Source of the DNA: Halovenus amylolytica
GTDB taxonomy: Archaea; Halobacteriota; Halobacteria; Halobacteriales; Haloarculaceae
NCBI GenBank assembly: GCA_004015825.1
Contig: SAYS01000014.1
Coordinates: forward strand, 62,001 to 126,000
Reading direction: 5' to 3'
Length of the DNA: 64,000 bases
The translations under genes were made by a program, and so were the position numbers. Of this stretch, positions 1 through 64,000 are shown in pieces. Numbering within the stretch: the first letter of the stretch is position 1; every line of letters begins with the position of its first letter. The notes beneath the pieces were generated by a model. That model saw only the letters and a list, made by a program, of their open reading frames with translations, was not told the origin of the DNA and did no database searches.

Positions 1-276
1 GGCGTAGGAGTACTCTTCAGTGGATTCGAGTTCGCTGATGCTCTCCGAGAAGACTTCCTCGGCAGTCACGTCGTCACTGACTGGATCGAGATCATCGAGT
101 GCAGGGTCCGAATCACCGGTGGACTCGTCGCCGGAGCCGTCGTCCGAGTCGTTCAGTGTGTCATTCCCGTTGCCATCGTCACCGCCGAGTCCGAGACAGC
201 CAGCTGACAGCACGAGCACGACCACCGCGAGCAGTGCGAGCTGTTTTCTGGTTCCCGGCCAATTCAGGGATCGCAT
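1..276 (-). CDS. Lipoprotein, N-terminal part only (runs off the window)
   Basis: Reading the minus strand from an ATG at 274-276 gives an open frame to base 1 with no stop, so 92 codons of the amino end are visible. The start shows a positively charged N-terminus, a hydrophobic stretch of about 15 residues and a lipobox reading LSAGC, followed by a Gly/Asp/Asn/Ser-rich acidic linker typical of haloarchaeal surface lipoproteins. An AT-rich box at 298-305 lies at promoter distance from the start, so the transcript is probably leaderless or nearly so. The mature domain begins outside the window, so no function can be assigned. It is divergent from the LVIVD-type gene at 386. Confidence 0.85.
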   Translation of the reverse strand, partial: MRSLNWPGTRKQLALLAVVVLVLSAGCLGLGGDDGNGNDTLNDSDDGSGDESTGDSDPALDDLDPVSDDVTAEEVFSESISELESTEEYSYA

Positions 277-385
277 AGAAGCGCTATCGGTTCGGGCAAA
301 ATAAACGCTTGCTTCTGTGATTGTTGTTGCTCGTCACGAGACCGCAAGCAGTGACTTATATTCGAGCCAGCCCTAACGTGACTCC
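277..385. promoter_or_regulatory. Divergent promoter region
   Basis: This 109-base gap separates two divergent genes. A TATA-like box lies on the minus strand at 298-305 (about 25 bases before the lipoprotein ATG). Another lies on the plus strand at 355-362 (cttatatt, about 28 bases before the ATG at 386). The spacing fits archaeal TBP/TFB promoters with leaderless transcripts. This is inferred from position and composition only. Confidence 0.5.
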
Positions 386-1918
386 ATGGACCGACGGACG
401 TTTTTGCAGGCTGTGACGAGTCTCGCCGGGACAGCCGCGCTGACCGGCGGTGCTCTCGCGGGCACCAGTACCGCATCAGCACACATCCCGTTCGAGCCCC
501 TGGGTTCCGTGGCGGTTCCCGGTGCGAAAGAAGCGACTGTTCACCACGACGACGAAGTAGCCTACGTCGCGACCGGCGACGGGTTCGCAGCTGTCGATAT
601 CTCCGACCCACGAGAACCCGAGATTCTCGCCGAGCGGCGCGGGATCGAAAACGAGAGTGGCGCACAGATCCCGCAGATCTGGGATCTCTGGCCCTGGGAG
701 AACAGACTCGTCGTCGCAGGCCCAGCACAGGGCCGCGGGGGCGATGGCTCCGGGTTCGCACTGTTCGATATCGAGGAGCCGAGCGAACCCGAGCAGGTGG
801 CAGCGTACGAAACCGCGTTCGGGATCCACAACTGCTATTTCGACGACGGGATGGTTTATCTCACCGGCAGTAGCCTCAGGACGAATCCGCTGGTGATGAT
901 CGACGTCACTGACGACAGCCCCGAAGAGGTCGGTCGGTGGTCGATCGTCGACGAAGACGAATCCTACGGTGATATTCCCGTTCCGTTGCGTCCCCTCCAC
1001 GATATCTACGTGCAAGACGATATCGCCTACCTCTCCTACTGGGAGGCCGGTGCGTGGATCGTCGACGTGAGCGAACCGGCGTCGCCGTCGGTCCGCTCGC
1101 GTGTCGGGGAGTACGACCTCTCGGAGCTGATGGACGTGAGTGGTGTCGACGCACAGCTCAACGCCTTTACGCCGCCCGGCAACGCCCACTACGCGCAGGT
1201 GAACGACGACGCGACGGTTCTCGCAGTTGGAAAGGAAGCCTGGGCAACAGAGACGACCGACGGGCTCACAGGTGGGGCAGGTGGCGTCGATCTCTACGAT
1301 ATCGAAGACGAGAGCGACCCGACCCACCTGTCGACTATTAACGCACCGGAGTCGTACTCACAGCAACGGTCCGGCTGGTTCACGACGGCGCACAATCTCG
1401 ATATTACCGGGGATCGGCTGTACACGTCCTGGTACTTCGGCGGCGTCAAGATCCACGATATCAGTGATCCAGAAAATCCCGGCGAGATCGCCTGGTGGCG
1501 CAACCCCGCGGAAGCGAGTTTCTGGACCGCCCAGTCCGCCGGCGAGGAGTTCGTCGCATCGAGTCTCGCGGCCTCGGGGATAGCCAGAGACGCACCGAAC
1601 GACACCAGGGAAGCGCTGTACGTCTTCCCGGATATGGTCGGCGAGCAACACGACCCACCGTCGCTTACCGACCCGCCCAGGGATCTCGCCGAGTCGGGAG
1701 AGGCGACCGGAAACGAATCCGAAGACACAGTCTCAGATGGCGGTGAATCAGTCTCCGAAAATACGAGTGAGCAGAACACGACCGCGGATTCGGCCGAGAG
1801 TGCAGACGACGGCGGTCCGGGTTTCGGTGCGGGTGTGGCTCTCGCGGGACTCGGTGGCGCCTCCTATCTTCTGGCCCGCCGTCGGGGATCTGACGGGAGT
1901 GAAGAGTTTTCAGAGTAG
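386..1918 (+). CDS. LVIVD-repeat secreted protein with Tat signal and PGF-CTERM tail
   Basis: 510 residues. The N-terminus MDRRTFLQAVTSLAG carries a twin-arginine signal, so export through Tat is expected. The body contains repeated beta-propeller-like units with motifs such as AYVATGDGFAAVDISDP and RLYTSWYFGGVKIHDISDP, characteristic of LVIVD-repeat proteins (a family of unknown biochemical role). After about residue 440 comes a Ser/Thr/Glu-rich linker, then a PGF motif near residue 478, a hydrophobic helix and an Arg cluster. That is the architecture of PGF-CTERM proteins, which archaeosortase A processes for lipid anchoring at the cell surface. The ATG at 386 is chosen because it starts the RR signal and follows a TATA-like box. 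The precise function is unknown. Confidence 0.88.
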   Translation: MDRRTFLQAVTSLAGTAALTGGALAGTSTASAHIPFEPLGSVAVPGAKEATVHHDDEVAYVATGDGFAAVDISDPREPEILAERRGIENESGAQIPQIWDLWPWENRLVVAGPAQGRGGDGSGFALFDIEEPSEPEQVAAYETAFGIHNCYFDDGMVYLTGSSLRTNPLVMIDVTDDSPEEVGRWSIVDEDESYGDIPVPLRPLHDIYVQDDIAYLSYWEAGAWIVDVSEPASPSVRSRVGEYDLSELMDVSGVDAQLNAFTPPGNAHYAQVNDDATVLAVGKEAWATETTDGLTGGAGGVDLYDIEDESDPTHLSTINAPESYSQQRSGWFTTAHNLDITGDRLYTSWYFGGVKIHDISDPENPGEIAWWRNPAEASFWTAQSAGEEFVASSLAASGIARDAPNDTREALYVFPDMVGEQHDPPSLTDPPRDLAESGEATGNESEDTVSDGGESVSENTSEQNTTADSAESADDGGPGFGAGVALAGLGGASYLLARRRGSDGSEEFSE

Positions 1919-1925
1919 CCTGTCA

Positions 1926-2051
1926 TGGGTCAGTCGCGCCCACGGTGAGGCCTTCGGCGATATCCGACCCGCGACGTCGATGAGCGGGGTCGAACGGCTG
2001 ATCGATCCCGAGATGATCGTCGAGATCGAGGTGGTCGCGCAGGTCGAGTAA
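1926..2051 (+). pseudogene. C-terminal remnant of a RidA/YjgF-family protein
   Basis: In the plus frame ending at the TAA at 2049-2051, the 40 or so codons after 1926 read like the tail of a RidA-family enamine/imine deaminase: HGEAFGDIRPATSM, then GVERLIDPEMIVEIEV and a short end. Family members share the pattern of Arg-Pro-Ala plus a Leu-x-x-Pro-x-x-x-Val-Glu-Ile-Glu tail. No start codon or upstream RidA sequence is present; the same frame runs back inside the LVIVD gene. This looks like the leftover of a gene whose 5' part was lost. Alternatively the codon pattern could be coincidence, but the match covers the whole conserved tail. Confidence 0.55.
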
Positions 2052-2102
2052 TCCGCCGGCAGACAGCCGAATTTAAGTTCCTCGACCGGCCAGTTCAGGT
2101 AG

Positions 2103-2627
2103 ATGTCCAACGCGAAAGGGGACCGCCGTGAGCGGGAACTCGTCAACAAACTCGACGATGCGGGGTTTGCGGTGATGCGAGCGCCCGCATCCGGCAGCGC
2201 GACCGAGCGCGAACTGCCGGACGTCCTCGCCGGTGACAGTGATACCTTCTACGCGGTCGAGGCCAAATCCTCCGCCGGCGATCCGATCTATCTCGACGGC
2301 GAAGAGGTGTACGCGCTCGTCTACTTCTCGCGGAACTTCGGCGCGAAACCACGTATCGGCGTCCGCTTCGACCGCGAGGACTGGTACTTCTTCCACCCCG
2401 ACGACCTCCACCAGACCGACGGCGGCAACTACCGGGTCAAAAAGGAGACTGCACTCGCCGACGGGGTCGATTTCGCCGAGTTGACCGGCCACTCCGAGAA
2501 GGTGACACTCGACAGCATCGGCGAGGAGTCCGAGGAGGAGTCAGACGACGAGAAAGATCTCCGGCGGATCCTGAGTGCGGTCGAGCGCGGCGATCTCTCC
2601 ATCGACGACGCTGTCGAGATGCTCTGA
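2103..2627 (+). CDS. hjc: Holliday junction resolvase Hjc
   Basis: 174 residues. Hjc is the archaeal structure-specific nuclease that cuts four-way DNA junctions during recombination and fork repair. The nuclease fold residues are visible: Glu in [10 protein letters not shown] near residue 12, Asp in LPDVLAG near 40, and the Glu-x-Lys motif in AVEAKSS near 53, forming the metal site. The first 115 or so residues match the compact core. The rest is an acidic extension ([13 protein letters not shown]) ending in a short helical segment with [16 protein letters not shown]-like character, which is longer than in non-halophilic Hjc proteins. It starts at ATG 2103 about 50 bases after the RidA remnant. 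Confidence 0.92.
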
Positions 2628-2691
2628 TCGGTCGCTCTCCCGCCACCGGCAGCCGTAACACTCAGTGTCGCAGGGACGGAACGGTCTCAAA

Positions 2692-3147
2692 ATGGATTCC
2701 TACGACGTTCGTCGGATTCCGGGTGATGGGAAGCTGGCCGATGCGTTCGAGGTGCGGCGGTCAGTGTTCATCGAGGGGCAAGACGTGCCGGAGTCGATCG
2801 AAATGGACGGCAACGACGAGGACGCGATTCATTTCGTCGTCGTCGACGGCGACCAGCCAGTCGGAACTGCCCGACTTCGCATCCCGGAGCCGGAGACCGC
2901 AAAGCCCGAGCGGGTGGCTGTCATCGAAGAATACCGCGAGCAGGGAGTCGGCCGACGGCTGATGGAGTTGATCGAAGCCGAGGGCCGCGAGCAGGGGTGT
3001 GCGCGCGCTGTGCTACACGCTCAGACCCACGTTATCGACTTCTACGAAAAACTGGGCTACGAGGTGACGAGCGAGGAGTTCGAGGAGGCAGGTATTCCAC
3101 ACGTCGAGATGGAAAAACAGCTTCGAGCAGGGCTTACTCACGAATAA
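2692..3147 (+). CDS. GNAT-family N-acetyltransferase
   Basis: 151 residues from the ATG at 2692; a GTG at 2665 would add nine residues without any family feature, so the ATG is preferred. The fold is that of the GNAT superfamily: a beta-strand pair ending VGTARLRI, the acetyl-CoA pyrophosphate loop EQGVGRRLM near residues 85-93, a helix, then HAQTHVIDFYEKLGYEV, which is the usual late motif with an aromatic pair. The early segment RRSVFIEGQDVP resembles ElaA-like members, whose substrates are small amines or protein N-termini. The acceptor is not predictable. The gene follows hjc by about 65 bases and may share its transcript. Confidence 0.85.
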   Translation: MDSYDVRRIPGDGKLADAFEVRRSVFIEGQDVPESIEMDGNDEDAIHFVVVDGDQPVGTARLRIPEPETAKPERVAVIEEYREQGVGRRLMELIEAEGREQGCARAVLHAQTHVIDFYEKLGYEVTSEEFEEAGIPHVEMEKQLRAGLTHE

Positions 3148-3275
3148 CCACCGTGTTCTCTTGGGCGTCTGGCGTCGAGTGTGGACATGCAGATATCGCG
3201 AACGACCGCCACCTTGCAGACCTGCTCCGACAGGCTCGATTCGAGAAAGGGGCCACAACACCGGGGGAGATGAGT

Positions 3276-4124
3276 ATGTCCCGCATCGGTACCGTTGCCA
3301 GAACAGCCCTGGAGATGCTCATCGAGAAACAGATCTCGTTTCTCTCCGGTAGTATCGCATTCTTTGCTTTCATCTCGATCTTCCCGGCCCTGTTGCTGGT
3401 GCTGGCAGCTGGCTCGTTGTTCGGGGGCGAACAGTTTGCGACGAGCGTCGTGGAGTACGTCGAAAGCTACCTGTCGGAGGGCGGGAGTGAGATAATTACC
3501 GGCGCTCTCGCGAACACCAGTGGAGCAGCGGGGGCATCGATCGTCGGGATCGCAGGTCTGCTGTGGAGTACACTCAAGGTGTTTCGGGCTGTCGACATTG
3601 CCTTCGACAGGATCTACGACAACGAGATCGAAACGACACTGCTGACACAGCTCCGAAACGGAGCTGTCACGATTCTCGCTATCGTGGCTGGTTTCGTTGT
3701 ACTGGCGGCTGTCCAGTATCTGCTCTGGCAGCTATCCTTCCAGAGCGTGATCGTGCCGATACTCCTGCGCTGGCTCCTGCTTGTTGCCGGCCTCCTGATC
3801 GTGCTGGTACCGCTGTACTACATTATGCCACCGGTAGCGATGACACTCCGTGCGGTCCTGCCAGGCGCGCTGGTCGCCGTCGGCGGACTGGTGCTCCTCC
3901 AGGAACTGTTCGGACTCTACGCCGCCCAGGCCAGCCAGTACCAGGCGTACGGATTCGTGGGCGCAATCCTGCTCTTTTTGCTGTGGCTGTATTTTGGCTC
4001 GTTCATCTTGCTCGCCGGCGCGACGGTCAACGCCGCGATAGCAGAAACGAAGCAGTCGGAGGTAGCCGGTTCGGGTCCAGAGCCAGACAGCGACCACTCC
4101 TATTCCGACAGATCGATCGAGTGA
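3276..4124 (+). CDS. YihY/UPF0761-family integral membrane protein
   Basis: 282 residues from ATG 3276. A Shine-Dalgarno-like GGGGGAG at 3263-3269 sits six bases before it and decides this start over the ATG at 3270 and a long upstream extension. The protein shows about six hydrophobic helices with the family pattern: SFLSGSIAFFAFISIFPALLL in the first pair, the VFRAVDIAFDRIYD loop, and LWLYFGSFILLAGATVNA near the end. YihY (formerly RNase BN or BrkB-like) proteins are membrane proteins of unclear biochemical role. The C-terminus is a short acidic cytoplasmic tail. The stop codon directly abuts the stop of the convergent helicase gene. Confidence 0.88.
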   Translation: MSRIGTVARTALEMLIEKQISFLSGSIAFFAFISIFPALLLVLAAGSLFGGEQFATSVVEYVESYLSEGGSEIITGALANTSGAAGASIVGIAGLLWSTLKVFRAVDIAFDRIYDNEIETTLLTQLRNGAVTILAIVAGFVVLAAVQYLLWQLSFQSVIVPILLRWLLLVAGLLIVLVPLYYIMPPVAMTLRAVLPGALVAVGGLVLLQELFGLYAAQASQYQAYGFVGAILLFLLWLYFGSFILLAGATVNAAIAETKQSEVAGSGPEPDSDHSYSDRSIE

Positions 4125-6164
4125 CTACTCCTCTCTGTCCCGTCGTTCCATCCGGGCAACGAGGTCGTACGGGCTCTCGCCGGTCCGGATACCGTCGAGC
4201 AAGGCGAAGGCATCGCCCGGCGAGAGGAAGTGGCTGGTCACCGCCCGTCCGAGCGGTGTCGGCTCCAGCCCGTCGATGAAGTCGTATTCGAGCAGCTTCC
4301 CGAGTGCGTGTTTCGTCGGAATCTCGCCGACCATCGACTCGTTGAGCTGTTTGGCCCGGTTGCCGCCGACGGTGACGTTCGCGAGCGTCTCCTCGACGGC
4401 AGCGGATTCGTCGTACCGGGTCTGGACTGGCTCCATCTCGCCTTTGAGCAGTTTGAACGAGACCTCGTCTTCGGTCATCTCCTGGCTCCCGTGGTAGGCA
4501 CCATCGGGTTCGACGAGCAGATAGACGGTCCCCTTGTCGTGATAGTCCGGGCGGCCAGCCCGGCCGAGCATCTGGTGGAACTCCTGGACGGAGAGCCACT
4601 CGATCCCCATCGCCAGCGAGTCGAAGATCACCTGCGACGCCGGGAAGTCGACACCGGCAGCCAGCGCGGCCGTCGTCACGACAGCCGCAAGCTCCTGGTC
4701 TGCAAACTGGGATTCGACACGCCCCCGCCGTTTGTTGTCGAGGCCGGCGTGATACGGAGCCGAGGAGTACTCCAGCCGGCGGGAGATTTCGTGACATCGT
4801 CGCCGGGAGTTCGTGAAAATGATCGTCTGTCCCCGGTAGCCCTTGCTGGATTTCTGATCGAAGGCCCGCCTGACCAGCTTGTTCTCGACGTCGATTTTCT
4901 CCTGCCCGTCGAGGAACGTGACGTGGCGTTCGATCGGCACTGGTCGCTCCTCGAACTCGATGAGCGTCGCTTCGAGCGCGGCTGCGAGCGTTCCCGGGTT
5001 ACCGACAGTCGCGGAGAGATAGATCCACTGGGTGTCGCCGCTGGATTTCTCCCGGCAGTAGTATTTGAGCCGCGAGATGAGTCCATCGAGGCGATGGCCA
5101 CGCTCGCCCTCCCCGAGCGTGTGCACCTCGTCGATGACGACCGTCCCGACGTTGCCGAGATTGCGGCCGGTCCGGAGCGCGTGGTCGACACCCTCGTAGG
5201 TCCCGACGATGATGTCGGCGCTCGGGTCGAACTGCTGGCCGCTGTCGTTGATCCGACTCGCACCGACCCGGAGCGTGATATCCGCGATATCGCCGTATCG
5301 CTCCTGAAATTCGTGGTACTTCTGGTTCGCGAGCGCGACGAGCGGCACCAGAAACAGCATCTTCCCCTCGTTGTTGAGTACTCGGTCGAGCCCTGCCATC
5401 TCCCCGATGAGCGTCTTCCCTGTCGCTGTTGCACTCACGACGAGCTGGTCTTCGCCCTGGGTCGCACCGTTTTCGACCGCGAGGCTCTGGACCGGAAGCA
5501 GGGTATCGAACCGTTCCTCGATCTTGTTCTGGATACCGGGATGCAGAGACAGCGAGTCGACACGGACCGGATCGACATCTTCGACTGTGGGGCTGATCTC
5601 GTCGAATTTCGTCAGCTCGGGGTCGAGATCGCCTTTCAACAGGTTGAGAATCCGTTCGAGATCCTGTACCTCGAACAGGAGTGAGTCGAGTCGCTCGCGA
5701 GCAGTTCCGGTGATGCTGCCGTGGTAGGCGAGCTGTCGGTCGAGTTCCTCACGAGCACAGTCCGGACAGATTTTCTCGGTTTCCGTCTGGATCGCCGTCT
5801 CGGCTGTGATCGGCGAGTAGTACCCCTCTTTCGCACAGAGCCGGCAGGTCCGGACGACTTTCGCATCTAACTGGTAGCCGTCGAGCATCTCCCGAAGCTC
5901 GTCACGGCCGTACTGCGAGGTCTGCTCCGAGATGCGAATCCGGTTTGCACGCCGGGCTAGCTCGACGAACTCGTCGGGGCTGCGACGGCTCTCGCTCGAC
6001 CCCTCGACGATGCGAAGCCTGGCCGGACGTGGGCCGGCGGTCGTCTCCTTGAGTTCCAGAAAGCCCGTGAATATCCGCTCCCCCTCGCGCTCGACGACGA
6101 CCCGGTAATCGTCGCCGGATTCGTGTAAAAAGAGGGTATCGACACGGGCAAGCTGTTTAGACAC
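4125..6164 (-). CDS. Superfamily 2 DEAD/DEAH-type helicase with zinc-finger-like N-terminus
   Basis: 679 residues. The first 190 residues are an accessory region with paired cysteines (CRLC near 106 and CPDC near 133) that should form a zinc site. The helicase core follows: Walker A in SATATGKTLIGEM near 246, a DEVHTLGEGERGHR Walker B segment near 346, SAT motif III, and the second RecA domain with a QMLGRAGRP motif VI near 540. The C-terminal 100 residues resemble the winged-helix or helical end seen in Ski2/Hel308-like proteins. This architecture recurs in haloarchaea as a COG1204-type helicase. DNA or RNA unwinding in repair or RNA metabolism is inferred from family membership only. Confidence 0.85.
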   Translation of the reverse strand: MSKQLARVDTLFLHESGDDYRVVVEREGERIFTGFLELKETTAGPRPARLRIVEGSSESRRSPDEFVELARRANRIRISEQTSQYGRDELREMLDGYQLDAKVVRTCRLCAKEGYYSPITAETAIQTETEKICPDCAREELDRQLAYHGSITGTARERLDSLLFEVQDLERILNLLKGDLDPELTKFDEISPTVEDVDPVRVDSLSLHPGIQNKIEERFDTLLPVQSLAVENGATQGEDQLVVSATATGKTLIGEMAGLDRVLNNEGKMLFLVPLVALANQKYHEFQERYGDIADITLRVGASRINDSGQQFDPSADIIVGTYEGVDHALRTGRNLGNVGTVVIDEVHTLGEGERGHRLDGLISRLKYYCREKSSGDTQWIYLSATVGNPGTLAAALEATLIEFEERPVPIERHVTFLDGQEKIDVENKLVRRAFDQKSSKGYRGQTIIFTNSRRRCHEISRRLEYSSAPYHAGLDNKRRGRVESQFADQELAAVVTTAALAAGVDFPASQVIFDSLAMGIEWLSVQEFHQMLGRAGRPDYHDKGTVYLLVEPDGAYHGSQEMTEDEVSFKLLKGEMEPVQTRYDESAAVEETLANVTVGGNRAKQLNESMVGEIPTKHALGKLLEYDFIDGLEPTPLGRAVTSHFLSPGDAFALLDGIRTGESPYDLVARMERRDREE

Positions 6165-6241
6165 GCGAGTATCTACGGGAAGGCAGTATTTGAGTGGTAC
6201 GAAGTGAAGAGAGCGACCGGGAGTACTCCCGGCTCCCGGAG

Positions 6242-7090
6242 CTACATCTCCGAGTCGTCGCCAGTCGTGTCGGTGTCGTTGACGACGACGAGATCGAAGG
6301 GTTCCTCGGCCGGTGCGTTACCGGGTTCGAGATAGCCGACCGCAGCGACCGTGTACACCATTCCCGCCTCGACTTCCACATCGAAGGTATCGACGACGTC
6401 TCCATCGTTGTTCTCCGTGGCGGGCCGAATCTCCAGTGTGTACTGGCCGGCTGGAACAGTCGCCGTTCCGGCCGCGCCGAACGGGACATCGCCGAAGAGA
6501 ACGTCACCGCTGCTTGCGACGGTGATGTCGACGTTCGGTGCATCCGGTGACGCGTGAACTGCCCGGACTCGCGCCTGATCGCCGGGATCGCTACGATCGT
6601 CTTCCAGGATACTGACCGCGAAGGGCTGATTCGCTTCGCCGACCTCACCGATCGCTGCAGCCGTGAACGAGCCCTCGGTGAGTTCGATTGTTTCGTCGAA
6701 GACCACCGTCTCCTGGTCTCCCGCCGCGGTAACCTGGACATCGTAGCTCCCGGCTTCGAGTGCCAGGTAGTCGCTGAACGTGCCGAACGCAACGTCTTCC
6801 AGTACCGGATCGCCGTCTACGTATACGTCCACGTTCGGTGCGTCCGGCGAGAGGTGAGCGACCCGGAGATTCCCCATGGCTGGCTCCTCTCCGGTTGTGT
6901 CGTCCTCCGATTCGTTGTCGTCCATAGAGTCGTCATCCATCGATTCGTTCCCGTCCACAGCGCCACCGTCTGTCTCGTTACTTTCGGCCGGATCATCGTC
7001 GCCGTCACCATCGTCACTGGCACAGCCAGCGAGCGCGAGAAATGCCGCACTGGCTCCCATCGTCTTGAGAAATCGTCGTCTTCGCGTCAT
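6242..7090 (-). CDS. DUF4397-domain surface lipoprotein
   Basis: 282 residues. The N-terminus combines an RRRRFLK Tat-type signal with a lipobox ending ALAGC near residue 23, so the protein is probably exported folded and lipid-anchored. An Asp/Glu/Asn-rich linker follows to about residue 70. Two tandem DUF4397 units come next, each opening with a nearly identical HxSPDAPNVDVxVDG pattern (LRVAHLSPDAPNVDVYVDG near 74 and RAVHASPDAPNVDITV near 164), beta-rich domains found in bacterial and archaeal surface proteins. The role of DUF4397 is unknown. The gene stands alone upstream of the helicase with its own AT-rich leader at 7091-7140. Confidence 0.88.
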   Translation of the reverse strand: MTRRRRFLKTMGASAAFLALAGCASDDGDGDDDPAESNETDGGAVDGNESMDDDSMDDNESEDDTTGEEPAMGNLRVAHLSPDAPNVDVYVDGDPVLEDVAFGTFSDYLALEAGSYDVQVTAAGDQETVVFDETIELTEGSFTAAAIGEVGEANQPFAVSILEDDRSDPGDQARVRAVHASPDAPNVDITVASSGDVLFGDVPFGAAGTATVPAGQYTLEIRPATENNDGDVVDTFDVEVEAGMVYTVAAVGYLEPGNAPAEEPFDLVVVNDTDTTGDDSEM

Positions 7091-7272
7091 TAGTTACGAA
7101 CGTCTTGTTGGGAGGAATCTTAATAAACCTATTCGGAGAACAACTAGTATTTGAGAAGGTTACTTGCGTGTAAGTCCACCCCTGTACAGTTATTTATACA
7201 TGGGTATGTATCAATACCAGTAGTTGCTATTCATCCGCACAGTCGCAGCCAGTGTGAGAGTGGGCAGACCCG

Positions 7273-7280
7273 CTTTTAAG
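7273..7280 (+). promoter_or_regulatory. TATA-like box of the RuBisCO gene
   Basis: The AT-rich octamer cttttaag lies about 26-33 bases before the ATG at 7306 in otherwise GC-rich DNA. That places the expected transcription start within a few bases of the start codon, so the message would be almost leaderless. A further AT-rich patch (ttatttata) lies at 7191-7199. Confidence 0.5.
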
Positions 7281-7305
7281 ATGGTACCCATACAACCGCT
7301 AACAC

Positions 7306-8556
7306 ATGGGTATCACGTACGAAGATTTCCTCGACCAGCAGTACGAACCGCTCGACTCGGATCTCGTCTGTGAGTTCGCGATCGAGCCCGCCCCGGATAT
7401 GGACTGGGGAGCCGCAGCGAGTCGGGTCGCCAGCGAGAGCTCCAACGGTACCTGGGCGGAGCTACAGGTCGAGGGATCGATCACCGATCTCTCTGCGACG
7501 GCCTGTGCGATCGACGAAGATGCGGGGGTGGTCACTGTCGCGTACCCGGAGGAACTGTTCGAGGCCGGCAGTATGCCACAGATACTCTCCTGTATCGCCG
7601 GAAACATCATGGGGATGAAAGCTGTCAGCCGGATTCGGCTGCTCGATTGCGAGTGGCCGGAGTCGGTCGTCAGCGAGTTCCCCGGCCCACAGTACGGAAG
7701 TTCGGTGAGAACCGAACTGCTCGATGCCGCGGATCGCCCGGTGCTCGCGACGGTCCCGAAACCGAAAGTCGGGCTGTCGACCGACCAGCACGCGGAAGTT
7801 GGATACGAGGCCTGGCTCGGCGGCGTCGATCTGCTCAAAGACGACGAGAATCTCACCGATCAGTCGTTCAACCCCTTCGAGGACCGGCTAACCGAGAGTC
7901 TCGCCCGACGCGATCAAGCAGAAGAAGAAACCGGCGAACGGAAGAGCTACCTGTTGAACGTGACCGCACCCGGGACGGAGATGCTAGAACGAGTCGATCT
8001 CGCCGCCGAACACGGCTGTGAGTTCGTCATGGTCGATATCATCACGACGGGGTGGGCCGCCCTCCAGCAGGTCCGAAAGCGGTGTGACCGCCACGGGATC
8101 GCGATCCACGCCCACCGTGCGATGCACGCCGCCTTCGACCGCGTCCCGAACCACGGTGTCTCGATGCGAGTGATCGCACAGCTCGCCCGCCTCTGTGGGG
8201 TCGACCACATCCACACCGGGACAGCCGATCTGGGAAAACTCGAAAACGAAGATACCGTCGGGATCAACGAGTGGCTGGCGAGCGATCTCGCCGGGCTAAA
8301 CGACGTCCTCCCGGTGGCATCGGGTGGGCTGCATCCGGGGCTGGTGCCGGAGCTGCTGGATCGACTCGGCACGAACATCGCCGTCCAGGCCGGCGGTGGC
8401 ATCCACGGCCATCCGGACGGAACCAGGGCCGGTGCACGTGCGCTCCGGCAGGCAGTCGAGGGCACCATCGCCGGTCACTCGCTGGGGGGGATCTGTGCCG
8501 ACTCACCAGAACTGGCCACTGCGATCGAGAAGTGGGGGACAGGCACGCCACGGTGA
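7306..8556 (+). CDS. rbcL: Type III ribulose-1,5-bisphosphate carboxylase/oxygenase large subunit
   Basis: 416 residues, slightly short but complete. All catalytic positions known for RuBisCO are visible: Glu and Thr-Trp in ESSNGTWAEL, Asn in AGNIMGMK, the two lysines in KPKVGLS, the carbamylated lysine with Asp-Glu in GGVDLLKDDEN near residue 185, His-Arg in IHAHRAMHA, His in HTGTADLGKLE with the loop 6 lysine, SGGLHPG and the phosphate-binding GGGIHGHPDG. Archaeal type III enzymes act in the AMP/nucleoside salvage pathway, converting ribulose bisphosphate and CO2 to 3-phosphoglycerate, rather than in a Calvin cycle. Partner genes (AMP phosphorylase, ribose bisphosphate isomerase) are not in this window. 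An archaeal-type poly-T terminator follows. Confidence 0.96.
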   Translation: MGITYEDFLDQQYEPLDSDLVCEFAIEPAPDMDWGAAASRVASESSNGTWAELQVEGSITDLSATACAIDEDAGVVTVAYPEELFEAGSMPQILSCIAGNIMGMKAVSRIRLLDCEWPESVVSEFPGPQYGSSVRTELLDAADRPVLATVPKPKVGLSTDQHAEVGYEAWLGGVDLLKDDENLTDQSFNPFEDRLTESLARRDQAEEETGERKSYLLNVTAPGTEMLERVDLAAEHGCEFVMVDIITTGWAALQQVRKRCDRHGIAIHAHRAMHAAFDRVPNHGVSMRVIAQLARLCGVDHIHTGTADLGKLENEDTVGINEWLASDLAGLNDVLPVASGGLHPGLVPELLDRLGTNIAVQAGGGIHGHPDGTRAGARALRQAVEGTIAGHSLGGICADSPELATAIEKWGTGTPR

Positions 8557-8671
8557 GACCAGCACAGTCCCAAACACCGACCAACTGTACCTGTAGAGTC
8601 ACACGCCAGAGCGACCTGAAATATCAACTACACGAACCGGTGTCAGGAAGCCAGATACCGGGAGAGATACC

Positions 8672-8679
8672 TTTTTTTT
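8672..8679 (+). terminator. Poly-T terminator after rbcL
   Basis: A run of eight T residues 115 bases after the rbcL stop, in GC-rich surroundings, fits the oligo-T terminators used by archaeal RNA polymerase. It lies 23 bases before the next start codon. Confidence 0.5.
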
Positions 8680-8701
8680 CCGGTGGTTAGAAAGAACGAG
8701 C

Positions 8702-9715
8702 GTGTCGACTCCCGAGCGAGATATCGAAGCTGTCCTCGACGAATCCGGTCCGGATTACGATTCGTTTTCGTACGAACGGCCGACAGCAGGTCATCAGGGA
8801 GAGGTATTCTTCGTCACGCTGGAAGTCGCAGGGGAATCCTACGAGATCGTCGTCAAGTTCGAGGCGGGCGATCAGAACTTCGCGCTGGAGCCGTTTTTGC
8901 ACGATTTCGTCGCGGACCGGACCGAGGTGCCCGTCCCGCGGATTCTCGTGTTCAACGAGTCCCCGGATCTCGACGTCGACCCGTACTTCGTCACCGAACG
9001 GATCCGGGGAAACAACCTCGCGGAGGCACTCGGTGCGCTGGATTCGACCACACGGGAAAACGTCATCAGACACGCCGGCCGGACACTGGGTGATATGCAC
9101 GCGGGGATCCAGTTCGAGGGGTTTGGCCGGCTCGCGCTCGACGAGGGGCGGCTCATCGTCGACGAGTTCAACTGGGACTGGGGGCAGTATTTTTCTGAGA
9201 TTACACGGGGCTACGTGGACAGACTCGACAACACGCCGTTCAGTGATCTCCAGAAACGGGCGACAGCAGCCATCGAGCGATCGGTCGCGCACATCGAGAG
9301 CACCGCCCCGCCAAAACTCGTGCACGACGACTACCGACCAGCGAACATGCTGTTCGACCCCACGCAGGACGCGCCGATCACGGCTGTCCTCGACTGGCAG
9401 TTTGCGCTCGCTGGCGAGGCGGAGTACCACATCGCACGGACGGAGTTTCTCTTTATCGACCCGTCGTATCAGGACGCAGAGACGCGCGCTGGATTACGGG
9501 AGCAGCTGTACGACGGCTACAGAACACACTGTGAGTTCGAACCCGACGAGGGGTTCGAACGACGTCGACCGATCTACTACGTTTCGACACTGATCTGGCG
9601 GATGCTCGGCTTCGAAGCGGCCTTCGGAGAGGTGAGCGACCTCGCACAGAGTCGCGCGGAGATCCGATACCGCCAGCAGTTCGACCGGCTCCTGGAACGA
9701 CTGCCCGACTCATAA
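8702..9715 (+). CDS. Phosphotransferase (APH/choline-kinase-like family)
   Basis: 337 residues from a GTG start. The protein kinase-like fold of aminoglycoside/small-molecule phosphotransferases is recognisable: an N-lobe ending PVPRILVF and FVTERIRGNNLAEAL (hinge), the catalytic loop HDDYRPANMLFD near residue 210 (HxDxxxxN), and the metal-binding Asp in ITAVLDWQFALAG near 230. Substrates in this family range from antibiotics to sugars and amino alcohols, and haloarchaeal copies are mostly uncharacterised. Nothing in the neighbourhood (rbcL before, azf convergent after) fixes the substrate, though sugar metabolism is a reasonable guess. The N-terminus is acidic and lacks a signal. Confidence 0.82.
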   Translation: MSTPERDIEAVLDESGPDYDSFSYERPTAGHQGEVFFVTLEVAGESYEIVVKFEAGDQNFALEPFLHDFVADRTEVPVPRILVFNESPDLDVDPYFVTERIRGNNLAEALGALDSTTRENVIRHAGRTLGDMHAGIQFEGFGRLALDEGRLIVDEFNWDWGQYFSEITRGYVDRLDNTPFSDLQKRATAAIERSVAHIESTAPPKLVHDDYRPANMLFDPTQDAPITAVLDWQFALAGEAEYHIARTEFLFIDPSYQDAETRAGLREQLYDGYRTHCEFEPDEGFERRRPIYYVSTLIWRMLGFEAAFGEVSDLAQSRAEIRYRQQFDRLLERLPDS

Positions 9716-9727
9716 CTGCGCGGAAAA

Positions 9728-10516
9728 TCAGCTAACGTTGACCGATTCGACGTCGCCCGAGATGCGCTCCGGACCGTCCCACTCGGCGGAGTTGTCCCAC
9801 GGCTTGTAGCCGAGTACCTCTTTGGCCCGTTCGATCGAGTAGTACTTCCGGTCGTTGTCCGAGATGCCGTAGACGATCTCGAAGTCGTACTCTGCTTCGA
9901 GGGCGCACTCGTGGATGTGGGCACAGTCCCGCGGTGAGAGCCACATCGCCTGGCCACGCTCGTAATCGATCGGTGGATGATCCTCGTTGAGATTGCCGAT
10001 CCGGATGTTACAGACAGAGATGTCGTGTTTGTCGTGGAAATACCGACCGATCAGCTCACCGGTCGCCTTGCTGATGCCGTACTTGTTTCCGGGGCGGGGG
10101 AACTCCTCTCCAGTCAGGCGGAAATCGTCGTGTTCGCGGTACAGATCCGGGGTCCGGTCCTCGGTCTCCGCGGCGCCAACGGCGTGATTCGAGGAGGCGA
10201 AGATAAGCTTCTCGACATCTTCCTCGACGGCCGCCTCGTACACCGTGTGTGTCCCGTCGATGTTGTTCGAGAGGACACTCTCCCAGGGTGCCTGTGGTCG
10301 CGGATCACCGGCGAGATGAATCACTGCTCCAACATCTTTCATCGCTGGCCGCACGTCGTCGTGGTTCTGTACCTCCCCGATCCAGTACGGAAACTCCGGC
10401 TCCTTGGCTGGTTGGCTGTGGAACAGGAGCCGCCAGTCGTATTTGTCGCGTAACCCGTTCAGGACTGTTCGTCCGACGTGGCCGCCAGCCCCCGTGAGTA
10501 ACACCGGCTCGTCCAT
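9728..10516 (-). CDS. azf: NAD-dependent glucose-6-phosphate dehydrogenase (archaeal zwischenferment)
   Basis: 262 residues. This is an extended short-chain dehydrogenase: the NAD-binding LTGAGGHVGRTVL motif starts at residue 7, the catalytic Tyr-x-x-x-Lys lies in NKYGISKATGE near 146, and an SSNHAVGA segment supplies the catalytic Ser. Several stretches (VIHLAGDPRPQAPWESVL, YERGQAMWLSPRDC, YGISDNDRKYYSIERA) closely match what I recall of Haloferax Azf, the enzyme that opens the oxidative pentose phosphate pathway in haloarchaea. Other extended SDRs, such as uronate dehydrogenase, share parts of this pattern, so the substrate remains a strong inference. A TATA-like stretch lies upstream near 10540. 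Confidence 0.87.
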   Translation of the reverse strand: MDEPVLLTGAGGHVGRTVLNGLRDKYDWRLLFHSQPAKEPEFPYWIGEVQNHDDVRPAMKDVGAVIHLAGDPRPQAPWESVLSNNIDGTHTVYEAAVEEDVEKLIFASSNHAVGAAETEDRTPDLYREHDDFRLTGEEFPRPGNKYGISKATGELIGRYFHDKHDISVCNIRIGNLNEDHPPIDYERGQAMWLSPRDCAHIHECALEAEYDFEIVYGISDNDRKYYSIERAKEVLGYKPWDNSAEWDGPERISGDVESVNVS

Positions 10517-10687
10517 TCAGTTCATACAAGCACTGGGGTTAATAAGTAGGACACGGTTTCCCTCCAAGCGCCTCGTGACGCCACTGGAGTCGGTCCGAGA
10601 TAGGTACGTCCTGGTTTGCGGGCCTGGATCACCTGGCGGGTTTGCCGCGACCGGTGGGCCGTTAGGTCACTGGGCCGTCCATCCCGC

Positions 10688-11053
10688 ATGAGCAGTTCGG
10701 AAGAACCGACAGCGCCACAGACAGCCTGCTTCGAAGCCGGAATCAAGTTCGGATCGCTGTACCACCAGTTTGCCGGGACGCCAGTCAGCCCCGACAGCGC
10801 CGACTCGCTCGAACGGGCCATGGAGAAGTCGATCGAAAATCAGCCACACTGTGAGAACGTTCGCGTCGCGATCGATACCGACGAACTCGCGGACGAACTC
10901 GCGGAGAGTCCGGCTTCCTACACCGAACTCACCGGGCGGTTCCTCGACGTCGAGATCGATATCGACTACGAGGGGACGGAGGTCACCGCTGCGATGCAGA
11001 TGGAGGACGGCTACCCCTTGATGCGACTGACAACAGTTACGTCCGAGCCGTGA
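10688..11053 (+). CDS. mptD: Dihydroneopterin aldolase, MptD type
   Basis: 121 residues from ATG 10688. The sequence carries the archaeal MptD signature: FEAGIKFGSLYHQFAGTPVS at the start, SLERAMEKSIENQPHCENV in the middle and a C-terminal beta strand pair with MQMEDGYPLMRL. MptD splits 7,8-dihydroneopterin into 6-hydroxymethyl-7,8-dihydropterin and glycolaldehyde for folate or tetrahydromethanopterin-type cofactor synthesis. It is unrelated in sequence to bacterial FolB. The gene stands alone. An IS200/IS605 element is inserted immediately downstream of its stop codon, leaving the coding sequence intact. Confidence 0.85.
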   Translation: MSSSEEPTAPQTACFEAGIKFGSLYHQFAGTPVSPDSADSLERAMEKSIENQPHCENVRVAIDTDELADELAESPASYTELTGRFLDVEIDIDYEGTEVTAAMQMEDGYPLMRLTTVTSEP

Positions 11054-11059
11054 TACCGC

Positions 11060-11250
11060 CAGGTGACATCCTCCGCGCCGTGAACGGCGCGGCTTCCCGG
11101 CATGGGAATACCAGCTAAGTTTCGCTGTTGCTGGCAGAGGGTTCCGACCCGTGGAAGGTCGAGAGGGTCATCTGCAAGGGTTCCTCGCTCGTCTCTCGGT
11201 GGATCGTGGCGCTGTCACAGGCGCTCCCATCCCGTGAAATGTCATCGCCC
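11060..11250 (-). ncRNA. Probable TnpB guide RNA (omega/reRNA) spanning the tnpB 3' end and right end
   Basis: In IS605-type elements the tnpB 3' region and right end are transcribed as a reRNA whose 3' part is the guide. Here the minus strand carries a stable hairpin (11092-11086 with 11079-11073, loop of six) just past the tnpB stop, followed by gaggatgtcac toward mptD, a layout typical of haloarchaeal tnpB right ends where sense-overlapping transcripts are known. The bases immediately beyond the right end, toward lower coordinates and into the mptD tail, would serve as the guide. The 5' and 3' limits given are approximate. Confidence 0.5.
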
Positions 11251-12386
11251 GCCGGTTTCAGCGGCAAGCTCTCACCCCACGGGTCATGGCGGTCAGCGAT
11301 GTTGACCGCCGCGTTGATGTCTGCGTGGTACTCCGATACCCAACACTCGTCGTTCTGGCACCGGAACTCGTCGCCATTCCGGTGCCCGATGTGACCGCAC
11401 TCGTGACACGTCTGACTCGTGTACTCCGGTCGGATGTACCTGACCGGAAGACCCGCCTCTCGTGCTTTGTCCTCGATACGCTGTTGAAGCCGAGCGAACG
11501 CCCATGCGTGGAGCCGTCGGTTCATCCACTCGCCGTAATCGAGGTCCTCGCGGATGTCCGAAAGGTCTTCCAGCACAAGGACTGGCTTCTCGAATCGACA
11601 GGCGTACTCGACGGCACGTCGAGACGCCTTCTCGATGATGTCAGTGAGTGCGTTCTGGTAGTGGTCGAATCGCTCGTCAATCCGCCACTGAGTGGCGTCA
11701 CGCTCTTGGAGTCGCTTGAGCGTCGTGAACATCTCTTTGCGAAGGTGACGAGCGCGACCACCGTTGATGAGTAGTGGGTCAGTCGGAGTACCCTGCTCGC
11801 AGGCACAGCCCGCGAGCAGGTGTGCTTCGCCAATGTCGAAGCCGACTGGTGTTACATCGTCGTCTGTCGGTTCGTAGTCCGGTTGTTCGACCGGGAACTC
11901 GACGGTGACGTGGAGTGTCCACGACGTACAGTGGCGTTGCAGTCGGATTTGTCCCGCCGACGCTTCACCATGTACGAGGTCGTGCCACAGACCGTCTTGT
12001 TCAGGGTTGATACGAAGCGGCATCCAGAAATTCGTCCCGCGACCGGGTTGCGGTGCCCACCATGTGAACTCGTAGTCACGCGCCGCCGAGTGATCGAACT
12101 CGGCGGCTTGGTTGGTGAGCCGAACCGGGTGGTCGTCGTCCAACTCCTGTGCGTCGTAGGTGTCGTGAAGTTGCGGGACGTAGTTGCACAGCGCCGCTTT
12201 CGCCTGATACGGTAGGTCGTAAGGCGTCACCACGTCACTGGTTGCGCTCATCGTGTCACACCCGGCGTCGAACGCCTCGTGAAGCCCCTCACGGTAGGTT
12301 TCGAGCAGGTCACACAGTTTCCGCTCCTTGTGTGCTGTCGGCGGGGCGAGCGTAGCTTCCAGCGTTTTCGTGGTTGTTGCAGTCAT
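11115..12386 (-). CDS. tnpB: RNA-guided endonuclease TnpB
   Basis: 423 residues. TnpB is the IS605-associated RuvC-like nuclease, ancestral to Cas12, that cleaves DNA guided by a reRNA. The catalytic residues appear complete: Asp in VGFDIGEAHLL near 195, Glu in VLVLEDLSDIRED near 288, and Asp in EYHADINAAVNI near 371. A four-cysteine zinc ribbon (CHECGHIGHRNGDEFRCQ and C in NDEC) lies between the last two. The N-terminal half is the nucleic-acid-recognition region with a helix-turn-helix. The C-terminal tail after about 385 is Ser-rich. No frameshift or stop is seen. It ends one base before the tnpA stop side (12386 versus 12388). Confidence 0.93.
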   Translation of the reverse strand: MTATTTKTLEATLAPPTAHKERKLCDLLETYREGLHEAFDAGCDTMSATSDVVTPYDLPYQAKAALCNYVPQLHDTYDAQELDDDHPVRLTNQAAEFDHSAARDYEFTWWAPQPGRGTNFWMPLRINPEQDGLWHDLVHGEASAGQIRLQRHCTSWTLHVTVEFPVEQPDYEPTDDDVTPVGFDIGEAHLLAGCACEQGTPTDPLLINGGRARHLRKEMFTTLKRLQERDATQWRIDERFDHYQNALTDIIEKASRRAVEYACRFEKPVLVLEDLSDIREDLDYGEWMNRRLHAWAFARLQQRIEDKAREAGLPVRYIRPEYTSQTCHECGHIGHRNGDEFRCQNDECWVSEYHADINAAVNIADRHDPWGESLPLKPAGDDISRDGSACDSATIHRETSEEPLQMTLSTFHGSEPSASNSET

Positions 12387-12387
12387 G

Positions 12388-12780
12388 CTACTGATCGTCC
12401 ACGTAGTCCATCAGCACGTCAATGCTCACTTGGCCGGTCGTGGCGAGGAAGTAACCCGGTTGCCAGAACGCATCTTCGAGCGTCTGTGTCACTTCAGGAA
12501 ACTCTGAGCGAATCCGGCGAGACGTGACGCCTTTGAGCGAGTTGATGAACTTCGTGAGGTCTGTGGTTGGTTTGGTCCGAAACAGGATGTGAACGTGGTC
12601 GGTTCCGCCGTCCACGTTCTTGATGTCGGCCTCGAAGTCATCTGCAATGTCGTGGGCGATTTCAGCGACACGCTCCAGCCGCTCATCCGTCAGAATATCG
12701 GCACGGTTCTTTGTGACGGTCACGAAGTGATACTGAAGCGCGTACACTGTGTGGGACCCGGTTTGCAGATGATACTCCAT
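12388..12780 (-). CDS. tnpA: IS200/IS605-family Y1 transposase TnpA
   Basis: 130 residues, a normal length for the family. TnpA catalyses single-strand excision and insertion through a 5'-phosphotyrosine intermediate. The HUH motif (DHVHILFR near residues 61-68) is present and the catalytic tyrosine is most likely the Tyr in VLMDYVDDQ at the C-terminus. The usual core is visible: VYALQYHFVTVTKNR at the start and FINSLKGVTSRRI in the middle. With both TnpA and TnpB intact the element may be mobile. The gene begins about 80 bases from the small left-end hairpin. Confidence 0.93.
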   Translation of the reverse strand: MEYHLQTGSHTVYALQYHFVTVTKNRADILTDERLERVAEIAHDIADDFEADIKNVDGGTDHVHILFRTKPTTDLTKFINSLKGVTSRRIRSEFPEVTQTLEDAFWQPGYFLATTGQVSIDVLMDYVDDQ

Positions 12781-12879
12781 TTGGCCTTACTATATATGAG
12801 ACACCCAAGTTGCATAACTCTTGTGACGTGATGTATTCAGCAGGGAGAAACCGAGTGGTTTGTTGCACAGAGCTTACGC

Positions 12880-12969
12880 GATTCACTCCCGCCCTGTTCG
12901 CTCCTCGGTTCCGACTGAGCGTCGGAACGCTCGTCACTCACGGGAAGGGCGGGATTCTCTCGCTGAATC
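12880..12969. repeat. Imperfect inverted repeat at the left end of the IS element
   Basis: The arm gattcactcccgccc at 12880-12894 faces gggcgggattctctcgctgaatc at 12947-12969. The pairs gattca/tgaatc and cccgccc/gggcggg are perfect, with imperfections between. Inside is a second hairpin, gttccgac/gtcggaac around 12908-12927. Similar stem-loops border IS200/605 elements, where TnpA reads them as single-strand hairpins. This may be the left end proper or a remnant of an older insertion. Confidence 0.55.
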
Positions 12970-13087
12970 AAGATAGCGATACGTGGTAACAGCCGTCTAG
13001 TGGGGGTATCGCGAATCCCGTGGACCAGGAAAAGAGGGCGACGTGATCAGTGAATTTCGAGTGCATCCGGGACGACGGAGGAGTGGT

Positions 13088-13360
13088 TCATTTTCCGGCG
13101 TCTGGGTCACGTGTATCCGTCGGCATCGGAGTCCTGGCCGGAGCGTTTCCACCGTCGTCAGGGACAACCCACACCTCCATGTTTCCGAATGTTTTGCGCT
13201 CTATGACACCGTCGTCTGCCAAGGTACGCAACTGTTTGTGTACGGTACTGTAGGAGTCCTCGACAGCATGGGCGATATCCTGTGTGGTCGTCATGGCTCC
13301 CGGGTCGGTCAATTCACCAGCTTCGACGGCAGCGATCAGTTTCTTCGAGTTCAAACTCAT
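13088..13360 (-). CDS. Small winged-helix DNA-binding protein
   Basis: 90 residues starting MSLNSKKLIAAVEAGEL. The middle forms a winged helix: MTTTQDIAHAVEDSYSTVHKQLRTLADDGVIERKTFGNMEVWVV holds a recognition helix and a beta wing, as in haloarchaeal MarR/ArsR-like regulators. A Pro/Asp-rich tail follows. The promoter region 13361-13385 is unusually AT-rich (tatagtatatatagg), suggesting strong or autoregulated expression. The target is unknown. It lies between the IS element and a ferredoxin gene transcribed away from it, so regulation of that gene is possible but not shown. Confidence 0.8.
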   Translation of the reverse strand: MSLNSKKLIAAVEAGELTDPGAMTTTQDIAHAVEDSYSTVHKQLRTLADDGVIERKTFGNMEVWVVPDDGGNAPARTPMPTDTRDPDAGK

Positions 13361-13552
13361 TATAGTATATATAGGTTTTGTATGCGGATGAATGTTCCGT
13401 AAAATGCATCATATAATATGTCTCATACAGGAGTCGGTTCTACTGTATACGGCTGGTTCGAGATGTTGTGGAAAATATGCCGGGTCGCGCTGATTGCGAG
13501 GGGATTCCTGAAGTGATAAAGAATTTAGTCAACGACCGTCGTACCGAATAGT

Positions 13553-13894
13553 ATGACAGAGTACACCGTCGAGTTTGTGGGGAGAGAGGAGACGATTACA
13601 GTATCGGATAAGGAGACAATACTAAGCAAGTGTCTCGAAGAGGGAATCGCTCAGGAGTACTCCTGCCGTGTGGGGATGTGTCTGGCCTGTTCGGCAAAGA
13701 TCGAAGAAGGAGATGTGACCCAGCCGGCTGCGCGTGGCCTCACTGAAACAGAGCAAGACGAGTACGCGTTGACCTGTATGGCGCGCCCGCAATCGGATCT
13801 CGAACTCGACCGTGGCAAATACCCGCCAAGCATCGACGCCGAATACCCCACACCCGACGATGGAAGCGGTGACACCGCGACAGCCGACGACTAA
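13553..13894 (+). CDS. Plant-type 2Fe-2S ferredoxin
   Basis: 113 residues. The [2Fe-2S] loop is complete: YSCRVGMCLACSAKI near residues 36-52 supplies three cysteines with C-x4-C-x2-C spacing and the fourth is in YALTCMARP near 77. Unlike the larger halobacterial ferredoxins this protein lacks the acidic N-terminal insertion of about 30 residues, so it is probably a second, specialised electron carrier. The C-terminus is acidic and Thr-rich. Its partner reductase or oxygenase is not evident nearby. The gene is monocistronic and divergent from the small wHTH gene. Confidence 0.92.
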   Translation: MTEYTVEFVGREETITVSDKETILSKCLEEGIAQEYSCRVGMCLACSAKIEEGDVTQPAARGLTETEQDEYALTCMARPQSDLELDRGKYPPSIDAEYPTPDDGSGDTATADD

Positions 13895-14037
13895 TTTTTG
13901 TTCAATTGACACCGCTGGGTTGGTGACACGGCACACGCCTGGCGATAAGAAGAGTAGACCCTATATGGATGGGGTGCATAGGTACGGCTGAAAACTCGGC
14001 GCCAGTGCAGGGCTGACGACCGAACCAACCCCAAACT

Positions 14038-14622
14038 ATGACCAGCCGCGTATACAGACTCCATTCGACACTGGAACTGCCGCTCGAGGACGTCCACGAG
14101 TATTTCGATAATCCGGATCTGCCGGATGGAATCGAGGACGTCGATATCACGCGACGGAACAACACACTCATCATCAGTGCCGTCCCGGATGATGATAGCA
14201 TCAGCAAGTACACCCCCACTGCACAGCTCAAAGCGAGCGTCACCGAAAACCGGGTGTACGAAGAAGAGCCCGAACCCGGGCCGGGTGGGCCCTCGCCGAA
14301 CGGTGGGCCCCAGTGGGGCTCACTCGAAGAAGAAGAGGAGATCGAATCAGAACTCGTCGAGTACGCCTGTTTCAAGGGAGACCGGGAGACGGTGCTCCAG
14401 AACTCAGCCCTCCAGTACGAGATGTTCGAGGTGCTCTGTCAGATCGCCCTGCGTTCCGAGAAGGGGACACTGACCGCCGTCGCCGCGACAGAGGAGGACA
14501 TCGAGGCGATTCGAATCGTCGACGGTGAACGGCGGCCGGCTTCTGTCACCGTCGTCGAGGATCCGAGTGACGCCGACGAGGACGACGGTGTCGACTGGCG
14601 AAGCAACGAATTTATTTCGTAA
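14038..14622 (+). CDS. Conserved haloarchaeal protein of unknown function
   Basis: 194 residues, very acidic, without signal peptide or membrane helices, so presumably cytoplasmic. It begins MTSRVYRLHSTLELPLEDVHEYF and has an alpha/beta N-terminal part to about residue 65. A Pro/Gly-rich acidic linker (EEPEPGPGGPSPNGGPQWG) follows, then a C-terminal domain that includes EYACFKGDRETVLQNSALQYEMF and a predicted mixed fold. I do not recognise it beyond being a lineage-specific haloarchaeal family. It starts with ATG 14038 and is followed 60 bases later by the HtpX-like protease gene, with which it may be co-transcribed. Confidence 0.75.
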   Translation: MTSRVYRLHSTLELPLEDVHEYFDNPDLPDGIEDVDITRRNNTLIISAVPDDDSISKYTPTAQLKASVTENRVYEEEPEPGPGGPSPNGGPQWGSLEEEEEIESELVEYACFKGDRETVLQNSALQYEMFEVLCQIALRSEKGTLTAVAATEEDIEAIRIVDGERRPASVTVVEDPSDADEDDGVDWRSNEFIS

Positions 14623-14683
14623 TCCGCTCCGAGAGATCCGAAGAGTGCGGGATGAATCGAGAACGCCTGGTCTACTGACTGCT

Positions 14684-15649
14684 ATGATCTCGTTGTTGCG
14701 TGTGTTCATGCTCCTGGTCGGTATGTCGATTTTCGCTGTGTACACAGCCGCTGCTGTCGGCGGAGTCTTTCTGTTACAGTGGGTGGTCGCAAATCCACCG
14801 AATCCATTCTTTCTGTTCGGCGTCTTCGTCTCTGTGGCCCTCCTTGGCGGCTACGTCGGCTACAAACGCGGTGTCGTCCAGACTGTCGCGAGCATCGACA
14901 CCCTGCGGGTGACACCGGAGCGTGCGCCGGAGCTGTACAGGCGGCTCGAACGGCTCTGTTTGCGGATGGACGTGAGCCAGCCGACCCTGCTGGTCGCTGA
15001 TTTCGAGTTGCCAAACGCGCTCTCGGTTGGCGGGCCGCGAGAGGGTGCGATTATCCTCGACAGGGGGTTATTCGAGATACTGACGATCGACGAACTGGAG
15101 GGGATTCTCGCACACGAGCTGGCACACATCGAGCGGCTCGATACGTTCGTCAACACGCTCGCGATCACCGTTGCACGGCTGGTCGCCTCACTCGTCTTCA
15201 TCGTATTCGCTCCCTTCATCATCTTTCTCGCGGGGATCGACCGCGCAACAGCGTGGTTCGATGGCCGACCCGGAACGGAGCGATTCGGGCTCGCGGACGT
15301 GTTTCAGCAGACGGTCGGCATCCTCGTCGTTATCCTGTTGAGTGTCCTGACTGTGCTCTTTCTGGCACACTCGCGCCGCCAGGAGTTTGCAGCGGATCGT
15401 CGGGCCGCGGAGGTCTCAGGTAGACCACTCGCACTTGCGCGTGCGCTCGTCAAGATTCACCACGCTTCCGAGCCACGGCGGAATCTCCGCTCACTGCTGT
15501 ATATCCACCGGGATACGGAGAACGAACCGAGTCGGTGGCTTTCGACACATCCGCCGCTGGACGACCGCGTCGACAAACTCGTCGAACTCTCCGAGGGTCA
15601 GCGTGGTGGCCAGAAGCTGCGGCAACTCCGCCCGGAGACGATGCGATGA
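14684..15649 (+). CDS. htpX: HtpX-like M48 zinc metalloprotease
   Basis: 321 residues from ATG 14684, the first Met of the membrane segment; the open frame upstream overlaps the previous gene and is not needed. Two hydrophobic helices at the N-terminus (residues 5-60) precede the catalytic region. The zinc motif HELAH lies in GILAHELAHIERLD near residue 145, a further pair of helices follows, and the third ligand Glu is in RRQEFAADRRAAEVSG near 232. HtpX proteases degrade misfolded membrane proteins with the active site facing the cytoplasm. The C-terminus holds the usual STHPPLDDRV motif. Confidence 0.92.
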   Translation: MISLLRVFMLLVGMSIFAVYTAAAVGGVFLLQWVVANPPNPFFLFGVFVSVALLGGYVGYKRGVVQTVASIDTLRVTPERAPELYRRLERLCLRMDVSQPTLLVADFELPNALSVGGPREGAIILDRGLFEILTIDELEGILAHELAHIERLDTFVNTLAITVARLVASLVFIVFAPFIIFLAGIDRATAWFDGRPGTERFGLADVFQQTVGILVVILLSVLTVLFLAHSRRQEFAADRRAAEVSGRPLALARALVKIHHASEPRRNLRSLLYIHRDTENEPSRWLSTHPPLDDRVDKLVELSEGQRGGQKLRQLRPETMR

Positions 15650-15703
15650 TCGACGGTGGGACCATTTGGGAACCTCTAAAGCCCGTGGCACCCAGGCTGG
15701 GAT

Positions 15704-16144
15704 ATGGATCTGTTTGGGCGGTTTCGGAGTGACGGGAGAACACGCGTCGGTCTCTACGTCGATGGGCCGAACGTGCTCCGCGACGAGTTCGACGTCGATC
15801 TGGACGAGCTTCGAGAGCTTGCGGCAGCCGAGGGGACTGTCGTCGCGGCCCGGCTCTATCTCGACGAACACGCCACACCGAAGCTGATCCAGGCGGGCGA
15901 GGCGCGGGGGTTCGACGTCATCACCACCAGCGGCGACGTCGACGTTCGGCTGGCTGTCGATGGCACGAAAGCAGCAGTCGCCGACGAGATCGATCTGCTG
16001 ATCGTCGTCTCGCGCGATACCGATTTCAAGCCGGTTCTCGAACGGGCAGCAAGACGGGGTGTCGAGACCATGGCTATCGCTCCCGGGGAACACGGCCGGT
16101 CGGACGCACTTCAGAATACAGCACACCGCTCACTGACGCTTTAA
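15704..16144 (+). CDS. NYN-domain (LabA/DUF88-type) putative nuclease
   Basis: 146 residues. The NYN fold of PIN-like nucleases is visible: an early Asp in GLYVDGPNVLRDEFD near residue 20, an Asp in TTSGDVDVRLAVD near 77, and SRDTDFKPVLERAARRG near 105, which together form the acidic metal site of this family. Related proteins are thought to act on RNA, though the substrate is not known for archaeal members. A start at ATG 15704 gives a short basic lead-in. The next gene, TatD-like, follows by 50 bases and the two may share a transcript. Confidence 0.87.
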   Translation: MDLFGRFRSDGRTRVGLYVDGPNVLRDEFDVDLDELRELAAAEGTVVAARLYLDEHATPKLIQAGEARGFDVITTSGDVDVRLAVDGTKAAVADEIDLLIVVSRDTDFKPVLERAARRGVETMAIAPGEHGRSDALQNTAHRSLTL

Positions 16145-16193
16145 ATCGGTTCCAAGTCGAACTCCTTTTTGAAATTCAACACCGAGAGAACGT

Positions 16194-17027
16194 ATGGAGA
16201 CGCCGATTCTGGACAACCATCTGCATCTGGATCCCGTCAACGGTCGGGGAGCCGACGCCGCCGAGGACTTTGCGAACGCAGGCGGAACGCATCTCCTCGT
16301 GTTGAACAAACCATCCTGGTATTTCGTCGACGATGTGAACAGTGTCGACGACTTCCGCGAGACGTTCGAACTCACGACCGAGGTGACAGCGGCGGCATCG
16401 GAGCGTCTCGACGGTCGTGCGTGGCCGGTCCTCGGTGTCCACCCCGCGCTCATCTCACAGCTCGTCGGCGATGGCTACACCCCCGAGGAGGCGCGAGATC
16501 TGATGCGAGAGGGGCTCGACATCGCTGCGGAGTTCGTCAGCGACGGGCCAGCGCTGGCTATCAAATCCGGCCGTCCACACTACGATGTCAGCGACAAAGT
16601 CTGGGACGCATCGAACGAGGTGATGCGCCACGCGTTCACACTCGGTGCCGAAACTGGTTGTGCCGTCCAGTTACACACCGAGGGCGGCGACGATTTCGAC
16701 GAGATTGCCGAGTGGGCCGAAGATTGTGGCCTCCCGCGAGAGCAGGTCGTCAAACACTACTCCGATGGTCCGATCTCCGGGCCGATACCGAGTATCATCT
16801 CGAACGAGGATGGACTCGAACGCGGGGCCAAAAGTGGGGAGCCGTTCCTGATGGAGACGGACTTCCTGGACGACCCCGAGCGGCCGGGTGCCGTACTGGG
16901 ACCGAAAACGGTACCGAACCGTGTGCAGTGGCTGCTCGAAAACGGCTACGAGGACGCGATCAGACGGGCACACGTCGAGACGCCTGCGCGGATCTACGGG
17001 ATCGACACTGAACAGACCCTCTCCTGA
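16194..17027 (+). CDS. TatD-family metal-dependent hydrolase
   Basis: 277 residues. TatD proteins are TIM-barrel metallohydrolases, several of which are 3'-5' exonucleases. Visible metal ligands are the His-x-His of DNHLHLDPVNG at residue 8, the VLGVHPALIS strand near 85, His in VQLHTEGGDD near 160, His in VVKHYSDGP near 186 and Asp in METDFLDDPERP near 220. The sequence is of the archaeal type (COG1099-like), which diverges from E. coli TatD. Start ATG 16194 places the first metal ligands at the N-terminus as expected. A T6 run at 17069-17074 may terminate the transcript. Confidence 0.87.
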   Translation: METPILDNHLHLDPVNGRGADAAEDFANAGGTHLLVLNKPSWYFVDDVNSVDDFRETFELTTEVTAAASERLDGRAWPVLGVHPALISQLVGDGYTPEEARDLMREGLDIAAEFVSDGPALAIKSGRPHYDVSDKVWDASNEVMRHAFTLGAETGCAVQLHTEGGDDFDEIAEWAEDCGLPREQVVKHYSDGPISGPIPSIISNEDGLERGAKSGEPFLMETDFLDDPERPGAVLGPKTVPNRVQWLLENGYEDAIRRAHVETPARIYGIDTEQTLS

Positions 17028-17200
17028 GAGTTTCCTATTACTTCCGTCGAAATCGGTCACGTCGAGTTTTTTGGAGTGTATTCGGCGCTGCAATCGAGTC
17101 TACCAATGTAGTGAACGATCACGGGTCACTATCAGAGATGGGGAACTGAGACGATCTACGCAGCCTGATCGGTGAGGTATCACGCAGAAATCGCGGACAA

Positions 17201-17629
17201 TCAGTCGTCTTCTTCGGTACTCGTCATGTCGATATCTTTCTCGCCGAAGTAGATATCAGCGCCGTCCTGTGCCACTTTCTCGGCGAGGACGGCACATTTG
17301 ACCCGCATCGGAGAGATATCGACACCGAGCATGTCGATGATGTCGTCGCGGTCCATCTCCTGTAAGTCGTCGATCGCGACACCCTGTAACTTCTCAGAGA
17401 GCATCGAGGCCGAGGCCTGGGAGATCGCACAGCCGTCGCCCTGGAAGGCGACGTGTTCGATCGTTTCTTCGTCGTCGTCGAGAACAACGTCCATCTGGAT
17501 GGTGTCGCCACACATCGGGTTCTCGCCGACGTGACTGAACGTCGGGTCCTCGATCTCCCCGTAGTTGCGCGGGTTCTTGTAGTGATCGAGGATCTGCTGT
17601 CGGTACATATCCGAGCCGCCAATTCCCAT
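17201..17629 (-). CDS. sufU: Iron-sulfur cluster assembly protein SufU/IscU-like
   Basis: 142 residues. The three conserved cysteines of the NifU-like scaffold family are present: NPMCGDTIQ near residue 39, QGDGCAISQAS near 66, and MRVKCAVLA near 113. The SQASASM segment after the second cysteine and the insertion between second and third match SufU, which in other organisms accepts sulfur from SufS through zinc. The N-terminus MYRQQILDHYKNPRNYG is the classic start of the family; the ATG at 17629 gives a seven-residue lead before it. No other suf genes are adjacent. The C-terminus is acidic. Confidence 0.92.
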   Translation of the reverse strand: MGIGGSDMYRQQILDHYKNPRNYGEIEDPTFSHVGENPMCGDTIQMDVVLDDDEETIEHVAFQGDGCAISQASASMLSEKLQGVAIDDLQEMDRDDIIDMLGVDISPMRVKCAVLAEKVAQDGADIYFGEKDIDMTSTEEDD

Positions 17630-17732
17630 AGTTACTACATATACGTGTGTTTGATCAAAAAGACTTCCGAGTCAATAGCTCACATGCAGGAGACGATAGA
17701 ATTTAGTGTGGCCATGGGGTAGCGGAGAGTGC

Positions 17733-17837
17733 GGGCCCGTAGCTCAGTCTGGTAAGAGCCCCCGGCTCATATGATATCGAGTGAAACTCGATATCTGGGA
17801 CACCGGGTATGCGGTGGTTCAAATCCGCCCGGGCCCA
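17733..17837 (+). tRNA. Elongator tRNA-Met (CAU anticodon) with intron
   Basis: The cloverleaf reads from the sequence: acceptor stem 17733-17739 with 17830-17836 (gggcccg/cgggccc), D arm 17742-17759, anticodon stem 17761-17765 with 17803-17807 (cccgg/ccggg), five-base variable loop, T stem 17813-17817 with 17825-17829, discriminator A at 17837. The anticodon CAT is at 17768-17770. A 30-base intron (17772-17801) sits after position 37, the canonical archaeal site, and forms its own gatatcgag/ctcgatatc stem. Haloarchaeal elongator tRNA-Met is known to carry an intron. An Ile2 (k2C/agmatidine) identity for CAU is possible but less likely. No CCA is encoded. Confidence 0.93.
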
Positions 17838-17948
17838 TTTCTCCGCGAGCGAAATGACCGCCACAGTTGTACTGTATCTCACTTGCTCTCACGTTCAGAT
17901 TAAATGAAATAGTGGGGGTGTTATCTACTATCATGGCTATTACCAATC

Positions 17949-18224
17949 ATGGGGGACAAAAATCGGGGAACTGACACGGCCAGAGTTCAAACGAACACCC
18001 ACCCGTCTGATCAGACGCCGAGTGATGCTGTAATTGAGGCAGTGGCCACCCACAAAGGGATCGATTCCACCGGTCTCACAGACCCGCTCTGCGAGGCGAT
18101 CAACCCGGATGCACTCGACATGGCTTGTCGCACCAGTGCTGTGCATATTACGTTCGAATATCATGGGTGTCTCGTGACCGTTGATGACGAAAATCAGGTT
18201 GAACTGACTGAACTCCCACACTGA
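17949..18224 (+). CDS. HalOD1 domain protein (stand-alone output domain)
   Basis: 91 residues. After a polar 25-residue lead the rest matches the haloarchaeal output domain HalOD1: SDAVIEAVATHKGIDST, DPLCEAINPDALDMAC and VHITFEYHGCLVTVDD, the pattern of a helix, a Pro-rich DPDAL turn and a beta hairpin. HalOD1 domains are usually found alone or fused to receiver and sensor domains and are believed to be signal outputs of unknown mechanism. The gene is a singleton downstream of the tRNA. A second HalOD1 protein lies at 54812-55129. Confidence 0.82.
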   Translation: MGDKNRGTDTARVQTNTHPSDQTPSDAVIEAVATHKGIDSTGLTDPLCEAINPDALDMACRTSAVHITFEYHGCLVTVDDENQVELTELPH

Positions 18225-18477
18225 CTGCTCTCCTTCGAGACAGCAGGTGATTCACTCATCATCCTGCTAGGCGGGACACCGACTGATTGTCAGTAACACC
18301 GACATCAGAGGAGACAGTTGGGAAATAAGTATCGAGAGTGGTAACGAGACGGGCCGTCCGCTCAAGAGACTACAGCCAGCGCTCACACTGTAGGGAAGTG
18401 GTCGTTCTCACATCTGTCAACTGGGGATCGTGTATTATGCCAACCGTTTTACTGACGGCCCCAGAAACCATACCCCA

Positions 18478-19797
18478 ATGGATACCGAAGCGGATCCAGT
18501 TTATTACGTTATTAGTGATCTGCATATCGGCGGCGACGAGCAACTCGAACAGGTCGACTTTCTGGACGAGTTACTACGGTTGCTCGAACGTCTGAAGCAG
18601 ACAGAGGAGAACGCTGAGTTGATCATAAACGGCGACGCGTTCGGACTCTGGGAGTTTACGACTATCGAGGGGATCGAGAAATTCGACGTGCTGGAGGAGA
18701 CCTATACAGAACTGTTCGAACAGTTCCGGGCAACTGGCGAAAACATTCCGATCACACTCTTGCCGGGCAACCACGACCACGAACTGGCTGCCTACGACGA
18801 GTACGTCGACAGATTTGCCGAGTACAACGTCACGCTCGTCCAGGACGAATCGATGACACGGCCGGTCGGCGGCCGAACGATCCACTTCGAACACGGCCAC
18901 CAGCGCGATCCGAACAACCGTATCGAGGACTGGGGCAGCCCCCACGCCTCACCGCTTGGCTACTTTTACAATACTCTCGTGACGAGCCGCGCTGGGAAGC
19001 TTTCCGACCGCGGGCGGTACAACTGGCTGAAGGACGTCCAGGCCGTGACACCGACGGAACGGATGCCGGTCTGGCTCATCTCGAAGTACTTCTATCGGGA
19101 GATGAACCCACTTCTCAGATACTCGATCATCCCCTTCCTGCTTCTGTTCAACATCAGCGTCGTCCTCGCGGTGCTGGCCGGGCTGGATATCCTGGGGATC
19201 TGGTCGGCACCGATCGAACGAGGGACAGCCTTTCTCGGACGGTTCGGCTCTGCTGGCACAGCCGCGTGGTTCCTGCTCGCGATCAACGTCGTCGTGACGG
19301 GACTACTCCTGCTTATCGGCATCCCACTGTATTTCATCCGGCGGGATGTCCGCAAAACCATCGACCGGTTCGGGATTTTTGAGACGGATATCACCGTCGA
19401 TCCCGCGACGCCGTACGAGGAAGCTGCGAGCAGCATGTTCGAGGCAGACCCGGAGAAAGCGGTCTTCTGTTACGGACACACGCACCGTCCACAGATGACC
19501 AGCGTCGACGGCGGCGTGGTCGTCAACACCGGCACGTGGCTGAAGCGGCTCCACCGGCGTGACGGCATCATCGGCATCCTTCCGCCAGTGTTCTATCCCT
19601 CCTACCAGCTGTTTGTCGTCCGGATCGAGGCAGAGTCTGCGGGTGTTGCTGTCGAATACGAGGAGGTACAGAAGCCGAGTCCAGCCACCGAAGAACTGAC
19701 CAGAACCGAACGGTTTCTCACGCTCGGTCGGGAGCCAGATACGGAGTTACCCGAGAAACAGATCGTGGAGGATCGGACCGCAGAACAGGCCGGTTGA
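18478..19797 (+). CDS. Membrane-associated metallophosphoesterase (LpxH-like)
   Basis: 439 residues from ATG 18478. The calcineurin-like metal motifs are all present: YVISDLHIGG near residue 10, NGDAFGLWEF near 50, LPGNHDHEL near 93, FEHGHQ near 138 and YGHTHRPQM near 336. Between the last two lies an inserted region with two hydrophobic helices (about residues 215-300), which would anchor the enzyme in the membrane. The core resembles UDP-2,3-diacylglucosamine hydrolases, but archaea lack that substrate, so a phosphoester of a polar lipid or nucleotide is more likely. The ATG was chosen because it directly precedes the first metal strand. Confidence 0.87.
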   Translation: MDTEADPVYYVISDLHIGGDEQLEQVDFLDELLRLLERLKQTEENAELIINGDAFGLWEFTTIEGIEKFDVLEETYTELFEQFRATGENIPITLLPGNHDHELAAYDEYVDRFAEYNVTLVQDESMTRPVGGRTIHFEHGHQRDPNNRIEDWGSPHASPLGYFYNTLVTSRAGKLSDRGRYNWLKDVQAVTPTERMPVWLISKYFYREMNPLLRYSIIPFLLLFNISVVLAVLAGLDILGIWSAPIERGTAFLGRFGSAGTAAWFLLAINVVVTGLLLLIGIPLYFIRRDVRKTIDRFGIFETDITVDPATPYEEAASSMFEADPEKAVFCYGHTHRPQMTSVDGGVVVNTGTWLKRLHRRDGIIGILPPVFYPSYQLFVVRIEAESAGVAVEYEEVQKPSPATEELTRTERFLTLGREPDTELPEKQIVEDRTAEQAG

Positions 19798-19805
19798 GAG
19801 TAACG

Positions 19806-20060
19806 CTACTGTTCGAATTCCTCGTACTCTTCGGGTGTGTACGTCGAGAGTTCGATCGCGTGGATATCCTTGGTCATATGTTCACCGAGGGCGTCGTAGA
19901 CGACCTCGTGCTGGTCGATCAGCGACTTTCCCTCGAAGACTGGCGAGACGACAGTCGCCGCGAGGTGGTCTTCGTCGTCGACCCCACGGGGATGGCCGAC
20001 CTCTGCAGTAGCGTCCGGTAGCTCCGATTCGAGTAGTTCTCTGACGTCTTCGGGTGTCAT
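19806..20060 (-). CDS. BolA-family protein
   Basis: 84 residues starting at ATG 20060 (MTPEDVRELL). The sequence follows the BolA fold: an N-terminal helix, a beta hairpin with DHLAATVVSPVFEGKSLIDQ, and a C-terminal helix with HEVVYDALGEHMTKDIHAIEL. The conserved FEGK-x-x-x-x-QH segment is clear. BolA proteins work with monothiol glutaredoxins in iron-sulfur trafficking; archaeal copies are little studied. An earlier start upstream would only add hydrophobic residues with no family match. It lies between the phosphoesterase and the divergent rhomboid gene. Confidence 0.87.
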   Translation of the reverse strand: MTPEDVRELLESELPDATAEVGHPRGVDDEDHLAATVVSPVFEGKSLIDQHEVVYDALGEHMTKDIHAIELSTYTPEEYEEFEQ

Positions 20061-20155
20061 ACCACAACAGAGGGCCGCAAGGTAGTAAAACAACTCGAAG
20101 GCGGATGCGCACAGTCAGCCGACAGTATCACAAACCACCACTCCAATGTACGCGT

Positions 20156-22015
20156 ATGGTATCCGGTCTGGGGATACTCCGGATCGCGGTTGTCGTCACG
20201 ATCGGGAGTAGTCTGATCTATCTCGCCTCGGTGGGAACACCCAGACAGTGGTACGACAGGCTCTCTGAGCGGTTTCTCTACGGCGTTCCGTGGGGCAGTC
20301 TGGTCACTGTCCTCGGTGTCGTCGGCTTCTATCTGTTCGCACAGAGCGGACTCTCCCACTGGGGGTCGCCAGTCGTCCTCGCCTTCCGAGGCTGGTCGTA
20401 CCTGTATCCGGAAGGACTGCTCGCAGCCGGCTTCGCCCACGCGTCGCCCGATCATCTGCTCGGAAACATGATCGGGACGGTCGTTCTCGCCCCGATCGTC
20501 GAGTACGCCTGGAGTCACTATCCGCCACCACGAGCAACCGAGACGACCGACTACGAGTATCCACCGCCGGGACACACCCAGCCCGAGACGACCCAGCCGA
20601 CAGCGAACGGCTGGCGTTCCAATCCCTGGATTCGTGCGCTCTTGATCTTTCCAGTCGCTGTAATCGTGGTGAGCATCGTCACCTCGGTACTCGCCGTCGG
20701 CTGGTCGATCGGCTTCTCGGGAACAGTCTTTGCCTTCGGCGGCTTCGCCGTGATCTACTTTCCGATCACGACGATCCTCGCGATGGTCGGGTTCACTGGA
20801 ACCGGTGTCATCGTGCGAACGCTCCAGGAGCCGGTGCTCCGTGCGACCGCCGAGTCGGGCACTCCGGGGCCGCCGAGCTGGTTCGGTGTGAACGTCCAGG
20901 CGCACTTGCTCGGCTTCCTGATCGGCGTGTTGCTCGCGCTGGCACTGCTCGCCCATCGGAACGAACGCCGGGAGCCAGTTCGCATCTTCGCGGCCACGCT
21001 CGTGTTCGGACTGACCCGACAGCTCTGGTCGCTCGCGATCTCGGGTGGCGAGGGAGTCTTCATCCAGCAGCGTGCGATCGGACTGATATTCGTCTTCATT
21101 CTCTCGATTTTGATTAGCGGGATCCTCGCTGCATCTGAGCAGCCACTCACTGCCCAACTTGCGACGCTCTCGCGGATTCCGAACCGGCGGACCACGGCGT
21201 ACCTCTGGCTCGGTTCTGTCGCCGTCGTGGCGGGGTTCCTGTGGTTCCAGCTCGTCCAGTTGGGTATCGATCCCGTCGGTGGGGGACTGTTCGTGGTCTC
21301 GCTGGCTGTTCTGACTCTGCCGGCAGTCCCGGTCGCGGTTCCGGATCGGATCGTCGCAACACCGATCTCACACCGACAGGTGCTCATCTTTGCGCTTGCC
21401 GCTGTCGCTCTCATCGCGGCGCTGCCGAGTTTCGCGAGCAACGCTCCGGAGATGAACGAGGATCCGCTGGCGGGCGAGGAGAGTCTCACGGTTGGCGACT
21501 ACCAGATCACCTACGCGGAGGATATTCCACACGGTCGGATCGACGGCAACGAGAGCGGCCTAATCGTCGTCAGTGAGCGGCGAGGGGCCTGGACGACGGT
21601 CACGGACAAAAGCCAACTCGCCCGTCAGGGAGAGACCAGCACTGTCGTCGGTGGCGTCGGCTGGCGAGACACGGTCGAAGCGACCCGGACTGGCTGGGAA
21701 CTCTACGAGGGCGATTCGGCGTACGTCGTCGATCTCGAACACGATGGCACGGTCCGACGGTCGTTCACCTCCGAAGCTGTGACGGCAGATCTCCTGCTTG
21801 CAAACCACACGATAGCCGTCGTTCCCGGCAGCGAAGAGTTCTCACTACGGGCAACCCGGGATGGGGAGACCGTCGGAACCGCGCCGATTCCGGGACGAAA
21901 CGAAACTGCAGAGATTGGCAACATCCGATTTTCCACGCAACTAGACGGCACGAGTCGCTCGGTGTACGCACACCAGAATGGAACGCGTCTCCTGATCGCG
22001 ACACGTGAAGAGTGA
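20156..22015 (+). CDS. Rhomboid-family intramembrane serine protease with extracellular domain
   Basis: 619 residues from ATG 20156. The rhomboid core is recognisable: a HLLGNMIGTVVL motif near residue 102, the catalytic Ser in the GxSG-type stretch IGFSGTVFAFGG near 187, and His in NVQAHLLGFLIGVLLAL near 247. About eight further helices continue to roughly residue 430, then a 190-residue soluble beta-rich domain follows (from EMNEDPLAGEESL), probably outside the cell. Catalysis takes place within the membrane between Ser and His. The extra domain and length are larger than a minimal rhomboid. The gene is divergent from bolA. Confidence 0.87.
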   Translation: MVSGLGILRIAVVVTIGSSLIYLASVGTPRQWYDRLSERFLYGVPWGSLVTVLGVVGFYLFAQSGLSHWGSPVVLAFRGWSYLYPEGLLAAGFAHASPDHLLGNMIGTVVLAPIVEYAWSHYPPPRATETTDYEYPPPGHTQPETTQPTANGWRSNPWIRALLIFPVAVIVVSIVTSVLAVGWSIGFSGTVFAFGGFAVIYFPITTILAMVGFTGTGVIVRTLQEPVLRATAESGTPGPPSWFGVNVQAHLLGFLIGVLLALALLAHRNERREPVRIFAATLVFGLTRQLWSLAISGGEGVFIQQRAIGLIFVFILSILISGILAASEQPLTAQLATLSRIPNRRTTAYLWLGSVAVVAGFLWFQLVQLGIDPVGGGLFVVSLAVLTLPAVPVAVPDRIVATPISHRQVLIFALAAVALIAALPSFASNAPEMNEDPLAGEESLTVGDYQITYAEDIPHGRIDGNESGLIVVSERRGAWTTVTDKSQLARQGETSTVVGGVGWRDTVEATRTGWELYEGDSAYVVDLEHDGTVRRSFTSEAVTADLLLANHTIAVVPGSEEFSLRATRDGETVGTAPIPGRNETAEIGNIRFSTQLDGTSRSVYAHQNGTRLLIATREE

Positions 22016-22022
22016 ACGTCAG

Positions 22023-22481
22023 TTACCGTCCGATAGCTACCTCGTCGGTTATCTGGCCGACTGTCTCCTCGGCTGCGAGTGCTGCCGGATAGACGATGTG
22101 GTCGACGTGTTCCAGATGTGCGTACGCTTCCTGGCCGTCCTCACAGATTCTGCAGTGTGTCTCTGCACCCGGCGCGAGATTCCGTGCCAGTTCACAGACC
22201 ACCAGATTGGTCTTCACGGTGTTAGTGAGACCAGCAACGACGTCTGCAGTCTCGGGATTGGCTTTTTCGATTACGTCCATCTCTGTGCCATCCCCCTGGA
22301 TGACTCGCCCGGCAAGTGGATTCGGAAACTGTTCTGCCTTTTCTGGATCTTGTTCGATGACTGTAACCATATATCCGCTATCGGTCAATTTGGCTGCGGT
22401 GTGCCGACCGACACGGCCACCGCCGACGATCAGTATCTGTCGGAGCATTGTGTCGACTGGGTGTTGCACCTCGGTGGACAT
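22023..22481 (-). CDS. TrkA-N (RCK) NAD-binding regulatory protein
   Basis: 152 residues from ATG 22481; an ATG at 22448 would start right at the nucleotide-binding motif and is an alternative. The Rossmann fold begins QILIVGGGRVGRHTAAKL, with the acidic end of the second strand in VTVIEQDPEKAEQF, and continues through GDGTEMDVIEKA and the NTVKTNLVVCELARN helix. Proteins like this regulate potassium transporters by sensing NAD(H). Unlike most TrkA proteins, no C-terminal RCK_C domain or paired second TrkA-N domain follows, so it is a stand-alone gating subunit. No transporter gene is adjacent in this window. Confidence 0.85.
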   Translation of the reverse strand: MSTEVQHPVDTMLRQILIVGGGRVGRHTAAKLTDSGYMVTVIEQDPEKAEQFPNPLAGRVIQGDGTEMDVIEKANPETADVVAGLTNTVKTNLVVCELARNLAPGAETHCRICEDGQEAYAHLEHVDHIVYPAALAAEETVGQITDEVAIGR

Positions 22482-22636
22482 ATTGGCAGTATTTCCGGCC
22501 AAAATTTGCCAAGAAATGAACTGTAAACTAGAAAACTAGTAGATCACAATAGCTTGGCCGGATAATACGAAAGTAACCCAAGAAATCTATGGTGGAATGT
22601 GACAGTCAGGCAGGTTTTCGGTATTGACACAGGGAG

Positions 22637-24370
22637 TCACAACACCGTCCCGTGTTTTTTATCGGGGAGCTCCTTGTCGACAGTTTCGTAGAATTCGAAG
22701 CGACCGACGAGTTCCTCGCGAAGTGTGCTCGGTGGAACAATCTCGTCGATGACGACCTCGCTGGCCATTCGGTGGACGTCGATATCCTCTCGGTACTCCT
22801 CTCTGAGTTCCTGTTCCCGCTGTTTTCGCTTTTCGGGATCGTCTATCTCGTCGAGTTTGTTCGCATACACGGCGTTGATCGCCGCTTCGGGGCCCATGAT
22901 CGCAATCTCACCCGATGGGAGCGCAATGGTCGACTCGGGCTGGTATGCGGGGCCGGCCATCGCGTAGATCCCTGCACCGTAGGCTTTCCGGACGACCACG
23001 GACTGTGTCGGAACGGTCGCCGAGGAGGTGGCGTAGATCATCCGCTTTCCCTGTTCGAGAATCCCCTCCTTCTCGACCTGCGAACCGGCCATGAAACCCG
23101 GCGTATCGCAGAGATAGAGCAGTGGAATGTTGTAGGCATCTGCCGTCCAGATGAACTGCGCTGCCTTCTCGGCGGCGTCGGGAAAGATCGCCCCAGCCCG
23201 CTTCGCCGGCTGGCTGGCGACGATCGCGACAGGCCGACCGTCGATGTGCGCGAAGGCCGTGATGATCTCGCTTCCGTACTCGGGGCGGAGTTCCAGCACC
23301 GATCCTGCGTCGACGACACGCTCGATGATCTCGTGCATGTCGTACCCCTTGTTCGGCGTTTCGGGGACGATCGAGTCGATGCCCTCGGGGGAATTCGCCG
23401 GCGCGGTTCCGTCTTTCTTGGGTGGTTTGTGATCGCTATTTTTCGGGAGGTAGGTCAGCAGTTTCGCCACCAGTTCGCGGGCGTGTTCTTCGTCCTCGGC
23501 GATCAGATCCGCACTGCCGGAGTGAGTCGCGTGCATCTCCGCACCGCCGAGATCCTGCATATCGATTTTCTCGCCGGTGACCATCTCGACCATCCGCGGG
23601 GAGGCGATCGCCATCGCGCTCACGTCCCGGACCATGATCGTGAAATCGGCAAAGACGGGTGTGTACGCCGCGCCGGCGATACAGGGGCCGTAGAGCACAC
23701 AGATCTGTGGCACGCGGCCCGAGAGCATCGAGTGGTTGTAGTAGAACTTCCCGATCCCCTCGCGGTTGGCGAAGAAACCGGTCTGCTGGTCGATCCGGCC
23801 GCCCGAGGAGTCCATCAGATAGAGTACTGGTCGACCGGTCTTGAGCGCCCGGTGTTGCATCCTGAGGAACTTCTCGACGCCTTTCTCGGCCATCGAGCCA
23901 GCTTTGACGGTGAAATCGTTCGCCATGAAGTGCAGATCTCGACCCTCGAACTCCGCCGCACCGGTCAGCAAACCATCTGCGGGAAGACGCTCCTCGGCGT
24001 CGAACTCGGCAAACTTGCCGTCCTCGAACGTGATGCCGTCGTCGCCGAACCAGAGATCGAGACGATCCCGGACGAACAGTTTCCCCTGCTCGTCGAGGCG
24101 GTCGCGGTACTTTTTCGGACCACCGTCTTCGATCTCCTCGATTTCCTCCCAGAGGCGCTGTTCTCGTTCGGTCGGGCCGAGAGTGTCGTCCGACCGAGTG
24201 CTGTCTGTTTCTGGTTCGTTCGCACTCTCACCAGTACTGCTGTAGGTTGCAAGTGGAGTCTCACTGCCGTGGTGGTACACTTCGATACTGTCCTCGAAAT
24301 GCTGTGCGAGTGCTCTGGCGATTGCGTTCGCGGCCTCTTCGCTCGTGTCTTCCTGGACGCGTATTTTCAT
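22637..24370 (-). CDS. Acyl-CoA carboxylase carboxyltransferase subunit with N-terminal extension
   Basis: 577 residues from ATG 24370; longer open frame upstream overlaps the neighbouring gene. The carboxyltransferase core is clear: MDSSGGRIDQQTGFF near 210, VLYGPCIAGAAYTP near 243, IPLLYLCDTPGFMAGS near 430 and PSGEIAIMGPEAAINAV near 497, which form the two crotonase-fold domains that move CO2 from biotin to an acyl-CoA. Residues 1-100 are an extra segment starting MKIRVQEDTSEEAANAIARAL, which resembles small epsilon-like subunits of acyl-CoA carboxylases. The gene is 11 bases after an acyl-CoA dehydrogenase, fitting branched-chain or propionate catabolism. The biotin carboxylase subunit must be encoded elsewhere. 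Substrate unresolved. Confidence 0.87.
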   Translation of the reverse strand: MKIRVQEDTSEEAANAIARALAQHFEDSIEVYHHGSETPLATYSSTGESANEPETDSTRSDDTLGPTEREQRLWEEIEEIEDGGPKKYRDRLDEQGKLFVRDRLDLWFGDDGITFEDGKFAEFDAEERLPADGLLTGAAEFEGRDLHFMANDFTVKAGSMAEKGVEKFLRMQHRALKTGRPVLYLMDSSGGRIDQQTGFFANREGIGKFYYNHSMLSGRVPQICVLYGPCIAGAAYTPVFADFTIMVRDVSAMAIASPRMVEMVTGEKIDMQDLGGAEMHATHSGSADLIAEDEEHARELVAKLLTYLPKNSDHKPPKKDGTAPANSPEGIDSIVPETPNKGYDMHEIIERVVDAGSVLELRPEYGSEIITAFAHIDGRPVAIVASQPAKRAGAIFPDAAEKAAQFIWTADAYNIPLLYLCDTPGFMAGSQVEKEGILEQGKRMIYATSSATVPTQSVVVRKAYGAGIYAMAGPAYQPESTIALPSGEIAIMGPEAAINAVYANKLDEIDDPEKRKQREQELREEYREDIDVHRMASEVVIDEIVPPSTLREELVGRFEFYETVDKELPDKKHGTVL

Positions 24371-24381
24371 CGAGAATCCAC

Positions 24382-25563
24382 CTAGTACGATTTCGGGAAG
24401 CCGATCTGCTGGCTGATGTGGTTGTACGCCATCTGCTGGGTGACCGGTGCCAGGCGTGTGAGATTGATCTCCCGCCACCAGCGCTCGATATCGTACTCCC
24501 TGGCGTATCCCCACCCGCCGAAAGCCTGCATCGACTGCCGGACTGTCTCGATCCCGGCCTCGACGGCGGTCGCCTTGGCGACGTTCGTCTCGTAGGCGCA
24601 ATCTTCACCCTGATCGAACAGCCAGGCAGCCTTCTCCCGCATCAGTCGGGCAGTCTCCATGCGCGCATAGGCTTTCGTTATCGGGAAGGAGACTCCCTGA
24701 TGGGCCCCGATCGGTGCGTCGAACACCTCCCGGTCGTTGGCGTACTCGATCGCAGTCGATGCAGCAAGCTCGCCGATACCGGTGCCCGCTGCCGCGAAGC
24801 CGATCCGCTCGGGGTTGATCATGTGGACGAGCGGCTTCCAGCCACCACCTTCTGCGCCGAGCAGGTTCTCGGCCGGCACGCGAACGTCGTCGATGAACAC
24901 CTCGCAGGACTTCGAGTAGTTGATCCCGTGTTTGGGAATCGGGGAGGTCTCGATCCCGGAGTCGTCCATGTCGATGATGAACAGAGAGATTCCGTCGGTC
25001 GGCCGATCGACGTCGCTTCTCGGCGTCGTTCGCGTCACCAGGATCATGTTGTCGGCGATATCTGAGAAGGTGATCCAGGCCTTCTCGCCGTTGAGCACGT
25101 ACTCGTCGCCGTCTTTCTCCGCACGGGTCTTGATATTCAGGGTGTTGGTTCCGGCCTTCGCCTCGGTGATACCGATCGAGAAGTTCCGGTCTCCCGCGGC
25201 GATATCTGGGAGGTACGTCTCTTTCTGTTCGTCGGTGCCGTAGTCGCGGATTCCGAGTGCGGCCATCCCTGCTGTCAGGACGAGATACCAGGTGCCGGCC
25301 ATTCCGCAACCCTCTGCACAGAGTGTCTCCATGGCGAGGCCCATCTCCTGCATCCCCATCGCTGCGCCCCCGTACTCATCCGGGATCAGGAGGCCGTGAA
25401 AATCCGCCGCAGCGAGTTCGTCCCAGAACTCCTGGGCGAACTCACCCTTGGCCTCTTTTTCGCGCCAGTAGGTCGGTCCGAACTCCTCGGCGACCGCCGT
25501 CGCGGTGGATTCGATCAACCCGTGTGTGGTGTCGGCGCTAAAATCCATGGTTTGAGTTCGCAT
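24382..25563 (-). CDS. Acyl-CoA dehydrogenase
   Basis: 393 residues, a normal family length. This FAD enzyme oxidises an acyl-CoA at the alpha-beta bond and passes electrons to ETF; both EtfA and EtfB are encoded at 46.5-48.2 kb. The usual segments are present: IPDEYGGAAMGMQEMG, the FAD-binding RDYGTDEQKETYLP and FSIGITEAKAGTN, LNGEKAWITFSDIAD, and the C-terminal REVFDAPIGAHQGVSFPITK and QAFGGWGYAREYDIERWWRE, whose Glu in REYD is the likely catalytic base. The start at 25563 is followed by an in-frame ATG five codons later, so either could be used. It is co-transcribed with the carboxyltransferase. Confidence 0.92.
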   Translation of the reverse strand: MRTQTMDFSADTTHGLIESTATAVAEEFGPTYWREKEAKGEFAQEFWDELAAADFHGLLIPDEYGGAAMGMQEMGLAMETLCAEGCGMAGTWYLVLTAGMAALGIRDYGTDEQKETYLPDIAAGDRNFSIGITEAKAGTNTLNIKTRAEKDGDEYVLNGEKAWITFSDIADNMILVTRTTPRSDVDRPTDGISLFIIDMDDSGIETSPIPKHGINYSKSCEVFIDDVRVPAENLLGAEGGGWKPLVHMINPERIGFAAAGTGIGELAASTAIEYANDREVFDAPIGAHQGVSFPITKAYARMETARLMREKAAWLFDQGEDCAYETNVAKATAVEAGIETVRQSMQAFGGWGYAREYDIERWWREINLTRLAPVTQQMAYNHISQQIGFPKSY

Positions 25564-25660
25564 ACCCTACGGCTGGTCGACTTTTAGTGTTTGCCGTGAT
25601 CGGGGTTAGTATGTTCGTGGTGAGGAGGGTCTGGGAGAACTCGATCAGGAACATCGGTGC

Positions 25661-25677
25661 AAACAGCAAGAAAGCCC
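25661..25677 (+). repeat. Terminal repeat, left copy
   Basis: The 17-mer aaacagcaagaaagccc marks the left edge of the structured block. Its exact inverted copy is at 26059-26075, and a one-mismatch inverted copy at 26007-26023. Confidence 0.85.
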
Positions 25678-25863
25678 CCGGTCGCTTAGCGACTGCGACT
25701 CGTTGCGCTCCTCGCTACGCTGTCGTTCGAAAGGCCGCCGGCCTTTCGTGATCACGAGAGAGCGTTGCTCTCTCGAACGACGGTGCTTACGTCGTCTCGT
25801 TCGCTAAGCGACCGCCGGGAGACGGAGTCTCCCGAGCAATCGGGCGCGTCGCGCCCGATGACG

Positions 25864-25919
25864 GCCCCTTTCAGTCCCGCCCAATGTGGCTTTCCAGGCC
25901 GGGCGGGACTGAAAGGGGC
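25864..25919. repeat. 19-bp perfect inverted repeat
   Basis: gcccctttcagtcccgccc at 25864-25882 is the exact reverse complement of 25901-25919, with an 18-base loop. It is the strongest single stem in the structured block. Confidence 0.9.
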
Positions 25920-26006
25920 GAGGCTATCAACGAAGGTGGGCGACGTAAGCACCACAACGACCGGAGGGAGTGAGGAGCGCAGCGAGCCCCCCGAGTTGAT
26001 AGCCTC

Positions 26007-26023
26007 GGGGCTTTCTTGTTGTT
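26007..26023 (-). repeat. Terminal repeat, first right copy
   Basis: ggggctttcttgttgtt is the reverse complement of 25662-25678 except one base, which would pair as G-U in RNA. A local 7-bp stem 25989-25995/26004-26010 followed by this T-rich stretch looks like an intrinsic terminator on the plus strand. Confidence 0.8.
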
Positions 26024-26058
26024 CGGGACGGTATTTCTGATGAGGTTCGCTCGTCACA

Positions 26059-26075
26059 GGGCTTTCTTGCTGTTT
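26059..26075 (-). repeat. Terminal repeat, second right copy
   Basis: gggctttcttgctgttt is the exact reverse complement of 25661-25677 (17 of 17), 52 bases beyond the first right copy. Confidence 0.85.
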
Positions 26076-26162
26076 ATTCTGCTTCTATCGAAACACTCAC
26101 ATAAAACCCCAAACACCGCCATTTCGATACGCTTTTGCACGGCAGGAGAGGTGATCTATTGT

Positions 26163-26870
26163 ATGGCACGGGGGGATCGCGAGAAGTTAGCCGAGAAAAT
26201 CGCCGGCGAGATTACGCTCAGCGACAACCCCGGCGCGACGCTCCGGAAGTGGCGGACTGATTTCGAAATCGCCCAGACCGACCTCGCAGATCGACTCTCT
26301 GTCTCCCCATCTGTCGTCTCCGACTACGAGAGTGGCCGCCGGGACAACCCCGGGATCGGGATCGTCCGCCGGGCGGTCGACGCCCTGCTCGATATCGACG
26401 AACGTCGCGGCGGGAGTCACATCCGCCAGTACGCACGCGTCCTCTCGGCCGGTTTCGACAGCGCTGCAGTCCACGACCTCAACGAATATCCCGCAAATAT
26501 CCCCCTCGAACGGTACTACGAGGCGATCGAAGCCACGGAGATTGTCGAAGGAACGCGAGATACGATCGCCGGACACACCATCATCGATAGCATCGAGGCG
26601 ATTAAGAATCTCTCCAGTGACGAGTTCTACAATCTCTACGGGCAGAGTACGAACCGTGCACTGGTGTTTACGAACGTCAGCCGCGGTGAGTCACCGCTCG
26701 TCGCACTCCGTGTCGTCAAACCGACACCGCATGCGGTCATTTTGCATGGTCTCACCGAAGAGGACGTCTGGGAGTTCGCACCAGATCTCGCCAGAAAAGA
26801 CGGCTTCTCGCTCGCTGTAACTGATCTCCCGCTCGAAGAAATGCTCGAACGGCACCGCGAACTACCCTGA
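26163..26870 (+). CDS. Archaeal helix-turn-helix transcriptional regulator (COG1709-like)
   Basis: 235 residues from ATG 26163. A Cro/C1-type helix-turn-helix lies near residues 30-65: ATLRKWRTDFEIAQTDLADRL with SPSVVSDYESGRRDNPGIG, a clear recognition helix. The remaining 165 residues form an alpha/beta ligand or partner domain (QYARVLSAGFDSAAVHDL, NLYGQSTNRALVFTNVSRGESPLVALRVVKP) conserved among archaeal members of this family. It ends 18 bases before the stop of the convergent HMG-CoA synthase gene. In many archaea this regulator sits beside mevalonate-pathway genes, suggesting a possible link to isoprenoid lipid synthesis. The structured block is directly upstream and might be its leader. 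Confidence 0.87.
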   Translation: MARGDREKLAEKIAGEITLSDNPGATLRKWRTDFEIAQTDLADRLSVSPSVVSDYESGRRDNPGIGIVRRAVDALLDIDERRGGSHIRQYARVLSAGFDSAAVHDLNEYPANIPLERYYEAIEATEIVEGTRDTIAGHTIIDSIEAIKNLSSDEFYNLYGQSTNRALVFTNVSRGESPLVALRVVKPTPHAVILHGLTEEDVWEFAPDLARKDGFSLAVTDLPLEEMLERHRELP

Positions 26871-26888
26871 ACGTCGGGGAGGCTCTAA

Positions 26889-28226
26889 CTACTCGACGTA
26901 GGTGTACTTGCGCTCGCCCATCCGACCCCAGCCGTCGAAGACGAACTCGCCGTCGGGGGAGGTAAGCGGCTCCATCTCGGTTGTCTCGTCGTGGTTGTGG
27001 ACGTCGTGGATGCTCTCGTACTCCTCGAAGGTGATCTCGTTGCGTTTCTCGATCTGCTCGAAGATGTTGAGCTGTTCGATCTCCTCGGCCCAGCCCTCCT
27101 GGATGGTCTCGGCGTGGATCTCCGCCTGCGCACCACTCCCATAGGAGGAGACGAGCATATTTTTGCCGGCCATCTCACGGCCGTCTTCGAGCGCTCCAAC
27201 GAGTCCTGCCGCACGCGCGAGGTGGACCGAGCCCGTGTACCAGTTGCCGACTTCCCGGGAGATGGCAAAGGTCGGTTCGACCGTCCTCGCGTACCACTCC
27301 TCGTACGACGTCGTCTCACCGAGTTTGTCGGTGTACTCTTTGATCGCATCGAAGAAGGCGTCGTCGTCGTCGAACGCCTCTCGGCGTGGCTGGCGACCAA
27401 TCTCGTCAGCGAGTTCGTCCTCGATCTCCGTATCGCGGATACAGTGTCGATAGCCGAGCACTGCGGCCTTGCGAACCATGCCAGGGAACGGCGTGTGGAA
27501 CGGCGCGAGTTCGAAGTTGTCCGGATGGGTATCGCCACCGTTCCGTGCAAAGTCGATCATCGCCTCGCGCATCCGGGCGAGATATACCTGCATCGAGCGT
27601 TTGCCGTCGACACTCGGGAACTGCTGGTTCGGTTTGAGGAAGTCCGTCTCGTCTGCACTACCGAAGCCCTGTTCATCACCGAGTGTGACGAGATCCGGAT
27701 CTTCGTCGATGAGCATCGCGACCGCCCCGGCACCCTGGGTCGCTTCGCCGGGATCGTCACGGGCGTACAGCGCGGTGTCGGTGGCGATCACGAGCGCCTT
27801 CCGGCCCTGGTTTCGCCCGGCGCGAATCCAGTTGTACGCGTCGTCGAGTGACTGGGTCCCCGAGACACAGGCGAACTTCCGCTCTCCCTTGTTCGCGTGG
27901 TGGAAATCCCCGTCGAAGGTCTGTTCGAGACAGCCCGCGACGTACGTCGAGACGGGTTTCGACTGATCGAAGGAACTCTCGGTCGCGACGTCGATCCGAC
28001 CGATATCCTCGGGCGTGAGCCCCTTGCGCTCCATCAGCCGTTTCGACGCGTTTGCACCCATCGTCACGATATCTTCGTAGACATCCGGCAGGGAAGAGGC
28101 GTTCAGACCGAGCCCCTTGGTGTACTTGCCTGGCTCCTCGCCCTGGGCCGGGGCGAACGTCTCCGCGAGATCCAGTTTGAGCTTCCCTGTCCAGATTTCG
28201 ACGCCGTCGATTCCTACATCATTCAT
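26889..28226 (-). CDS. hmgB: Hydroxymethylglutaryl-CoA synthase
   Basis: 445 residues. The enzyme condenses acetyl-CoA and acetoacetyl-CoA to HMG-CoA, the second step of the mevalonate route that supplies archaeal isoprenoid lipids. Catalytic residues are visible: Glu in VATESSFDQSKP near residue 83, Cys in FACVSGTQSLDDAYNWI near 119, and His in PFHTPFPGMVRKAAV near 245. The haloarchaeal enzyme is eukaryote/bacterial-like in length, unlike the short form of many archaea. A TATA-like stretch (ttatagc on the minus strand, about 28250) lies upstream. The gene is monocistronic. Confidence 0.94.
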   Translation of the reverse strand: MNDVGIDGVEIWTGKLKLDLAETFAPAQGEEPGKYTKGLGLNASSLPDVYEDIVTMGANASKRLMERKGLTPEDIGRIDVATESSFDQSKPVSTYVAGCLEQTFDGDFHHANKGERKFACVSGTQSLDDAYNWIRAGRNQGRKALVIATDTALYARDDPGEATQGAGAVAMLIDEDPDLVTLGDEQGFGSADETDFLKPNQQFPSVDGKRSMQVYLARMREAMIDFARNGGDTHPDNFELAPFHTPFPGMVRKAAVLGYRHCIRDTEIEDELADEIGRQPRREAFDDDDAFFDAIKEYTDKLGETTSYEEWYARTVEPTFAISREVGNWYTGSVHLARAAGLVGALEDGREMAGKNMLVSSYGSGAQAEIHAETIQEGWAEEIEQLNIFEQIEKRNEITFEEYESIHDVHNHDETTEMEPLTSPDGEFVFDGWGRMGERKYTYVE

Positions 28227-28353
28227 GCCTGAATATGACTCCTATCAGCTATAAGTGTCTGTCGACTATGAGTTCGTCGATTGTCGAAACTATGGTTTTA
28301 ATCAGTTACGATCTGTTTCGAATGACGGGTGTCGTGATATTTAGTAATTGATC

Positions 28354-29868
28354 TCAGTTGCAACTGAAGTCATCTATTGTCAACTCACCACTGTTTCCGA
28401 TGGTCGCAGTGCAGGTTTCTGTTCCGCCGGGGCCGGTTACTTCGGCAGTTATACTCCTACTACCAGGTGATTTATCAATCTGCAATTGACCGTTCCTGTC
28501 AGTGCTTGTCCCAGAATCATCGTTCGATTCTACAGTCACAGTATTGAATGTTCCAGTCACTTCCCAATCGAAAGTGACAGAAGTTTTATCACTCGTTGCA
28601 TCCAAGACACTGAAACTGGGTGGGTTACCATTACTGACGCTACCGTTGGAGACTGCTACAACCCCCACGTTCATCGTCACGTTCTCCGGCATCGCTGCGT
28701 TGTGTCCACTACCCGACTGGGGCTGGTAGCCCTCTTTTATTGTGACGTTGATATCGTTCGATCCAGTGTCGTTTCCTTGATAAATGAACTCCACCTGGCC
28801 GTCCAGATCACTCCGTTCTGATGTAGTGTTCGAGTTATCGCGGAACAAGCCACCTTCGGCAGAGGCATTCACCCAGATGTCGCTTTTCGGATTATTAAAC
28901 CGGTCACGAACCTCCACGGTCAGTTTCTGGCTGTTACCCTTCTGGATGGACGTATTGTTGCCCTCGATATCTGTCAGATAGGCCGATTCCGTATCTGTCG
29001 TCCCAGTGCCAACCCCAACTTTGGACATATGGAGTCTGTACCGCTCTCCGTCCTCAAGTGTTAGTTCGAGCAACTCCCGCTCAGAGTCCGCGATCGGTGT
29101 CGTCGATATGCTCTGCACGTGGCCACCGTTGGTAACTCGCTCCTCGGAGAGAAGTTCTCGCCACTGTTGTTCGTCGAGTCTCGTCGGCATCGTCAGAGTG
29201 ATCGGGCCGGTGTCGTCTCTAATCTCCACCGGGCGGGTATCGGTACTGATCGGATCGAAATCGACAGACGTACTCTCGACGCGACTCTCGCTCAGTGATC
29301 CGTTCAGCGCGACGAACGTCAGGCGGGTATCCCGAATCAGCGCCTGTCCCGTTATCGGGAGCGTGGCGTCCTCACGTTCGAACCGATTGAACAGAACGCT
29401 GTGCTCGAACGTCGTTTGTGGCGCATTGCGGTACTCGTTGTAGCTAGGACGGTACTGGATCGTACCGGTGTTGTACTGCCGACCTGTCCCGTTCCAGAAC
29501 GCGTCGATGTTGGATTCGACTGCAGTCGCGTTGCTAATCGTGAGATTGAACTGCTGGTCTGTCGTGCCTATCGTCTGTACTGTTCCACTGGCTGGCCCGG
29601 GATTCCGGAAAATCGTTCGGGAAGGGTATCTGACGCCGAGTCCCAGCGTCACAGAGCGGGTGTTGAGGGCCCCTGGCATCGAATTTACCGTGCTGCGCAG
29701 TTCGGTCAGCTGCTGCTGGATATCCTGGTTGTGGTTGAACTCTATATCCTCGTTCTGGCTGGGGATAATTGTCGCCTGCCACACCGAGAGGAGAACAACG
29801 AGAACCCCGAACAACAGCACCGCACCGATCTGGATGGACTGGGCCCTGTCATCCGAGAGAAACCGCAT
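28354..29868 (-). CDS. Large secreted protein with class III-type signal and Ig-like domain
   Basis: 504 residues. The N-terminus MRFLSDDRAQSIQIGAVLLFG has the Arg/Gln-rich charged start and hydrophobic helix seen in archaeal pilin-like (class III) signal peptides. It continues with a stalk of polar residues carrying many possible N-glycosylation sites (NxS/T). Residues about 305-385 form a Big-type bacterial Ig-like domain (SIQKGNSQKLTVEVRDRFNN, GLFRDNSNTTSERSDLDG), and another beta-rich domain with an FDWEV motif ends the protein. It is low in Cys and acidic. It resembles a widespread haloarchaeal pilus or surface-associated family of unknown role. The pilin-like gene at 29989 lies just upstream and on the same strand. 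Confidence 0.78.
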   Translation of the reverse strand: MRFLSDDRAQSIQIGAVLLFGVLVVLLSVWQATIIPSQNEDIEFNHNQDIQQQLTELRSTVNSMPGALNTRSVTLGLGVRYPSRTIFRNPGPASGTVQTIGTTDQQFNLTISNATAVESNIDAFWNGTGRQYNTGTIQYRPSYNEYRNAPQTTFEHSVLFNRFEREDATLPITGQALIRDTRLTFVALNGSLSESRVESTSVDFDPISTDTRPVEIRDDTGPITLTMPTRLDEQQWRELLSEERVTNGGHVQSISTTPIADSERELLELTLEDGERYRLHMSKVGVGTGTTDTESAYLTDIEGNNTSIQKGNSQKLTVEVRDRFNNPKSDIWVNASAEGGLFRDNSNTTSERSDLDGQVEFIYQGNDTGSNDINVTIKEGYQPQSGSGHNAAMPENVTMNVGVVAVSNGSVSNGNPPSFSVLDATSDKTSVTFDWEVTGTFNTVTVESNDDSGTSTDRNGQLQIDKSPGSRSITAEVTGPGGTETCTATIGNSGELTIDDFSCN

Positions 29869-29988
29869 TGGTTCCCCTTTTGTGGTACGTTAATAAAAGC
29901 CTACTGCAGTCAGTACCATCTGGTGAAATGTCGGTCCAATTTTAAGTACTCGATAGTGCCGATGTCAGCACCCACAGAACCAGCACGA

Positions 29989-30426
29989 TCACGGACTGGT
30001 GGCAGGAATGTCGAGGATATCCTGGTACAGGAGTGTTCCTGCATCCTGATCGAAGACCAGTAGACGCACCTCCCCCGACGAGAGAGCCTGGCCTGTGTAA
30101 TTGTATCGCCAGACATCTCCTGGTTCGAAGACGCTGGTGTCATCGCCGGCAACGAACTGCCCGTCGGGTAGTCGCAGTCGTATCTCGTCACTATTGCGCA
30201 GTATCACCTCGACATCTGGAGCCGAGAAACGGTCACCGCCGTTGTGAGCCACTGTCAGATACGTCTCGTTGATCTCACTCTGAATCAAAACATTGGGATC
30301 GTCCTCGGATTCGGACTGAAACGAGTCGAGGAGAAAGACACCGACGACGGAAGCAAGCGTAACGATGACTGCTGTCAGCAGGACAATCCCGACAAGTTCC
30401 GACTGACTGCGCTCTGGCTCCGACAT
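29989..30426 (-). CDS. Type IV pilin-like protein
   Basis: 145 residues from ATG 30426 (MSEPERSQSELVGIVLLTAV). The short hydrophilic lead of about 11 residues followed by one hydrophobic helix of about 20 residues is a class III (pilin) signal, cleaved by a prepilin peptidase. The rest is a small beta-rich domain (INETYLTVAHNGGDRF, VFEPGDVWRYNYTGQAL) with the pattern of DUF1628-type archaeal pilins. The longer open frame upstream would add a hydrophobic stretch and is not supported. Together with the gene at 28354 it forms a likely surface-structure locus. The gene for a secretion ATPase is not nearby. Confidence 0.85.
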   Translation of the reverse strand: MSEPERSQSELVGIVLLTAVIVTLASVVGVFLLDSFQSESEDDPNVLIQSEINETYLTVAHNGGDRFSAPDVEVILRNSDEIRLRLPDGQFVAGDDTSVFEPGDVWRYNYTGQALSSGEVRLLVFDQDAGTLLYQDILDIPATSP

Positions 30427-30495
30427 TCGACTATAGATAGCGTAGAATAGCGCAACCGGAGGCAAATATATACCGGCAGCAGTGCCATTCGGCCG

Positions 30496-32619
30496 TTACT
30501 CCACCATCGTGCTCCCACCGGGTGGGAGAAACTCCTGGATCAGGTCCGGGCTGGCGACTTTCCGGACGAAGGAGTCGTCTGCGAAGCGATTCTTGAACTC
30601 TCTGTAGAGCCGTTTCGCGATATCGTTCTGGGCGTACTTGCCCGGTTCGACAGTAATCGTCGTCTCTGCCTGTGATTCGATTGGCTCCGGCGGCCCACCG
30701 ATGACGCGGGTTTCCGGTTCGCACATGATCCCGACAGCGACACCCACCGGCGTATCCTCGAAGTAGGTCCGGTCGCCACGGATCGCGAAGCCGCCTTTCT
30801 CCAGGTACTCGCCGCTTTCGGGCGTTTTCGAGACCTGATCGTGGTCGACCATGTAGGCGTCTGCTGCGAACTTGCCCTGTTTCCAGATCGAGGAGTAAGA
30901 GACTGCGAACTGGGCGGCTTCGTTCTTCGAGCGCTCGGGGATCTCGATGTCCTCGTCGTAGGCCTCGCTGGGTCCGGTCGCTTTCAGCACCGTCGCAGGG
31001 CCACCGTGGGCCTGGGTGTGGAAGAACAGATCGCCGCGGCTGAGATACTTCTTGACGATCTCCTCGTTCTCGTCGGCGTTACGGCCACCGATCACCAGAA
31101 AGCCGTCGCTGGTCTCGAACCACCGGAACTGCTCGTACCAGCTCTCGGATTTGCGGATCGGCACCGACTGTCGCGATAGCCAGTCGATCTCCTCGGTCTC
31201 GTCGTCATCCTGCTCGTCGGATGCTTCCTCGTCGGAGGCTTCCCACTCTTCGCGACGCTCTTTGACTGCTTCGAGTTCCTCGCGGGTGTTTGCGATCGCT
31301 TCCTTGGCACCCTCTTTTTTCCCCTCGATGCGCTTTGCCTCCTTGTAGAGTCGGTCCGCGTTTTTCTCGACGCCATCGCTCACAAGGAGGGTGACGTCGT
31401 GATCGTCGATACGGACAGTCAGTGTCCCCTCGCTCTCGTCGACCGACTGAACGGCCTCTGCGGCGGTGATACCCTGCTCTTTGCCGGCCTCGAACTGGGC
31501 TTCGATCTCGTCCCAGGACCGGCCATCTTCCCGTGCCTGCCGTGTCGTGGTGAGAATCTCGTCGACGAGATCGTAGTGTGCGTACAGCAACTCTGCCTTC
31601 TCGCGCTCGGTGTCGGCCTGCTCCTCGAAGCTGTCGATTGCGCCCTCCTGCTGTTCGATGATCCGTTTCTGTTTCTCGATTTCGGCCTCGAAGTCGGGGC
31701 GTTGACGGCTCTGGTCGGCCGGCTCCGGACTCCCCTCGTCCTCGTCGAAGTGTGTGAAGTAGTCGTCGAGTGCGTCAGTAAAGCTCTCGAACCGATCTGG
31801 TTCGAGTTCGGCGTGTTCCTCCATCGGGATCGGCGTCACGTCAACCCGTTTTCCGGGACCATCTTCGCCAGGCTCACGATAGACGCGTGGGTCGAAATTC
31901 CGATCCTGCAGACGCCGGGTGAGCGACTGTACTTCCTCGTAGATGGCCCGGAACTGGTCCTCGCCAGCCGCCTCGATATCGAGCACCTTCTCGACGCCAG
32001 CCCGGGTACAGAGTTCCTCGCCCCACAGACCGCCGAAGTTGAGCTGTGTCGCGAGCGTCCGGACGACATCCGTGTCAGACTGTCGCAGACGAGCCCCAAA
32101 TTCTTCGTAATCGACGGTCAGCGGATTGAATCGGGCATCCGGGAACTCGTACTGTGAGCCCGGCGCGACGGTCCGGGATTTGAGCCGGACGGTATCCAGA
32201 CAGTCGACAACCTCGCCGGTTTCGTCGAGGACAGCAAGGTTACCGTCGCCGAACAGCTCCGCGACGATCGTCGTCGAGCCGTCGTCTCGTTCGAAGGTGA
32301 TCGAGACGATCCGGTCGAACTCGAACTGCTCGATCGAGGCGAGCTGTGCCCCCTCGATCCGGTTTCGCAGCATCATCGCGAAGTTCGGCGGCCGCTCCGG
32401 TGCCGGTGGCACGTGCTCCGGGGGGGCCACGCGCAGATGTTTCGTCTCGCCGACGTCGATCAACAGCTCGATCCGCCCCAGGTCGAAATCACGCATCTTC
32501 AGCCGGACGAGCCCGTCGTCGTACAGATAGGCCTTCTCCAGCTTCGACCCCTCGTAGGTCGATAACTCGCTCGTGAGGGCTGCGAGATCGACACTGGTCA
32601 GCTCCCGCTTTCGCTCCAT
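30496..32619 (-). CDS. rqcH: Ribosome quality control protein RqcH (NFACT family)
   Basis: 707 residues from ATG 32619 (MERKRELTSVDLAAL). The NFACT domains are in the usual order: NFACT-N (residues 1-240, with FAMMLRNRIEGAQL), a coiled-coil middle around 330-470 (EIEKQKRIIEQQEGAIDSF, then KRIEGKKEGAKEAIANTRE), and NFACT-R near 500-600 (RWFETSDGFLVIGGRNADEN, RGDLFFHTQAHGGPATVL, NEAAQFAVSYSSIWKQGKFAADA). The DxR/HGG-like residues of NFACT are visible. Rqc2/RqcH binds the large subunit with a stalled peptidyl-tRNA and adds C-terminal tails that mark the nascent chain for degradation. A highly acidic stretch (DEEASDEQDDDETEE) near 485 is haloarchaeal. Confidence 0.92.
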   Translation of the reverse strand: MERKRELTSVDLAALTSELSTYEGSKLEKAYLYDDGLVRLKMRDFDLGRIELLIDVGETKHLRVAPPEHVPPAPERPPNFAMMLRNRIEGAQLASIEQFEFDRIVSITFERDDGSTTIVAELFGDGNLAVLDETGEVVDCLDTVRLKSRTVAPGSQYEFPDARFNPLTVDYEEFGARLRQSDTDVVRTLATQLNFGGLWGEELCTRAGVEKVLDIEAAGEDQFRAIYEEVQSLTRRLQDRNFDPRVYREPGEDGPGKRVDVTPIPMEEHAELEPDRFESFTDALDDYFTHFDEDEGSPEPADQSRQRPDFEAEIEKQKRIIEQQEGAIDSFEEQADTEREKAELLYAHYDLVDEILTTTRQAREDGRSWDEIEAQFEAGKEQGITAAEAVQSVDESEGTLTVRIDDHDVTLLVSDGVEKNADRLYKEAKRIEGKKEGAKEAIANTREELEAVKERREEWEASDEEASDEQDDDETEEIDWLSRQSVPIRKSESWYEQFRWFETSDGFLVIGGRNADENEEIVKKYLSRGDLFFHTQAHGGPATVLKATGPSEAYDEDIEIPERSKNEAAQFAVSYSSIWKQGKFAADAYMVDHDQVSKTPESGEYLEKGGFAIRGDRTYFEDTPVGVAVGIMCEPETRVIGGPPEPIESQAETTITVEPGKYAQNDIAKRLYREFKNRFADDSFVRKVASPDLIQEFLPPGGSTMVE

Positions 32620-32706
32620 ACGGGCTGTTATCGTGTTGCCGGCCAAAGAGGTGTCGTTGCAGAGTCGTGCCGCCCCTGAAAATCGGACACTGGTGTTGCG
32701 TTACAC

Positions 32707-33339
32707 CTACTCGCGCGGTTCGAACAGCCCAGACACATCCGCTTCGCGGTTTTTCCGGCGCTGGACGTGTTCGCCGAGTCGCTGGACGATGATTCCCCGA
32801 CTCTCCGGTTCACGCACGTAATCGAACAGCAGAGGGACGATCGCGCTGTTTGTCTTCTCCAGATCTGCCCGTGCGTACTCGATGGCCTGCTCGATGACTG
32901 CTTCCTCCTCTGGATAGTTCTCCGCGCGTTCCTCCGCGAGCACGTGGGCCGCGATACAGGTCCCCTCGAACTGCAACTCCGAGAGTTGGATTCGATCACC
33001 GTCCAGGGTGAGCGCCAGCGGTCGTCGTCGCTCGATCAACTCGGGATCCCGAGCGAGTCGGGCCAGGTACGACCGGACAGCACCGACGTCGACACCGCGG
33101 TACGTGTCGGGCAGGGAGTCGAGATACTCGCGACCGCTGGTGGCCAGCCCCGTCGCTCCCGACCAGTTGCGGTTCCGGGCGTGATAGACCGCCGCGGTGA
33201 ACTGGATCAACCCGTGCAGGAACAGTTCGTCGTCAGTTCCCTGTTCCAGATCGAGCCAGTGCTCCTCCCAGGCGTCGTGTGCCCCGTGGTAGCCGCCGGC
33301 ATTGAAAATCGCAATCCCGGCCCGGAGATTCGCATCCAT
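32707..33339 (-). CDS. DUF309-domain protein
   Basis: 210 residues from ATG 33339. The DUF309 signature is at the start: AIFNAGGYHGAHDAWEEHWLDLE near residues 9-32, then HGLIQFTAAVYHARNRNW with conserved His and Trp. Proteins of this type are all-helical with a potential metal site (His plus Glu). Their function is unknown, though they are common in bacteria and archaea. The C-terminal half (residues 110-210) is haloarchaea-specific, with VLAEERAENYPEEEAVIEQA-like helices. It lies 88 bases upstream of rqcH on the same strand. Confidence 0.82.
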   Translation of the reverse strand: MDANLRAGIAIFNAGGYHGAHDAWEEHWLDLEQGTDDELFLHGLIQFTAAVYHARNRNWSGATGLATSGREYLDSLPDTYRGVDVGAVRSYLARLARDPELIERRRPLALTLDGDRIQLSELQFEGTCIAAHVLAEERAENYPEEEAVIEQAIEYARADLEKTNSAIVPLLFDYVREPESRGIIVQRLGEHVQRRKNREADVSGLFEPRE

Positions 33340-33438
33340 CACGTCCGGCTAGCAGGTGGTGAGTAAAAAGGACAGTGTACCGAACGGTACCATTAAATCT
33401 GTGGGCGCCTATCGTTGTTGCACACTCTCGGACCTGGC

Positions 33439-36060
33439 ATGGAAGGATCTGATTCCGGTGACACACCGGACCGAAACTGGGCCCGAACTGGATTGGTCCT
33501 CTGTTCGTTGCTCGTCGTGATTGCGGCCGCAGTCGTACTGCCAGCGTTCGGTACCGATGGGATCACGGGTAGTCCGATCGAGCGGATTCTGCCCGGCGAA
33601 TCTGCCGGACAGACGTCTGGCGAAAGCCAGTTCGGCGACAGCGGGAGCGGACTCGGTGCGCTCAACCCTGGCGACAGTACAGGCGTCGGTGGGGACGTTG
33701 GACTCGACAGCGACACCTACGGATCGACAGATACGAAGCTGCATTTCACCGTCGAGAGCACGAGCAGCACCTACTGGCGAACCGGTGCCTACAACCAGTA
33801 CACCGGTTCGGGCTGGGAGCGGACCGGTGACTCCGAGCCGGTCGATGGATCGATCGCGTACGACGGGTCCGACGGCGAGCAGATCGACTGGGAGATCGAG
33901 TTTCAGCAGCCGGCCACCGCCGTGCCGACTGCGTGGCGGCCGAAGGTGATCGAGGGCGTCGACGATCCACAGCTGACCGCCCAGCGGTCGATCAGAACCG
34001 AGACGCCGATCGAAGCCGGCGACACCGTCGACGGCGTGAGCTACGCACCCCAGCAAGATCCCGGAACCTTGCGTGCAGCTGGCACGGACTATCCGTCCGA
34101 GATCGAATCGCAGTACACCCAGCTTCCGCGCGAGACGCCACAGCGACTCGAACGGTTCACAACGAATCTCACCGCCGACGACGAGACGCCGTACGAAACG
34201 GCAGTTACGATCGAAGACTGGCTCGAAGAGTCCAAGGAGTACGATCTGAACGTCTCGGAACGGAGCGACCAGATCGCCACCTCGTTCATTTTCGAGATGG
34301 ATGCCGGCTACTGTGAGTATTTCGCGACAGCGATGGTGTCGATGCTTCGCTCGCAGGATATCCCAGCACGGTACGTCGTCGGCTACTCGTCGGGACAGCA
34401 GGTGGGCGAGGATACCTACGAGGTGCGTGCGATGAACGCACACGCGTGGGTGGAGGTCTATTTCGAGGATATCGGCTGGGTCAGATTCGATCCGACTCCT
34501 GCAACGGAACGTCTCTCCGTACAAGAAGAGGCCCTCGAATCCTCGGGTGAAGAGATCGATCCTGGGGAGATCGAGTTGCCGGAGAATCTGAATCCCGGCA
34601 CTGCAGAGTCAGATTCGAGCGGGTTCGAGACGACACTGAACCAGACGGCCCTCCCTGGGGAGCCTGTCGAGGTATCCGTGACCTACGAGGGCACCCCGGT
34701 CATTCAGGAGACGGTGTATTTCAACGGGGAGCCGGTCGGGAGAACGGACAGTGACGGAACGGTCGTCGGTATCGTGCCAGATGCAGAAGAGCTACGCATT
34801 TCGATCGAAGAGCACACTCGATCCTCGGCATCAGATACTGTCATGGACGATGACCAGGAGTCTGCCAGCCAGCCAGTTCAGGCCAGCGGCGGCTCCTCGG
34901 CCTCGACGGTCTCGACCGGACAGGCGGACGACGACCGGACTGATACTCACCCGATCGAGCGGACGGCTTCACTCGCTATCTCGGGTGAAACCACCCCAGG
35001 TGAGACGGTAACCGTGACGGCGACAGCCGGTGACCGTCTCCTCGACGGCGCGACGATACGACTCGACGGAGAGCCCGTCGGGCAGACGGACGAACGTGGA
35101 CAGATCGACGTCAGACTGCCCGACGAGCCAGGGACAGTTTCAGTAGCTGCACAGCGGGGGCTCGTCGACGGGGAGCGGACGATCGAGATTCCGGAACTGA
35201 CAGTCAGCGTCGAACGTGATCGACTGCCGGCGATGGCTCTGGGGACGGTAACTGTGCGGGCAGAGATCGGTGAGGAAGCAGCTGCTGGCGTCCCCGTCGA
35301 AATGAACGGACGACAGATCGCGACGACGGGCGCTGATGGCACCGCGACGGTGCAACTGCCGCTCGCATCCGAGACCACACTCTCCGTAGCAGCCGCCGGG
35401 CAAAGTCAGCAGGTAGTTCTCGATGGGTTGCTGTGGCGGTTCGGAGCGGGTGCACTCCTCGCGTTCGTGGCCGTCGCGATCCCACCTTCCTTGCTCCTGC
35501 GTCGCGGATACGGCCCGGGAAAGATCGGTCACATCGTCGTCGCACTGCCCGGAAAACTGGCAGTCACCGGACGAACTGCCGTGGTGAAACTCGTGACGAA
35601 CGGTGGCAGCTATCTCGCGAGGACGGGCGGACGTATCCGGCGACTGTTCGGTGGGGTGATGGCGATACTCCGTGGTGAACGATCACTTGCTGGGATATCG
35701 TCGAGCGTAGCTGCGTGGCTCGCCGGCGGCTGGCAACGCCTCACTCGCAGGCTGGCGGGTCTCCGGCCAGGCGACCAGACAGACAGGACAGAGAGCCAGC
35801 TGACAGTCCAGGAGGCCTGGCGGCAGTTCCTCGACGAACTCGATGTCGGGCGCGTCGAGACCCGGACACCCGGTGAACTGGCCAGCTACGCAGTCGAGAA
35901 AGAAGGGTTACCCAGAGAACCAGTGCTGGCGTTGCGGGATACGTTCCGCGAGGTCGAGTACGGCTCCCGGCCGCCGACCGATCGTCTGGACCAGGTACAG
36001 GATGCGATCGACCAGATCCAGCGTGCGAACGACTCGGTCTCCGAAGAGGGTGAGGCCTGA
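33439..36060 (+). CDS. Transglutaminase-like membrane protein
   Basis: 873 residues from ATG 33439; a TTG at 33415 would only add eight residues. One N-terminal helix (RTGLVLCSLLVVIAAAVVL) leads to a large extracellular part. The transglutaminase-like Cys-His-Asp triad is present: AGYCEYFATAM near residue 295, NAHAWVEVYF near 335, and WVRFDPTPA near 350. Two or three carboxypeptidase regulatory-like beta domains follow (VYFNGEPVGRTDSDGTVVG, ATIRLDGEPVGQTDERGQ). Then come a helix (LLWRFGAGALLAFVAVAI) and a DUF4129-like C-terminal domain. It is the first gene of an operon with the next three genes. Peptide cross-linking or hydrolysis at the cell surface is a family-based inference. Confidence 0.85.
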   Translation: MEGSDSGDTPDRNWARTGLVLCSLLVVIAAAVVLPAFGTDGITGSPIERILPGESAGQTSGESQFGDSGSGLGALNPGDSTGVGGDVGLDSDTYGSTDTKLHFTVESTSSTYWRTGAYNQYTGSGWERTGDSEPVDGSIAYDGSDGEQIDWEIEFQQPATAVPTAWRPKVIEGVDDPQLTAQRSIRTETPIEAGDTVDGVSYAPQQDPGTLRAAGTDYPSEIESQYTQLPRETPQRLERFTTNLTADDETPYETAVTIEDWLEESKEYDLNVSERSDQIATSFIFEMDAGYCEYFATAMVSMLRSQDIPARYVVGYSSGQQVGEDTYEVRAMNAHAWVEVYFEDIGWVRFDPTPATERLSVQEEALESSGEEIDPGEIELPENLNPGTAESDSSGFETTLNQTALPGEPVEVSVTYEGTPVIQETVYFNGEPVGRTDSDGTVVGIVPDAEELRISIEEHTRSSASDTVMDDDQESASQPVQASGGSSASTVSTGQADDDRTDTHPIERTASLAISGETTPGETVTVTATAGDRLLDGATIRLDGEPVGQTDERGQIDVRLPDEPGTVSVAAQRGLVDGERTIEIPELTVSVERDRLPAMALGTVTVRAEIGEEAAAGVPVEMNGRQIATTGADGTATVQLPLASETTLSVAAAGQSQQVVLDGLLWRFGAGALLAFVAVAIPPSLLLRRGYGPGKIGHIVVALPGKLAVTGRTAVVKLVTNGGSYLARTGGRIRRLFGGVMAILRGERSLAGISSSVAAWLAGGWQRLTRRLAGLRPGDQTDRTESQLTVQEAWRQFLDELDVGRVETRTPGELASYAVEKEGLPREPVLALRDTFREVEYGSRPPTDRLDQVQDAIDQIQRANDSVSEEGEA

Positions 36061-36062
36061 CG

Positions 36063-36671
36063 ATGAATGGGTATCAGCGACTCTCCGCGGTGATCGGCCT
36101 CGGTGCGATGGTCCTCGGGGCTGGACTACTCCTCGTCCCCGCACTCGGAACTGTCGGCCCCGTCAACGTACTCCAGGAGAACATCACCGAATCTGCTCCC
36201 GAACAGGTGCTGTTGCTCACCGGGGCCGTCGTTATCGGCTACCTTGCGGTCGGACTCCGCCGATCCGCCGAGACGCCGGATCGCTCGCCCGAGCGTCGGC
36301 GGTTCGATCGAGCAACTGCCGCCTCGATCGATGGGGAGTTACTGGACCGACCCCAGCCCGAGTTCGATACCGATATGATCCGTGCAATCCAGTCCGGTGG
36401 CAGCCCACTTCGAGCGGTCAGAGACGAGCTTCATCAGACAGTGGTCGGCGTCTACACCGATCTCTACGGGACGTCAGCGCAGGCAGCCAGAGAGACAGTC
36501 GACAGCGGGGAGTGGTGTCACGATCCGGTTGCGAGCGCCTTCCTGGCGGGGGATAGTGGCCCGACGTTCTCGCTGGGGAGACGGCTGCGGCTGTTCGTCA
36601 CGCCGAAACGGGAGCGACGCCACCGGATCGATCGAACGATCACGGCGATAGAGGAGCTAGAACGGCAATGA
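36063..36671 (+). CDS. Haloarchaeal membrane protein of the DUF58/transglutaminase cluster
   Basis: 202 residues. Two hydrophobic helices lie at the N-terminus (LSAVIGLGAMVLGAGLLLVP and EQVLLLTGAVVIGYLAVGL), followed by a soluble region with basic Arg clusters. The start at 36063 is two bases after the stop of the previous gene and the end overlaps the start of the next by four bases (ATGA), so translation is probably coupled. I do not recognise a defined domain; NCBI may group it in a haloarchaea-only DUF. Its role must be tied to the neighbours, presumably as a small membrane partner of the DUF58 protein. Confidence 0.8.
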   Translation: MNGYQRLSAVIGLGAMVLGAGLLLVPALGTVGPVNVLQENITESAPEQVLLLTGAVVIGYLAVGLRRSAETPDRSPERRRFDRATAASIDGELLDRPQPEFDTDMIRAIQSGGSPLRAVRDELHQTVVGVYTDLYGTSAQAARETVDSGEWCHDPVASAFLAGDSGPTFSLGRRLRLFVTPKRERRHRIDRTITAIEELERQ

Positions 36672-38053
36672 GTGAGGATCACAGGTGGAGTGTCGGAATC
36701 GGGACTGCACTTGCGCTGGTCGGCAGCGGCCTGCTTTTGATACAGACGGCCCTCGTAGTCGGGGCCGTCATTCCGTTGGTCTATCTGCTCCACGGTGTCG
36801 TTTCGACCGCTCCGTCGGATGTCGAGCTGTCGGCAACACGTGAGTTCGATTCGACCGGCGTGATACCCGGTACTGAATTCACCGTGACACTGACTGTCGA
36901 AAACACCGGAAACGACGTGCTTCCGGATCTCCGGCTCATCGACGGCGTGCCAGAAGAACTCACAGTGGTCGCGGGTACTCCACGGGTCGGTGTCGCACTA
37001 TCGCCCGGGGAGCGTGCCAGCACGACCTACACGGTAGTCCTCGAACGGGGCCGCTTCGAGTTCGACGACCCGGTCGTCCGTCTGCGCTCGCTGGCCGGCA
37101 CAGACGAACGGACAGTGACGATCTCGGCAGTGGGCGAAACGACACTTGTCTGTGCAGATGCCATCTCACAGCCGTCGCTGGCCGACGCGACCCTCGGACA
37201 GGCGGGGACGGTCCCGGCAGAGACCGGCGGTGCCGGGCTGGAGTTTTACGCGACCCGACAGTACCACACCGGTGATCCGATGAACCGGATCGACTGGCAC
37301 CACGTCGCGAAGACCGGCGAGTTCGTCACGATCCAGTACCGGCACGAACGTGCAGTACGGTCCGTCGTCGTCGTCGACTGTCGACCCTGTACCCGCGTCA
37401 GCTACGAGGCTGGCTCCCCGACAGGTGCGGCGATGGCTGCCTACGCCGGGGAACGACTATTCCACTCGCTCGAATCGGCAGGCGCCGTCACGAATCTCAC
37501 GGCGGTCGGCTTCGACGGGGAGCTGGAGCATCTAACCGATGCCGACGGGCTTCCGTGGCTCCATCCGGGTGCCGACAGAGAACATTCCCCGTCGACACTG
37601 TTTCGTGGCATCCACGAGATCGCGAGCCACCGCGGGAGTGCCGACGAGGAAGGACCCGTCCGACAGCGGCAGGCCAAAGAGCACGACACCGGACAGACAG
37701 ACGACTGGACTGCGGCGGCGCTGGCGGACGGCGGGGGGAATCGAGAGCGCTCGGAGTGGACGGAGAAACTGCTCGCTCGTCTGCCAGCGGAGACACAGGT
37801 TATCCTCTGCTCCCCGGTACTCGACGACTGGCCAGAGGAGGTCGCCAGCGAACTCACCGACAGAGAGTGTATCGTCATCAGCCCAGACGTGACAGCGGGT
37901 TCGAGCTACGGGCAACGAATCAGGGGAATCAACCGCCGGCGACGGCTGCGACGGCTCCAGGACTACGGCGCGGAGACGGCGAACTGGCGAATCGACCAGT
38001 CGATCGAGGGAACGCTCAAACGGGCACTGCCGGAACTCTTTACAGACAGATGA
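36668..38053 (+). CDS. DUF58-domain protein (MoxR-associated type)
   Basis: 461 residues. Two N-terminal helices (residues 8-45) precede a CARDB-like beta domain (GTEFTVTLTVENTGNDVLPD). The DUF58 signature follows near residues 195-230: TRQYHTGDPMNRIDWHHVAKTGE, with the following ERAVRSVVVVDCRP strand resembling a von Willebrand factor A fold. In many bacteria and archaea DUF58 proteins partner with MoxR AAA ATPases in chaperone-like or cell-envelope functions. No MoxR gene is present in this cluster within the window. The C-terminal third is cytoplasmic and Arg-rich. Start overlaps the previous gene and the end overlaps the next by ATGA. Confidence 0.87.
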   Translation: MSEDHRWSVGIGTALALVGSGLLLIQTALVVGAVIPLVYLLHGVVSTAPSDVELSATREFDSTGVIPGTEFTVTLTVENTGNDVLPDLRLIDGVPEELTVVAGTPRVGVALSPGERASTTYTVVLERGRFEFDDPVVRLRSLAGTDERTVTISAVGETTLVCADAISQPSLADATLGQAGTVPAETGGAGLEFYATRQYHTGDPMNRIDWHHVAKTGEFVTIQYRHERAVRSVVVVDCRPCTRVSYEAGSPTGAAMAAYAGERLFHSLESAGAVTNLTAVGFDGELEHLTDADGLPWLHPGADREHSPSTLFRGIHEIASHRGSADEEGPVRQRQAKEHDTGQTDDWTAAALADGGGNRERSEWTEKLLARLPAETQVILCSPVLDDWPEEVASELTDRECIVISPDVTAGSSYGQRIRGINRRRRLRRLQDYGAETANWRIDQSIEGTLKRALPELFTDR

Positions 38054-39648
38054 GTACGACACAGCAAACCGGGCCGCCGAAAACGAGTTCTGCTCTCGTG
38101 GGAGTGCTGGCACTGTTCGCGGTCGTCCTCTTCCTCCGGGAGGTCCCAGTGCGCGCAACCGCTCTGATCGGCTTCCTCGGTGCAGTCAGCCTCACCGCGA
38201 GTCTCTGGCTCGTCGACACCGAGACGGAACTAGCCGGTCGGCTGGTGGTGAGTCTGCTCACGATCCCGGTCGCAGCCGGCTTTATCGTCGGGATTTTTGG
38301 AACGACACTGCTGTTGATCGGCTCGTTTTTCCCGGTCGAAACCGTCTCCGATGTCTCTGTCGCGACGTTAATCGTGCTGGGGAATCTGGGTGTCGTCGTC
38401 GGAACAGGCGTCGCCATCTTCGGTGTCACACTCGGGATGAAAAACGTCATTGCACCGACCGCGCTCACAGCGTATACGAGAACCGCTGTCGCGACGGCAC
38501 TCGTCCCTCTGGTTACTGGCAGCCTGCTCGTCACCAGTATCGCCCTCCGGGAAGGCAGTCCCGCCGGTGTCGATCTCCTGTTCAAGAGTCAGATCGAGGG
38601 GATCTGGACCGCACTGGTTTCACCCGGTGGCAGACAGCTCCATCTCGCATCGTTCCTGCTCATAGCCGGTGCTGCTGCCGGGATCTGCTGGCTTTTGCTC
38701 CGCCGGTTCCCGTTCGAATCCCTCGTCGGGTCCGGGGGCGACGATGGGAGACAGATCCGACAGAGAGCAACGAAGCTCGGACCGCCCCGGAGAGTCGGAC
38801 TGGCGTTCGGAGGGCTGACCGTCGGTGTCCTCCTCGCGGAGCTACTGCTTTCACCCGCCGAGATACAGTCGCTCGTCACTGTCCCGCTGTACGATCTCGT
38901 CCAGGTCGTCACGACTGCCGACTGGCTCCGTCTGCTGTTGCTCGGGACGACGACAGTCGGTGCGATCTGGCTCGGGCTGTCGGTGCTGCTCGAAGAACTC
39001 CCTGCGAACCGGCAGACAGACCGGTCGGTGTTGCTGGCACCACTCGTCGTGGGCAGTCTCTGGACGCTGCTCGCGGCAGCGGTTTCTGAATCCGTCTACA
39101 CCTGGCTCGTCACCGAGATAGCGAGTCAGCTCCCCTCGAGGCCAGCAGCCGAGATGCTGACGGTTTCGGGCAGTATCGAGACAGTTTACGGGAGTACCCC
39201 GCTGATCGTTCTCCTCTCCGGTATTTTTCTCGGAGTGTCAGCCGCGATCGGAGTCCTGCTGCTCGGCGGTGTCAGGAGTGGCTACCTCGCTGCAGCAGGA
39301 ACGGGCTTCTCTGTCGCCTGTGCTGGGTTCTGTCTCGCGGCAATCTCTGCCAGCATCGTCTCCGCACCCAGCTGGCTCGTCCTCGGCGGGATCGCTGTCG
39401 GTCTCGCCGTCTGGGATATCGGCCACTTCGGGACCACCGTCGGCCACGAAGTCGGCGAGGGTGCGACGGGACAGCTGGTCGCCGTCCGGGCCAGCACGAC
39501 ACTCCTTGTCGGAGTAGCGGGTGTGGCGCTGGCGGTCGGTCTGCAACGCTGGCTCGCAGCGGACGGATTCGACGCCTCACCGAGGACAACGCTCGCGCTG
39601 GTCTTGCTCGTCACGTCACTCGTCGCTTTCGCGAACGCGCTCCGGTAG
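38050..39648 (+). CDS. Polytopic membrane protein, last gene of the DUF58 cluster
   Basis: 532 residues from ATG 38050, whose first bases overlap the stop of the DUF58 gene. About twelve hydrophobic helices are predicted by eye (for example SSALVGVLALFAVVLFL, LLTIPVAAGFIVGIFG, LLRFPF-type turns, LVTSLVAFANAL). No motif of known transporters or enzymes is visible; it belongs to a haloarchaeal-specific family seen with DUF58 and transglutaminase genes, I infer. Its 3' end overlaps the 3' end of the convergent helicase by 33 bases, so both coding frames are used in opposite directions there. Confidence 0.82.
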   Translation: MSTTQQTGPPKTSSALVGVLALFAVVLFLREVPVRATALIGFLGAVSLTASLWLVDTETELAGRLVVSLLTIPVAAGFIVGIFGTTLLLIGSFFPVETVSDVSVATLIVLGNLGVVVGTGVAIFGVTLGMKNVIAPTALTAYTRTAVATALVPLVTGSLLVTSIALREGSPAGVDLLFKSQIEGIWTALVSPGGRQLHLASFLLIAGAAAGICWLLLRRFPFESLVGSGGDDGRQIRQRATKLGPPRRVGLAFGGLTVGVLLAELLLSPAEIQSLVTVPLYDLVQVVTTADWLRLLLLGTTTVGAIWLGLSVLLEELPANRQTDRSVLLAPLVVGSLWTLLAAAVSESVYTWLVTEIASQLPSRPAAEMLTVSGSIETVYGSTPLIVLLSGIFLGVSAAIGVLLLGGVRSGYLAAAGTGFSVACAGFCLAAISASIVSAPSWLVLGGIAVGLAVWDIGHFGTTVGHEVGEGATGQLVAVRASTTLLVGVAGVALAVGLQRWLAADGFDASPRTTLALVLLVTSLVAFANALR

Positions 39649-41496
39649 ATCCCGGCTCTGCTCGGTCACTCGAACTCCTTTCTCGGCGAGATGTTGCATC
39701 CGCCGGCGGGCGAAATCTTCCTCCCGAGTCCCTCTGGTCGCGAGAACGTACATCCGAGCACGACCGGTCGGACGCATCGTCCGGCCCGCTCGCTGGGTCC
39801 CCTGCCGGCGCGAGCCGCCGAGTCCCGACGCCACGATTGCGAGTTCTGCACTCGGCAGATCGATCCCCTCGTCGCCGACTCTGGAGACGATGAGTGTCTT
39901 GAGCGTGCCGTTCCGGAACTGCTCGAAGCGTTTTTCGCGCTCGGCGTGTGGCATCTCACCGCTGATGAACGGGACACCAAGTTCGTCGGCGTAGGTCTGG
40001 CCCTGATCGAGATACTCGACGAAGACGAGCGCCTGCTTGTCCGCGTGTTCGGAGAGCAGCGCGTGGACTTCCTCGATTTTCGCCGGATTCGTCGCTGCGA
40101 GCTGGCGGCGCTCGTGGCCCTCAGAGCTGACGTACTGGTTCTGGACCTCCTCGGAGTCCCAGGGGACGTATCTGATCTCGACTTCCGGCTCGGCGACGAA
40201 GCCGGCCTGGAAGAGTGCATCCCAGTCGGTCCCGATCGGCGGCCCGATCAGCGTGTAGATATCGGCCTCCCGGTCGTCTTCCCGGACCGGTGTCGATGAC
40301 AGGCCGAGTCGGTGACGTGTCTGCAGGTCCGCGCTCCGGCGGTGAACCGGAGCTGGGATGTGGTGGACCTCGTCGTAGATGATCAGTCCCCACTCGCGGC
40401 TGTCGAACAGCTGGCGGTGGCGATCCATTCCGGCCGTTCGGTAGGTCGCGATCGTCACTGGTCGAACGTTCTTTTCGCCGCCGTGGTACTCGCCGATCTG
40501 GTCGGGCGTGAGCGTCGTCCGTGCCAGCAGTTCGTCGCGCCACTGGCCAGCCAGTTCACGGCCGGGGACGAGAATCAGCGTCTCGCCCTCGACTGCGGCC
40601 AGAATGCCGAGCGCCGCGATCGTCTTGCCGCTTCCGGGTGGGCCGACGAGAACGCCGGATTTCGTCTCCATGAAGTTCGACACCCAGGCCTGCTGGTACT
40701 CCCTGAGATCGAGTTCGAGATCGGCTGGGAGATCGTCACCGCTGTCGAGACTCCGTTCGTCCCTGACGGGATACCCTGCCTCGTAGAGCACGCGTTTCAC
40801 TTCCGCGATGCGCTCTTCGGCGACCCAGCTTTCGGTATCGGAGATGGAAGCCCGGAGCTGGTCGTCGTCGAGTTTCTGTCTGGCGACGTTACCCATCAGA
40901 TCCGCAGATTTCGCTTCGAGGACTGTATAGCCCTCGTCGTGGGTTCGCAGCGCGAACTTGTTGGCGCGTTCGTACTGCGAGCGCAGCCACTGTTCGAGCT
41001 GCGGAGATCGCTCCGCCAGGACAGACCGAACAGTATCCAGCAATCCGTCGAAGGTCTCGTAGGGTGCCTGCCAGATGTCTTCCTGGCGAATCTCGTACAT
41101 ATAGGCGCCAGAGCCGGTCGTATCGACGAGGTGTGCGAACTGCGAGAGCTGTGCGCGGGTGAACTGCGTCGGCTGGTCGACGACGATCTCGCGGCGTTCC
41201 GGGAAGAGGATGACACGCTCGCGGTCGGTCATCCGTGCCCAGTCGGCCGGATACCAGACCACAGGGTCGTTAGTCACGTCGAGTCGTTGTGCGATACCCT
41301 CCACTGTCAGTTCATCCAGCCGCTCCGTCGCCTCGGAGTGCGAGCAGTCCTCGACCTGGGCGAACCGTGTCGCGGAGACGACCGGCCGACCGAGCGCCTC
41401 TAACGCGTCGTAAAACAGCTCTTCTTGTCCGTCTGATTGCTCTGCAGGACTATCGACAGCATCCGACTGATCATCCGTTTCTGCGTCCTCGGTCAC
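39616..41496 (-). CDS. XPB/Rad25-like superfamily 2 helicase
   Basis: 626 residues. After a 265-residue N-terminal region, the helicase core resembles XPB: LREYQQAWVSNFMETKSG near 268 (Q motif-like), Walker A in GPPGSGKTIAALG near 293, DEVHHIPAPVHRRS near 375, and motif III as SSTPVREDD. The second domain has ALVFVEYLDQG, RVGDEGIDLP and QRAGRTMRP (motif VI, near 579). XPB helicases open DNA in transcription and repair. The N-terminal part includes a winged-helix-like region (GRPVVSATRFAQVEDCSHSE). Its 3' end overlaps the 3' end of the convergent membrane protein gene. Confidence 0.87.
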   Translation of the reverse strand: MTEDAETDDQSDAVDSPAEQSDGQEELFYDALEALGRPVVSATRFAQVEDCSHSEATERLDELTVEGIAQRLDVTNDPVVWYPADWARMTDRERVILFPERREIVVDQPTQFTRAQLSQFAHLVDTTGSGAYMYEIRQEDIWQAPYETFDGLLDTVRSVLAERSPQLEQWLRSQYERANKFALRTHDEGYTVLEAKSADLMGNVARQKLDDDQLRASISDTESWVAEERIAEVKRVLYEAGYPVRDERSLDSGDDLPADLELDLREYQQAWVSNFMETKSGVLVGPPGSGKTIAALGILAAVEGETLILVPGRELAGQWRDELLARTTLTPDQIGEYHGGEKNVRPVTIATYRTAGMDRHRQLFDSREWGLIIYDEVHHIPAPVHRRSADLQTRHRLGLSSTPVREDDREADIYTLIGPPIGTDWDALFQAGFVAEPEVEIRYVPWDSEEVQNQYVSSEGHERRQLAATNPAKIEEVHALLSEHADKQALVFVEYLDQGQTYADELGVPFISGEMPHAEREKRFEQFRNGTLKTLIVSRVGDEGIDLPSAELAIVASGLGGSRRQGTQRAGRTMRPTGRARMYVLATRGTREEDFARRRMQHLAEKGVRVTEQSRDLPERVRESDE

Positions 41497-41561
41497 TACC
41501 GCCGTGTAGCCGACGGACGAACAAACGGCTTGCGTCCGCAGTCTGTCTATTCGGGCTATCG

Positions 41562-42002
41562 TCAGCCGGACGTGGTGGAAAGTTCATCCGCCGAGACGAC
41601 GAGCGTGTGTCCCGCCATATCGCCGAGTCGTTTGCCATCACCTCTGAGGAGGATGACCGCGACTGCAATACCCCAGTAGCCGAGTCCGTCGATAGCGCGT
41701 AACGCGTTCCGGAGGAAGGATTCACGGAACCCAATCGATGCTCCGTCGTCAGTGACGACACGGAGTCCGAAAAGCCGCTTTCCGGGCGTCCGGTCGGTCG
41801 CCCACTCGAAGAGGAGATGATAGACGAAGGCGATCCCACAGAGTATCAGAAACACCGTCGTCCGCACCTGTCCCGGAGCGACGAGTTCGGTGAAAGTAAC
41901 GCCCGCCGCGAGGGCAGGGAGCACACCGAGACAGAGCACCACGAACTGGTCGAACAAAAATGCGACAGTCCGGCGAGGAAGGGGTGCCGGCTGGGGTGTC
42001 AT
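41562..42002 (-). CDS. RDD-family membrane protein
   Basis: 146 residues. The RDD signature is present in its degenerate form: an early RRTVAFLFDQFVV helix (Arg, Asp) and the later DRTPGKRLFGLRVV segment near residue 72 with the conserved Pro-Gly-Lys. Four helices follow the usual RDD layout. RDD proteins are small membrane proteins of unknown biochemical role, some linked to ion transport. The stop codon lies 65 bases after the XPB-like helicase start and both are on the minus strand. Confidence 0.87.
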   Translation of the reverse strand: MTPQPAPLPRRTVAFLFDQFVVLCLGVLPALAAGVTFTELVAPGQVRTTVFLILCGIAFVYHLLFEWATDRTPGKRLFGLRVVTDDGASIGFRESFLRNALRAIDGLGYWGIAVAVILLRGDGKRLGDMAGHTLVVSADELSTTSG

Positions 42003-42113
42003 AGCTGGAACGGAGTGTTCGAATTGCTTGAGTCTGGCGTCTCGAAAGCTTCGTAAGAGTCCCGTCGCACCGCAGTCGCTGCCTGATCTGATATCAGAAG
42101 AAAACTAGATCGA

Positions 42114-42302
42114 TTACTGCGCGTCTTCCGGAGAGTCCTGAATCGGTTCGACGGTGCCATCACAGCTCCCACAGTCGGTTTTCTCCGTGGCGACGTAGAC
42201 GATGTTACACGACTGACACTCGTAGAGGGTCGACTCTTCCCTCCTGGCGACAGAGCTATCTGATCTGGCCCTACTGACGATTTTGGTAAGGATACCCGGC
42301 AT
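42114..42302 (-). CDS. Small zinc-ribbon protein
   Basis: 62 residues. A zinc ribbon is formed by CQSC (residues 29-32) and CGSC (44-47), with a basic N-terminus (KIVSRARSDSSVARREE) and an acidic Pro/Asp-rich tail. Haloarchaea encode many such small CxxC proteins, most uncharacterised; some affect biofilm or swarming. The frame begins with ATG and ends TAA at 42114-42116. Confidence 0.75.
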   Translation of the reverse strand: MPGILTKIVSRARSDSSVARREESTLYECQSCNIVYVATEKTDCGSCDGTVEPIQDSPEDAQ

Positions 42303-42747
42303 CAGACAGCCCTCCCTGTGTGACGGCTGGCAGGCAACCGCTTGCTGACAGTCAGTACCGATTCCGGCAGCCGAGAGAGCTGATTGTGACCGTCAGTACC
42401 GGGAGATTTTCGGGTTCTCGTACCGAGTGATCCACCATACTCCAGTGGTGTATCGATCTGGCCCGCTCGCATCTCCCGTGCGGATATATCTCCGGCGTGT
42501 GTCCTGTTTACACCGACCTTACTAATTACAGGCAAGAATTTCATTGTAAAAAACAATACGGCCTTGATAAACCTAAACCCCCGATATGTTCACTGGGCGA
42601 GTTTATTAATTAAATGGGTGACAAGAAAATCTCGGATTTCCCGCCGGTTCTGTCCTCTATGGCTCTCTCAAAAGAAACGAAGGAGAGAGATGCAGGAATT
42701 AGGTGAGCGATATGAAAAATGAGTCGTGTCAGTATAACCTCGCCTGT
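42303..42747. other. Intergenic stretch without a supported gene
   Basis: 445 bases. The right part is AT-rich around 42536-42622 (ttattaattaaat), which could be a promoter or replication-neutral spacer. A minus-strand open frame of 80 or so codons reaches from 42544 back to 42302, but its product is basic with no family feature and looks unlike local proteins. I see no RNA gene, repeat or element border here. Confidence 0.6.
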
Positions 42748-43347
42748 TCACACTCCGAGCCACTCGTCGTTCCGGACGGAGTATCCGTTCTTTCGACAGA
42801 ATTTCGCCGCCTCTCTGCGCACACCTCTCGAGCCCGGAATCTTCTCTTTCTCGCGGATCTGGTCGATAATCCAGTCGGCGATCACCCGGATCCCTTCGTC
42901 ATCGTCGTCTGCGTCGATCGCTTTGAGCTCCCGGAACGTCTTCTCGTAGGCCTCGCGCTGGGATCGACCCAGTTCGGTGTTCGGGAGCGTCTCGCTGGCT
43001 TCGATCACGCGTTTCATCGCCGCAGCGATCGTCGGCCGCTGGACGAGTACCCTGACCTCTGCTGGCTCCTCGAATATTTCTGCGTCCGTCTCCGGCAGTA
43101 GTTCCGCGACGGTGTAGCGTTCGGCTGGTGTCTCGATCTCACGGCCACCGATCTCCTCGACCAGTTCGGAGGCTGTGACGGGGAACTCGATTTCGTCGAG
43201 TTCGCCTTCGAACTCGTCGACTGTGGCCGGGTCGATCTCCGGCTCTGTCTCGTCTCTCCGTTCGAGTTCCTCGGAAAGATACCGCTGTCGCTGTCGTTTT
43301 TCTGTGTCCTGTGCCTGCTTGTCGCGGCCTTGTCTGTCGTCTGCCAT
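42748..43347 (-). CDS. DUF5788/DUF5789-like haloarchaeal protein
   Basis: 199 residues from ATG 43347, which starts MADDRQGRDKQAQDTEKRQRQ, the lead of a haloarchaeal family I recall as DUF5788/5789; an upstream Met would add seven residues. It is highly charged, with a basic and glutamine-rich first 25 residues followed by an acidic helical body. Motifs in the second half include FREL-like helices (YEKTFRELKAIDADDDDEG) and SRGVRREAAKFCRKNGYSV at the end. It is probably cytoplasmic and of unknown function. It sits 130 bases downstream of the aIF-1A gene on the same strand. Confidence 0.78.
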   Translation of the reverse strand: MADDRQGRDKQAQDTEKRQRQRYLSEELERRDETEPEIDPATVDEFEGELDEIEFPVTASELVEEIGGREIETPAERYTVAELLPETDAEIFEEPAEVRVLVQRPTIAAAMKRVIEASETLPNTELGRSQREAYEKTFRELKAIDADDDDEGIRVIADWIIDQIREKEKIPGSRGVRREAAKFCRKNGYSVRNDEWLGV

Positions 43348-43476
43348 TCCTGTTACTAGATTGTCCATTCAGATAACACTATTGTCCTCTCTCGGTTCAT
43401 TATTGCCCCCAACCAGTTCAACGAGCGCGAACGATATCTCTCGGCACGCTGGTATCAGAACAGTAAGACAGAGAAA

Positions 43477-43761
43477 TTAGTCTATGTGGCCTTCGCGGCG
43501 AAGTTGATCGGCAGCCTGACTGTCGTAGCGCCACTCGATATCTGCTTTTTCGTCCTGCCAGTCCCACGGGTCCACGAGGACGACATCGCCTTTGTCGATC
43601 CAGACGCGGTATTTCATCCGACCAGGGATCCGGCCCATCCGCTCTTCACCGTCCTGACACTGCACTCTGACGTGATTGCCGCCGTCGTGGCTCGTCACGA
43701 CAGCGAACTGTTCGTCGTCGTTTGGCATCCGTAAACTCCGATGCCCTGTCTCTTCACTCAT
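43477..43761 (-). CDS. eif1A: Translation initiation factor aIF-1A
   Basis: 94 residues. The S1/OB fold is clear: [20 protein letters not shown] near residue 19, then [20 protein letters not shown] and a C-terminal tail. aIF-1A binds the ribosomal A site, helps subunit dissociation and start-codon selection with aIF-1 and aIF-2. A TATA-like stretch (about 43784-43793 on the minus strand) precedes the start by some 28 bases, fitting a leaderless transcript. The length is typical for archaea, with no C-terminal eukaryotic extension. Confidence 0.94.
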
Positions 43762-43888
43762 ACAGTTTCTAGGAGACGACCGACTTAAAGTCCTGCGGGA
43801 TTGGTGCTACCTCGTCTCACGATATTTTCCAATGATATTCGAGAGGCGTGGGGTGGTAATTTGTCGTTCCTCTCAAATACAGTATATT

Positions 43889-44872
43889 TTATTTTTGGTC
43901 CGTTCGGTCCTCGGAGTCAGCCAGTCTCACCGGCAGTTCTCCACCCTCGTCGGCAAAGACGTGCTGTGTGTGGGGATACGCGATTTCGATATCATCGCCC
44001 TCGAACGCATCCCAGACGTTCTCCTGAACTTTCGACTCGATTTTCTGGGGGCTGTAGGGCTCTTTTATCCAGTACCGGAGTCGCAACAGGATGCCATGAT
44101 CGGCAAAGTTGCCGATCAGACAAACTGGTTTGGCGGGATACCGGGCGCTACCGATACGGATCCGCGGCCCGCCAGAGATCACTGCATCGACTTTCTGCGC
44201 ACTCTGTTCCATCCTCGTCCGAGCAGTCGAAAGATCGCTATCGTACGTGATCAACACATCGAGTGTCCGGCGGATCCGCGTATCCTCTGCGGAGTAGTTT
44301 ACCACATCCCGTTCGCGCATTGATCCGTTCGGAATGACCAGGAAGCTGTTATCTAGCGTGAAGATCTTGGTGTATCGCAGTGTGATATCCTCGACGAATC
44401 CTCGTGTTCCTTCTCCCTGCTCGGTGAGTTCGATCATATCGCCGATCTCGTAGGGCTGGTCAGCCAGCAAGAATAGCCCACTTATTACACTCCCGACGAT
44501 CGGTGCGAGGATGACACCGACCACTGCCGAAAACACCGTCACAGAGAGGGCAATGTTGCTCAGATCGAGCCCGTAGATCCGGAGGACGGTGAAAAACCCG
44601 AGCAGATAGACGCCGACACGGATCGCCGCGAGGGAGACTCTGGTGAGACTGGGACGCTCTAGATGTTGTGCGAGCCGACGGCTGAACACGCGAACTAGCA
44701 GCCTGGCGACGAACCAGGACGCGAAAATGACGAAAACGGTGGCGGCGACCTCCAGCACGACAGTTGGAACGAACTCCGGAAGCCAGCCAGGTCTGGGGAC
44801 GGCCTCCTCTTCCTCCACGAGTGTTTCATTATTTCCGGCCTGGAGAAGATTCAGCAGGGACAGCCCTCTCAT
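43889..44872 (-). CDS. mscS: MscS-family mechanosensitive channel
   Basis: 327 residues. Three helices (residues 30-145) lead to the pore-lining TM3 (LSVTVFSAVVGVILAPIVGSV), then the MscS beta domain beginning LADQPYEIGDMIEL near 157. The GFVEDITLRYTKI and SFLVIPNGSM motifs (near 175-200) are the family hallmarks. The cytoplasmic C-terminal domain follows with RLRYWIKEPY. Such channels release solutes on hypo-osmotic shock, which is important for a halophile. The gene begins 57 bases before the NMD3 stop, both on the minus strand. Confidence 0.92.
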   Translation of the reverse strand: MRGLSLLNLLQAGNNETLVEEEEAVPRPGWLPEFVPTVVLEVAATVFVIFASWFVARLLVRVFSRRLAQHLERPSLTRVSLAAIRVGVYLLGFFTVLRIYGLDLSNIALSVTVFSAVVGVILAPIVGSVISGLFLLADQPYEIGDMIELTEQGEGTRGFVEDITLRYTKIFTLDNSFLVIPNGSMRERDVVNYSAEDTRIRRTLDVLITYDSDLSTARTRMEQSAQKVDAVISGGPRIRIGSARYPAKPVCLIGNFADHGILLRLRYWIKEPYSPQKIESKVQENVWDAFEGDDIEIAYPHTQHVFADEGGELPVRLADSEDRTDQK

Positions 44873-44929
44873 AGCGGTTTGGAATCGCCGACTGGAAAAA
44901 AGCGTTGTGTGTGCGCCAAATTGGCCTGA

Positions 44930-46027
44930 TCATTCGGGGAGAATGAACAGATCGCCGTCGCCCCTGATCACACGAACCGTGTCACGGTCCGAATCAACCG
45001 ATGGGGGGCGGGGCACAGATTTCGTCTCGTAGCTGTCGGGATCGAGGACCTGTACCGCGTGTTCGTCCTCGATCGCGACGAGCGTCGTCTCCTGGGCGTC
45101 CTCCTCCCAGCCCACTCTGTCCGCAGTCGGTGCCTCACCGTCTTCGAACGGCGTCTTGTAGGTCTCGCCAGTTTTCAGGCGAGTGCCGGTCATCGTCTCG
45201 TGAGCGCTCTCGACCAGTACCGGCCCGTCGCCGTCACCCGGATCGACGATTTCGCCTGCCCGATACGGTGGCAGTCGGACGGCATAGGTGACTCGGTACA
45301 CCTCGTTACCATCCGAATCTTCCGTGACGAGCGTCTCGTGGTCGGTAAACGACCCACCGAGTTCGGTGACGATCTGTCGAGCGACCTGCTGGCCGAGTCT
45401 CGTCGTCGACAGCCGGATATCGAGGCCACCCTCTACTTCGTTTATCTCCGTGACGAAGGCCTCACGGTCGCCCCTGGATTCGAGATCGTCGACGAGTTGG
45501 TGTGCGATCTCTTTCGCCCGGTCCCGTTCGGTTTCCGTCGGGTCACGGTCGATCGAGCGTAACTGAACGATGCTGGCGTAGGATCCGCCGGCGATGCGAC
45601 CACAGCGTTCGCAGGTCTCGCGGCCGATTTTAACCGGCACAGTGAGTTCTTCGGCGAGCGGCGTCCCGCGAAGGACGCCAGAAAACTGGCAGTGCATCCT
45701 GATCGTCGTCTCGTCGACCTGTTCGGGAGAGACCTGCCAGGAGATGCCGGTGGCTTCGACGTGGACCGACAGTGCCTGGGTCACCTCGTCGATGGCGATG
45801 TCGGTGTAATCCTCGGCCCCAACGTCGACCCAGCGGTTGCCCCGCTTGACTGCGCCACACTGTGCACAGACGCTCACCTCGATCCGGTCGGGTGCAGCCA
45901 CGAGTTCGTACTGGTCGATGTAGCAAGAATCACAGAGTGCACTGTCTCGACCCTCGCGCTCCGGCAGGTCCTCGGAGCGTTCGATCTCCTCACCACACCG
46001 CGGACAGAAGGCACCCGATCGGCTCAT
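44930..46027 (-). CDS. nmd3: NMD3-like ribosome biogenesis protein
   Basis: 365 residues. The N-terminal zinc region has three CxxC pairs: CPRC near residue 8, CDSC near 32 and CAQC near 53. A fourth, CERC, follows near 138 within the PVKIGRETCERCGRIAGGSY segment. NMD3 is the eukaryotic adaptor for 60S export; archaeal members bind the large subunit during assembly. The C-terminal half has OB-fold-like and SH3-like domains (RLPPYRAGEIVDP, and TTLVAIEDEHAVQVL). The start ATG at 46027 immediately precedes the first zinc knuckle. It is separated by 39 bases from the gene at 46067. Confidence 0.9.
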   Translation of the reverse strand: MSRSGAFCPRCGEEIERSEDLPEREGRDSALCDSCYIDQYELVAAPDRIEVSVCAQCGAVKRGNRWVDVGAEDYTDIAIDEVTQALSVHVEATGISWQVSPEQVDETTIRMHCQFSGVLRGTPLAEELTVPVKIGRETCERCGRIAGGSYASIVQLRSIDRDPTETERDRAKEIAHQLVDDLESRGDREAFVTEINEVEGGLDIRLSTTRLGQQVARQIVTELGGSFTDHETLVTEDSDGNEVYRVTYAVRLPPYRAGEIVDPGDGDGPVLVESAHETMTGTRLKTGETYKTPFEDGEAPTADRVGWEEDAQETTLVAIEDEHAVQVLDPDSYETKSVPRPPSVDSDRDTVRVIRGDGDLFILPE

Positions 46028-46066
46028 ATGGAATCAGTAGGCCAGGGTTGCTTGTAAGCACCACGT

Positions 46067-46423
46067 TTAGAAGTCGAGGTCGTCCGCCGCATCGAGCGTC
46101 GACGAATCCGCAAGCGCCGCAGAAAGAGACTCCTCGATCGCATCCAGTCGAGCGATCAGCTCCTCACGCTGTGATGCTGCAACCGACTCCGGAGTGGGGA
46201 GACTCTCTGTCTCCTGTATTTCGGTCCGACGTTCCTCGTCGAAAAAATCCGCACTGGTGAGTCCTTCGACTGCTTCTCTCAGCTCGACGATCTCGGCTTT
46301 GCGCTGCTCTAACTGCTCGTCAGCACGGGATGTGACTGTCTCGATAGCCTCCAGTCCTGCCGGTTCGTACACCGCCACCAGCTGATTGTACTTCTTGATA
46401 TGTCTGTTACTCCGAGTCGGCAT
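46067..46423 (-). CDS. Small coiled-coil protein of unknown function
   Basis: 118 residues, acidic, largely helical with a heptad-like stretch from about residue 25 to 100 (AIETVTSRADEQLEQRKAEI, REELIARLDAIEESLSAAL). The N-terminus MPTRSNRHIKKYNQL is basic. No known domain is recognisable. It lies between nmd3 and etfA on the same strand. Confidence 0.7.
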   Translation of the reverse strand: MPTRSNRHIKKYNQLVAVYEPAGLEAIETVTSRADEQLEQRKAEIVELREAVEGLTSADFFDEERRTEIQETESLPTPESVAASQREELIARLDAIEESLSAALADSSTLDAADDLDF

Positions 46424-46476
46424 CTGCCGTAGCTAGTGGTTCGCCGTCGTTTCAATCTTATGTCAACTGTACTGCC

Positions 46477-47433
46477 TTACTCGCCGAACTGTTCGGTGAG
46501 TGCGGGCACGACGTCGAAGAGGTCGTCGACGATACCGTAGTCGGCGATATCGTAGATCGGGGCACTCGGATCGTCGTTGATCGCGATGATCGTCTCGGAG
46601 CCTTTCATTCCGGCGACGTGCTGGACCGCCCCAGAGATCCCGATCGCAATATAAATATCGGGCGAGACTTTCTTGCCGGACTGGCCGACCTGTCGATCCG
46701 GTGGGAGCCAGCCGTTGTCGACGATCGGACGGGAGGCAGAGACGGTCGCACCGATCGCATCTGCGAGTTCCTCGATGAGTTCGATGTTCTCCTCGTCCTC
46801 GATCCCACGGCCAACGGAGACTAGCACGTCCGCATCACTGATATCGACATCCCCTGTCCGGACTTCTTCGAACCCTGTCACGGTCGATCGCACAGCTGAC
46901 TCGTCGATATCGGCCTCGAAGGGTTCGATGGCTGCGTCACCAGTCCCGTCGGCCTCGGGCCACTCTCCCGGACGGATCGTCAGGAGGGCGCGCTCAGAAT
47001 CGATATCGACCGTCCCCTCGGTTTTGCCCCCGTACAGCTCACGGACGACAGAGAGGCCGTCGTCGGTCTCGATATCCACGGCATCAGTCACGAGTGGCAG
47101 GCCCAGTCGTTCTGCCAGCGCCGGGGCGAAATCGAGGCCGTTGACCGTGTTCCCAGCCAGAATATACTGTGCATCCACGGCGTTTGCGAGCTGTGCAGCC
47201 ACCTGCGTGTAGATACCGTGGTTGAACTCCTCGCCGTTCTCGACGGCGTGGATCTGGTCGACTCCCGGACGATCGAGTTTGTCCGCATACTCCTCGACTG
47301 GTCCACTGATGACTGCGGCGTGCAGTTCGCCGTCAGTCGCGTCGGCGAGCTCTTTTCCCGCCGTAAGCAGCTCGTAACTCACGTCACGGAGTTCGCCACG
47401 CCGGTGTTCGGCAACCACGAGAACGTCGCTCAT
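46477..47433 (-). CDS. etfA: Electron transfer flavoprotein subunit alpha
   Basis: 318 residues. EtfA binds FAD in its C-terminal domain, seen here as VSASRPIVDNGWLPPDRQVGQSGKKVSPDIY near residues 235-265, with IGISGAVQHVAGMKGSETIIAI next. The N-terminal half is the alternating alpha/beta domain shared with EtfB (LVVAEHRRGELRDVSYELLTAG). ETF takes electrons from acyl-CoA dehydrogenases such as the one at 24382 and passes them to the respiratory chain. The start codon overlaps the stop of etfB by four bases, so the two are translationally coupled. Confidence 0.94.
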   Translation of the reverse strand: MSDVLVVAEHRRGELRDVSYELLTAGKELADATDGELHAAVISGPVEEYADKLDRPGVDQIHAVENGEEFNHGIYTQVAAQLANAVDAQYILAGNTVNGLDFAPALAERLGLPLVTDAVDIETDDGLSVVRELYGGKTEGTVDIDSERALLTIRPGEWPEADGTGDAAIEPFEADIDESAVRSTVTGFEEVRTGDVDISDADVLVSVGRGIEDEENIELIEELADAIGATVSASRPIVDNGWLPPDRQVGQSGKKVSPDIYIAIGISGAVQHVAGMKGSETIIAINDDPSAPIYDIADYGIVDDLFDVVPALTEQFGE

Positions 47434-48209
47434 GCTCCCACCCCCTTCTCTTCGAGAAGCTCTGCAAGCTGTGCTGCGGTCTCCTCGGGGGCACCCTCGA
47501 AGAGATCAGTATCACTCTCACTTTCGGGCACCACGAGATCCGTCAGTTCGAGTGAGGCTGCTTCGAGTTCGACACCGAGATCGGCGGGTGATCTGACGTC
47601 GAGTGGTTTGCTCTGTGCCTGACGTATTCCCCGCAAACTCGCATACCTGGGTTCGTTGATCCCCGTCTGAATCGTCAGCACGGCCGGCAGCTCGATCTCT
47701 GTCAGTTCTTCGACGCCCCCTTCGAGTTCCCGGTGAACCCTCGCGGTGTCCCCGTCGAGATCGAGCTGGTTGACGACTGCACCCCACTCGAAACCGACCT
47801 GTTCTGCCAGTGCAACACCCGTCGCCCCGAGCGCGACGTCGCCTGATTGCACCCCCGAGAGGACCAGATCGGGCTGTTCGTCTTCGACGACACCGGCCAG
47901 TAGCTGTGCCTTTCGTGATGGATCGATCATCGTCTCTCCCTCCAGAGACTCGTCCCAGATGCGGACCGCCCGGTCTGCGCCCTTCGCAAGCGCCGTTCGA
48001 ATCGTCTCCTCGACACGTTCGGGGCCGACCGTCGCCGTCACGACCTCGATTTCGTCTTCTGTCTCCTGTAGCTGCACGGCCTCCTCGATCGCGTACGTAT
48101 CCCACTCGTTGAGATCGAATGTCAGATACGTCTCGTCGATCGACGTGTCGTTGATCTCGAACTCGTCGTCCGCTATCGCGACCTCCGTGACTGTCACGAG
48201 AATCTTCAT
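47430..48209 (-). CDS. etfB: Electron transfer flavoprotein subunit beta
   Basis: 259 residues from ATG 48209 (MKILVTVTEVA); the frame opens further upstream, but this is the canonical start. EtfB binds the second nucleotide (AMP or FAD in bifurcating forms) through VLSGVQSGDVALGATGVALAEQVG near residues 120-145. The family motif NEPRYASLRGIRQAQSKPL is present near 195. Together with EtfA it forms the soluble heterodimer. No ETF:quinone oxidoreductase gene (fixC) is adjacent, so the oxidase partner is elsewhere. Sequence alone does not show whether this ETF is bifurcating. Confidence 0.94.
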   Translation of the reverse strand: MKILVTVTEVAIADDEFEINDTSIDETYLTFDLNEWDTYAIEEAVQLQETEDEIEVVTATVGPERVEETIRTALAKGADRAVRIWDESLEGETMIDPSRKAQLLAGVVEDEQPDLVLSGVQSGDVALGATGVALAEQVGFEWGAVVNQLDLDGDTARVHRELEGGVEELTEIELPAVLTIQTGINEPRYASLRGIRQAQSKPLDVRSPADLGVELEAASLELTDLVVPESESDTDLFEGAPEETAAQLAELLEEKGVGA

Positions 48210-48379
48210 ACAGTGTATCAGTTCGACTAACCGAGCTAAATGTTTTTGGTACTCTCGGAAACTCAAAAAGAGTTTTCCCCGAGATTGGAAGGGTAAGAGT
48301 GTTTTATAGTTTCAACTGGTAGCAGTTCCAGCGAAACACTGTGCAGAGTACCCCGCGGAGGGACAGGTCGGCCCGTCGA

Positions 48380-49555
48380 TCACTCGTTTGACTCTGTGAT
48401 ATCCTCGTCGGGGAAGGAGATCAGGTTCTCACGTCCGATTCTGAGTTTGTCGATCCGGTCCTCCTCTTCCATCGAGGAGAGCAGCTGTGAGACTTTCGCG
48501 TTCGACCAGTCAGTCTCTTTGACGATGTTTGCCTGTTTCATCCGGCCGCCGTTTTTCGACAGCAGTCGTTCGACTCGCTCTTCGTCACTGAGCAGTTCCT
48601 CGTCGATACCCTCGTTGGATTTTGCTTCGGGCTGTTCATCTCTGGGTTCTGTGACCGGTGCTGGGTTGCTCGTCCCCTCGACCGACTGATCCCCGTCCTC
48701 AGCCACTGTGCCGACCGGTGGAATGTTGATATTAATTCTGCCGGTTCTGCCCATATAGAGAACGAGGAGAACGACGACTGCCAGGAGAGGGAGTAATCCG
48801 AACATAAGTACTCTCGACGAGAGTACTCCTGTCCCTCCAGTGAAAGAACTGCCCGGGCCGGTGAGTGTCACCTGTAGCGACTGTTCTGTGAACTCTTCAG
48901 GTCCCTCCCAGTGGAGTCGACCGGCTTCCGGTGAGACACCATCTGCCGAATCACGGACACCGTACTCTTCCGGGGCGACGATCGTCAGTGACTGTGACTC
49001 GCTCAGTCCTTCGAGCCACAGTTCGCCCGACCTCGTTACCAGCACATCGTCGACGATGAGTTCGTCTCCATCCGAACGTGCGAAGTTCGTCCAGGTGAAC
49101 TCGAGGCTCAACCGCCCAGTTCCGTTTGCAACCTCACTCTGGCTGGCAGTCGTGAGCTCTCTGTCTTCGAGTTCCATCTCCCGGGTAGTGTGTGCATCGA
49201 CTGCCGCAGCTGCACGTTCGAAGGAATCGATCCCGAGAATCGAGATACGAGGCTCGATGTTCTGTGTCGGAGAGGCTCCCTCTGTTTCGAAATCCTGTGC
49301 CAGATCGCGGTAGGCTGTCGTCTCGTTGTCGTCGCTCAGGTTGAACGTCGTCGAAACACGCCAGCGTGCGTCACCGTCTGGCTGGAGTTCGACTGTCATC
49401 GAAGAGTTCGTAGAGGAGAGCCAATCAGAGGACTGACCTTCGGAGAGGGCAACCGCGCCAGACGAAAGCAGTACAACACCACTCAACAGTAGTACACCAA
49501 CAACCACTGCTCCAAAGACGGAAAAAGAAAAACTTCGGGACCAGGGCGAGGACAT
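48380..49555 (-). CDS. Membrane-anchored winged-helix regulator with extracellular sensor domain
   Basis: 391 residues. An N-terminal signal or signal-anchor helix (residues 8-35) leads to an extracellular beta-rich domain of about 210 residues with VELQPDGDARWRVSTTFNLS and an ESQSLTIVAPEEYGV stretch. A transmembrane helix follows (MFGLLPLLAVVVLLVLY near 258), then an acidic linker. A C-terminal winged helix closes the protein: ERVERLLSKNGGRMKQANIV and WSNAKVSQLLSSMEEEDRIDKL. This layout fits a one-component transmembrane regulator sensing the outside. It is divergent from the secreted protein at 49719, which is a plausible target. Name of the sensor domain not certain. Confidence 0.82.
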   Translation of the reverse strand: MSSPWSRSFSFSVFGAVVVGVLLLSGVVLLSSGAVALSEGQSSDWLSSTNSSMTVELQPDGDARWRVSTTFNLSDDNETTAYRDLAQDFETEGASPTQNIEPRISILGIDSFERAAAAVDAHTTREMELEDRELTTASQSEVANGTGRLSLEFTWTNFARSDGDELIVDDVLVTRSGELWLEGLSESQSLTIVAPEEYGVRDSADGVSPEAGRLHWEGPEEFTEQSLQVTLTGPGSSFTGGTGVLSSRVLMFGLLPLLAVVVLLVLYMGRTGRININIPPVGTVAEDGDQSVEGTSNPAPVTEPRDEQPEAKSNEGIDEELLSDEERVERLLSKNGGRMKQANIVKETDWSNAKVSQLLSSMEEEDRIDKLRIGRENLISFPDEDITESNE

Positions 49556-49718
49556 ACCAGAGACGTTGGCCCCCTATCTGAAAACCCTTTCTATAAAACG
49601 TTACATCGGTCGATAAAGCGTCTGGAGACTGCTAACGGAGTCTTATACGGAATCTAACTGCACCTATATCGCCGGTGCACTGGGTTTTTATATCAGGGGA
49701 AGATAAGATAATCGTACC
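49556..49718. promoter_or_regulatory. Divergent intergenic region between membrane regulator and secreted-protein genes
   Basis: 163 bases. A TATA-like stretch (tttttatat at 49685-49693) lies 26-34 bases before the ATG at 49719. AT-rich tracts at 49588-49617 are the likely promoter of the minus-strand gene. If the membrane wHTH protein is autoregulated, its operator should be in this stretch, but I see no clear palindrome. Confidence 0.45.
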
Positions 49719-50951
49719 ATGCCGAAGGTCCCCAGAGTTGTTATCTTCTTTACCCTCTGCGTGTTCTGTCTTTTCGTCGTTGGATCCGGAGTTACTGTCG
49801 CAGTCGATGCGTTCCAGGACGGAAACAGCGACCAGGAGACGATCGAGACGGTCGAAGACTCCACGAACTACCTGTCACCCGCCGTGGAGACGGACGATCA
49901 GTATCAGGAGGTATCTATCGACGTTGCGAGCGCAGTCGATTCGTCTGCCCAGGAGCTACAGACGGAACACGATATCCGATCGTTCACCCGTGAGCTGCAG
50001 TTCGTGGATGGAATCGAGACCCAGGGAGAACTCGGTCAGAAACGGTTAGAAGTGGTCGAAGGCCGATATCTTGCACTGGATCAGCGCCAACAGGCTCTCT
50101 TCGAACAGTACAGCACAGGGGAGATGTCATCCAACAGGTTCGCCCGGGAGCTGGTCCGACTCGGAACCGCGATCAAAACCCAGCGGAGTTACCGCGAGCG
50201 AATCTTCACCGAAGTGTACGACGGCAGGCCAACCGCCCCATCGGAGGATTTTCAGCGGAGATTCAACAGCCTCGAACTGTCGCTGACACCGGAGCAGCCA
50301 GTAACGGAACGCCTCAGGAGTGCGATGACGGGAGCGGGTGACCCTGCCCTCGTCTACTCACAGAGTGCAGAAGAGGTGCTCGTCCTGGCGACTATTGACG
50401 ACGAAACGTACGTGAGACAGGCCACACTTAGAGACGAACGGAATCTCGGTGCCGAAGACCAGTTTACGGATCTCTGGCGTGATGCCACTAACCGTGCGGG
50501 GTCGCTGTATCCGTGGGCGTTCAGTTCGGAGAATCTCCGGGACGTCGACCCGTTCAATCTGGAGGTGTACAGTCAGGTCTACGCAGTCAGGGCACAGCAT
50601 TCACACGGTGAACTGTCGGTCTACCTGGATGGCGCGACCAGGAACGTATTCCACGAGAACCAGCTCAAGCGGGTTCAGAGCCTGCCAGTTACCCAGTCGG
50701 TCCAGAACGAGTCAGACGATCTCGTCGGAAACGTCTCGCTGACCAACGGAGCAGGGCCGATGCTGGTCTCCGTGACGGACGACGCCGGTGCTCCGATCGA
50801 AGATGCGAGCATCATCGTCGACAGCGACCCGGTCGGACTAACGGACAGCGACGGAGAACTCTGGGTTGTCCAGCCGTCTGGAGAGGCCGAAGTCGGTATA
50901 ACGACAGAAGGAGACGAGACAGTCTCTGTCCAGATACCGGAGTCAGATTAG
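49719..50951 (+). CDS. Secreted haloarchaeal protein of unknown function
   Basis: 410 residues. A signal peptide (RVVIFFTLCVFCLFVVGSGV, cut near 30) precedes a largely helical region to about residue 290 with SVDS- and Gln/Arg-rich segments (LDQRQQALFEQYSTGEMSS). The last 90 residues form a beta-rich carboxypeptidase-regulatory-like module (VSVTDDAGAPIEDASIIVDS, with GLTDSDGELWV). The type of repeat resembles a haloarchaeal family that NCBI groups as a DUF; I do not recall its number with certainty. The next gene encodes a pilin-like protein 48 bases later, on the same strand. Confidence 0.78.
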   Translation: MPKVPRVVIFFTLCVFCLFVVGSGVTVAVDAFQDGNSDQETIETVEDSTNYLSPAVETDDQYQEVSIDVASAVDSSAQELQTEHDIRSFTRELQFVDGIETQGELGQKRLEVVEGRYLALDQRQQALFEQYSTGEMSSNRFARELVRLGTAIKTQRSYRERIFTEVYDGRPTAPSEDFQRRFNSLELSLTPEQPVTERLRSAMTGAGDPALVYSQSAEEVLVLATIDDETYVRQATLRDERNLGAEDQFTDLWRDATNRAGSLYPWAFSSENLRDVDPFNLEVYSQVYAVRAQHSHGELSVYLDGATRNVFHENQLKRVQSLPVTQSVQNESDDLVGNVSLTNGAGPMLVSVTDDAGAPIEDASIIVDSDPVGLTDSDGELWVVQPSGEAEVGITTEGDETVSVQIPESD

Positions 50952-50999
50952 CGCTGGGCGCCCCGGAGTTTGAAATGGAAAGCCGGCCCCAACGTTCAC

Positions 51000-51455
51000 A
51001 TGGAGCGTGGTGCGATCCCTGTTGCAGGCGTGCTATTACTCCTCGCGATCACCGTTCTGTCGGCAGCCACTCTCGGATTCGTCGTCTCGACACCGGCGTC
51101 AGAGCCACCGCCAACAGCATCTTTCGAGCTATCAGCTGATGGACAGTCGGGTGAGATCGAACTGACACATCTCGGCGGCGATAGGATCAACCTCACCGAG
51201 GTTTCGCTTCGGATTTCGATAGACGGAACGCGACTCGAAAAGCAGCCACCGGTCCCGTTCTTTGCTGCATCGGGATACATGAGTGGCCCGACGGGACCGT
51301 TCAACCGCGCCAGCCCGAACGCGTGGGCAGCTGGGGAAACAGCCACACTCACGGTCGCTTCGACCAACGAACCGGAGCTATCACCCGGTGACACAGTCCG
51401 AGTCCAGCTCTTGACCGACACCGGGACGGTTGCGGATCTCACCGGGACGGCGTAG
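51000..51455 (+). CDS. Pilin-like secreted protein
   Basis: 151 residues from ATG 51000 (MERGAIPVAGVLLLLAITVL). A short charged lead and a hydrophobic helix give a class III or pilin-like signal, and the remainder is beta-rich with a Pro/Ser-rich linker (STPASEPPPTASFELSADGQ) and a NLTEVSLRIS strand, as in DUF1628-type haloarchaeal pilins. Possible N-glycosylation sites are seen. It follows the secreted protein at 49719 and forms with it a surface-protein pair. The upstream ATG in the same frame adds ten residues with no signal features and was rejected. Confidence 0.8.
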   Translation: MERGAIPVAGVLLLLAITVLSAATLGFVVSTPASEPPPTASFELSADGQSGEIELTHLGGDRINLTEVSLRISIDGTRLEKQPPVPFFAASGYMSGPTGPFNRASPNAWAAGETATLTVASTNEPELSPGDTVRVQLLTDTGTVADLTGTA

Positions 51456-51687
51456 CGAACTCAGTCGTCAGCAGCCATGGCCGACTGCGAGAGATCGTCG
51501 ACGAGTCGATCTCCTCGACACTCCCCTGAATTGTCCAGACGTCGCCGGCGACCTCACTGGCTGCTTCGTGATCGTACCCCGCTTCTCGATCGATATCCTC
51601 CTCGATCGAGTCGTCGATATCGGTATCGATGTTCTTGTCGATATCGCCATCGGTCTGCCCTAGATTGGTCGAAACGTCGTTGGCCAT
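51439..51687 (-). CDS. Small very acidic protein (uncertain)
   Basis: 82 residues. The first 45 residues are rich in Asp, Glu and Ile in near repeats (GDIDKNIDTDIDDSIEEDIDR), followed by VAGDVWTIQGSVEEID and a basic tail. The acidic composition and ATG start support a genuine haloarchaeal gene, but the 3' end overlaps the pilin-like gene by 17 bases and no family is recognised. An AT-rich stretch at 51700-51740 would serve as promoter. It could be a spurious frame. Confidence 0.5.
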   Translation of the reverse strand: MANDVSTNLGQTDGDIDKNIDTDIDDSIEEDIDREAGYDHEAASEVAGDVWTIQGSVEEIDSSTISRSRPWLLTTEFATPSR

Positions 51688-51796
51688 GCTCGACCGAAGA
51701 TTTGACTCGAATAAAATAAATAAAATATCACAAATATTAGATATAAATTGTGTAGAGGGTAGTATGTGAGTGAAAGCGGAGTTTGGGCAGAACTAG

Positions 51797-53287
51797 TTAG
51801 ATACCGTACAGTTCTCCGTATTTGTCTTCTGCATAAGAGAGGAAATAATCGGCTGTCAGCTCTTCGCCGGTCGCAGATCGGATGAGTTCGGGTGTCGTGT
51901 ACCGACAGCCGTGCTGGTGTATCTCTCGGGTAAGCCACTCGGAAAGCTGCTCGAATTCGCCGGACTCGATCTGGTCGGTAACTCCGTCGATCTCGGAACT
52001 AGCGGCTTCGAACAGTTGCGCAGCGAGCACAGAGCCAAGCGAGTACGTCGGGAAGTAGCCGAAGTTACCGTGTGCCCAGTGGATGTCCTGCAGACAGCCC
52101 CGTGCGTCGTTCTCGGGCCGGATACCGAGATACTCGTCCATCTTGTCGTTCCAGACCTGCGGGACGTCGCTGACGTCGAGATCACCACGGATCAGATCGC
52201 GTTCGATCTCGAATCGCACGACGATGTGCATGTGGTAGGTCAACTCGTCGGCTTCGACCCGGATCGGGTTGTCGTCGTAGACCTCGTTTGCACTCTCGTA
52301 GAGAGCCTGCGGTGTCGTCTCGACCCCGAGGTGTTCCTCGACAGCAGGCGCGAAAAAGTGCCAGAACTCGGCGGAGCGCCCGACGTGGTTCTCCCAGAGC
52401 CGTGACTGGGACTCGTGGACCGTCATGTCGCGACTCTCACCCAGCGGCGTACCGTACTCTTCGTCCGGGAGCCCGAGCGTGTAGCTCGCGTGCCCATACT
52501 CGTGGATCGTCGAGGAGAGTGCATCTAGCGGATCGTCAGGTGTGAACCGGGTCGTCACGCGTGCATCGAACTGTGTCCCCGTCGAAAACGGGTGTGGGGC
52601 CGTATCGAGTCGCCCCCGATCCCAGTCGTATCCGACCGTGTCCAGTGCATCTCGGACGAGTGGTTCCTGTCGTTCCTCGTCGTACTCTCCCTCGAAAGGG
52701 TCAGCAACTGTCTTCTCGCATTCACTGATTGCCTCGACGAGCGCGGGGAGTTCGGACCGAAGCTGGCCGAGAATCTCCTCGATCGTCTCGATATCGAGAT
52801 ACGGCTCGTAATCCTCGACGAGCACCTCGTAGGGGTCTCGGTCCGGATCGATAGCCTCGGCATACTCACGGCGCAGTTCGACGAGTTCAGCTAGCGTCTC
52901 TTCGAACAGCGAGAAATCAGCCTCTTCTTTGGCCTCCTCCCAGACAGGCAACGCTTCCGAACTTGCCTCGGAGATTCGTTCGACGAGGTCTTCGGGAACG
53001 CGGTTCGCACGCTCGTGGTCGCGGCGTACTTCACGGACGACAGCCTGTTTCTCGTCGTCGACAGCGCCGTCGAGTTCGCCGAGCCACTCGCCCAGTTGTT
53101 CGTCCGTCAGCAGTTCGTGCTGGAGTGTCGACAGTGTCGAGGACTGTTTCGACCTTGCCGGTGTCCCACCGGGTGGCATCATCACCTGCTGATCCCAGCC
53201 CAGGACACTGCCCGCATCGCCAAGATAGTTGTACCGCCTGACGTGATCGAGAAACTGCTCGTAGACATCTGGTTTCTGTTGTGACAT
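51797..53287 (-). CDS. M32-family metallocarboxypeptidase (Taq-type)
   Basis: 496 residues, the usual length. M32 enzymes release C-terminal amino acids using one zinc ion. Visible motifs: DPLDALSSTIHEYGHASYTLGLP-type segment near residue 260 with the HEYGH zinc motif, MTVHESQSRLWENHVGRS near 290 (third ligand Glu and the conserved HES), and IRVEADELTYHMHIVVRFE near 342. The N-terminal helix with GWDQQVMMPPGGTPARS near residue 28 is the family's Asp-Gln and Gly signature. The protein lacks a signal and is cytoplasmic. It stands alone with an AT-rich 3' flank (51720-51800). Confidence 0.94.
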   Translation of the reverse strand: MSQQKPDVYEQFLDHVRRYNYLGDAGSVLGWDQQVMMPPGGTPARSKQSSTLSTLQHELLTDEQLGEWLGELDGAVDDEKQAVVREVRRDHERANRVPEDLVERISEASSEALPVWEEAKEEADFSLFEETLAELVELRREYAEAIDPDRDPYEVLVEDYEPYLDIETIEEILGQLRSELPALVEAISECEKTVADPFEGEYDEERQEPLVRDALDTVGYDWDRGRLDTAPHPFSTGTQFDARVTTRFTPDDPLDALSSTIHEYGHASYTLGLPDEEYGTPLGESRDMTVHESQSRLWENHVGRSAEFWHFFAPAVEEHLGVETTPQALYESANEVYDDNPIRVEADELTYHMHIVVRFEIERDLIRGDLDVSDVPQVWNDKMDEYLGIRPENDARGCLQDIHWAHGNFGYFPTYSLGSVLAAQLFEAASSEIDGVTDQIESGEFEQLSEWLTREIHQHGCRYTTPELIRSATGEELTADYFLSYAEDKYGELYGI

Positions 53288-53899
53288 AGAGCCACATTAC
53301 GAGCGGTTGGTTAAGAACGCACCGCCACAACGGTCGTGAATCAGCGAGAACCACTCCAGATCCAGTGAACTAACTGGTAATTTACTAATTTCGGACCTCC
53401 TGATGGCTCCCGCACTCCTTTCGGCCTCCGTAGTCGACTGCCTGCGCTTTTTCGGGAAGACACCATCGCGCTAGATCCGGGGCTCAGAGCTGCCGGGCTG
53501 ATCCTCTTCCTCGGACTTGTGATACGTAACAGGCGTGACGCCGGCGGTGAGTCGGTCGACGCCGGGGACGTGGAGGAGCGGACCGAGCCCATGTCCGGCT
53601 AGTCCGCGGGTTCTCTCGTCGGTCGACTACCGTATCCACTCTGTATCCAGCACGCGACTTCTGACAGAATATCCGTGATCGTGGTGTGGGTTCTGGAGGC
53701 AGGCGACTAGTGTTCAGGACACGGGCTCGGAATATGGCTGCGAGGAGTTCGACATCGGAGTCACGACTGAAGATGAGTAGGCAAGCCACTTCGAGTCGCG
53801 AGGACTTCGAGACTGCGCTGCGAGAGCAACAGCAACGAGTGGTAGCCGCTCTAACAGTCGGTTAGCGGAGCAGATCGATTTCCCAGAGAAAGAACGGCG
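53288..53899. other. Gene-decay zone between the carboxypeptidase and DUF2270 genes
   Basis: 612 bases without an intact gene. It holds the C-terminal remnant of a membrane protein (next entry). It also has a short plus-strand frame at 53773-53865 (30 codons, MSRQATSSREDFETAL and then REQQQRVVAALTVG) that may be the tail or start of another broken gene. No IS end is apparent. Confidence 0.6.
53381..53602 (+). pseudogene. C-terminal remnant of a membrane-anchored protein
   Basis: The plus frame from 53381 (after a TAA at 53378-53380) to the TAG at 53600-53602 reads about 73 codons with haloarchaeal character. It contains RSRLPALFREDTIALDPGL, then a hydrophobic stretch RAAGLILFLGLVIRNR, ending in an acidic tail (GGESVDAGDVEERTEPMSG). 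That looks like a stop-transfer helix with cytoplasmic tail. There is no start codon and no upstream partner, so it is a leftover of a longer gene. The parent family is not identified. An unlikely alternative is a very short real gene starting at a rare codon. Confidence 0.5.
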
Positions 53900-54619
53900 T
53901 CATCGGTCTGTCTCTTTCCAATCGTCTGGGTCCCCTTCACGAAATTCCCCTTTTGCCTGGCGCTCTCGGGGCCAGAAGGCAATACTCAACAGTACAACGT
54001 AGAACACGCCAACGACTGCGACCACAGCAATGCCGGGAATACGGCCGATCCGTGCGGTCGCCAGCCAGTCTTGGCGCGACACGAACGCCGAAATTCTGAA
54101 GATCCACGCAACGAGTAACACACCAAGTAAAGCGAGATACACACGCTTCAGTCGGTTTGCGATCGCTTCGGCGAACGAGACTTTGAGCGTCGGTCGACGA
54201 TAGTCCCTGCCAAGTTGTACCCGCCAGTCGTGGCTTTCGACACCCTCGGACGGATCGAGGGCGTTTGCAAACAGGTTCTCCTGGAGGAGCCGCACGCGCG
54301 AGCGAAAGAGGTCGTAGTGCCGGTAGCGTCGGGCTTCGATACCCAGAAAGACGGTGACGACGACGACCCCAACGAGCAAGATATAGTGGGGGTTGTCGGC
54401 ACTCGAAAACGTAAATGTCAGGATCGCGGCCAGCACGGTGACCGCCCACGTCGTCGTCTGGTCGAGGCGCTGGCGCCACGTGCCCACTCGGTCTATCTCT
54501 CCGCGGTACGCGTGAGCCATCACCGAACCGAGCCCCGAACTGTCGTCGACCATTTCACGACCGATCTCCCGCTGGTCTGGCGTCGTCGGGTCAAACTCGT
54601 CGCTCCCTGAATCGGTCAT
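53900..54619 (-). CDS. DUF2270-domain membrane protein
   Basis: 239 residues. It matches the haloarchaeal DUF2270 layout: an acidic start (FDPTTPDQREIGREMVDD), then GSVMAHAYRGEIDRVGTWRQRLD, and four helices (WAVTVLAAILTFTFSS, ILLVGVVVVTVFLGI, YLALLGVLLVAWIF and AVVAVVGVFYVVLLSIAF). The region RRYRHYDLFRSRVRLLQEN between helices 2 and 3 is the conserved basic loop. The biochemical role is unknown. It has no co-directional neighbour closer than about 190 bases. Confidence 0.87.
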   Translation of the reverse strand: MTDSGSDEFDPTTPDQREIGREMVDDSSGLGSVMAHAYRGEIDRVGTWRQRLDQTTTWAVTVLAAILTFTFSSADNPHYILLVGVVVVTVFLGIEARRYRHYDLFRSRVRLLQENLFANALDPSEGVESHDWRVQLGRDYRRPTLKVSFAEAIANRLKRVYLALLGVLLVAWIFRISAFVSRQDWLATARIGRIPGIAVVAVVGVFYVVLLSIAFWPRERQAKGEFREGDPDDWKETDR

Positions 54620-54811
54620 ACCGGAGAGACACCTCCTCGTTCCATAAGCGGCGACGGTGACGTCATGAGAGAGACAGCTAACTGAGTACTATCAGACGAA
54701 TAGTGGTTGTTATATTTTATTTACCGGAGTCCATCGAGCAATACGCATGGGAATTGGAGGTATCGTGTCCGTGGTTCAGTGCGATACACCAGCGTGGAGA
54801 CCAGCAGAGAG

Positions 54812-55129
54812 TTACTGGGTGGATTGTGGCCAGAGTGTTAGCTCACCAGTCCACTGTATTTCGATCCGATAATTCGTGTACAAAAACTGCACAGCACCAG
54901 AGTCGGAATCACGAAACGAGTCAACCTGTGTTTCCAGTCTGTCGACGTCGATACAGTCGGACAGCGGTGGAAACTCTTCCTGGTCCCGTGAAACTGCAGC
55001 AACAGCCGTCGAGATCGCGTCGGCCAACGGTTCATCTTCACCGATCGTGGTTTGGTAGACGGATTTGCGCTGACTGAGGGGGGTTCGTTTTTCGCGTTCA
55101 GTCAAATTCGTATGATCTAGTTCAGCCAC
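54812..55129 (-). CDS. HalOD1 domain protein
   Basis: 105 residues from a GTG at 55129 (MAELDHTNLTEREKRT). The open frame continues 78 codons further upstream, but that part lacks the acidic composition of local genes, so the GTG is preferred. The HalOD1 pattern lies after residue 35: ADAISTAVAAVSRDQEEFPP, LSDCIDVDRLETQV and GAVQFLYTNYRIEIQWTGEL. As with the protein at 17949, HalOD1 is a presumed signalling output module of unknown mechanism. The gene is isolated between DUF2270 and the M20 peptidase genes. Confidence 0.72.
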   Translation of the reverse strand: MAELDHTNLTEREKRTPLSQRKSVYQTTIGEDEPLADAISTAVAAVSRDQEEFPPLSDCIDVDRLETQVDSFRDSDSGAVQFLYTNYRIEIQWTGELTLWPQSTQ

Positions 55130-55387
55130 TGTACTATCGTTCAGTAGAAGATCTATCTGTTTAATTTGTGACCTTGGTGCACCATCGTCCACAGACACAC
55201 ATGCTATAAGACGAGTCGTAATACTGCTCAGAGTTGTTGGGTGAATTGTGAGATAATTTCGGCACTGCGGATATTCGGTGCGGAACAGCAAGCTATCTGC
55301 TAGGACGATTTGAGATGCACAGTACATCCACTGTATCCAGCACGCTGTTCTATCAATTACCACGGGGTTCGACAGAACCAGAGACCA

Positions 55388-56518
55388 CTATCCGGCGCTT
55401 GCCGAATCGTACCGGGCTCCGATCTCCCGGTAGATTTCGTAACAGCGGTCCAGAACGGACAGTGAGACACTCTCGTCGGCGGTGTGTGCCTCACCTGGCT
55501 CTGCTGGCCCACAGACGACACACGCAGTGCCAGCCTCCGCCAGCCAGCCGGCATCGGTGGCGTGTGGTTTTACCACGTGTTCCGGTGTTCCATCGGTGGA
55601 CTGACGATGCCCTGCAGGATCCGAGTCAGGGTGCTGGCTCTCTCTCGCTGCGTCGAGTGCGAGATCCGCGAAGTCGCCGTCTGCGCAGGCCATCGGTTTC
55701 AGATCCTGATCGACCGAGACCGAGATGCCTGGCTGCTCGGCGAGGCCCCTCAGCGGAGCACGCTCACCGGGGACCGTTCGCTCGTCGACAGTGATCGAAC
55801 AGTGTTCGGGGACGACGTTCCAGGCCGAGCCACCCTCGATTTCGGTGACGACGACCGAGCCACGCAGCTCGTGGCCGAGGACAGTCGTCTCCGGCACGGG
55901 GAGCTCCCGGATCGCATCCACAGCGTCAGTGGCCCGGTAGATCGCGTTGGTGCCTGCCTCGGGCTGGCTGGCGTGGGCTGGCGTTCCCTCGGCGGCGACA
56001 GTGATGGCCCGCCGGCCCTTGTGCGCGATCGCGACATCTGTCACGCCGGGTGCGGAGTAGCCCGTCGACCCCTCACCGACGACGGCATGTGTGGGGGCAA
56101 AACCGTCCGAAATCGCGCCACGAGCCCCCTGGCCGCCAGTCTCTTCGCCCACGAACGACGCGAACACTAGCTCACTGTTCTCGGGGACGCAATCGCGGAA
56201 GGCACAGAGCGAGGCTGCCACTGCGCCTTTCATATCTGCCGCGCCGCGACCGTAGAGGCGGCCTTCACGTGTTTCCAGAACGTACTCGCCGTCGGCAGTC
56301 TGTGAGCTATCTGGCGGCACGACGTCGTGGTGGCCGACCAGCGCCAGCGATCTGTCACCACCGCCCTTGCGAGCGATGACGTTACCGTGGCTGTCGCGTT
56401 CGACCCGGCTGTCGGTCTCGGCTCGGAGCCACTGCTCGATGTGATCGCCGGCAGCCGTCTCGTCGGTGTGGCTCGGAATTGCTACGAGGGCACGCGTCAG
56501 TTCGTGGACACCTGACAT
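55388..56518 (-). CDS. M20-family peptidase/deacylase (ArgE/DapE type)
   Basis: 376 residues from ATG 56518 (MSGVHELTRALVAIPSHTDE). The dizinc site is complete: His-x-Asp in LVGHHDVVPPDS near residue 62, Asp in YGRGAADMKGAVAA near 95, the paired Glu in FVGEETGGQGARG near 127, and His near the C-terminus (GEAHTADESVSL). The dimerisation domain with HKGRRAITVAAEGTPAHASQ lies in the middle. The family includes acetylornithine deacetylase, succinyl-diaminopimelate desuccinylase and aminoacylases; the substrate is not clear here. It is divergent from the histidine kinase gene at 56638. Confidence 0.85.
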   Translation of the reverse strand: MSGVHELTRALVAIPSHTDETAAGDHIEQWLRAETDSRVERDSHGNVIARKGGGDRSLALVGHHDVVPPDSSQTADGEYVLETREGRLYGRGAADMKGAVAASLCAFRDCVPENSELVFASFVGEETGGQGARGAISDGFAPTHAVVGEGSTGYSAPGVTDVAIAHKGRRAITVAAEGTPAHASQPEAGTNAIYRATDAVDAIRELPVPETTVLGHELRGSVVVTEIEGGSAWNVVPEHCSITVDERTVPGERAPLRGLAEQPGISVSVDQDLKPMACADGDFADLALDAARESQHPDSDPAGHRQSTDGTPEHVVKPHATDAGWLAEAGTACVVCGPAEPGEAHTADESVSLSVLDRCYEIYREIGARYDSASAG

Positions 56519-56637
56519 ACGTGAGTAGACCAGCCACCGTCTGAAAAGATCATCGGGAAACCATGTCGTGTACTGTCGAATCAATCGGGGAAACAATCAT
56601 ACATATACATCTGGGACATACAGTCGACAACTTCAGT

Positions 56638-58098
56638 ATGGAGAATGCGTTGTTCGAGGAGATGGTCGAAGCAGTCGGTGTCGGGGTCTGCGCGTACGGC
56701 GACGATGGGCGGTATAGCTACGTAAATCCAGCCTACGCAGACATGCTCGACACAACAGTCGAGACGCTGGTCGGAACACCGATCTGGGAGCTAAACGGCG
56801 ACATCGAACAAGGCTGGTTCGAGGAGTACTGGAACTCGTTCGAGCCAAGTGAAACCCGAACAAGAGAGGCGGTCCACGAGTACGACGGAACAGCTGTCGA
56901 CGTCCAGACGATTACCACCAGGGCAACGGTCGGGGGCGAGCAGTACCATTTTGGGACCATCCAGGACATTACGCTCCGCAAACGCCGTGAGAAACAGTTG
57001 AGTCAGCTGCACGACGTGACGGCTGAACTCATCCAGGCGGCGACAGCCGAGGAGATTGCGTCCATCATGGTGAGGACTGCGGAGACGATACTCGATTACG
57101 ACCGTAACGCCGTCCGATTTGCGACGAAGTCTGACGAACTAATGCCCGTCGCGGCGACCGCGCAAGCCAGCGCAGAGGTGGCGATGGACCGTGGATACAG
57201 AATCGACGAGGAGACGCCAGGTGCGAGCGCATACCGGAGTGGCGAACCAGTCCTGATCGAGGACGCAGAGACGATCGACGACGAATACGACCGGGGAGAG
57301 GCACGGTCGATAATGTACCTGCCAATCGGCGAGTTCGGTGTGTTCAGCATCGCCGACACCGAACCCGACGCTTTCGACTGCCGAGATGTGGATCTCGCGT
57401 CGATCCTGGCGTCGAACGCCGAGACAGCGCTGGCACGACTCGCGAACGAAAGCGATCTCGAACGGCAAAACGAACGGCTGGAGGCCTTCGTCGATGTTAT
57501 CTCCCACGACATCCCAAACCATCTCAACGTCGCAGGGTCGCGGCTCGAGCTCGCCCGGATGGACGAGGACTTCGACCAGCTCGACCACGTCTCGACAGCC
57601 CACGGCCGAATCGAGTCGTTGATTACAGATATGCGGACACTCGTCGACCACGGTCAACAGATCGAGTCGACGGAGTGGCTCCGACTGCAAGACGAGATCA
57701 AGATCTGCTGGGAGAGCTGTCCCGACACCGAAGACGGACCCACACTCGTCGTCGAAGCAGAGGGGTTCATCTGCGCCGACAGGAGCCGGTTCCGACAGCT
57801 GCTCGAAAACCTGCTCTGGAACGCACTGGACCACGCTGGCGAGGAACCGACGATCCGGATCGGCTTGCTCGACGACGGGCTCTACATCGAAGACGATGGG
57901 CCGGGAATAGCTGAAGACGAACGGGAAGCTGTCCTCTCACCCGGAGTCACGACAGCAGACGACGACCGTGACCACTACGGATTCGGGCTCGCAATCGTCA
58001 ACGAAATCGTTCGTGCTCACGGCTGGGAGATCACTATTACGGATGGGACTGACGGTGGCGCACGCTTCGAGATTACGGGCGTGAAATTGCGAGCGTAA
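56638..58098 (+). CDS. Sensor histidine kinase with PAS and GAF domains
   Basis: 486 residues from ATG 56638. The PAS domain spans residues 5-115 (ENALFEEMVEAVGVGVCAYG, YSYVNPAYADMLDTTVE). A GAF-like domain follows near 135-280 (LLDYDRN-type segment: TILDYDRNAVRFATKSD). The kinase core has its H-box in DVISHDIPNHLNVAGSRL near 295, N-box LLENLLWNALDHAG, G1 YIEDDGPGIAEDE and G2 HYGFGLAIVNEIV. There is no transmembrane helix, so it is a cytoplasmic sensor. No receiver or cognate regulator gene is next to it. The next gene is PCNA, 40 bases downstream of its end. Confidence 0.92.
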   Translation: MENALFEEMVEAVGVGVCAYGDDGRYSYVNPAYADMLDTTVETLVGTPIWELNGDIEQGWFEEYWNSFEPSETRTREAVHEYDGTAVDVQTITTRATVGGEQYHFGTIQDITLRKRREKQLSQLHDVTAELIQAATAEEIASIMVRTAETILDYDRNAVRFATKSDELMPVAATAQASAEVAMDRGYRIDEETPGASAYRSGEPVLIEDAETIDDEYDRGEARSIMYLPIGEFGVFSIADTEPDAFDCRDVDLASILASNAETALARLANESDLERQNERLEAFVDVISHDIPNHLNVAGSRLELARMDEDFDQLDHVSTAHGRIESLITDMRTLVDHGQQIESTEWLRLQDEIKICWESCPDTEDGPTLVVEAEGFICADRSRFRQLLENLLWNALDHAGEEPTIRIGLLDDGLYIEDDGPGIAEDEREAVLSPGVTTADDDRDHYGFGLAIVNEIVRAHGWEITITDGTDGGARFEITGVKLRA

Positions 58099-58107
58099 TG
58101 ACGTGCC

Positions 58108-58115
58108 TTTTTAGG
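58108..58115 (+). promoter_or_regulatory. TATA-like box of the PCNA gene
   Basis: tttttagg lies 26-33 bases before the ATG at 58141, positioned for a transcript that begins at or next to the start codon. It lies within the 40-base gap after the histidine kinase gene, so pcn likely has its own promoter. Confidence 0.5.
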
Positions 58116-58140
58116 GGATGACACCGTAGCCCGCATCAAG

Positions 58141-58884
58141 ATGTTCAAGGCCATCGTGCGCGCGGAACGACTGCAATCGACGCTCGGTTCGGTGGGCGTA
58201 TTGGTGGACGAGTGCAAGATCCACCTCGACGAAGAAGGAATCGAAATCAGGGCCGTCGACCCTGCCAACGTCGGTATGGTCGATCTCTCGCTGAATGCGT
58301 CTGCGTTCGAATCCTACGAGGCTGATGGCGGTCTGATCGGTGTCAATCTGGTTCGCCTGCAGGATATCGCGGGGATGGCCGACAGCGGACAGCTGGTCGA
58401 GCTCGAACTGGACGAGGAAACCCGGAAACTACACATCTCTATCGACGGGCTGGAGTACACGCTCGCACTGATCGATCCGGAGTCGATCCGTGAAGAGCCG
58501 GATCTACCGGATCTCGATCTCTCCTCGACGATCGTCATCGAGGGCCGGGATATCGACCGGGCGGTCACAGCCGCCGATATGGTCAGCGACCACATCGAAC
58601 TCGGCGTCGACGATACTGACGAGCTCTTCTACGTGAAAGCACAGGGCGACACTGACGACGTCCATCTGGAGCTCGATAGTGAGGATCTGATCGATCTCGT
58701 CGCTGGGAAGGCCTCTTCGCTGTACTCGCTCGATTATCTGCAGGATCTGAACAAGGCGATCCCGAAAGACGCCGAAGTGACGATGGAACTCGGCGAGGAG
58801 TTCCCGGTCAAACTCCACTTCGACATCGCAGAGGGCGAGGGCAACGTCACCTACATGCTCGCGCCACGGATCCAGAGTAACTGA
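58141..58884 (+). CDS. pcn: DNA polymerase sliding clamp PCNA
   Basis: 247 residues, the standard clamp length. It begins [20 protein letters not shown] and shows the two-fold repeat of the clamp fold. The [19 protein letters not shown] segment leads to the long interdomain connecting region, and the C-terminus [18 protein letters not shown] ends with the family's typical APR sequence. PCNA tethers DNA polymerases, Fen1 and ligase to DNA. Haloarchaea usually have one homotrimeric PCNA. The neighbouring priL gene, two genes downstream, groups the replication functions. Confidence 0.95.
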
Positions 58885-58976
58885 ACTGTTTCACTCGTTT
58901 TTGAGACGGACAGATAGCTCTGTGTCATGCGTCTGTCTGACGCATTGTTTAGTAGAGGGATCAGCAAGGATTCTGT

Positions 58977-59546
58977 ATGACGAGCCTCGACGAGACGTAC
59001 AGCCAGCGTCCCGGTGACGCCATCTCACGGCGAGTGCTGGCCGGCGGTTTGCTTCTCGCTGTCGGGGCCGTGGCGATCGTCGCCGCGATCGGTCTGATCT
59101 GGGTCGGTGGGACGGACTCGACGACGAAACTGTCCGCGGGTATCACCGCGGGGCTCGGTGTACCAGCGATGCTCGCCGGTGTCGTGGTCGTCCTGCCCGC
59201 GAGTGCCAGACAGCGCCTGGGTGTCGCCGTCGGAACAGGGCTTGCCGGCGTCGGCGTCTACCTGTTCAGCTACGCCTATCCGGATCGGTGGACACGGACG
59301 GCAGACCCACTTGCCTTCGAAACCCTGCTGGTCTACGGTCTCGGTTGTGCGATCGCGCTGTGGTTCGTCTTCAGTGCGATCGCCTCGACACGACTGCGGA
59401 ACAACCCGCAGGGGACTGTCTCGCTCGAAATTATCCAGCAAGGAGAGACGAAAACGATCGAGGTCGACCGCAGCGAGTACCGGAGTCTGGTCAGCGACGG
59501 CGGCGACCCCGAGCAGTATCTCGAAGAACTCGACAGAAGGGAGTGA
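58977..59546 (+). CDS. Haloarchaeal membrane protein (DUF7139-like)
   Basis: 189 residues. Four hydrophobic helices are visible: VLAGGLLLAVGAVAIVAAIG, GLGVPAMLAGVVVVLP, LGVAVGTGLAGVGVYLF and LLVYGLGCAIALWFVFSAI. They are followed by an acidic cytoplasmic tail with VSLEIIQQGETKTIEVDRSE. It is not a recognised transporter or enzyme; I connect it with a haloarchaeal family of unknown function, from memory and with low certainty. It lies between pcn and priL, whose product starts 40 bases after its end. The three genes may be co-transcribed. Confidence 0.8.
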   Translation: MTSLDETYSQRPGDAISRRVLAGGLLLAVGAVAIVAAIGLIWVGGTDSTTKLSAGITAGLGVPAMLAGVVVVLPASARQRLGVAVGTGLAGVGVYLFSYAYPDRWTRTADPLAFETLLVYGLGCAIALWFVFSAIASTRLRNNPQGTVSLEIIQQGETKTIEVDRSEYRSLVSDGGDPEQYLEELDRRE

Positions 59547-59585
59547 CCGCCGGACTTTTGCTCGCGGCCGTGTAATCGAAGTTCG

Positions 59586-60650
59586 ATGAAACAGCTCCAC
59601 GCTCGATACCCGTTCTTACAGGGCGCACGAGCAGCAGTGGAGTCGGCAAACGTGGATCTCGGACGGGTCATCGAGCGCGAAGACGAAGTCGTCGCCCGGG
59701 CCGTCGGCCGCGTCGAGAGCGCACTGGATTCGGGCACTGTTGGCGATCAACACCGCCGGACGCGCATCGAACTGCTCTCGTACCCTATCGCGAGGGTGCT
59801 GGTCTCGCTCGTCGACGAACACGTGCTCACGCGCAAGTACGCCCGGGCGGAGGCGCGGACCGCCCACGACCAGTTCCAGGCGGATTTCACAGCGACGACG
59901 GCACTCAAAAGCCAGTCCCGTGAACAGCTGACACTCGAGAGTCTCCTCTCGGAGTTCGAGATTGCAGAGTCGGTCCGGGAGACCCCGGACGGCTACGCGG
60001 TCGCCGTCGGAACCTATCTGGAACTCGCCGCCGACGAGCGTGGTGACGAGTGGCGACTGGTCAACCGAAACCTGCACGACAGCGAGGTACCGGTCACGAA
60101 AGCCGAGCTGCTGGTGTTGATCCGCCAGGCCACCCGCCAGCGCGTCGAAGAGGGGCTCCCGCTTTCCGTTCCGGAGACGATCGGTGAGTCACTGGAATCG
60201 GAGTGTGAACACGTCAGGGAACTGCTGGCCGAACTCGATCTCACGCAGGATATCGACACTGTCGTGCCGGAGCTGTTCCCGCCCTGTATGACCTATCTGC
60301 TGGATCAGGTCCAGAAGGGTGAACACCTGCCACACCACTCCCGGTTCGCCATCGCGACCTTCCTGACCTCCATCGGGATGACGACAGACGAGATCGTCGA
60401 ACTGTTCCAGGTGAATCCAGGCTTCGGCGAGGAGGCGACGCGGTACCAGGTCGATCACATCCGGGGGAAGACCAGTCCGACAGAGTACTCACCGCCCTCC
60501 TGTTCGACGATGCAATCGTACGGCGACTGTGTGAATATGGACGATCTCTGCGAGACGATCTCGCACCCGCTGGGATACTACGACGCGAAACTCGACGATG
60601 CAGACGAAGAAGAGTTGTCCGACTGGCGTGAGCAGTCCGCAGATTCCTGA
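59586..60650 (+). CDS. priL: DNA primase large subunit PriL
   Basis: 354 residues. PriL supports the catalytic PriS in RNA primer synthesis and binds an iron-sulfur cluster. The cluster cysteines are visible: LFPPCMTYLLDQ near residue 233, YSPPSCSTMQSYGDCVNMDD near 303-316, and CETISHP near 321. The N-terminal half is helical (VESANVDLGRVIEREDEVVA). The start MKQLHARYPFLQGARAAVES matches archaeal PriL. PriS is not in this window. The stop codon adjoins the stop of the convergent small membrane protein. Confidence 0.94.
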   Translation: MKQLHARYPFLQGARAAVESANVDLGRVIEREDEVVARAVGRVESALDSGTVGDQHRRTRIELLSYPIARVLVSLVDEHVLTRKYARAEARTAHDQFQADFTATTALKSQSREQLTLESLLSEFEIAESVRETPDGYAVAVGTYLELAADERGDEWRLVNRNLHDSEVPVTKAELLVLIRQATRQRVEEGLPLSVPETIGESLESECEHVRELLAELDLTQDIDTVVPELFPPCMTYLLDQVQKGEHLPHHSRFAIATFLTSIGMTTDEIVELFQVNPGFGEEATRYQVDHIRGKTSPTEYSPPSCSTMQSYGDCVNMDDLCETISHPLGYYDAKLDDADEEELSDWREQSADS

Positions 60651-60890
60651 TTATCCAGCCTCGTCGTCGTCGGATTTCATGCGCTCGACCATGTAGCCGA
60701 GCGTGGGCATCAGGATAATAAAGACGGCCATGAGTCCGATGAGCGCCAGCCCGCCGTCGGCTGACACTTGCACCTCACCACCGGATTCACTCCCGTACAT
60801 CGTACTTATTACCACCAATCCTGCGACGAACATCGCGACAGCGATCACAGAGACGACGACCTGTGCGATCGTTGCCCGATCCAATTCCAT
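60651..60890 (-). CDS. Small two-helix membrane protein
   Basis: 79 residues from ATG 60890 (MELDRATIAQVVVSVIAVAM). Two hydrophobic helices (ATIAQVVVSVIAVAMFVAGL and ALIGLMAVFIILMPTLGYMV) flank an extracellular loop with GSESGGEVQVSADGG. The C-terminus is acidic and cytoplasmic. It is a conserved haloarchaeal-type small membrane protein of unknown function. Its stop codon starts right after the priL stop, tail to tail with no gap. Confidence 0.78.
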   Translation of the reverse strand: MELDRATIAQVVVSVIAVAMFVAGLVVISTMYGSESGGEVQVSADGGLALIGLMAVFIILMPTLGYMVERMKSDDDEAG

Positions 60891-60969
60891 GCCGCCCGAT
60901 TCCACAGGCACGGCTAAAAGGGCTTCGAAGCCACGCTGTCCGCTCGAAAAGAGCGGGTCGCGATCAGGA

Positions 60970-62451
60970 TCAGCTGCCGTCCGGACTGTAGTTCGGCGCT
61001 TCGTCAGTAATCACGACGTCGTGTGGGTGACTCTCCTGCTGGCCGGCCGAGGAGACACGGACGAACTCCGCGCGTTCTTTGAAAACCGGGATCGATTCCG
61101 CACCGACGTATCCCATCCCGGACTGCATCCCGCCGACGAGCTGTCGGAGTTCGGATTCGAGCGTGCCCTTGTACGGTGTCGCCGCCTCGACACCCTCCGG
61201 CACGAACTCTTCTTCGTCGTCGTCTTTGAGGTAGCGGTCGCCGCCACCGGACTGCATCGCACCGACACTACCCATCCCGCGGTACTGCTTGTACTTCTTG
61301 CCGTTCATCGTGATGACACGACCCGGCGCTTCGTCGGTGCCCGCGAAGTACGATCCCATCATGACCGCGTCGGCACCGGCGGCGATCGCCTTGATAGCGT
61401 CACCGGAGTACCGGATGCCGCCGTCGGCGATCACCGGGATATCGTGTTTGCTGGCCACGTCGGCGACCTGTGCGATCGCCGTGATCTGTGGCATCCCTGC
61501 GCCGGTGACGACCCGTGTCGTACAGATCGAGCCCGGGCCGATACCGACCTTGACACCGTCGGCGAAGTCGGCAACGTCGCGGGCGGCCTCCCGGGTCCCG
61601 ATGTTTCCGACGACCACATCAGCACTCGTTTGGTCTTTGATCTCACGGGCGCTCTCGACGACGTTCGAGTTGTGCGCGTGGGCGCAGTCGATAAAAAGGA
61701 TATCTGCGCCGGCCTCGTCGGCGGCCTGGGCGCGGTCGGTCTCGAAGGGGCCGACTGCTGCACCGACGCGGAGGTGTCCACTTTCGTCGCGGACGGCGTT
61801 GTCGTACTCCCGGCGCTGGAGGATGCCGGCCATCGTCATCAGTCCGGTCAGCCGGTTCTGGTCGTCGACGATCGGGACGCGCTCGATTTTGTGTTCGTAC
61901 ATCAGTTCGAGCGCTTCGCGGGGCGTGACATCCTCGCCGGCCGTGATGACCTCGTCGGTCATCGCTTCCCGGACCTCGTCACTTTCACCCACCTCCAGAT
62001 ACGGACGGATGTCCGTCCCGGAGATGATGCCCAGTACCTCGTCGTCGTCGTCGATGACCGGGGCACCGGAGACGCCCGCCTCGTTCATCATCCGGTCGAC
62101 CTCCCTGATAGTCTGCCCGGGCTCTGCCGTGATGACCTCGCGGATGATGAGTTCGTCGGCCTGTTTGACCTGTTCGATCTCCTCGACCATCGCGTCGAGA
62201 TCCATGTTGCGATGGAGGACACCGAGCCCACCGTGGCGAGCGATCTCGATAGCCAGTTCGCTCTCCGTGACCGTATCCATCGCCGCAGAGAGAACAGGGA
62301 TATTCAGCCGAACATTTTTCGAGACGCGCGTGCTCGTATCCGCCTCGTCCGGTTCGATCGCACTCTCTTTCGGTCGTAGCAGTACGTCGTCGAATGTCAG
62401 AGCCTCCGGTACGCGGAGTTTCTCCGAGAAAGGTTCCGAATCCTTCGCCAT
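60970..62451 (-). CDS. guaB: Inosine-5'-monophosphate dehydrogenase
   Basis: 493 residues, standard length. IMPDH oxidises IMP to XMP with NAD, the committed step to GMP. The catalytic Cys loop is GPGSICTTRVVTGAGMPQ near residue 300. The two CBS domains are inserted near 95-215: ITAEPGQTIREVDRMM and then AGEDVTPREALELMYEHKIE. The NAD/IMP site residues (VGAAVGPFETD, GGIRYSGDAIKAIAAGADAVM) and YRGMGSVGAMQ are present. The N-terminus (PEALTFDDVLLRPKESAI) is typical. It is monocistronic and convergent with the plus-strand gene cluster ending at 60650. Confidence 0.95.
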   Translation of the reverse strand: MAKDSEPFSEKLRVPEALTFDDVLLRPKESAIEPDEADTSTRVSKNVRLNIPVLSAAMDTVTESELAIEIARHGGLGVLHRNMDLDAMVEEIEQVKQADELIIREVITAEPGQTIREVDRMMNEAGVSGAPVIDDDDEVLGIISGTDIRPYLEVGESDEVREAMTDEVITAGEDVTPREALELMYEHKIERVPIVDDQNRLTGLMTMAGILQRREYDNAVRDESGHLRVGAAVGPFETDRAQAADEAGADILFIDCAHAHNSNVVESAREIKDQTSADVVVGNIGTREAARDVADFADGVKVGIGPGSICTTRVVTGAGMPQITAIAQVADVASKHDIPVIADGGIRYSGDAIKAIAAGADAVMMGSYFAGTDEAPGRVITMNGKKYKQYRGMGSVGAMQSGGGDRYLKDDDEEEFVPEGVEAATPYKGTLESELRQLVGGMQSGMGYVGAESIPVFKERAEFVRVSSAGQQESHPHDVVITDEAPNYSPDGS

Positions 62452-62902
62452 GTGAGCCGTCAGATGCGATGGCTGAAAAACGTTGCGAGACGGGCTACAG
62501 AGAGATTTCTGACCAGTCGTTCACCGAGCCCCTCCGAATATCCCAGACAGAACCAGATCGGGCAAACTTATTCAGGTATTCTGTTTTAATCGGGAAGCGG
62601 TTCACGTATGCAGAGCTATCGGGCAAACGCTGAGGTGTGTGTCCGTATCTCACGCAACCATTTTACGTCATTAAATAGTATTAACAATCATGAACACCGT
62701 GCGTCCCACCAGCGAAGGTAGTGTTCGACAGACGTGTTCCGCACCTAGCTGGGGCACAAAGACACTGGGACGCAATTTCGCGGTGCAGCATTCAAATTTT
62801 GGGTGGTTCGTCCCGGCTGGCAGGACGCCACAGATCCCGCTCCCGACTGGGGAGCGACGGAGCTACCCACAGGCCACGGGTGAGGGCCACGTCTAAGGGC
62901 AG
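62452..62902. other. Structured non-coding stretch, possible ncRNA or leader
   Basis: 451 bases without a convincing gene. A TATA-like attaaata at 62670-62677 predicts a transcript starting near 62700. That transcript would contain a hairpin at 62803-62806 plus 62809-62813 with 62823-62827 plus 62828-62831, then a 7-bp stem 62838-62844/62850-62856, and a GGCC pair at 62872/62885. A frame at 62690-62896 is basic and unlike local proteins, and its ATG lies upstream of the expected start site. The next gene's start (62903) is close, so this could be its leader. Confidence 0.45.
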
Positions 62903-63793
62903 ATGAGTCAATCACGACACCCACGAGCGCTCTCCCTGCAGCGCCGCGTTCGCTCGTCGACGCGGCTGCTCGCCATCGTGATGGCGCTCCCACTGGTCGA
63001 CGGTGTGTTTGCCGCCATCGTATTGAGCGGCGCACTCTCTAGCCCTGTCGGCATCGTCGAAGTCGGCCTGTTGATCTTCGGCGGGAGCGCGATGGTCGCA
63101 GTGATCCTCGCAGAGATGCAGGAAAGCCCACGCGAGCAGGCCAAAATCGTACTCGCCGTAGGGGCGTTGATCATCCCCGCAGCGGCGATCCAGGCAGCCA
63201 TCGCACCGACGCTCGCGTCGGTGGTCGATATCGCCATCTTCGAGCGGTTCGCTGCGCTCGTGATCCTCTCTGTCGCCGCCTCGACTGCCAGTTCCAGGGT
63301 CGGTGAGTATCTGCCGGGGCCAGCGGTCATCATCCTGCTGGGACTGGTAGCGAGTCTCTCGCCGTCCGGCGCCACGCTGTCGATCCAGCTGGACCCGATA
63401 CTGATCGCCCGTGCAGTGGCCGCAGCCAGCGTCGGTGTGGCCTTCGCACTCGTCGTCGCGGTCACCAGCCCGTGGCTGCGCAACGCGGTCGAACTAGACC
63501 GGTTCCGCTTCGGGAGCGCAGTGGCACTCGGTGTGCTCTCACTTTCGATCGTCGGTCTCGTCCCGAGTGAGGCCCCCGTTGCACTGATCGTCCTCGCTGT
63601 GACGGCACTGCTGGCCTTCGATCCCGGAAGCGCACGCGACCGCGATTCGGTCTACCACCCCGACGAGATCGACATCACGTCGGCGATGTCCGACGGTGGC
63701 ATCCATTCCGTCATCGAACGGGAGTCCGATCACCAGCCAGACGCCGACAGCGACCAGTCCGACCGGGAGGTCGAGCGGCCGCCCTGGTTCTAA
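62903..63793 (+). CDS. Haloarchaeal polytopic membrane protein (DUF5794-like)
   Basis: 296 residues. Seven or so hydrophobic helices (LLAIVMALPLVDGVFAAIVL, VGLLIFGGSAMVAVILAEM, IVLAVGALIIPAAAIQAAIA, AVIILLGLVASLS, ARAVAAASVGVAFALVVAV, FGSAVALGVLSLSIVGLV, VALIVLAVTALLAFDP) are followed by a cytoplasmic acidic tail with HQPDADSDQSDREVER. It matches, from memory, the haloarchaea-specific DUF5794 group. The LPLVDGVFA motif in helix 1 is a feature of the group. Function unknown. It starts with ATG 62903 just after the structured stretch. Confidence 0.82.
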   Translation: MSQSRHPRALSLQRRVRSSTRLLAIVMALPLVDGVFAAIVLSGALSSPVGIVEVGLLIFGGSAMVAVILAEMQESPREQAKIVLAVGALIIPAAAIQAAIAPTLASVVDIAIFERFAALVILSVAASTASSRVGEYLPGPAVIILLGLVASLSPSGATLSIQLDPILIARAVAAASVGVAFALVVAVTSPWLRNAVELDRFRFGSAVALGVLSLSIVGLVPSEAPVALIVLAVTALLAFDPGSARDRDSVYHPDEIDITSAMSDGGIHSVIERESDHQPDADSDQSDREVERPPWF

Positions 63794-63832
63794 GGAGAGT
63801 CCTTATTTTGATCCGCTAACAATACGCCTGTA

Positions 63833-64000
63833 ATGAGTGATGGCAAGCCGCTCCTGGTAATCGGACTGGTCTTTCTGATGATTGCGGGTATCGGTGCCGT
63901 CGATTCCACGGCCCTGTCACCCGGTGATCACGACGACCTGTCAGTACCTGGTGAGGCGACCGACGAGCAAGCAGAGCCAACCGACCAGACAGAGCAGGGT
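63833..64000 (+). CDS. Secreted or membrane-anchored protein, 5' part only
   Basis: The frame from ATG 63833 to the window end gives 56 codons and is open at the edge. It shows a hydrophobic segment (PLLVIGLVFLMIAGIGAV) near the N-terminus followed by a very acidic region with repeated DQ, TE and DE pairs (GEATDEQAEPTDQTEQG). This is an N-terminal signal or anchor with a haloarchaeal acidic linker. The rest and the family are not visible. Confidence 0.75.
   Translation, partial: MSDGKPLLVIGLVFLMIAGIGAVDSTALSPGDHDDLSVPGEATDEQAEPTDQTEQG

Follow-up and report, generated by a model that had tools for sequence, protein, structure and literature searches.

The DNA examined here (the window) is a 64,000-nucleotide stretch of the Halovenus amylolytica genome, in which a block of 415 bases (25661-26075) lies between two divergent genes, one for an acyl-CoA dehydrogenase on the minus strand and one for an HTH protein on the plus strand, the same two neighbours that an earlier note on this DNA had named. 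That note described dense, nested inverted repeats, and our results confirm them: a repeat search of 25400-26300 recovered nine inverted-repeat pairs, and the plus strand of the block has a folding energy of -256.6 kcal/mol, where 100 dinucleotide shuffles give -170.6 (sd 5.68) and none equals it (z -15.14); the minus strand gives z -12.65. The palindromic structure is genuine and lies far outside what chance would produce. The outer 17-bp terminal repeat that had been proposed is present and exact (25661-25677/26059-26075). A central hairpin has an exact 19-bp stem (25864-25882/25901-25919), while two 21-nt pairs (25679-25699/25794-25814 and 25911-25931/25995-26015) match at 86%, each with a perfect 12-bp part; a long-range pair (25782-25794/25941-25953) is exact over 13 bp, as are two local hairpins over 10 bp each. 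The earlier tally of four long-range helices and five local hairpins was not reproduced item by item, and calling the block protein-free is a judgement, given that mechanical open reading frames of 101 aa (minus strand) and 91 aa (plus strand) cross it.

The block is not a single design; it consists of two inverted copies of one unit of about 115 nt, with nested hairpins in the left copy and, to the right, a further terminal motif. A covariance model of the unit (R1) finds only two matches in the whole window at E values up to 0.1, and these stand head to head: the left half-unit, folding on the minus strand and enlarged by the nested hairpins (25662-25882; 42.9 bits, E 1.6e-8), and the right half-unit, intact, on the plus strand (25901-26023; 126.9 bits, E 9.4e-29). 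The left unit ends in the terminal motif of the family, which reads outward as GGGGCTTTCTTGCTGTTT (25661-25678, minus strand). Inward of it lie the 12-nt inner side of the stem (25679-25690), variable in sequence across the family and paired, with covariation, to its partner side (25803-25814); conserved loop motif B (25697-25711), placed by sequence and by the motif maps of other copies; a nested double hairpin built of inverted pairs (25722-25781); and conserved loop motif G (25782-25796), which takes part in an inverted pair. A second pair of nested hairpins (25816-25859), similar to one in copy L010, separates the left stem from the central hairpin that joins both units (25864-25919). On the right, the two sides of the stem (25920-25931 and 25995-26006) are followed by the terminal motif (26007-26023, plus strand), and the extra terminal motif, a direct repeat 51 bp further out (26059-26075, plus strand), pairs exactly with the left one. 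Modules resembling the two nested double hairpins, with other hairpin sequences, were seen by eye in copies from other genera (L018, L010, L087, L094).

Searched against its own genome, the block gives at least 114 matches (40 of 98 candidates were scored), and its terminal motif, ACAGCAAGAAAGCCCC, is found 150 times when at most two mismatches are allowed, compared with a single occurrence of a reversed-pattern control. In 63 merged regions the order of motifs is terminal motif, loop B, loop G, central C and then the mirror image; many copies are incomplete, down to little beyond two terminal motifs, or to one alone. The basic unit is a hairpin made up of a foot stem (GAAAG/CUUUC), an internal loop that is G-rich and conserved, a 12-bp stem whose sequence is almost free, and a loop region that is again conserved. 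In other genera single half-units, of about 115 nt from GGGTGGGACTGAAAGGGGC to GGGGCTTTC, are common, and head-to-head pairs also occur (e.g. in genome G003). Copies of one genome tend to agree in the tail 3' of GGGGCTTTC, and those of different genomes to differ in it. One genome (G009, copies L303-L307) carries a longer form, with an extra conserved 5' part common to the five aligned copies and a foot stem altered on both sides (CAAAG/CTTTG); two of the five tails run into at least five T (L304, L305). Several copies show arrangements of their own. Locus L071 (G176:C1:1889822-1890161) has seven tandem terminal motifs at a spacing of 54 bp, each with the start of a stem, the last of which enters a unit. 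Four copies of the Halovenus genome (L030, L005, L032, L044) hold, inside the central hairpin or loop, an element of about 110 bp that starts with TAGTGTTTGTTGCG, has inverted ends and is flanked on both sides by TCA or TGA, which recalls the habit of the mobile repeats called SMR-A of entering palindromes. The C-hairpin of L002, near 1400-1500, has a different palindromic insert (beginning TACTGCCGGCTGTAA) at the same TCA position.

The earlier note had proposed searching other haloarchaeal genomes for homologues, and with the covariance model the unit is found in 127 of 145 genomes sampled from the class, spanning 51 of 58 genera. Since no more than 24 candidates were scored per genome, copy numbers are floors, and some genomes have at least 24 copies. 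In a sample of the phylum 29 of 196 genomes match, all 29 in the same order. The matches listed for the motif pattern include Haloarcula, Halorussus, Haladaptatus, Haloarchaeobius, Halolamina and Natronorubrum, as well as one Roseomonas metagenome-assembled genome. Among plasmid records 33 match, all of them haloarchaeal, and no phage record matches the pattern.

What the copies share is foremost a structure. The 229 distinct half-units carry 172 different 12-nt stems, and Watson-Crick pairing per stem column reaches 73-97%, against 30-91% predicted from column composition (the top value being that of a nearly invariant column). Over 131 aligned units 94.7% of cells are paired, compared with 26-50% in slid structures. 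Compensatory change, which the earlier note had proposed to seek with a covariance model, is strong: the whole structure holds 718 double-changed cells (cells, not independent events) against 199.5 (sd 13.5) in shuffles, and double changes occur in 22 of the 28 predicted pairs. For the 12-bp stem it is very strong, structure being kept while sequence drifts, even inside one genome. The remaining mismatches single out a strand. Read from the terminal motif toward C, stem positions 1-12 contain 115 A.C and 28 G.T mismatches (36 to 7 in the Halovenus genome and 79 to 21 in the others; binomial p about 1e-13, without correction for relatedness). An A.C mismatch on one strand corresponds to G.T on its complement, so that the strand reading outward to the terminal motif seems to be the one under selection; and since the asymmetry is present on each strand of the Halovenus genome separately (15:4 and 21:3), it follows the unit. 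Thus, one strand appears to be the folding strand. In the alignment of 131 units the main stem of this strand shows 43 G.U and 6 A.C; contrary to this signature, an inner helix with poorer pairing carries 12 G.U and 26 A.C.

Such a signature is compatible with RNA and single-stranded DNA alike. The main rival to the reading that we favor below is a multicopy structured RNA, in which the folding strand would be transcribed outward and end at the pyrimidine-rich terminal motif, the stems being kept for the work of the RNA and the copies spreading secondarily. Covariation beyond the controls, the tolerance of G.U on one strand of the main stem, the foot stem of G009 changed on both sides and its T-rich tails all speak for it. 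On the other hand, no promoter was seen by eye in the short central loops, no Rfam family corresponds to the element, and single units show no orientation relative to genes (see below). We regard such an RNA as possible, at somewhat better than one chance in four. The two identities offered by the earlier note find partial support. For its large structured RNA, many homologues with covarying stems are at hand, which is the mark that the note itself had set for an RNA; single units are unoriented, and a discrete RNA is at most putative. Alternatively, the shape may exist without function: template switching and gene conversion could keep the palindromes perfect, with the family as a by-product. 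Perfect hairpins at several scales, nested ones included, speak for such correction, as do a loop whose direction differs between the stem halves (seen by eye in L187 and L081) and the inverted interior described in the next paragraph; yet the loop motifs are conserved across many genera, and on both genome strands the mismatch asymmetry goes with the direction of the unit, a pattern that correction by itself does not predict. We consider this account very improbable.

Evidence of movement comes from 32 genomes of one genus, apparently Haloarcula, in which one site could be compared across 15 loci. Six of these carry the element (G115, G169, G313, G084, G106, G269), two in truncated form, and another six lack it (G051, G188, G016, G154, G212, G102); G185 has a different half-unit, and 2 loci are incomplete. 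Where present, the interior may differ in direction: between G169 and G313 it matches at 252 of 275 positions when reversed and at 203 of 260 forward, and the comparison of G169 with G106 gives 297 of 327 when reversed, against 218 of 299 forward, although the central hairpin alone does not favor inversion (35/43 forward, 32/45 reversed). At this locus, then, the element is present, absent or inverted. By eye, the element-free sites show an exact GCTGTT in 2 of 6, GGCTGTC in one and near variants in two, with neither in G188; these strings may represent a target preference or a footprint of loss, and absence itself may be loss. For the copy in the window no empty site was readable in the congeners examined, where its two flanking genes match at separate places. 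Target duplication was found in none of 55 elements of the Halovenus genome, with no excess over shuffled pairing.

These observations bear on the second identity that the earlier note had offered, a MITE, which in its classical form would owe its movement to a DDE transposase acting on the inverted terminal repeats. Many dispersed copies, small size, inverted terminal motifs and presence or absence at one site agree with it; near-identical copies with target duplications, which the note had named as support for a mobile element, do not appear, as the copies diverge strongly and none of the 55 elements is duplicated at its flanks. It is on these two grounds that we do not regard the element as a classical MITE. 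In addition, the stems covary instead of being copied, the terminal motif is all that is shared, the tails differing from genome to genome, and no transposon bearing the ends of the element was seen in the copies examined. We therefore hold a classical MITE to be improbable, at about one chance in ten.

With regard to genomic context, for which genes were called by a composition score of our own, without annotation, 64 sites of the Halovenus genome with both neighbours called comprise 23 divergent, 31 tandem and 10 convergent arrangements; of the intergenic length free of the element, taken mostly from other genera, 26% is divergent, 47% tandem and 27% convergent. Single units elsewhere (n=91) lie at 33 divergent, 51 tandem and 7 convergent sites. 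The scarcity at convergent sites perhaps reflects selection against transcribing the element. A pooled orientation count over all loci mixes paired and repeated loci; for the single units a gene start is faced by the 3' side in 61 of 91 and by the 5' side in 56 of 91, and thus there is no sign of directed action on neighbouring genes. A role as cis-regulatory leader or terminator was rejected for this lack of orientation, and no evidence was seen that the copy in the window regulates its two neighbours.

A search for the enzyme that might move the element centered on Y1 transposases. None occurs near copies, and the five Y1 loci of the Halovenus genome carry no element motif, including an IS200-type match within the window (12391-12750, minus strand; C12:74391-74750). 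Nor does the Y1_Tnp domain correlate with abundance, being found in 8 of 12 element-rich genomes (14-24 matches) and in 13 of 18 element-free ones; a Y1 partner was rejected on both counts. In one copy (L055, G000:C13:73600-74790) a transposase gene, IS630-like by eye, is inserted between the terminal motifs; it has ends of its own, and we discarded it as an autonomous partner. No transposon sharing the termini of the element was seen in the copies fetched. A census of neighbours (307 proteins at 157 loci, some loci repeating the same place) gave largest families of six members each, two of which come from either side of the Haloarcula locus. The remaining family, a DEAD-box helicase from several lineages (L018, L094, L102, L114, L196, L204), is possibly adjacent by chance.

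Overall, we suggest that the block belongs to a family of non-autonomous mobile hairpins dispersed in haloarchaea, REPIN-like in architecture and moved as a folded single strand, a reading to which we give about an even chance. It builds on dispersal, presence, absence and inversion at one orthologous site, covariation of the stems, mismatches that single out a strand and no detectable target duplication; recognition and insertion of the single strand by an enzyme acting in trans are what we infer from them. Such an enzyme would recognize the folded strand by its shape and conserved ends and insert it mostly between genes, rarely between convergent ones. REP/REPIN sequences and IS200/IS605 ends are dealt with in this manner, but the enzyme here need not belong to that family. 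Nested hairpins would be later insertions into existing ones. Against this stand the one inner helix that runs counter to the strand signature, the fit of that signature to RNA as well, the central hairpin, which by itself does not favor inversion, the chance that absence at a site is loss, with an exact GCTGTT left at 2 of 6 element-free sites and GGCTGTC at one, and the fact that no enzyme was found among the candidates checked (Y1 loci, neighbours of copies and genes inside copies). A broader possibility, to which we assign about one chance in five, is a self-spreading structured nucleic acid present across the class and kept in most species, for which shape is the main requirement. It would be either an RNA hairpin or an element whose copying passes through a folded strand of RNA or DNA; its stem sequence would drift freely, and its arms would invert and exchange between loci.

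As to mechanism, the folded-strand reading finds its closest model in REP/REPIN sequences with their transposase TnpAREP. According to the sections of PMC8266576 drawn on here, TnpAREP binds one strand of REP but not the complementary one, and an irregular zone in the stem matters. Both groups, as far as those sections go, are dispersed, non-coding, intergenic hairpins with inverted pairs and an unpaired zone in the stem; REP is recognized on one strand as folded single-stranded DNA, and the present element has the mismatch asymmetry of its main stem, which RNA would leave too. Set against the same sections, the unit differs in being about 115 nt rather than 20-40, in having a conserved 5' end GGGTGGGACTGAAAGGGGC and no GTAG tag, and in that no Y1 transposase (TnpAREP/RAYT) lies beside its copies or tracks their number. 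For archaea, the part of PMC6006769 consulted reports only the typical IS200 subclass. In the same organisms the nearest described class, compared by description from portions of PMC3119063, is that of the short or small mobile repeats (SMR) of Haloquadratum walsbyi, which are likewise haloarchaeal, about 110 bp long, bounded by inverted terminal repeats and present in tens of copies, with neither target duplication nor a mover found. However, SMR copies are highly alike (commonly over 95%; PMC3119063, in the same portions), whereas those of the present element are divergent with a conserved structure, and SMR-A target IS605-type palindromes. The PATEs of Haloquadratum, as those portions of PMC3119063 present them, also resemble it in being haloarchaeal, non-coding and palindrome-bearing, with some types heterogeneous, but lack inverted terminal repeats and have near-terminal palindromes of IS605 type. 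With MITEs it shares short length, lack of coding, inverted termini and dispersal, and differs in showing no target duplication and no parent transposon found.

The earlier note had thought the block a candidate for something undescribed, and this holds as far as searches of Rfam and open-access text reach. Rfam gives no match to the element at gathering score, only miRNA-like and Bacillus-plasmid matches far below it, along with a neighbouring tRNA; the open-access literature, subscription papers lying outside the search, yielded no paper with the motif strings and, by word search, no recognized description. Most of the haloarchaeal genomes sampled carry a non-coding element for which we found no curated RNA family and no searchable open paper, and whose stems clearly illustrate how a structure can persist under sequence drift. 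Should a folded-strand mechanism move it, the element would be an archaeal counterpart of the REP/REPIN world served by another enzyme; should it be an RNA, then one found throughout a class of archaea has gone unnoticed. In both cases, the spread of hairpin repeats becomes testable in culturable archaea.
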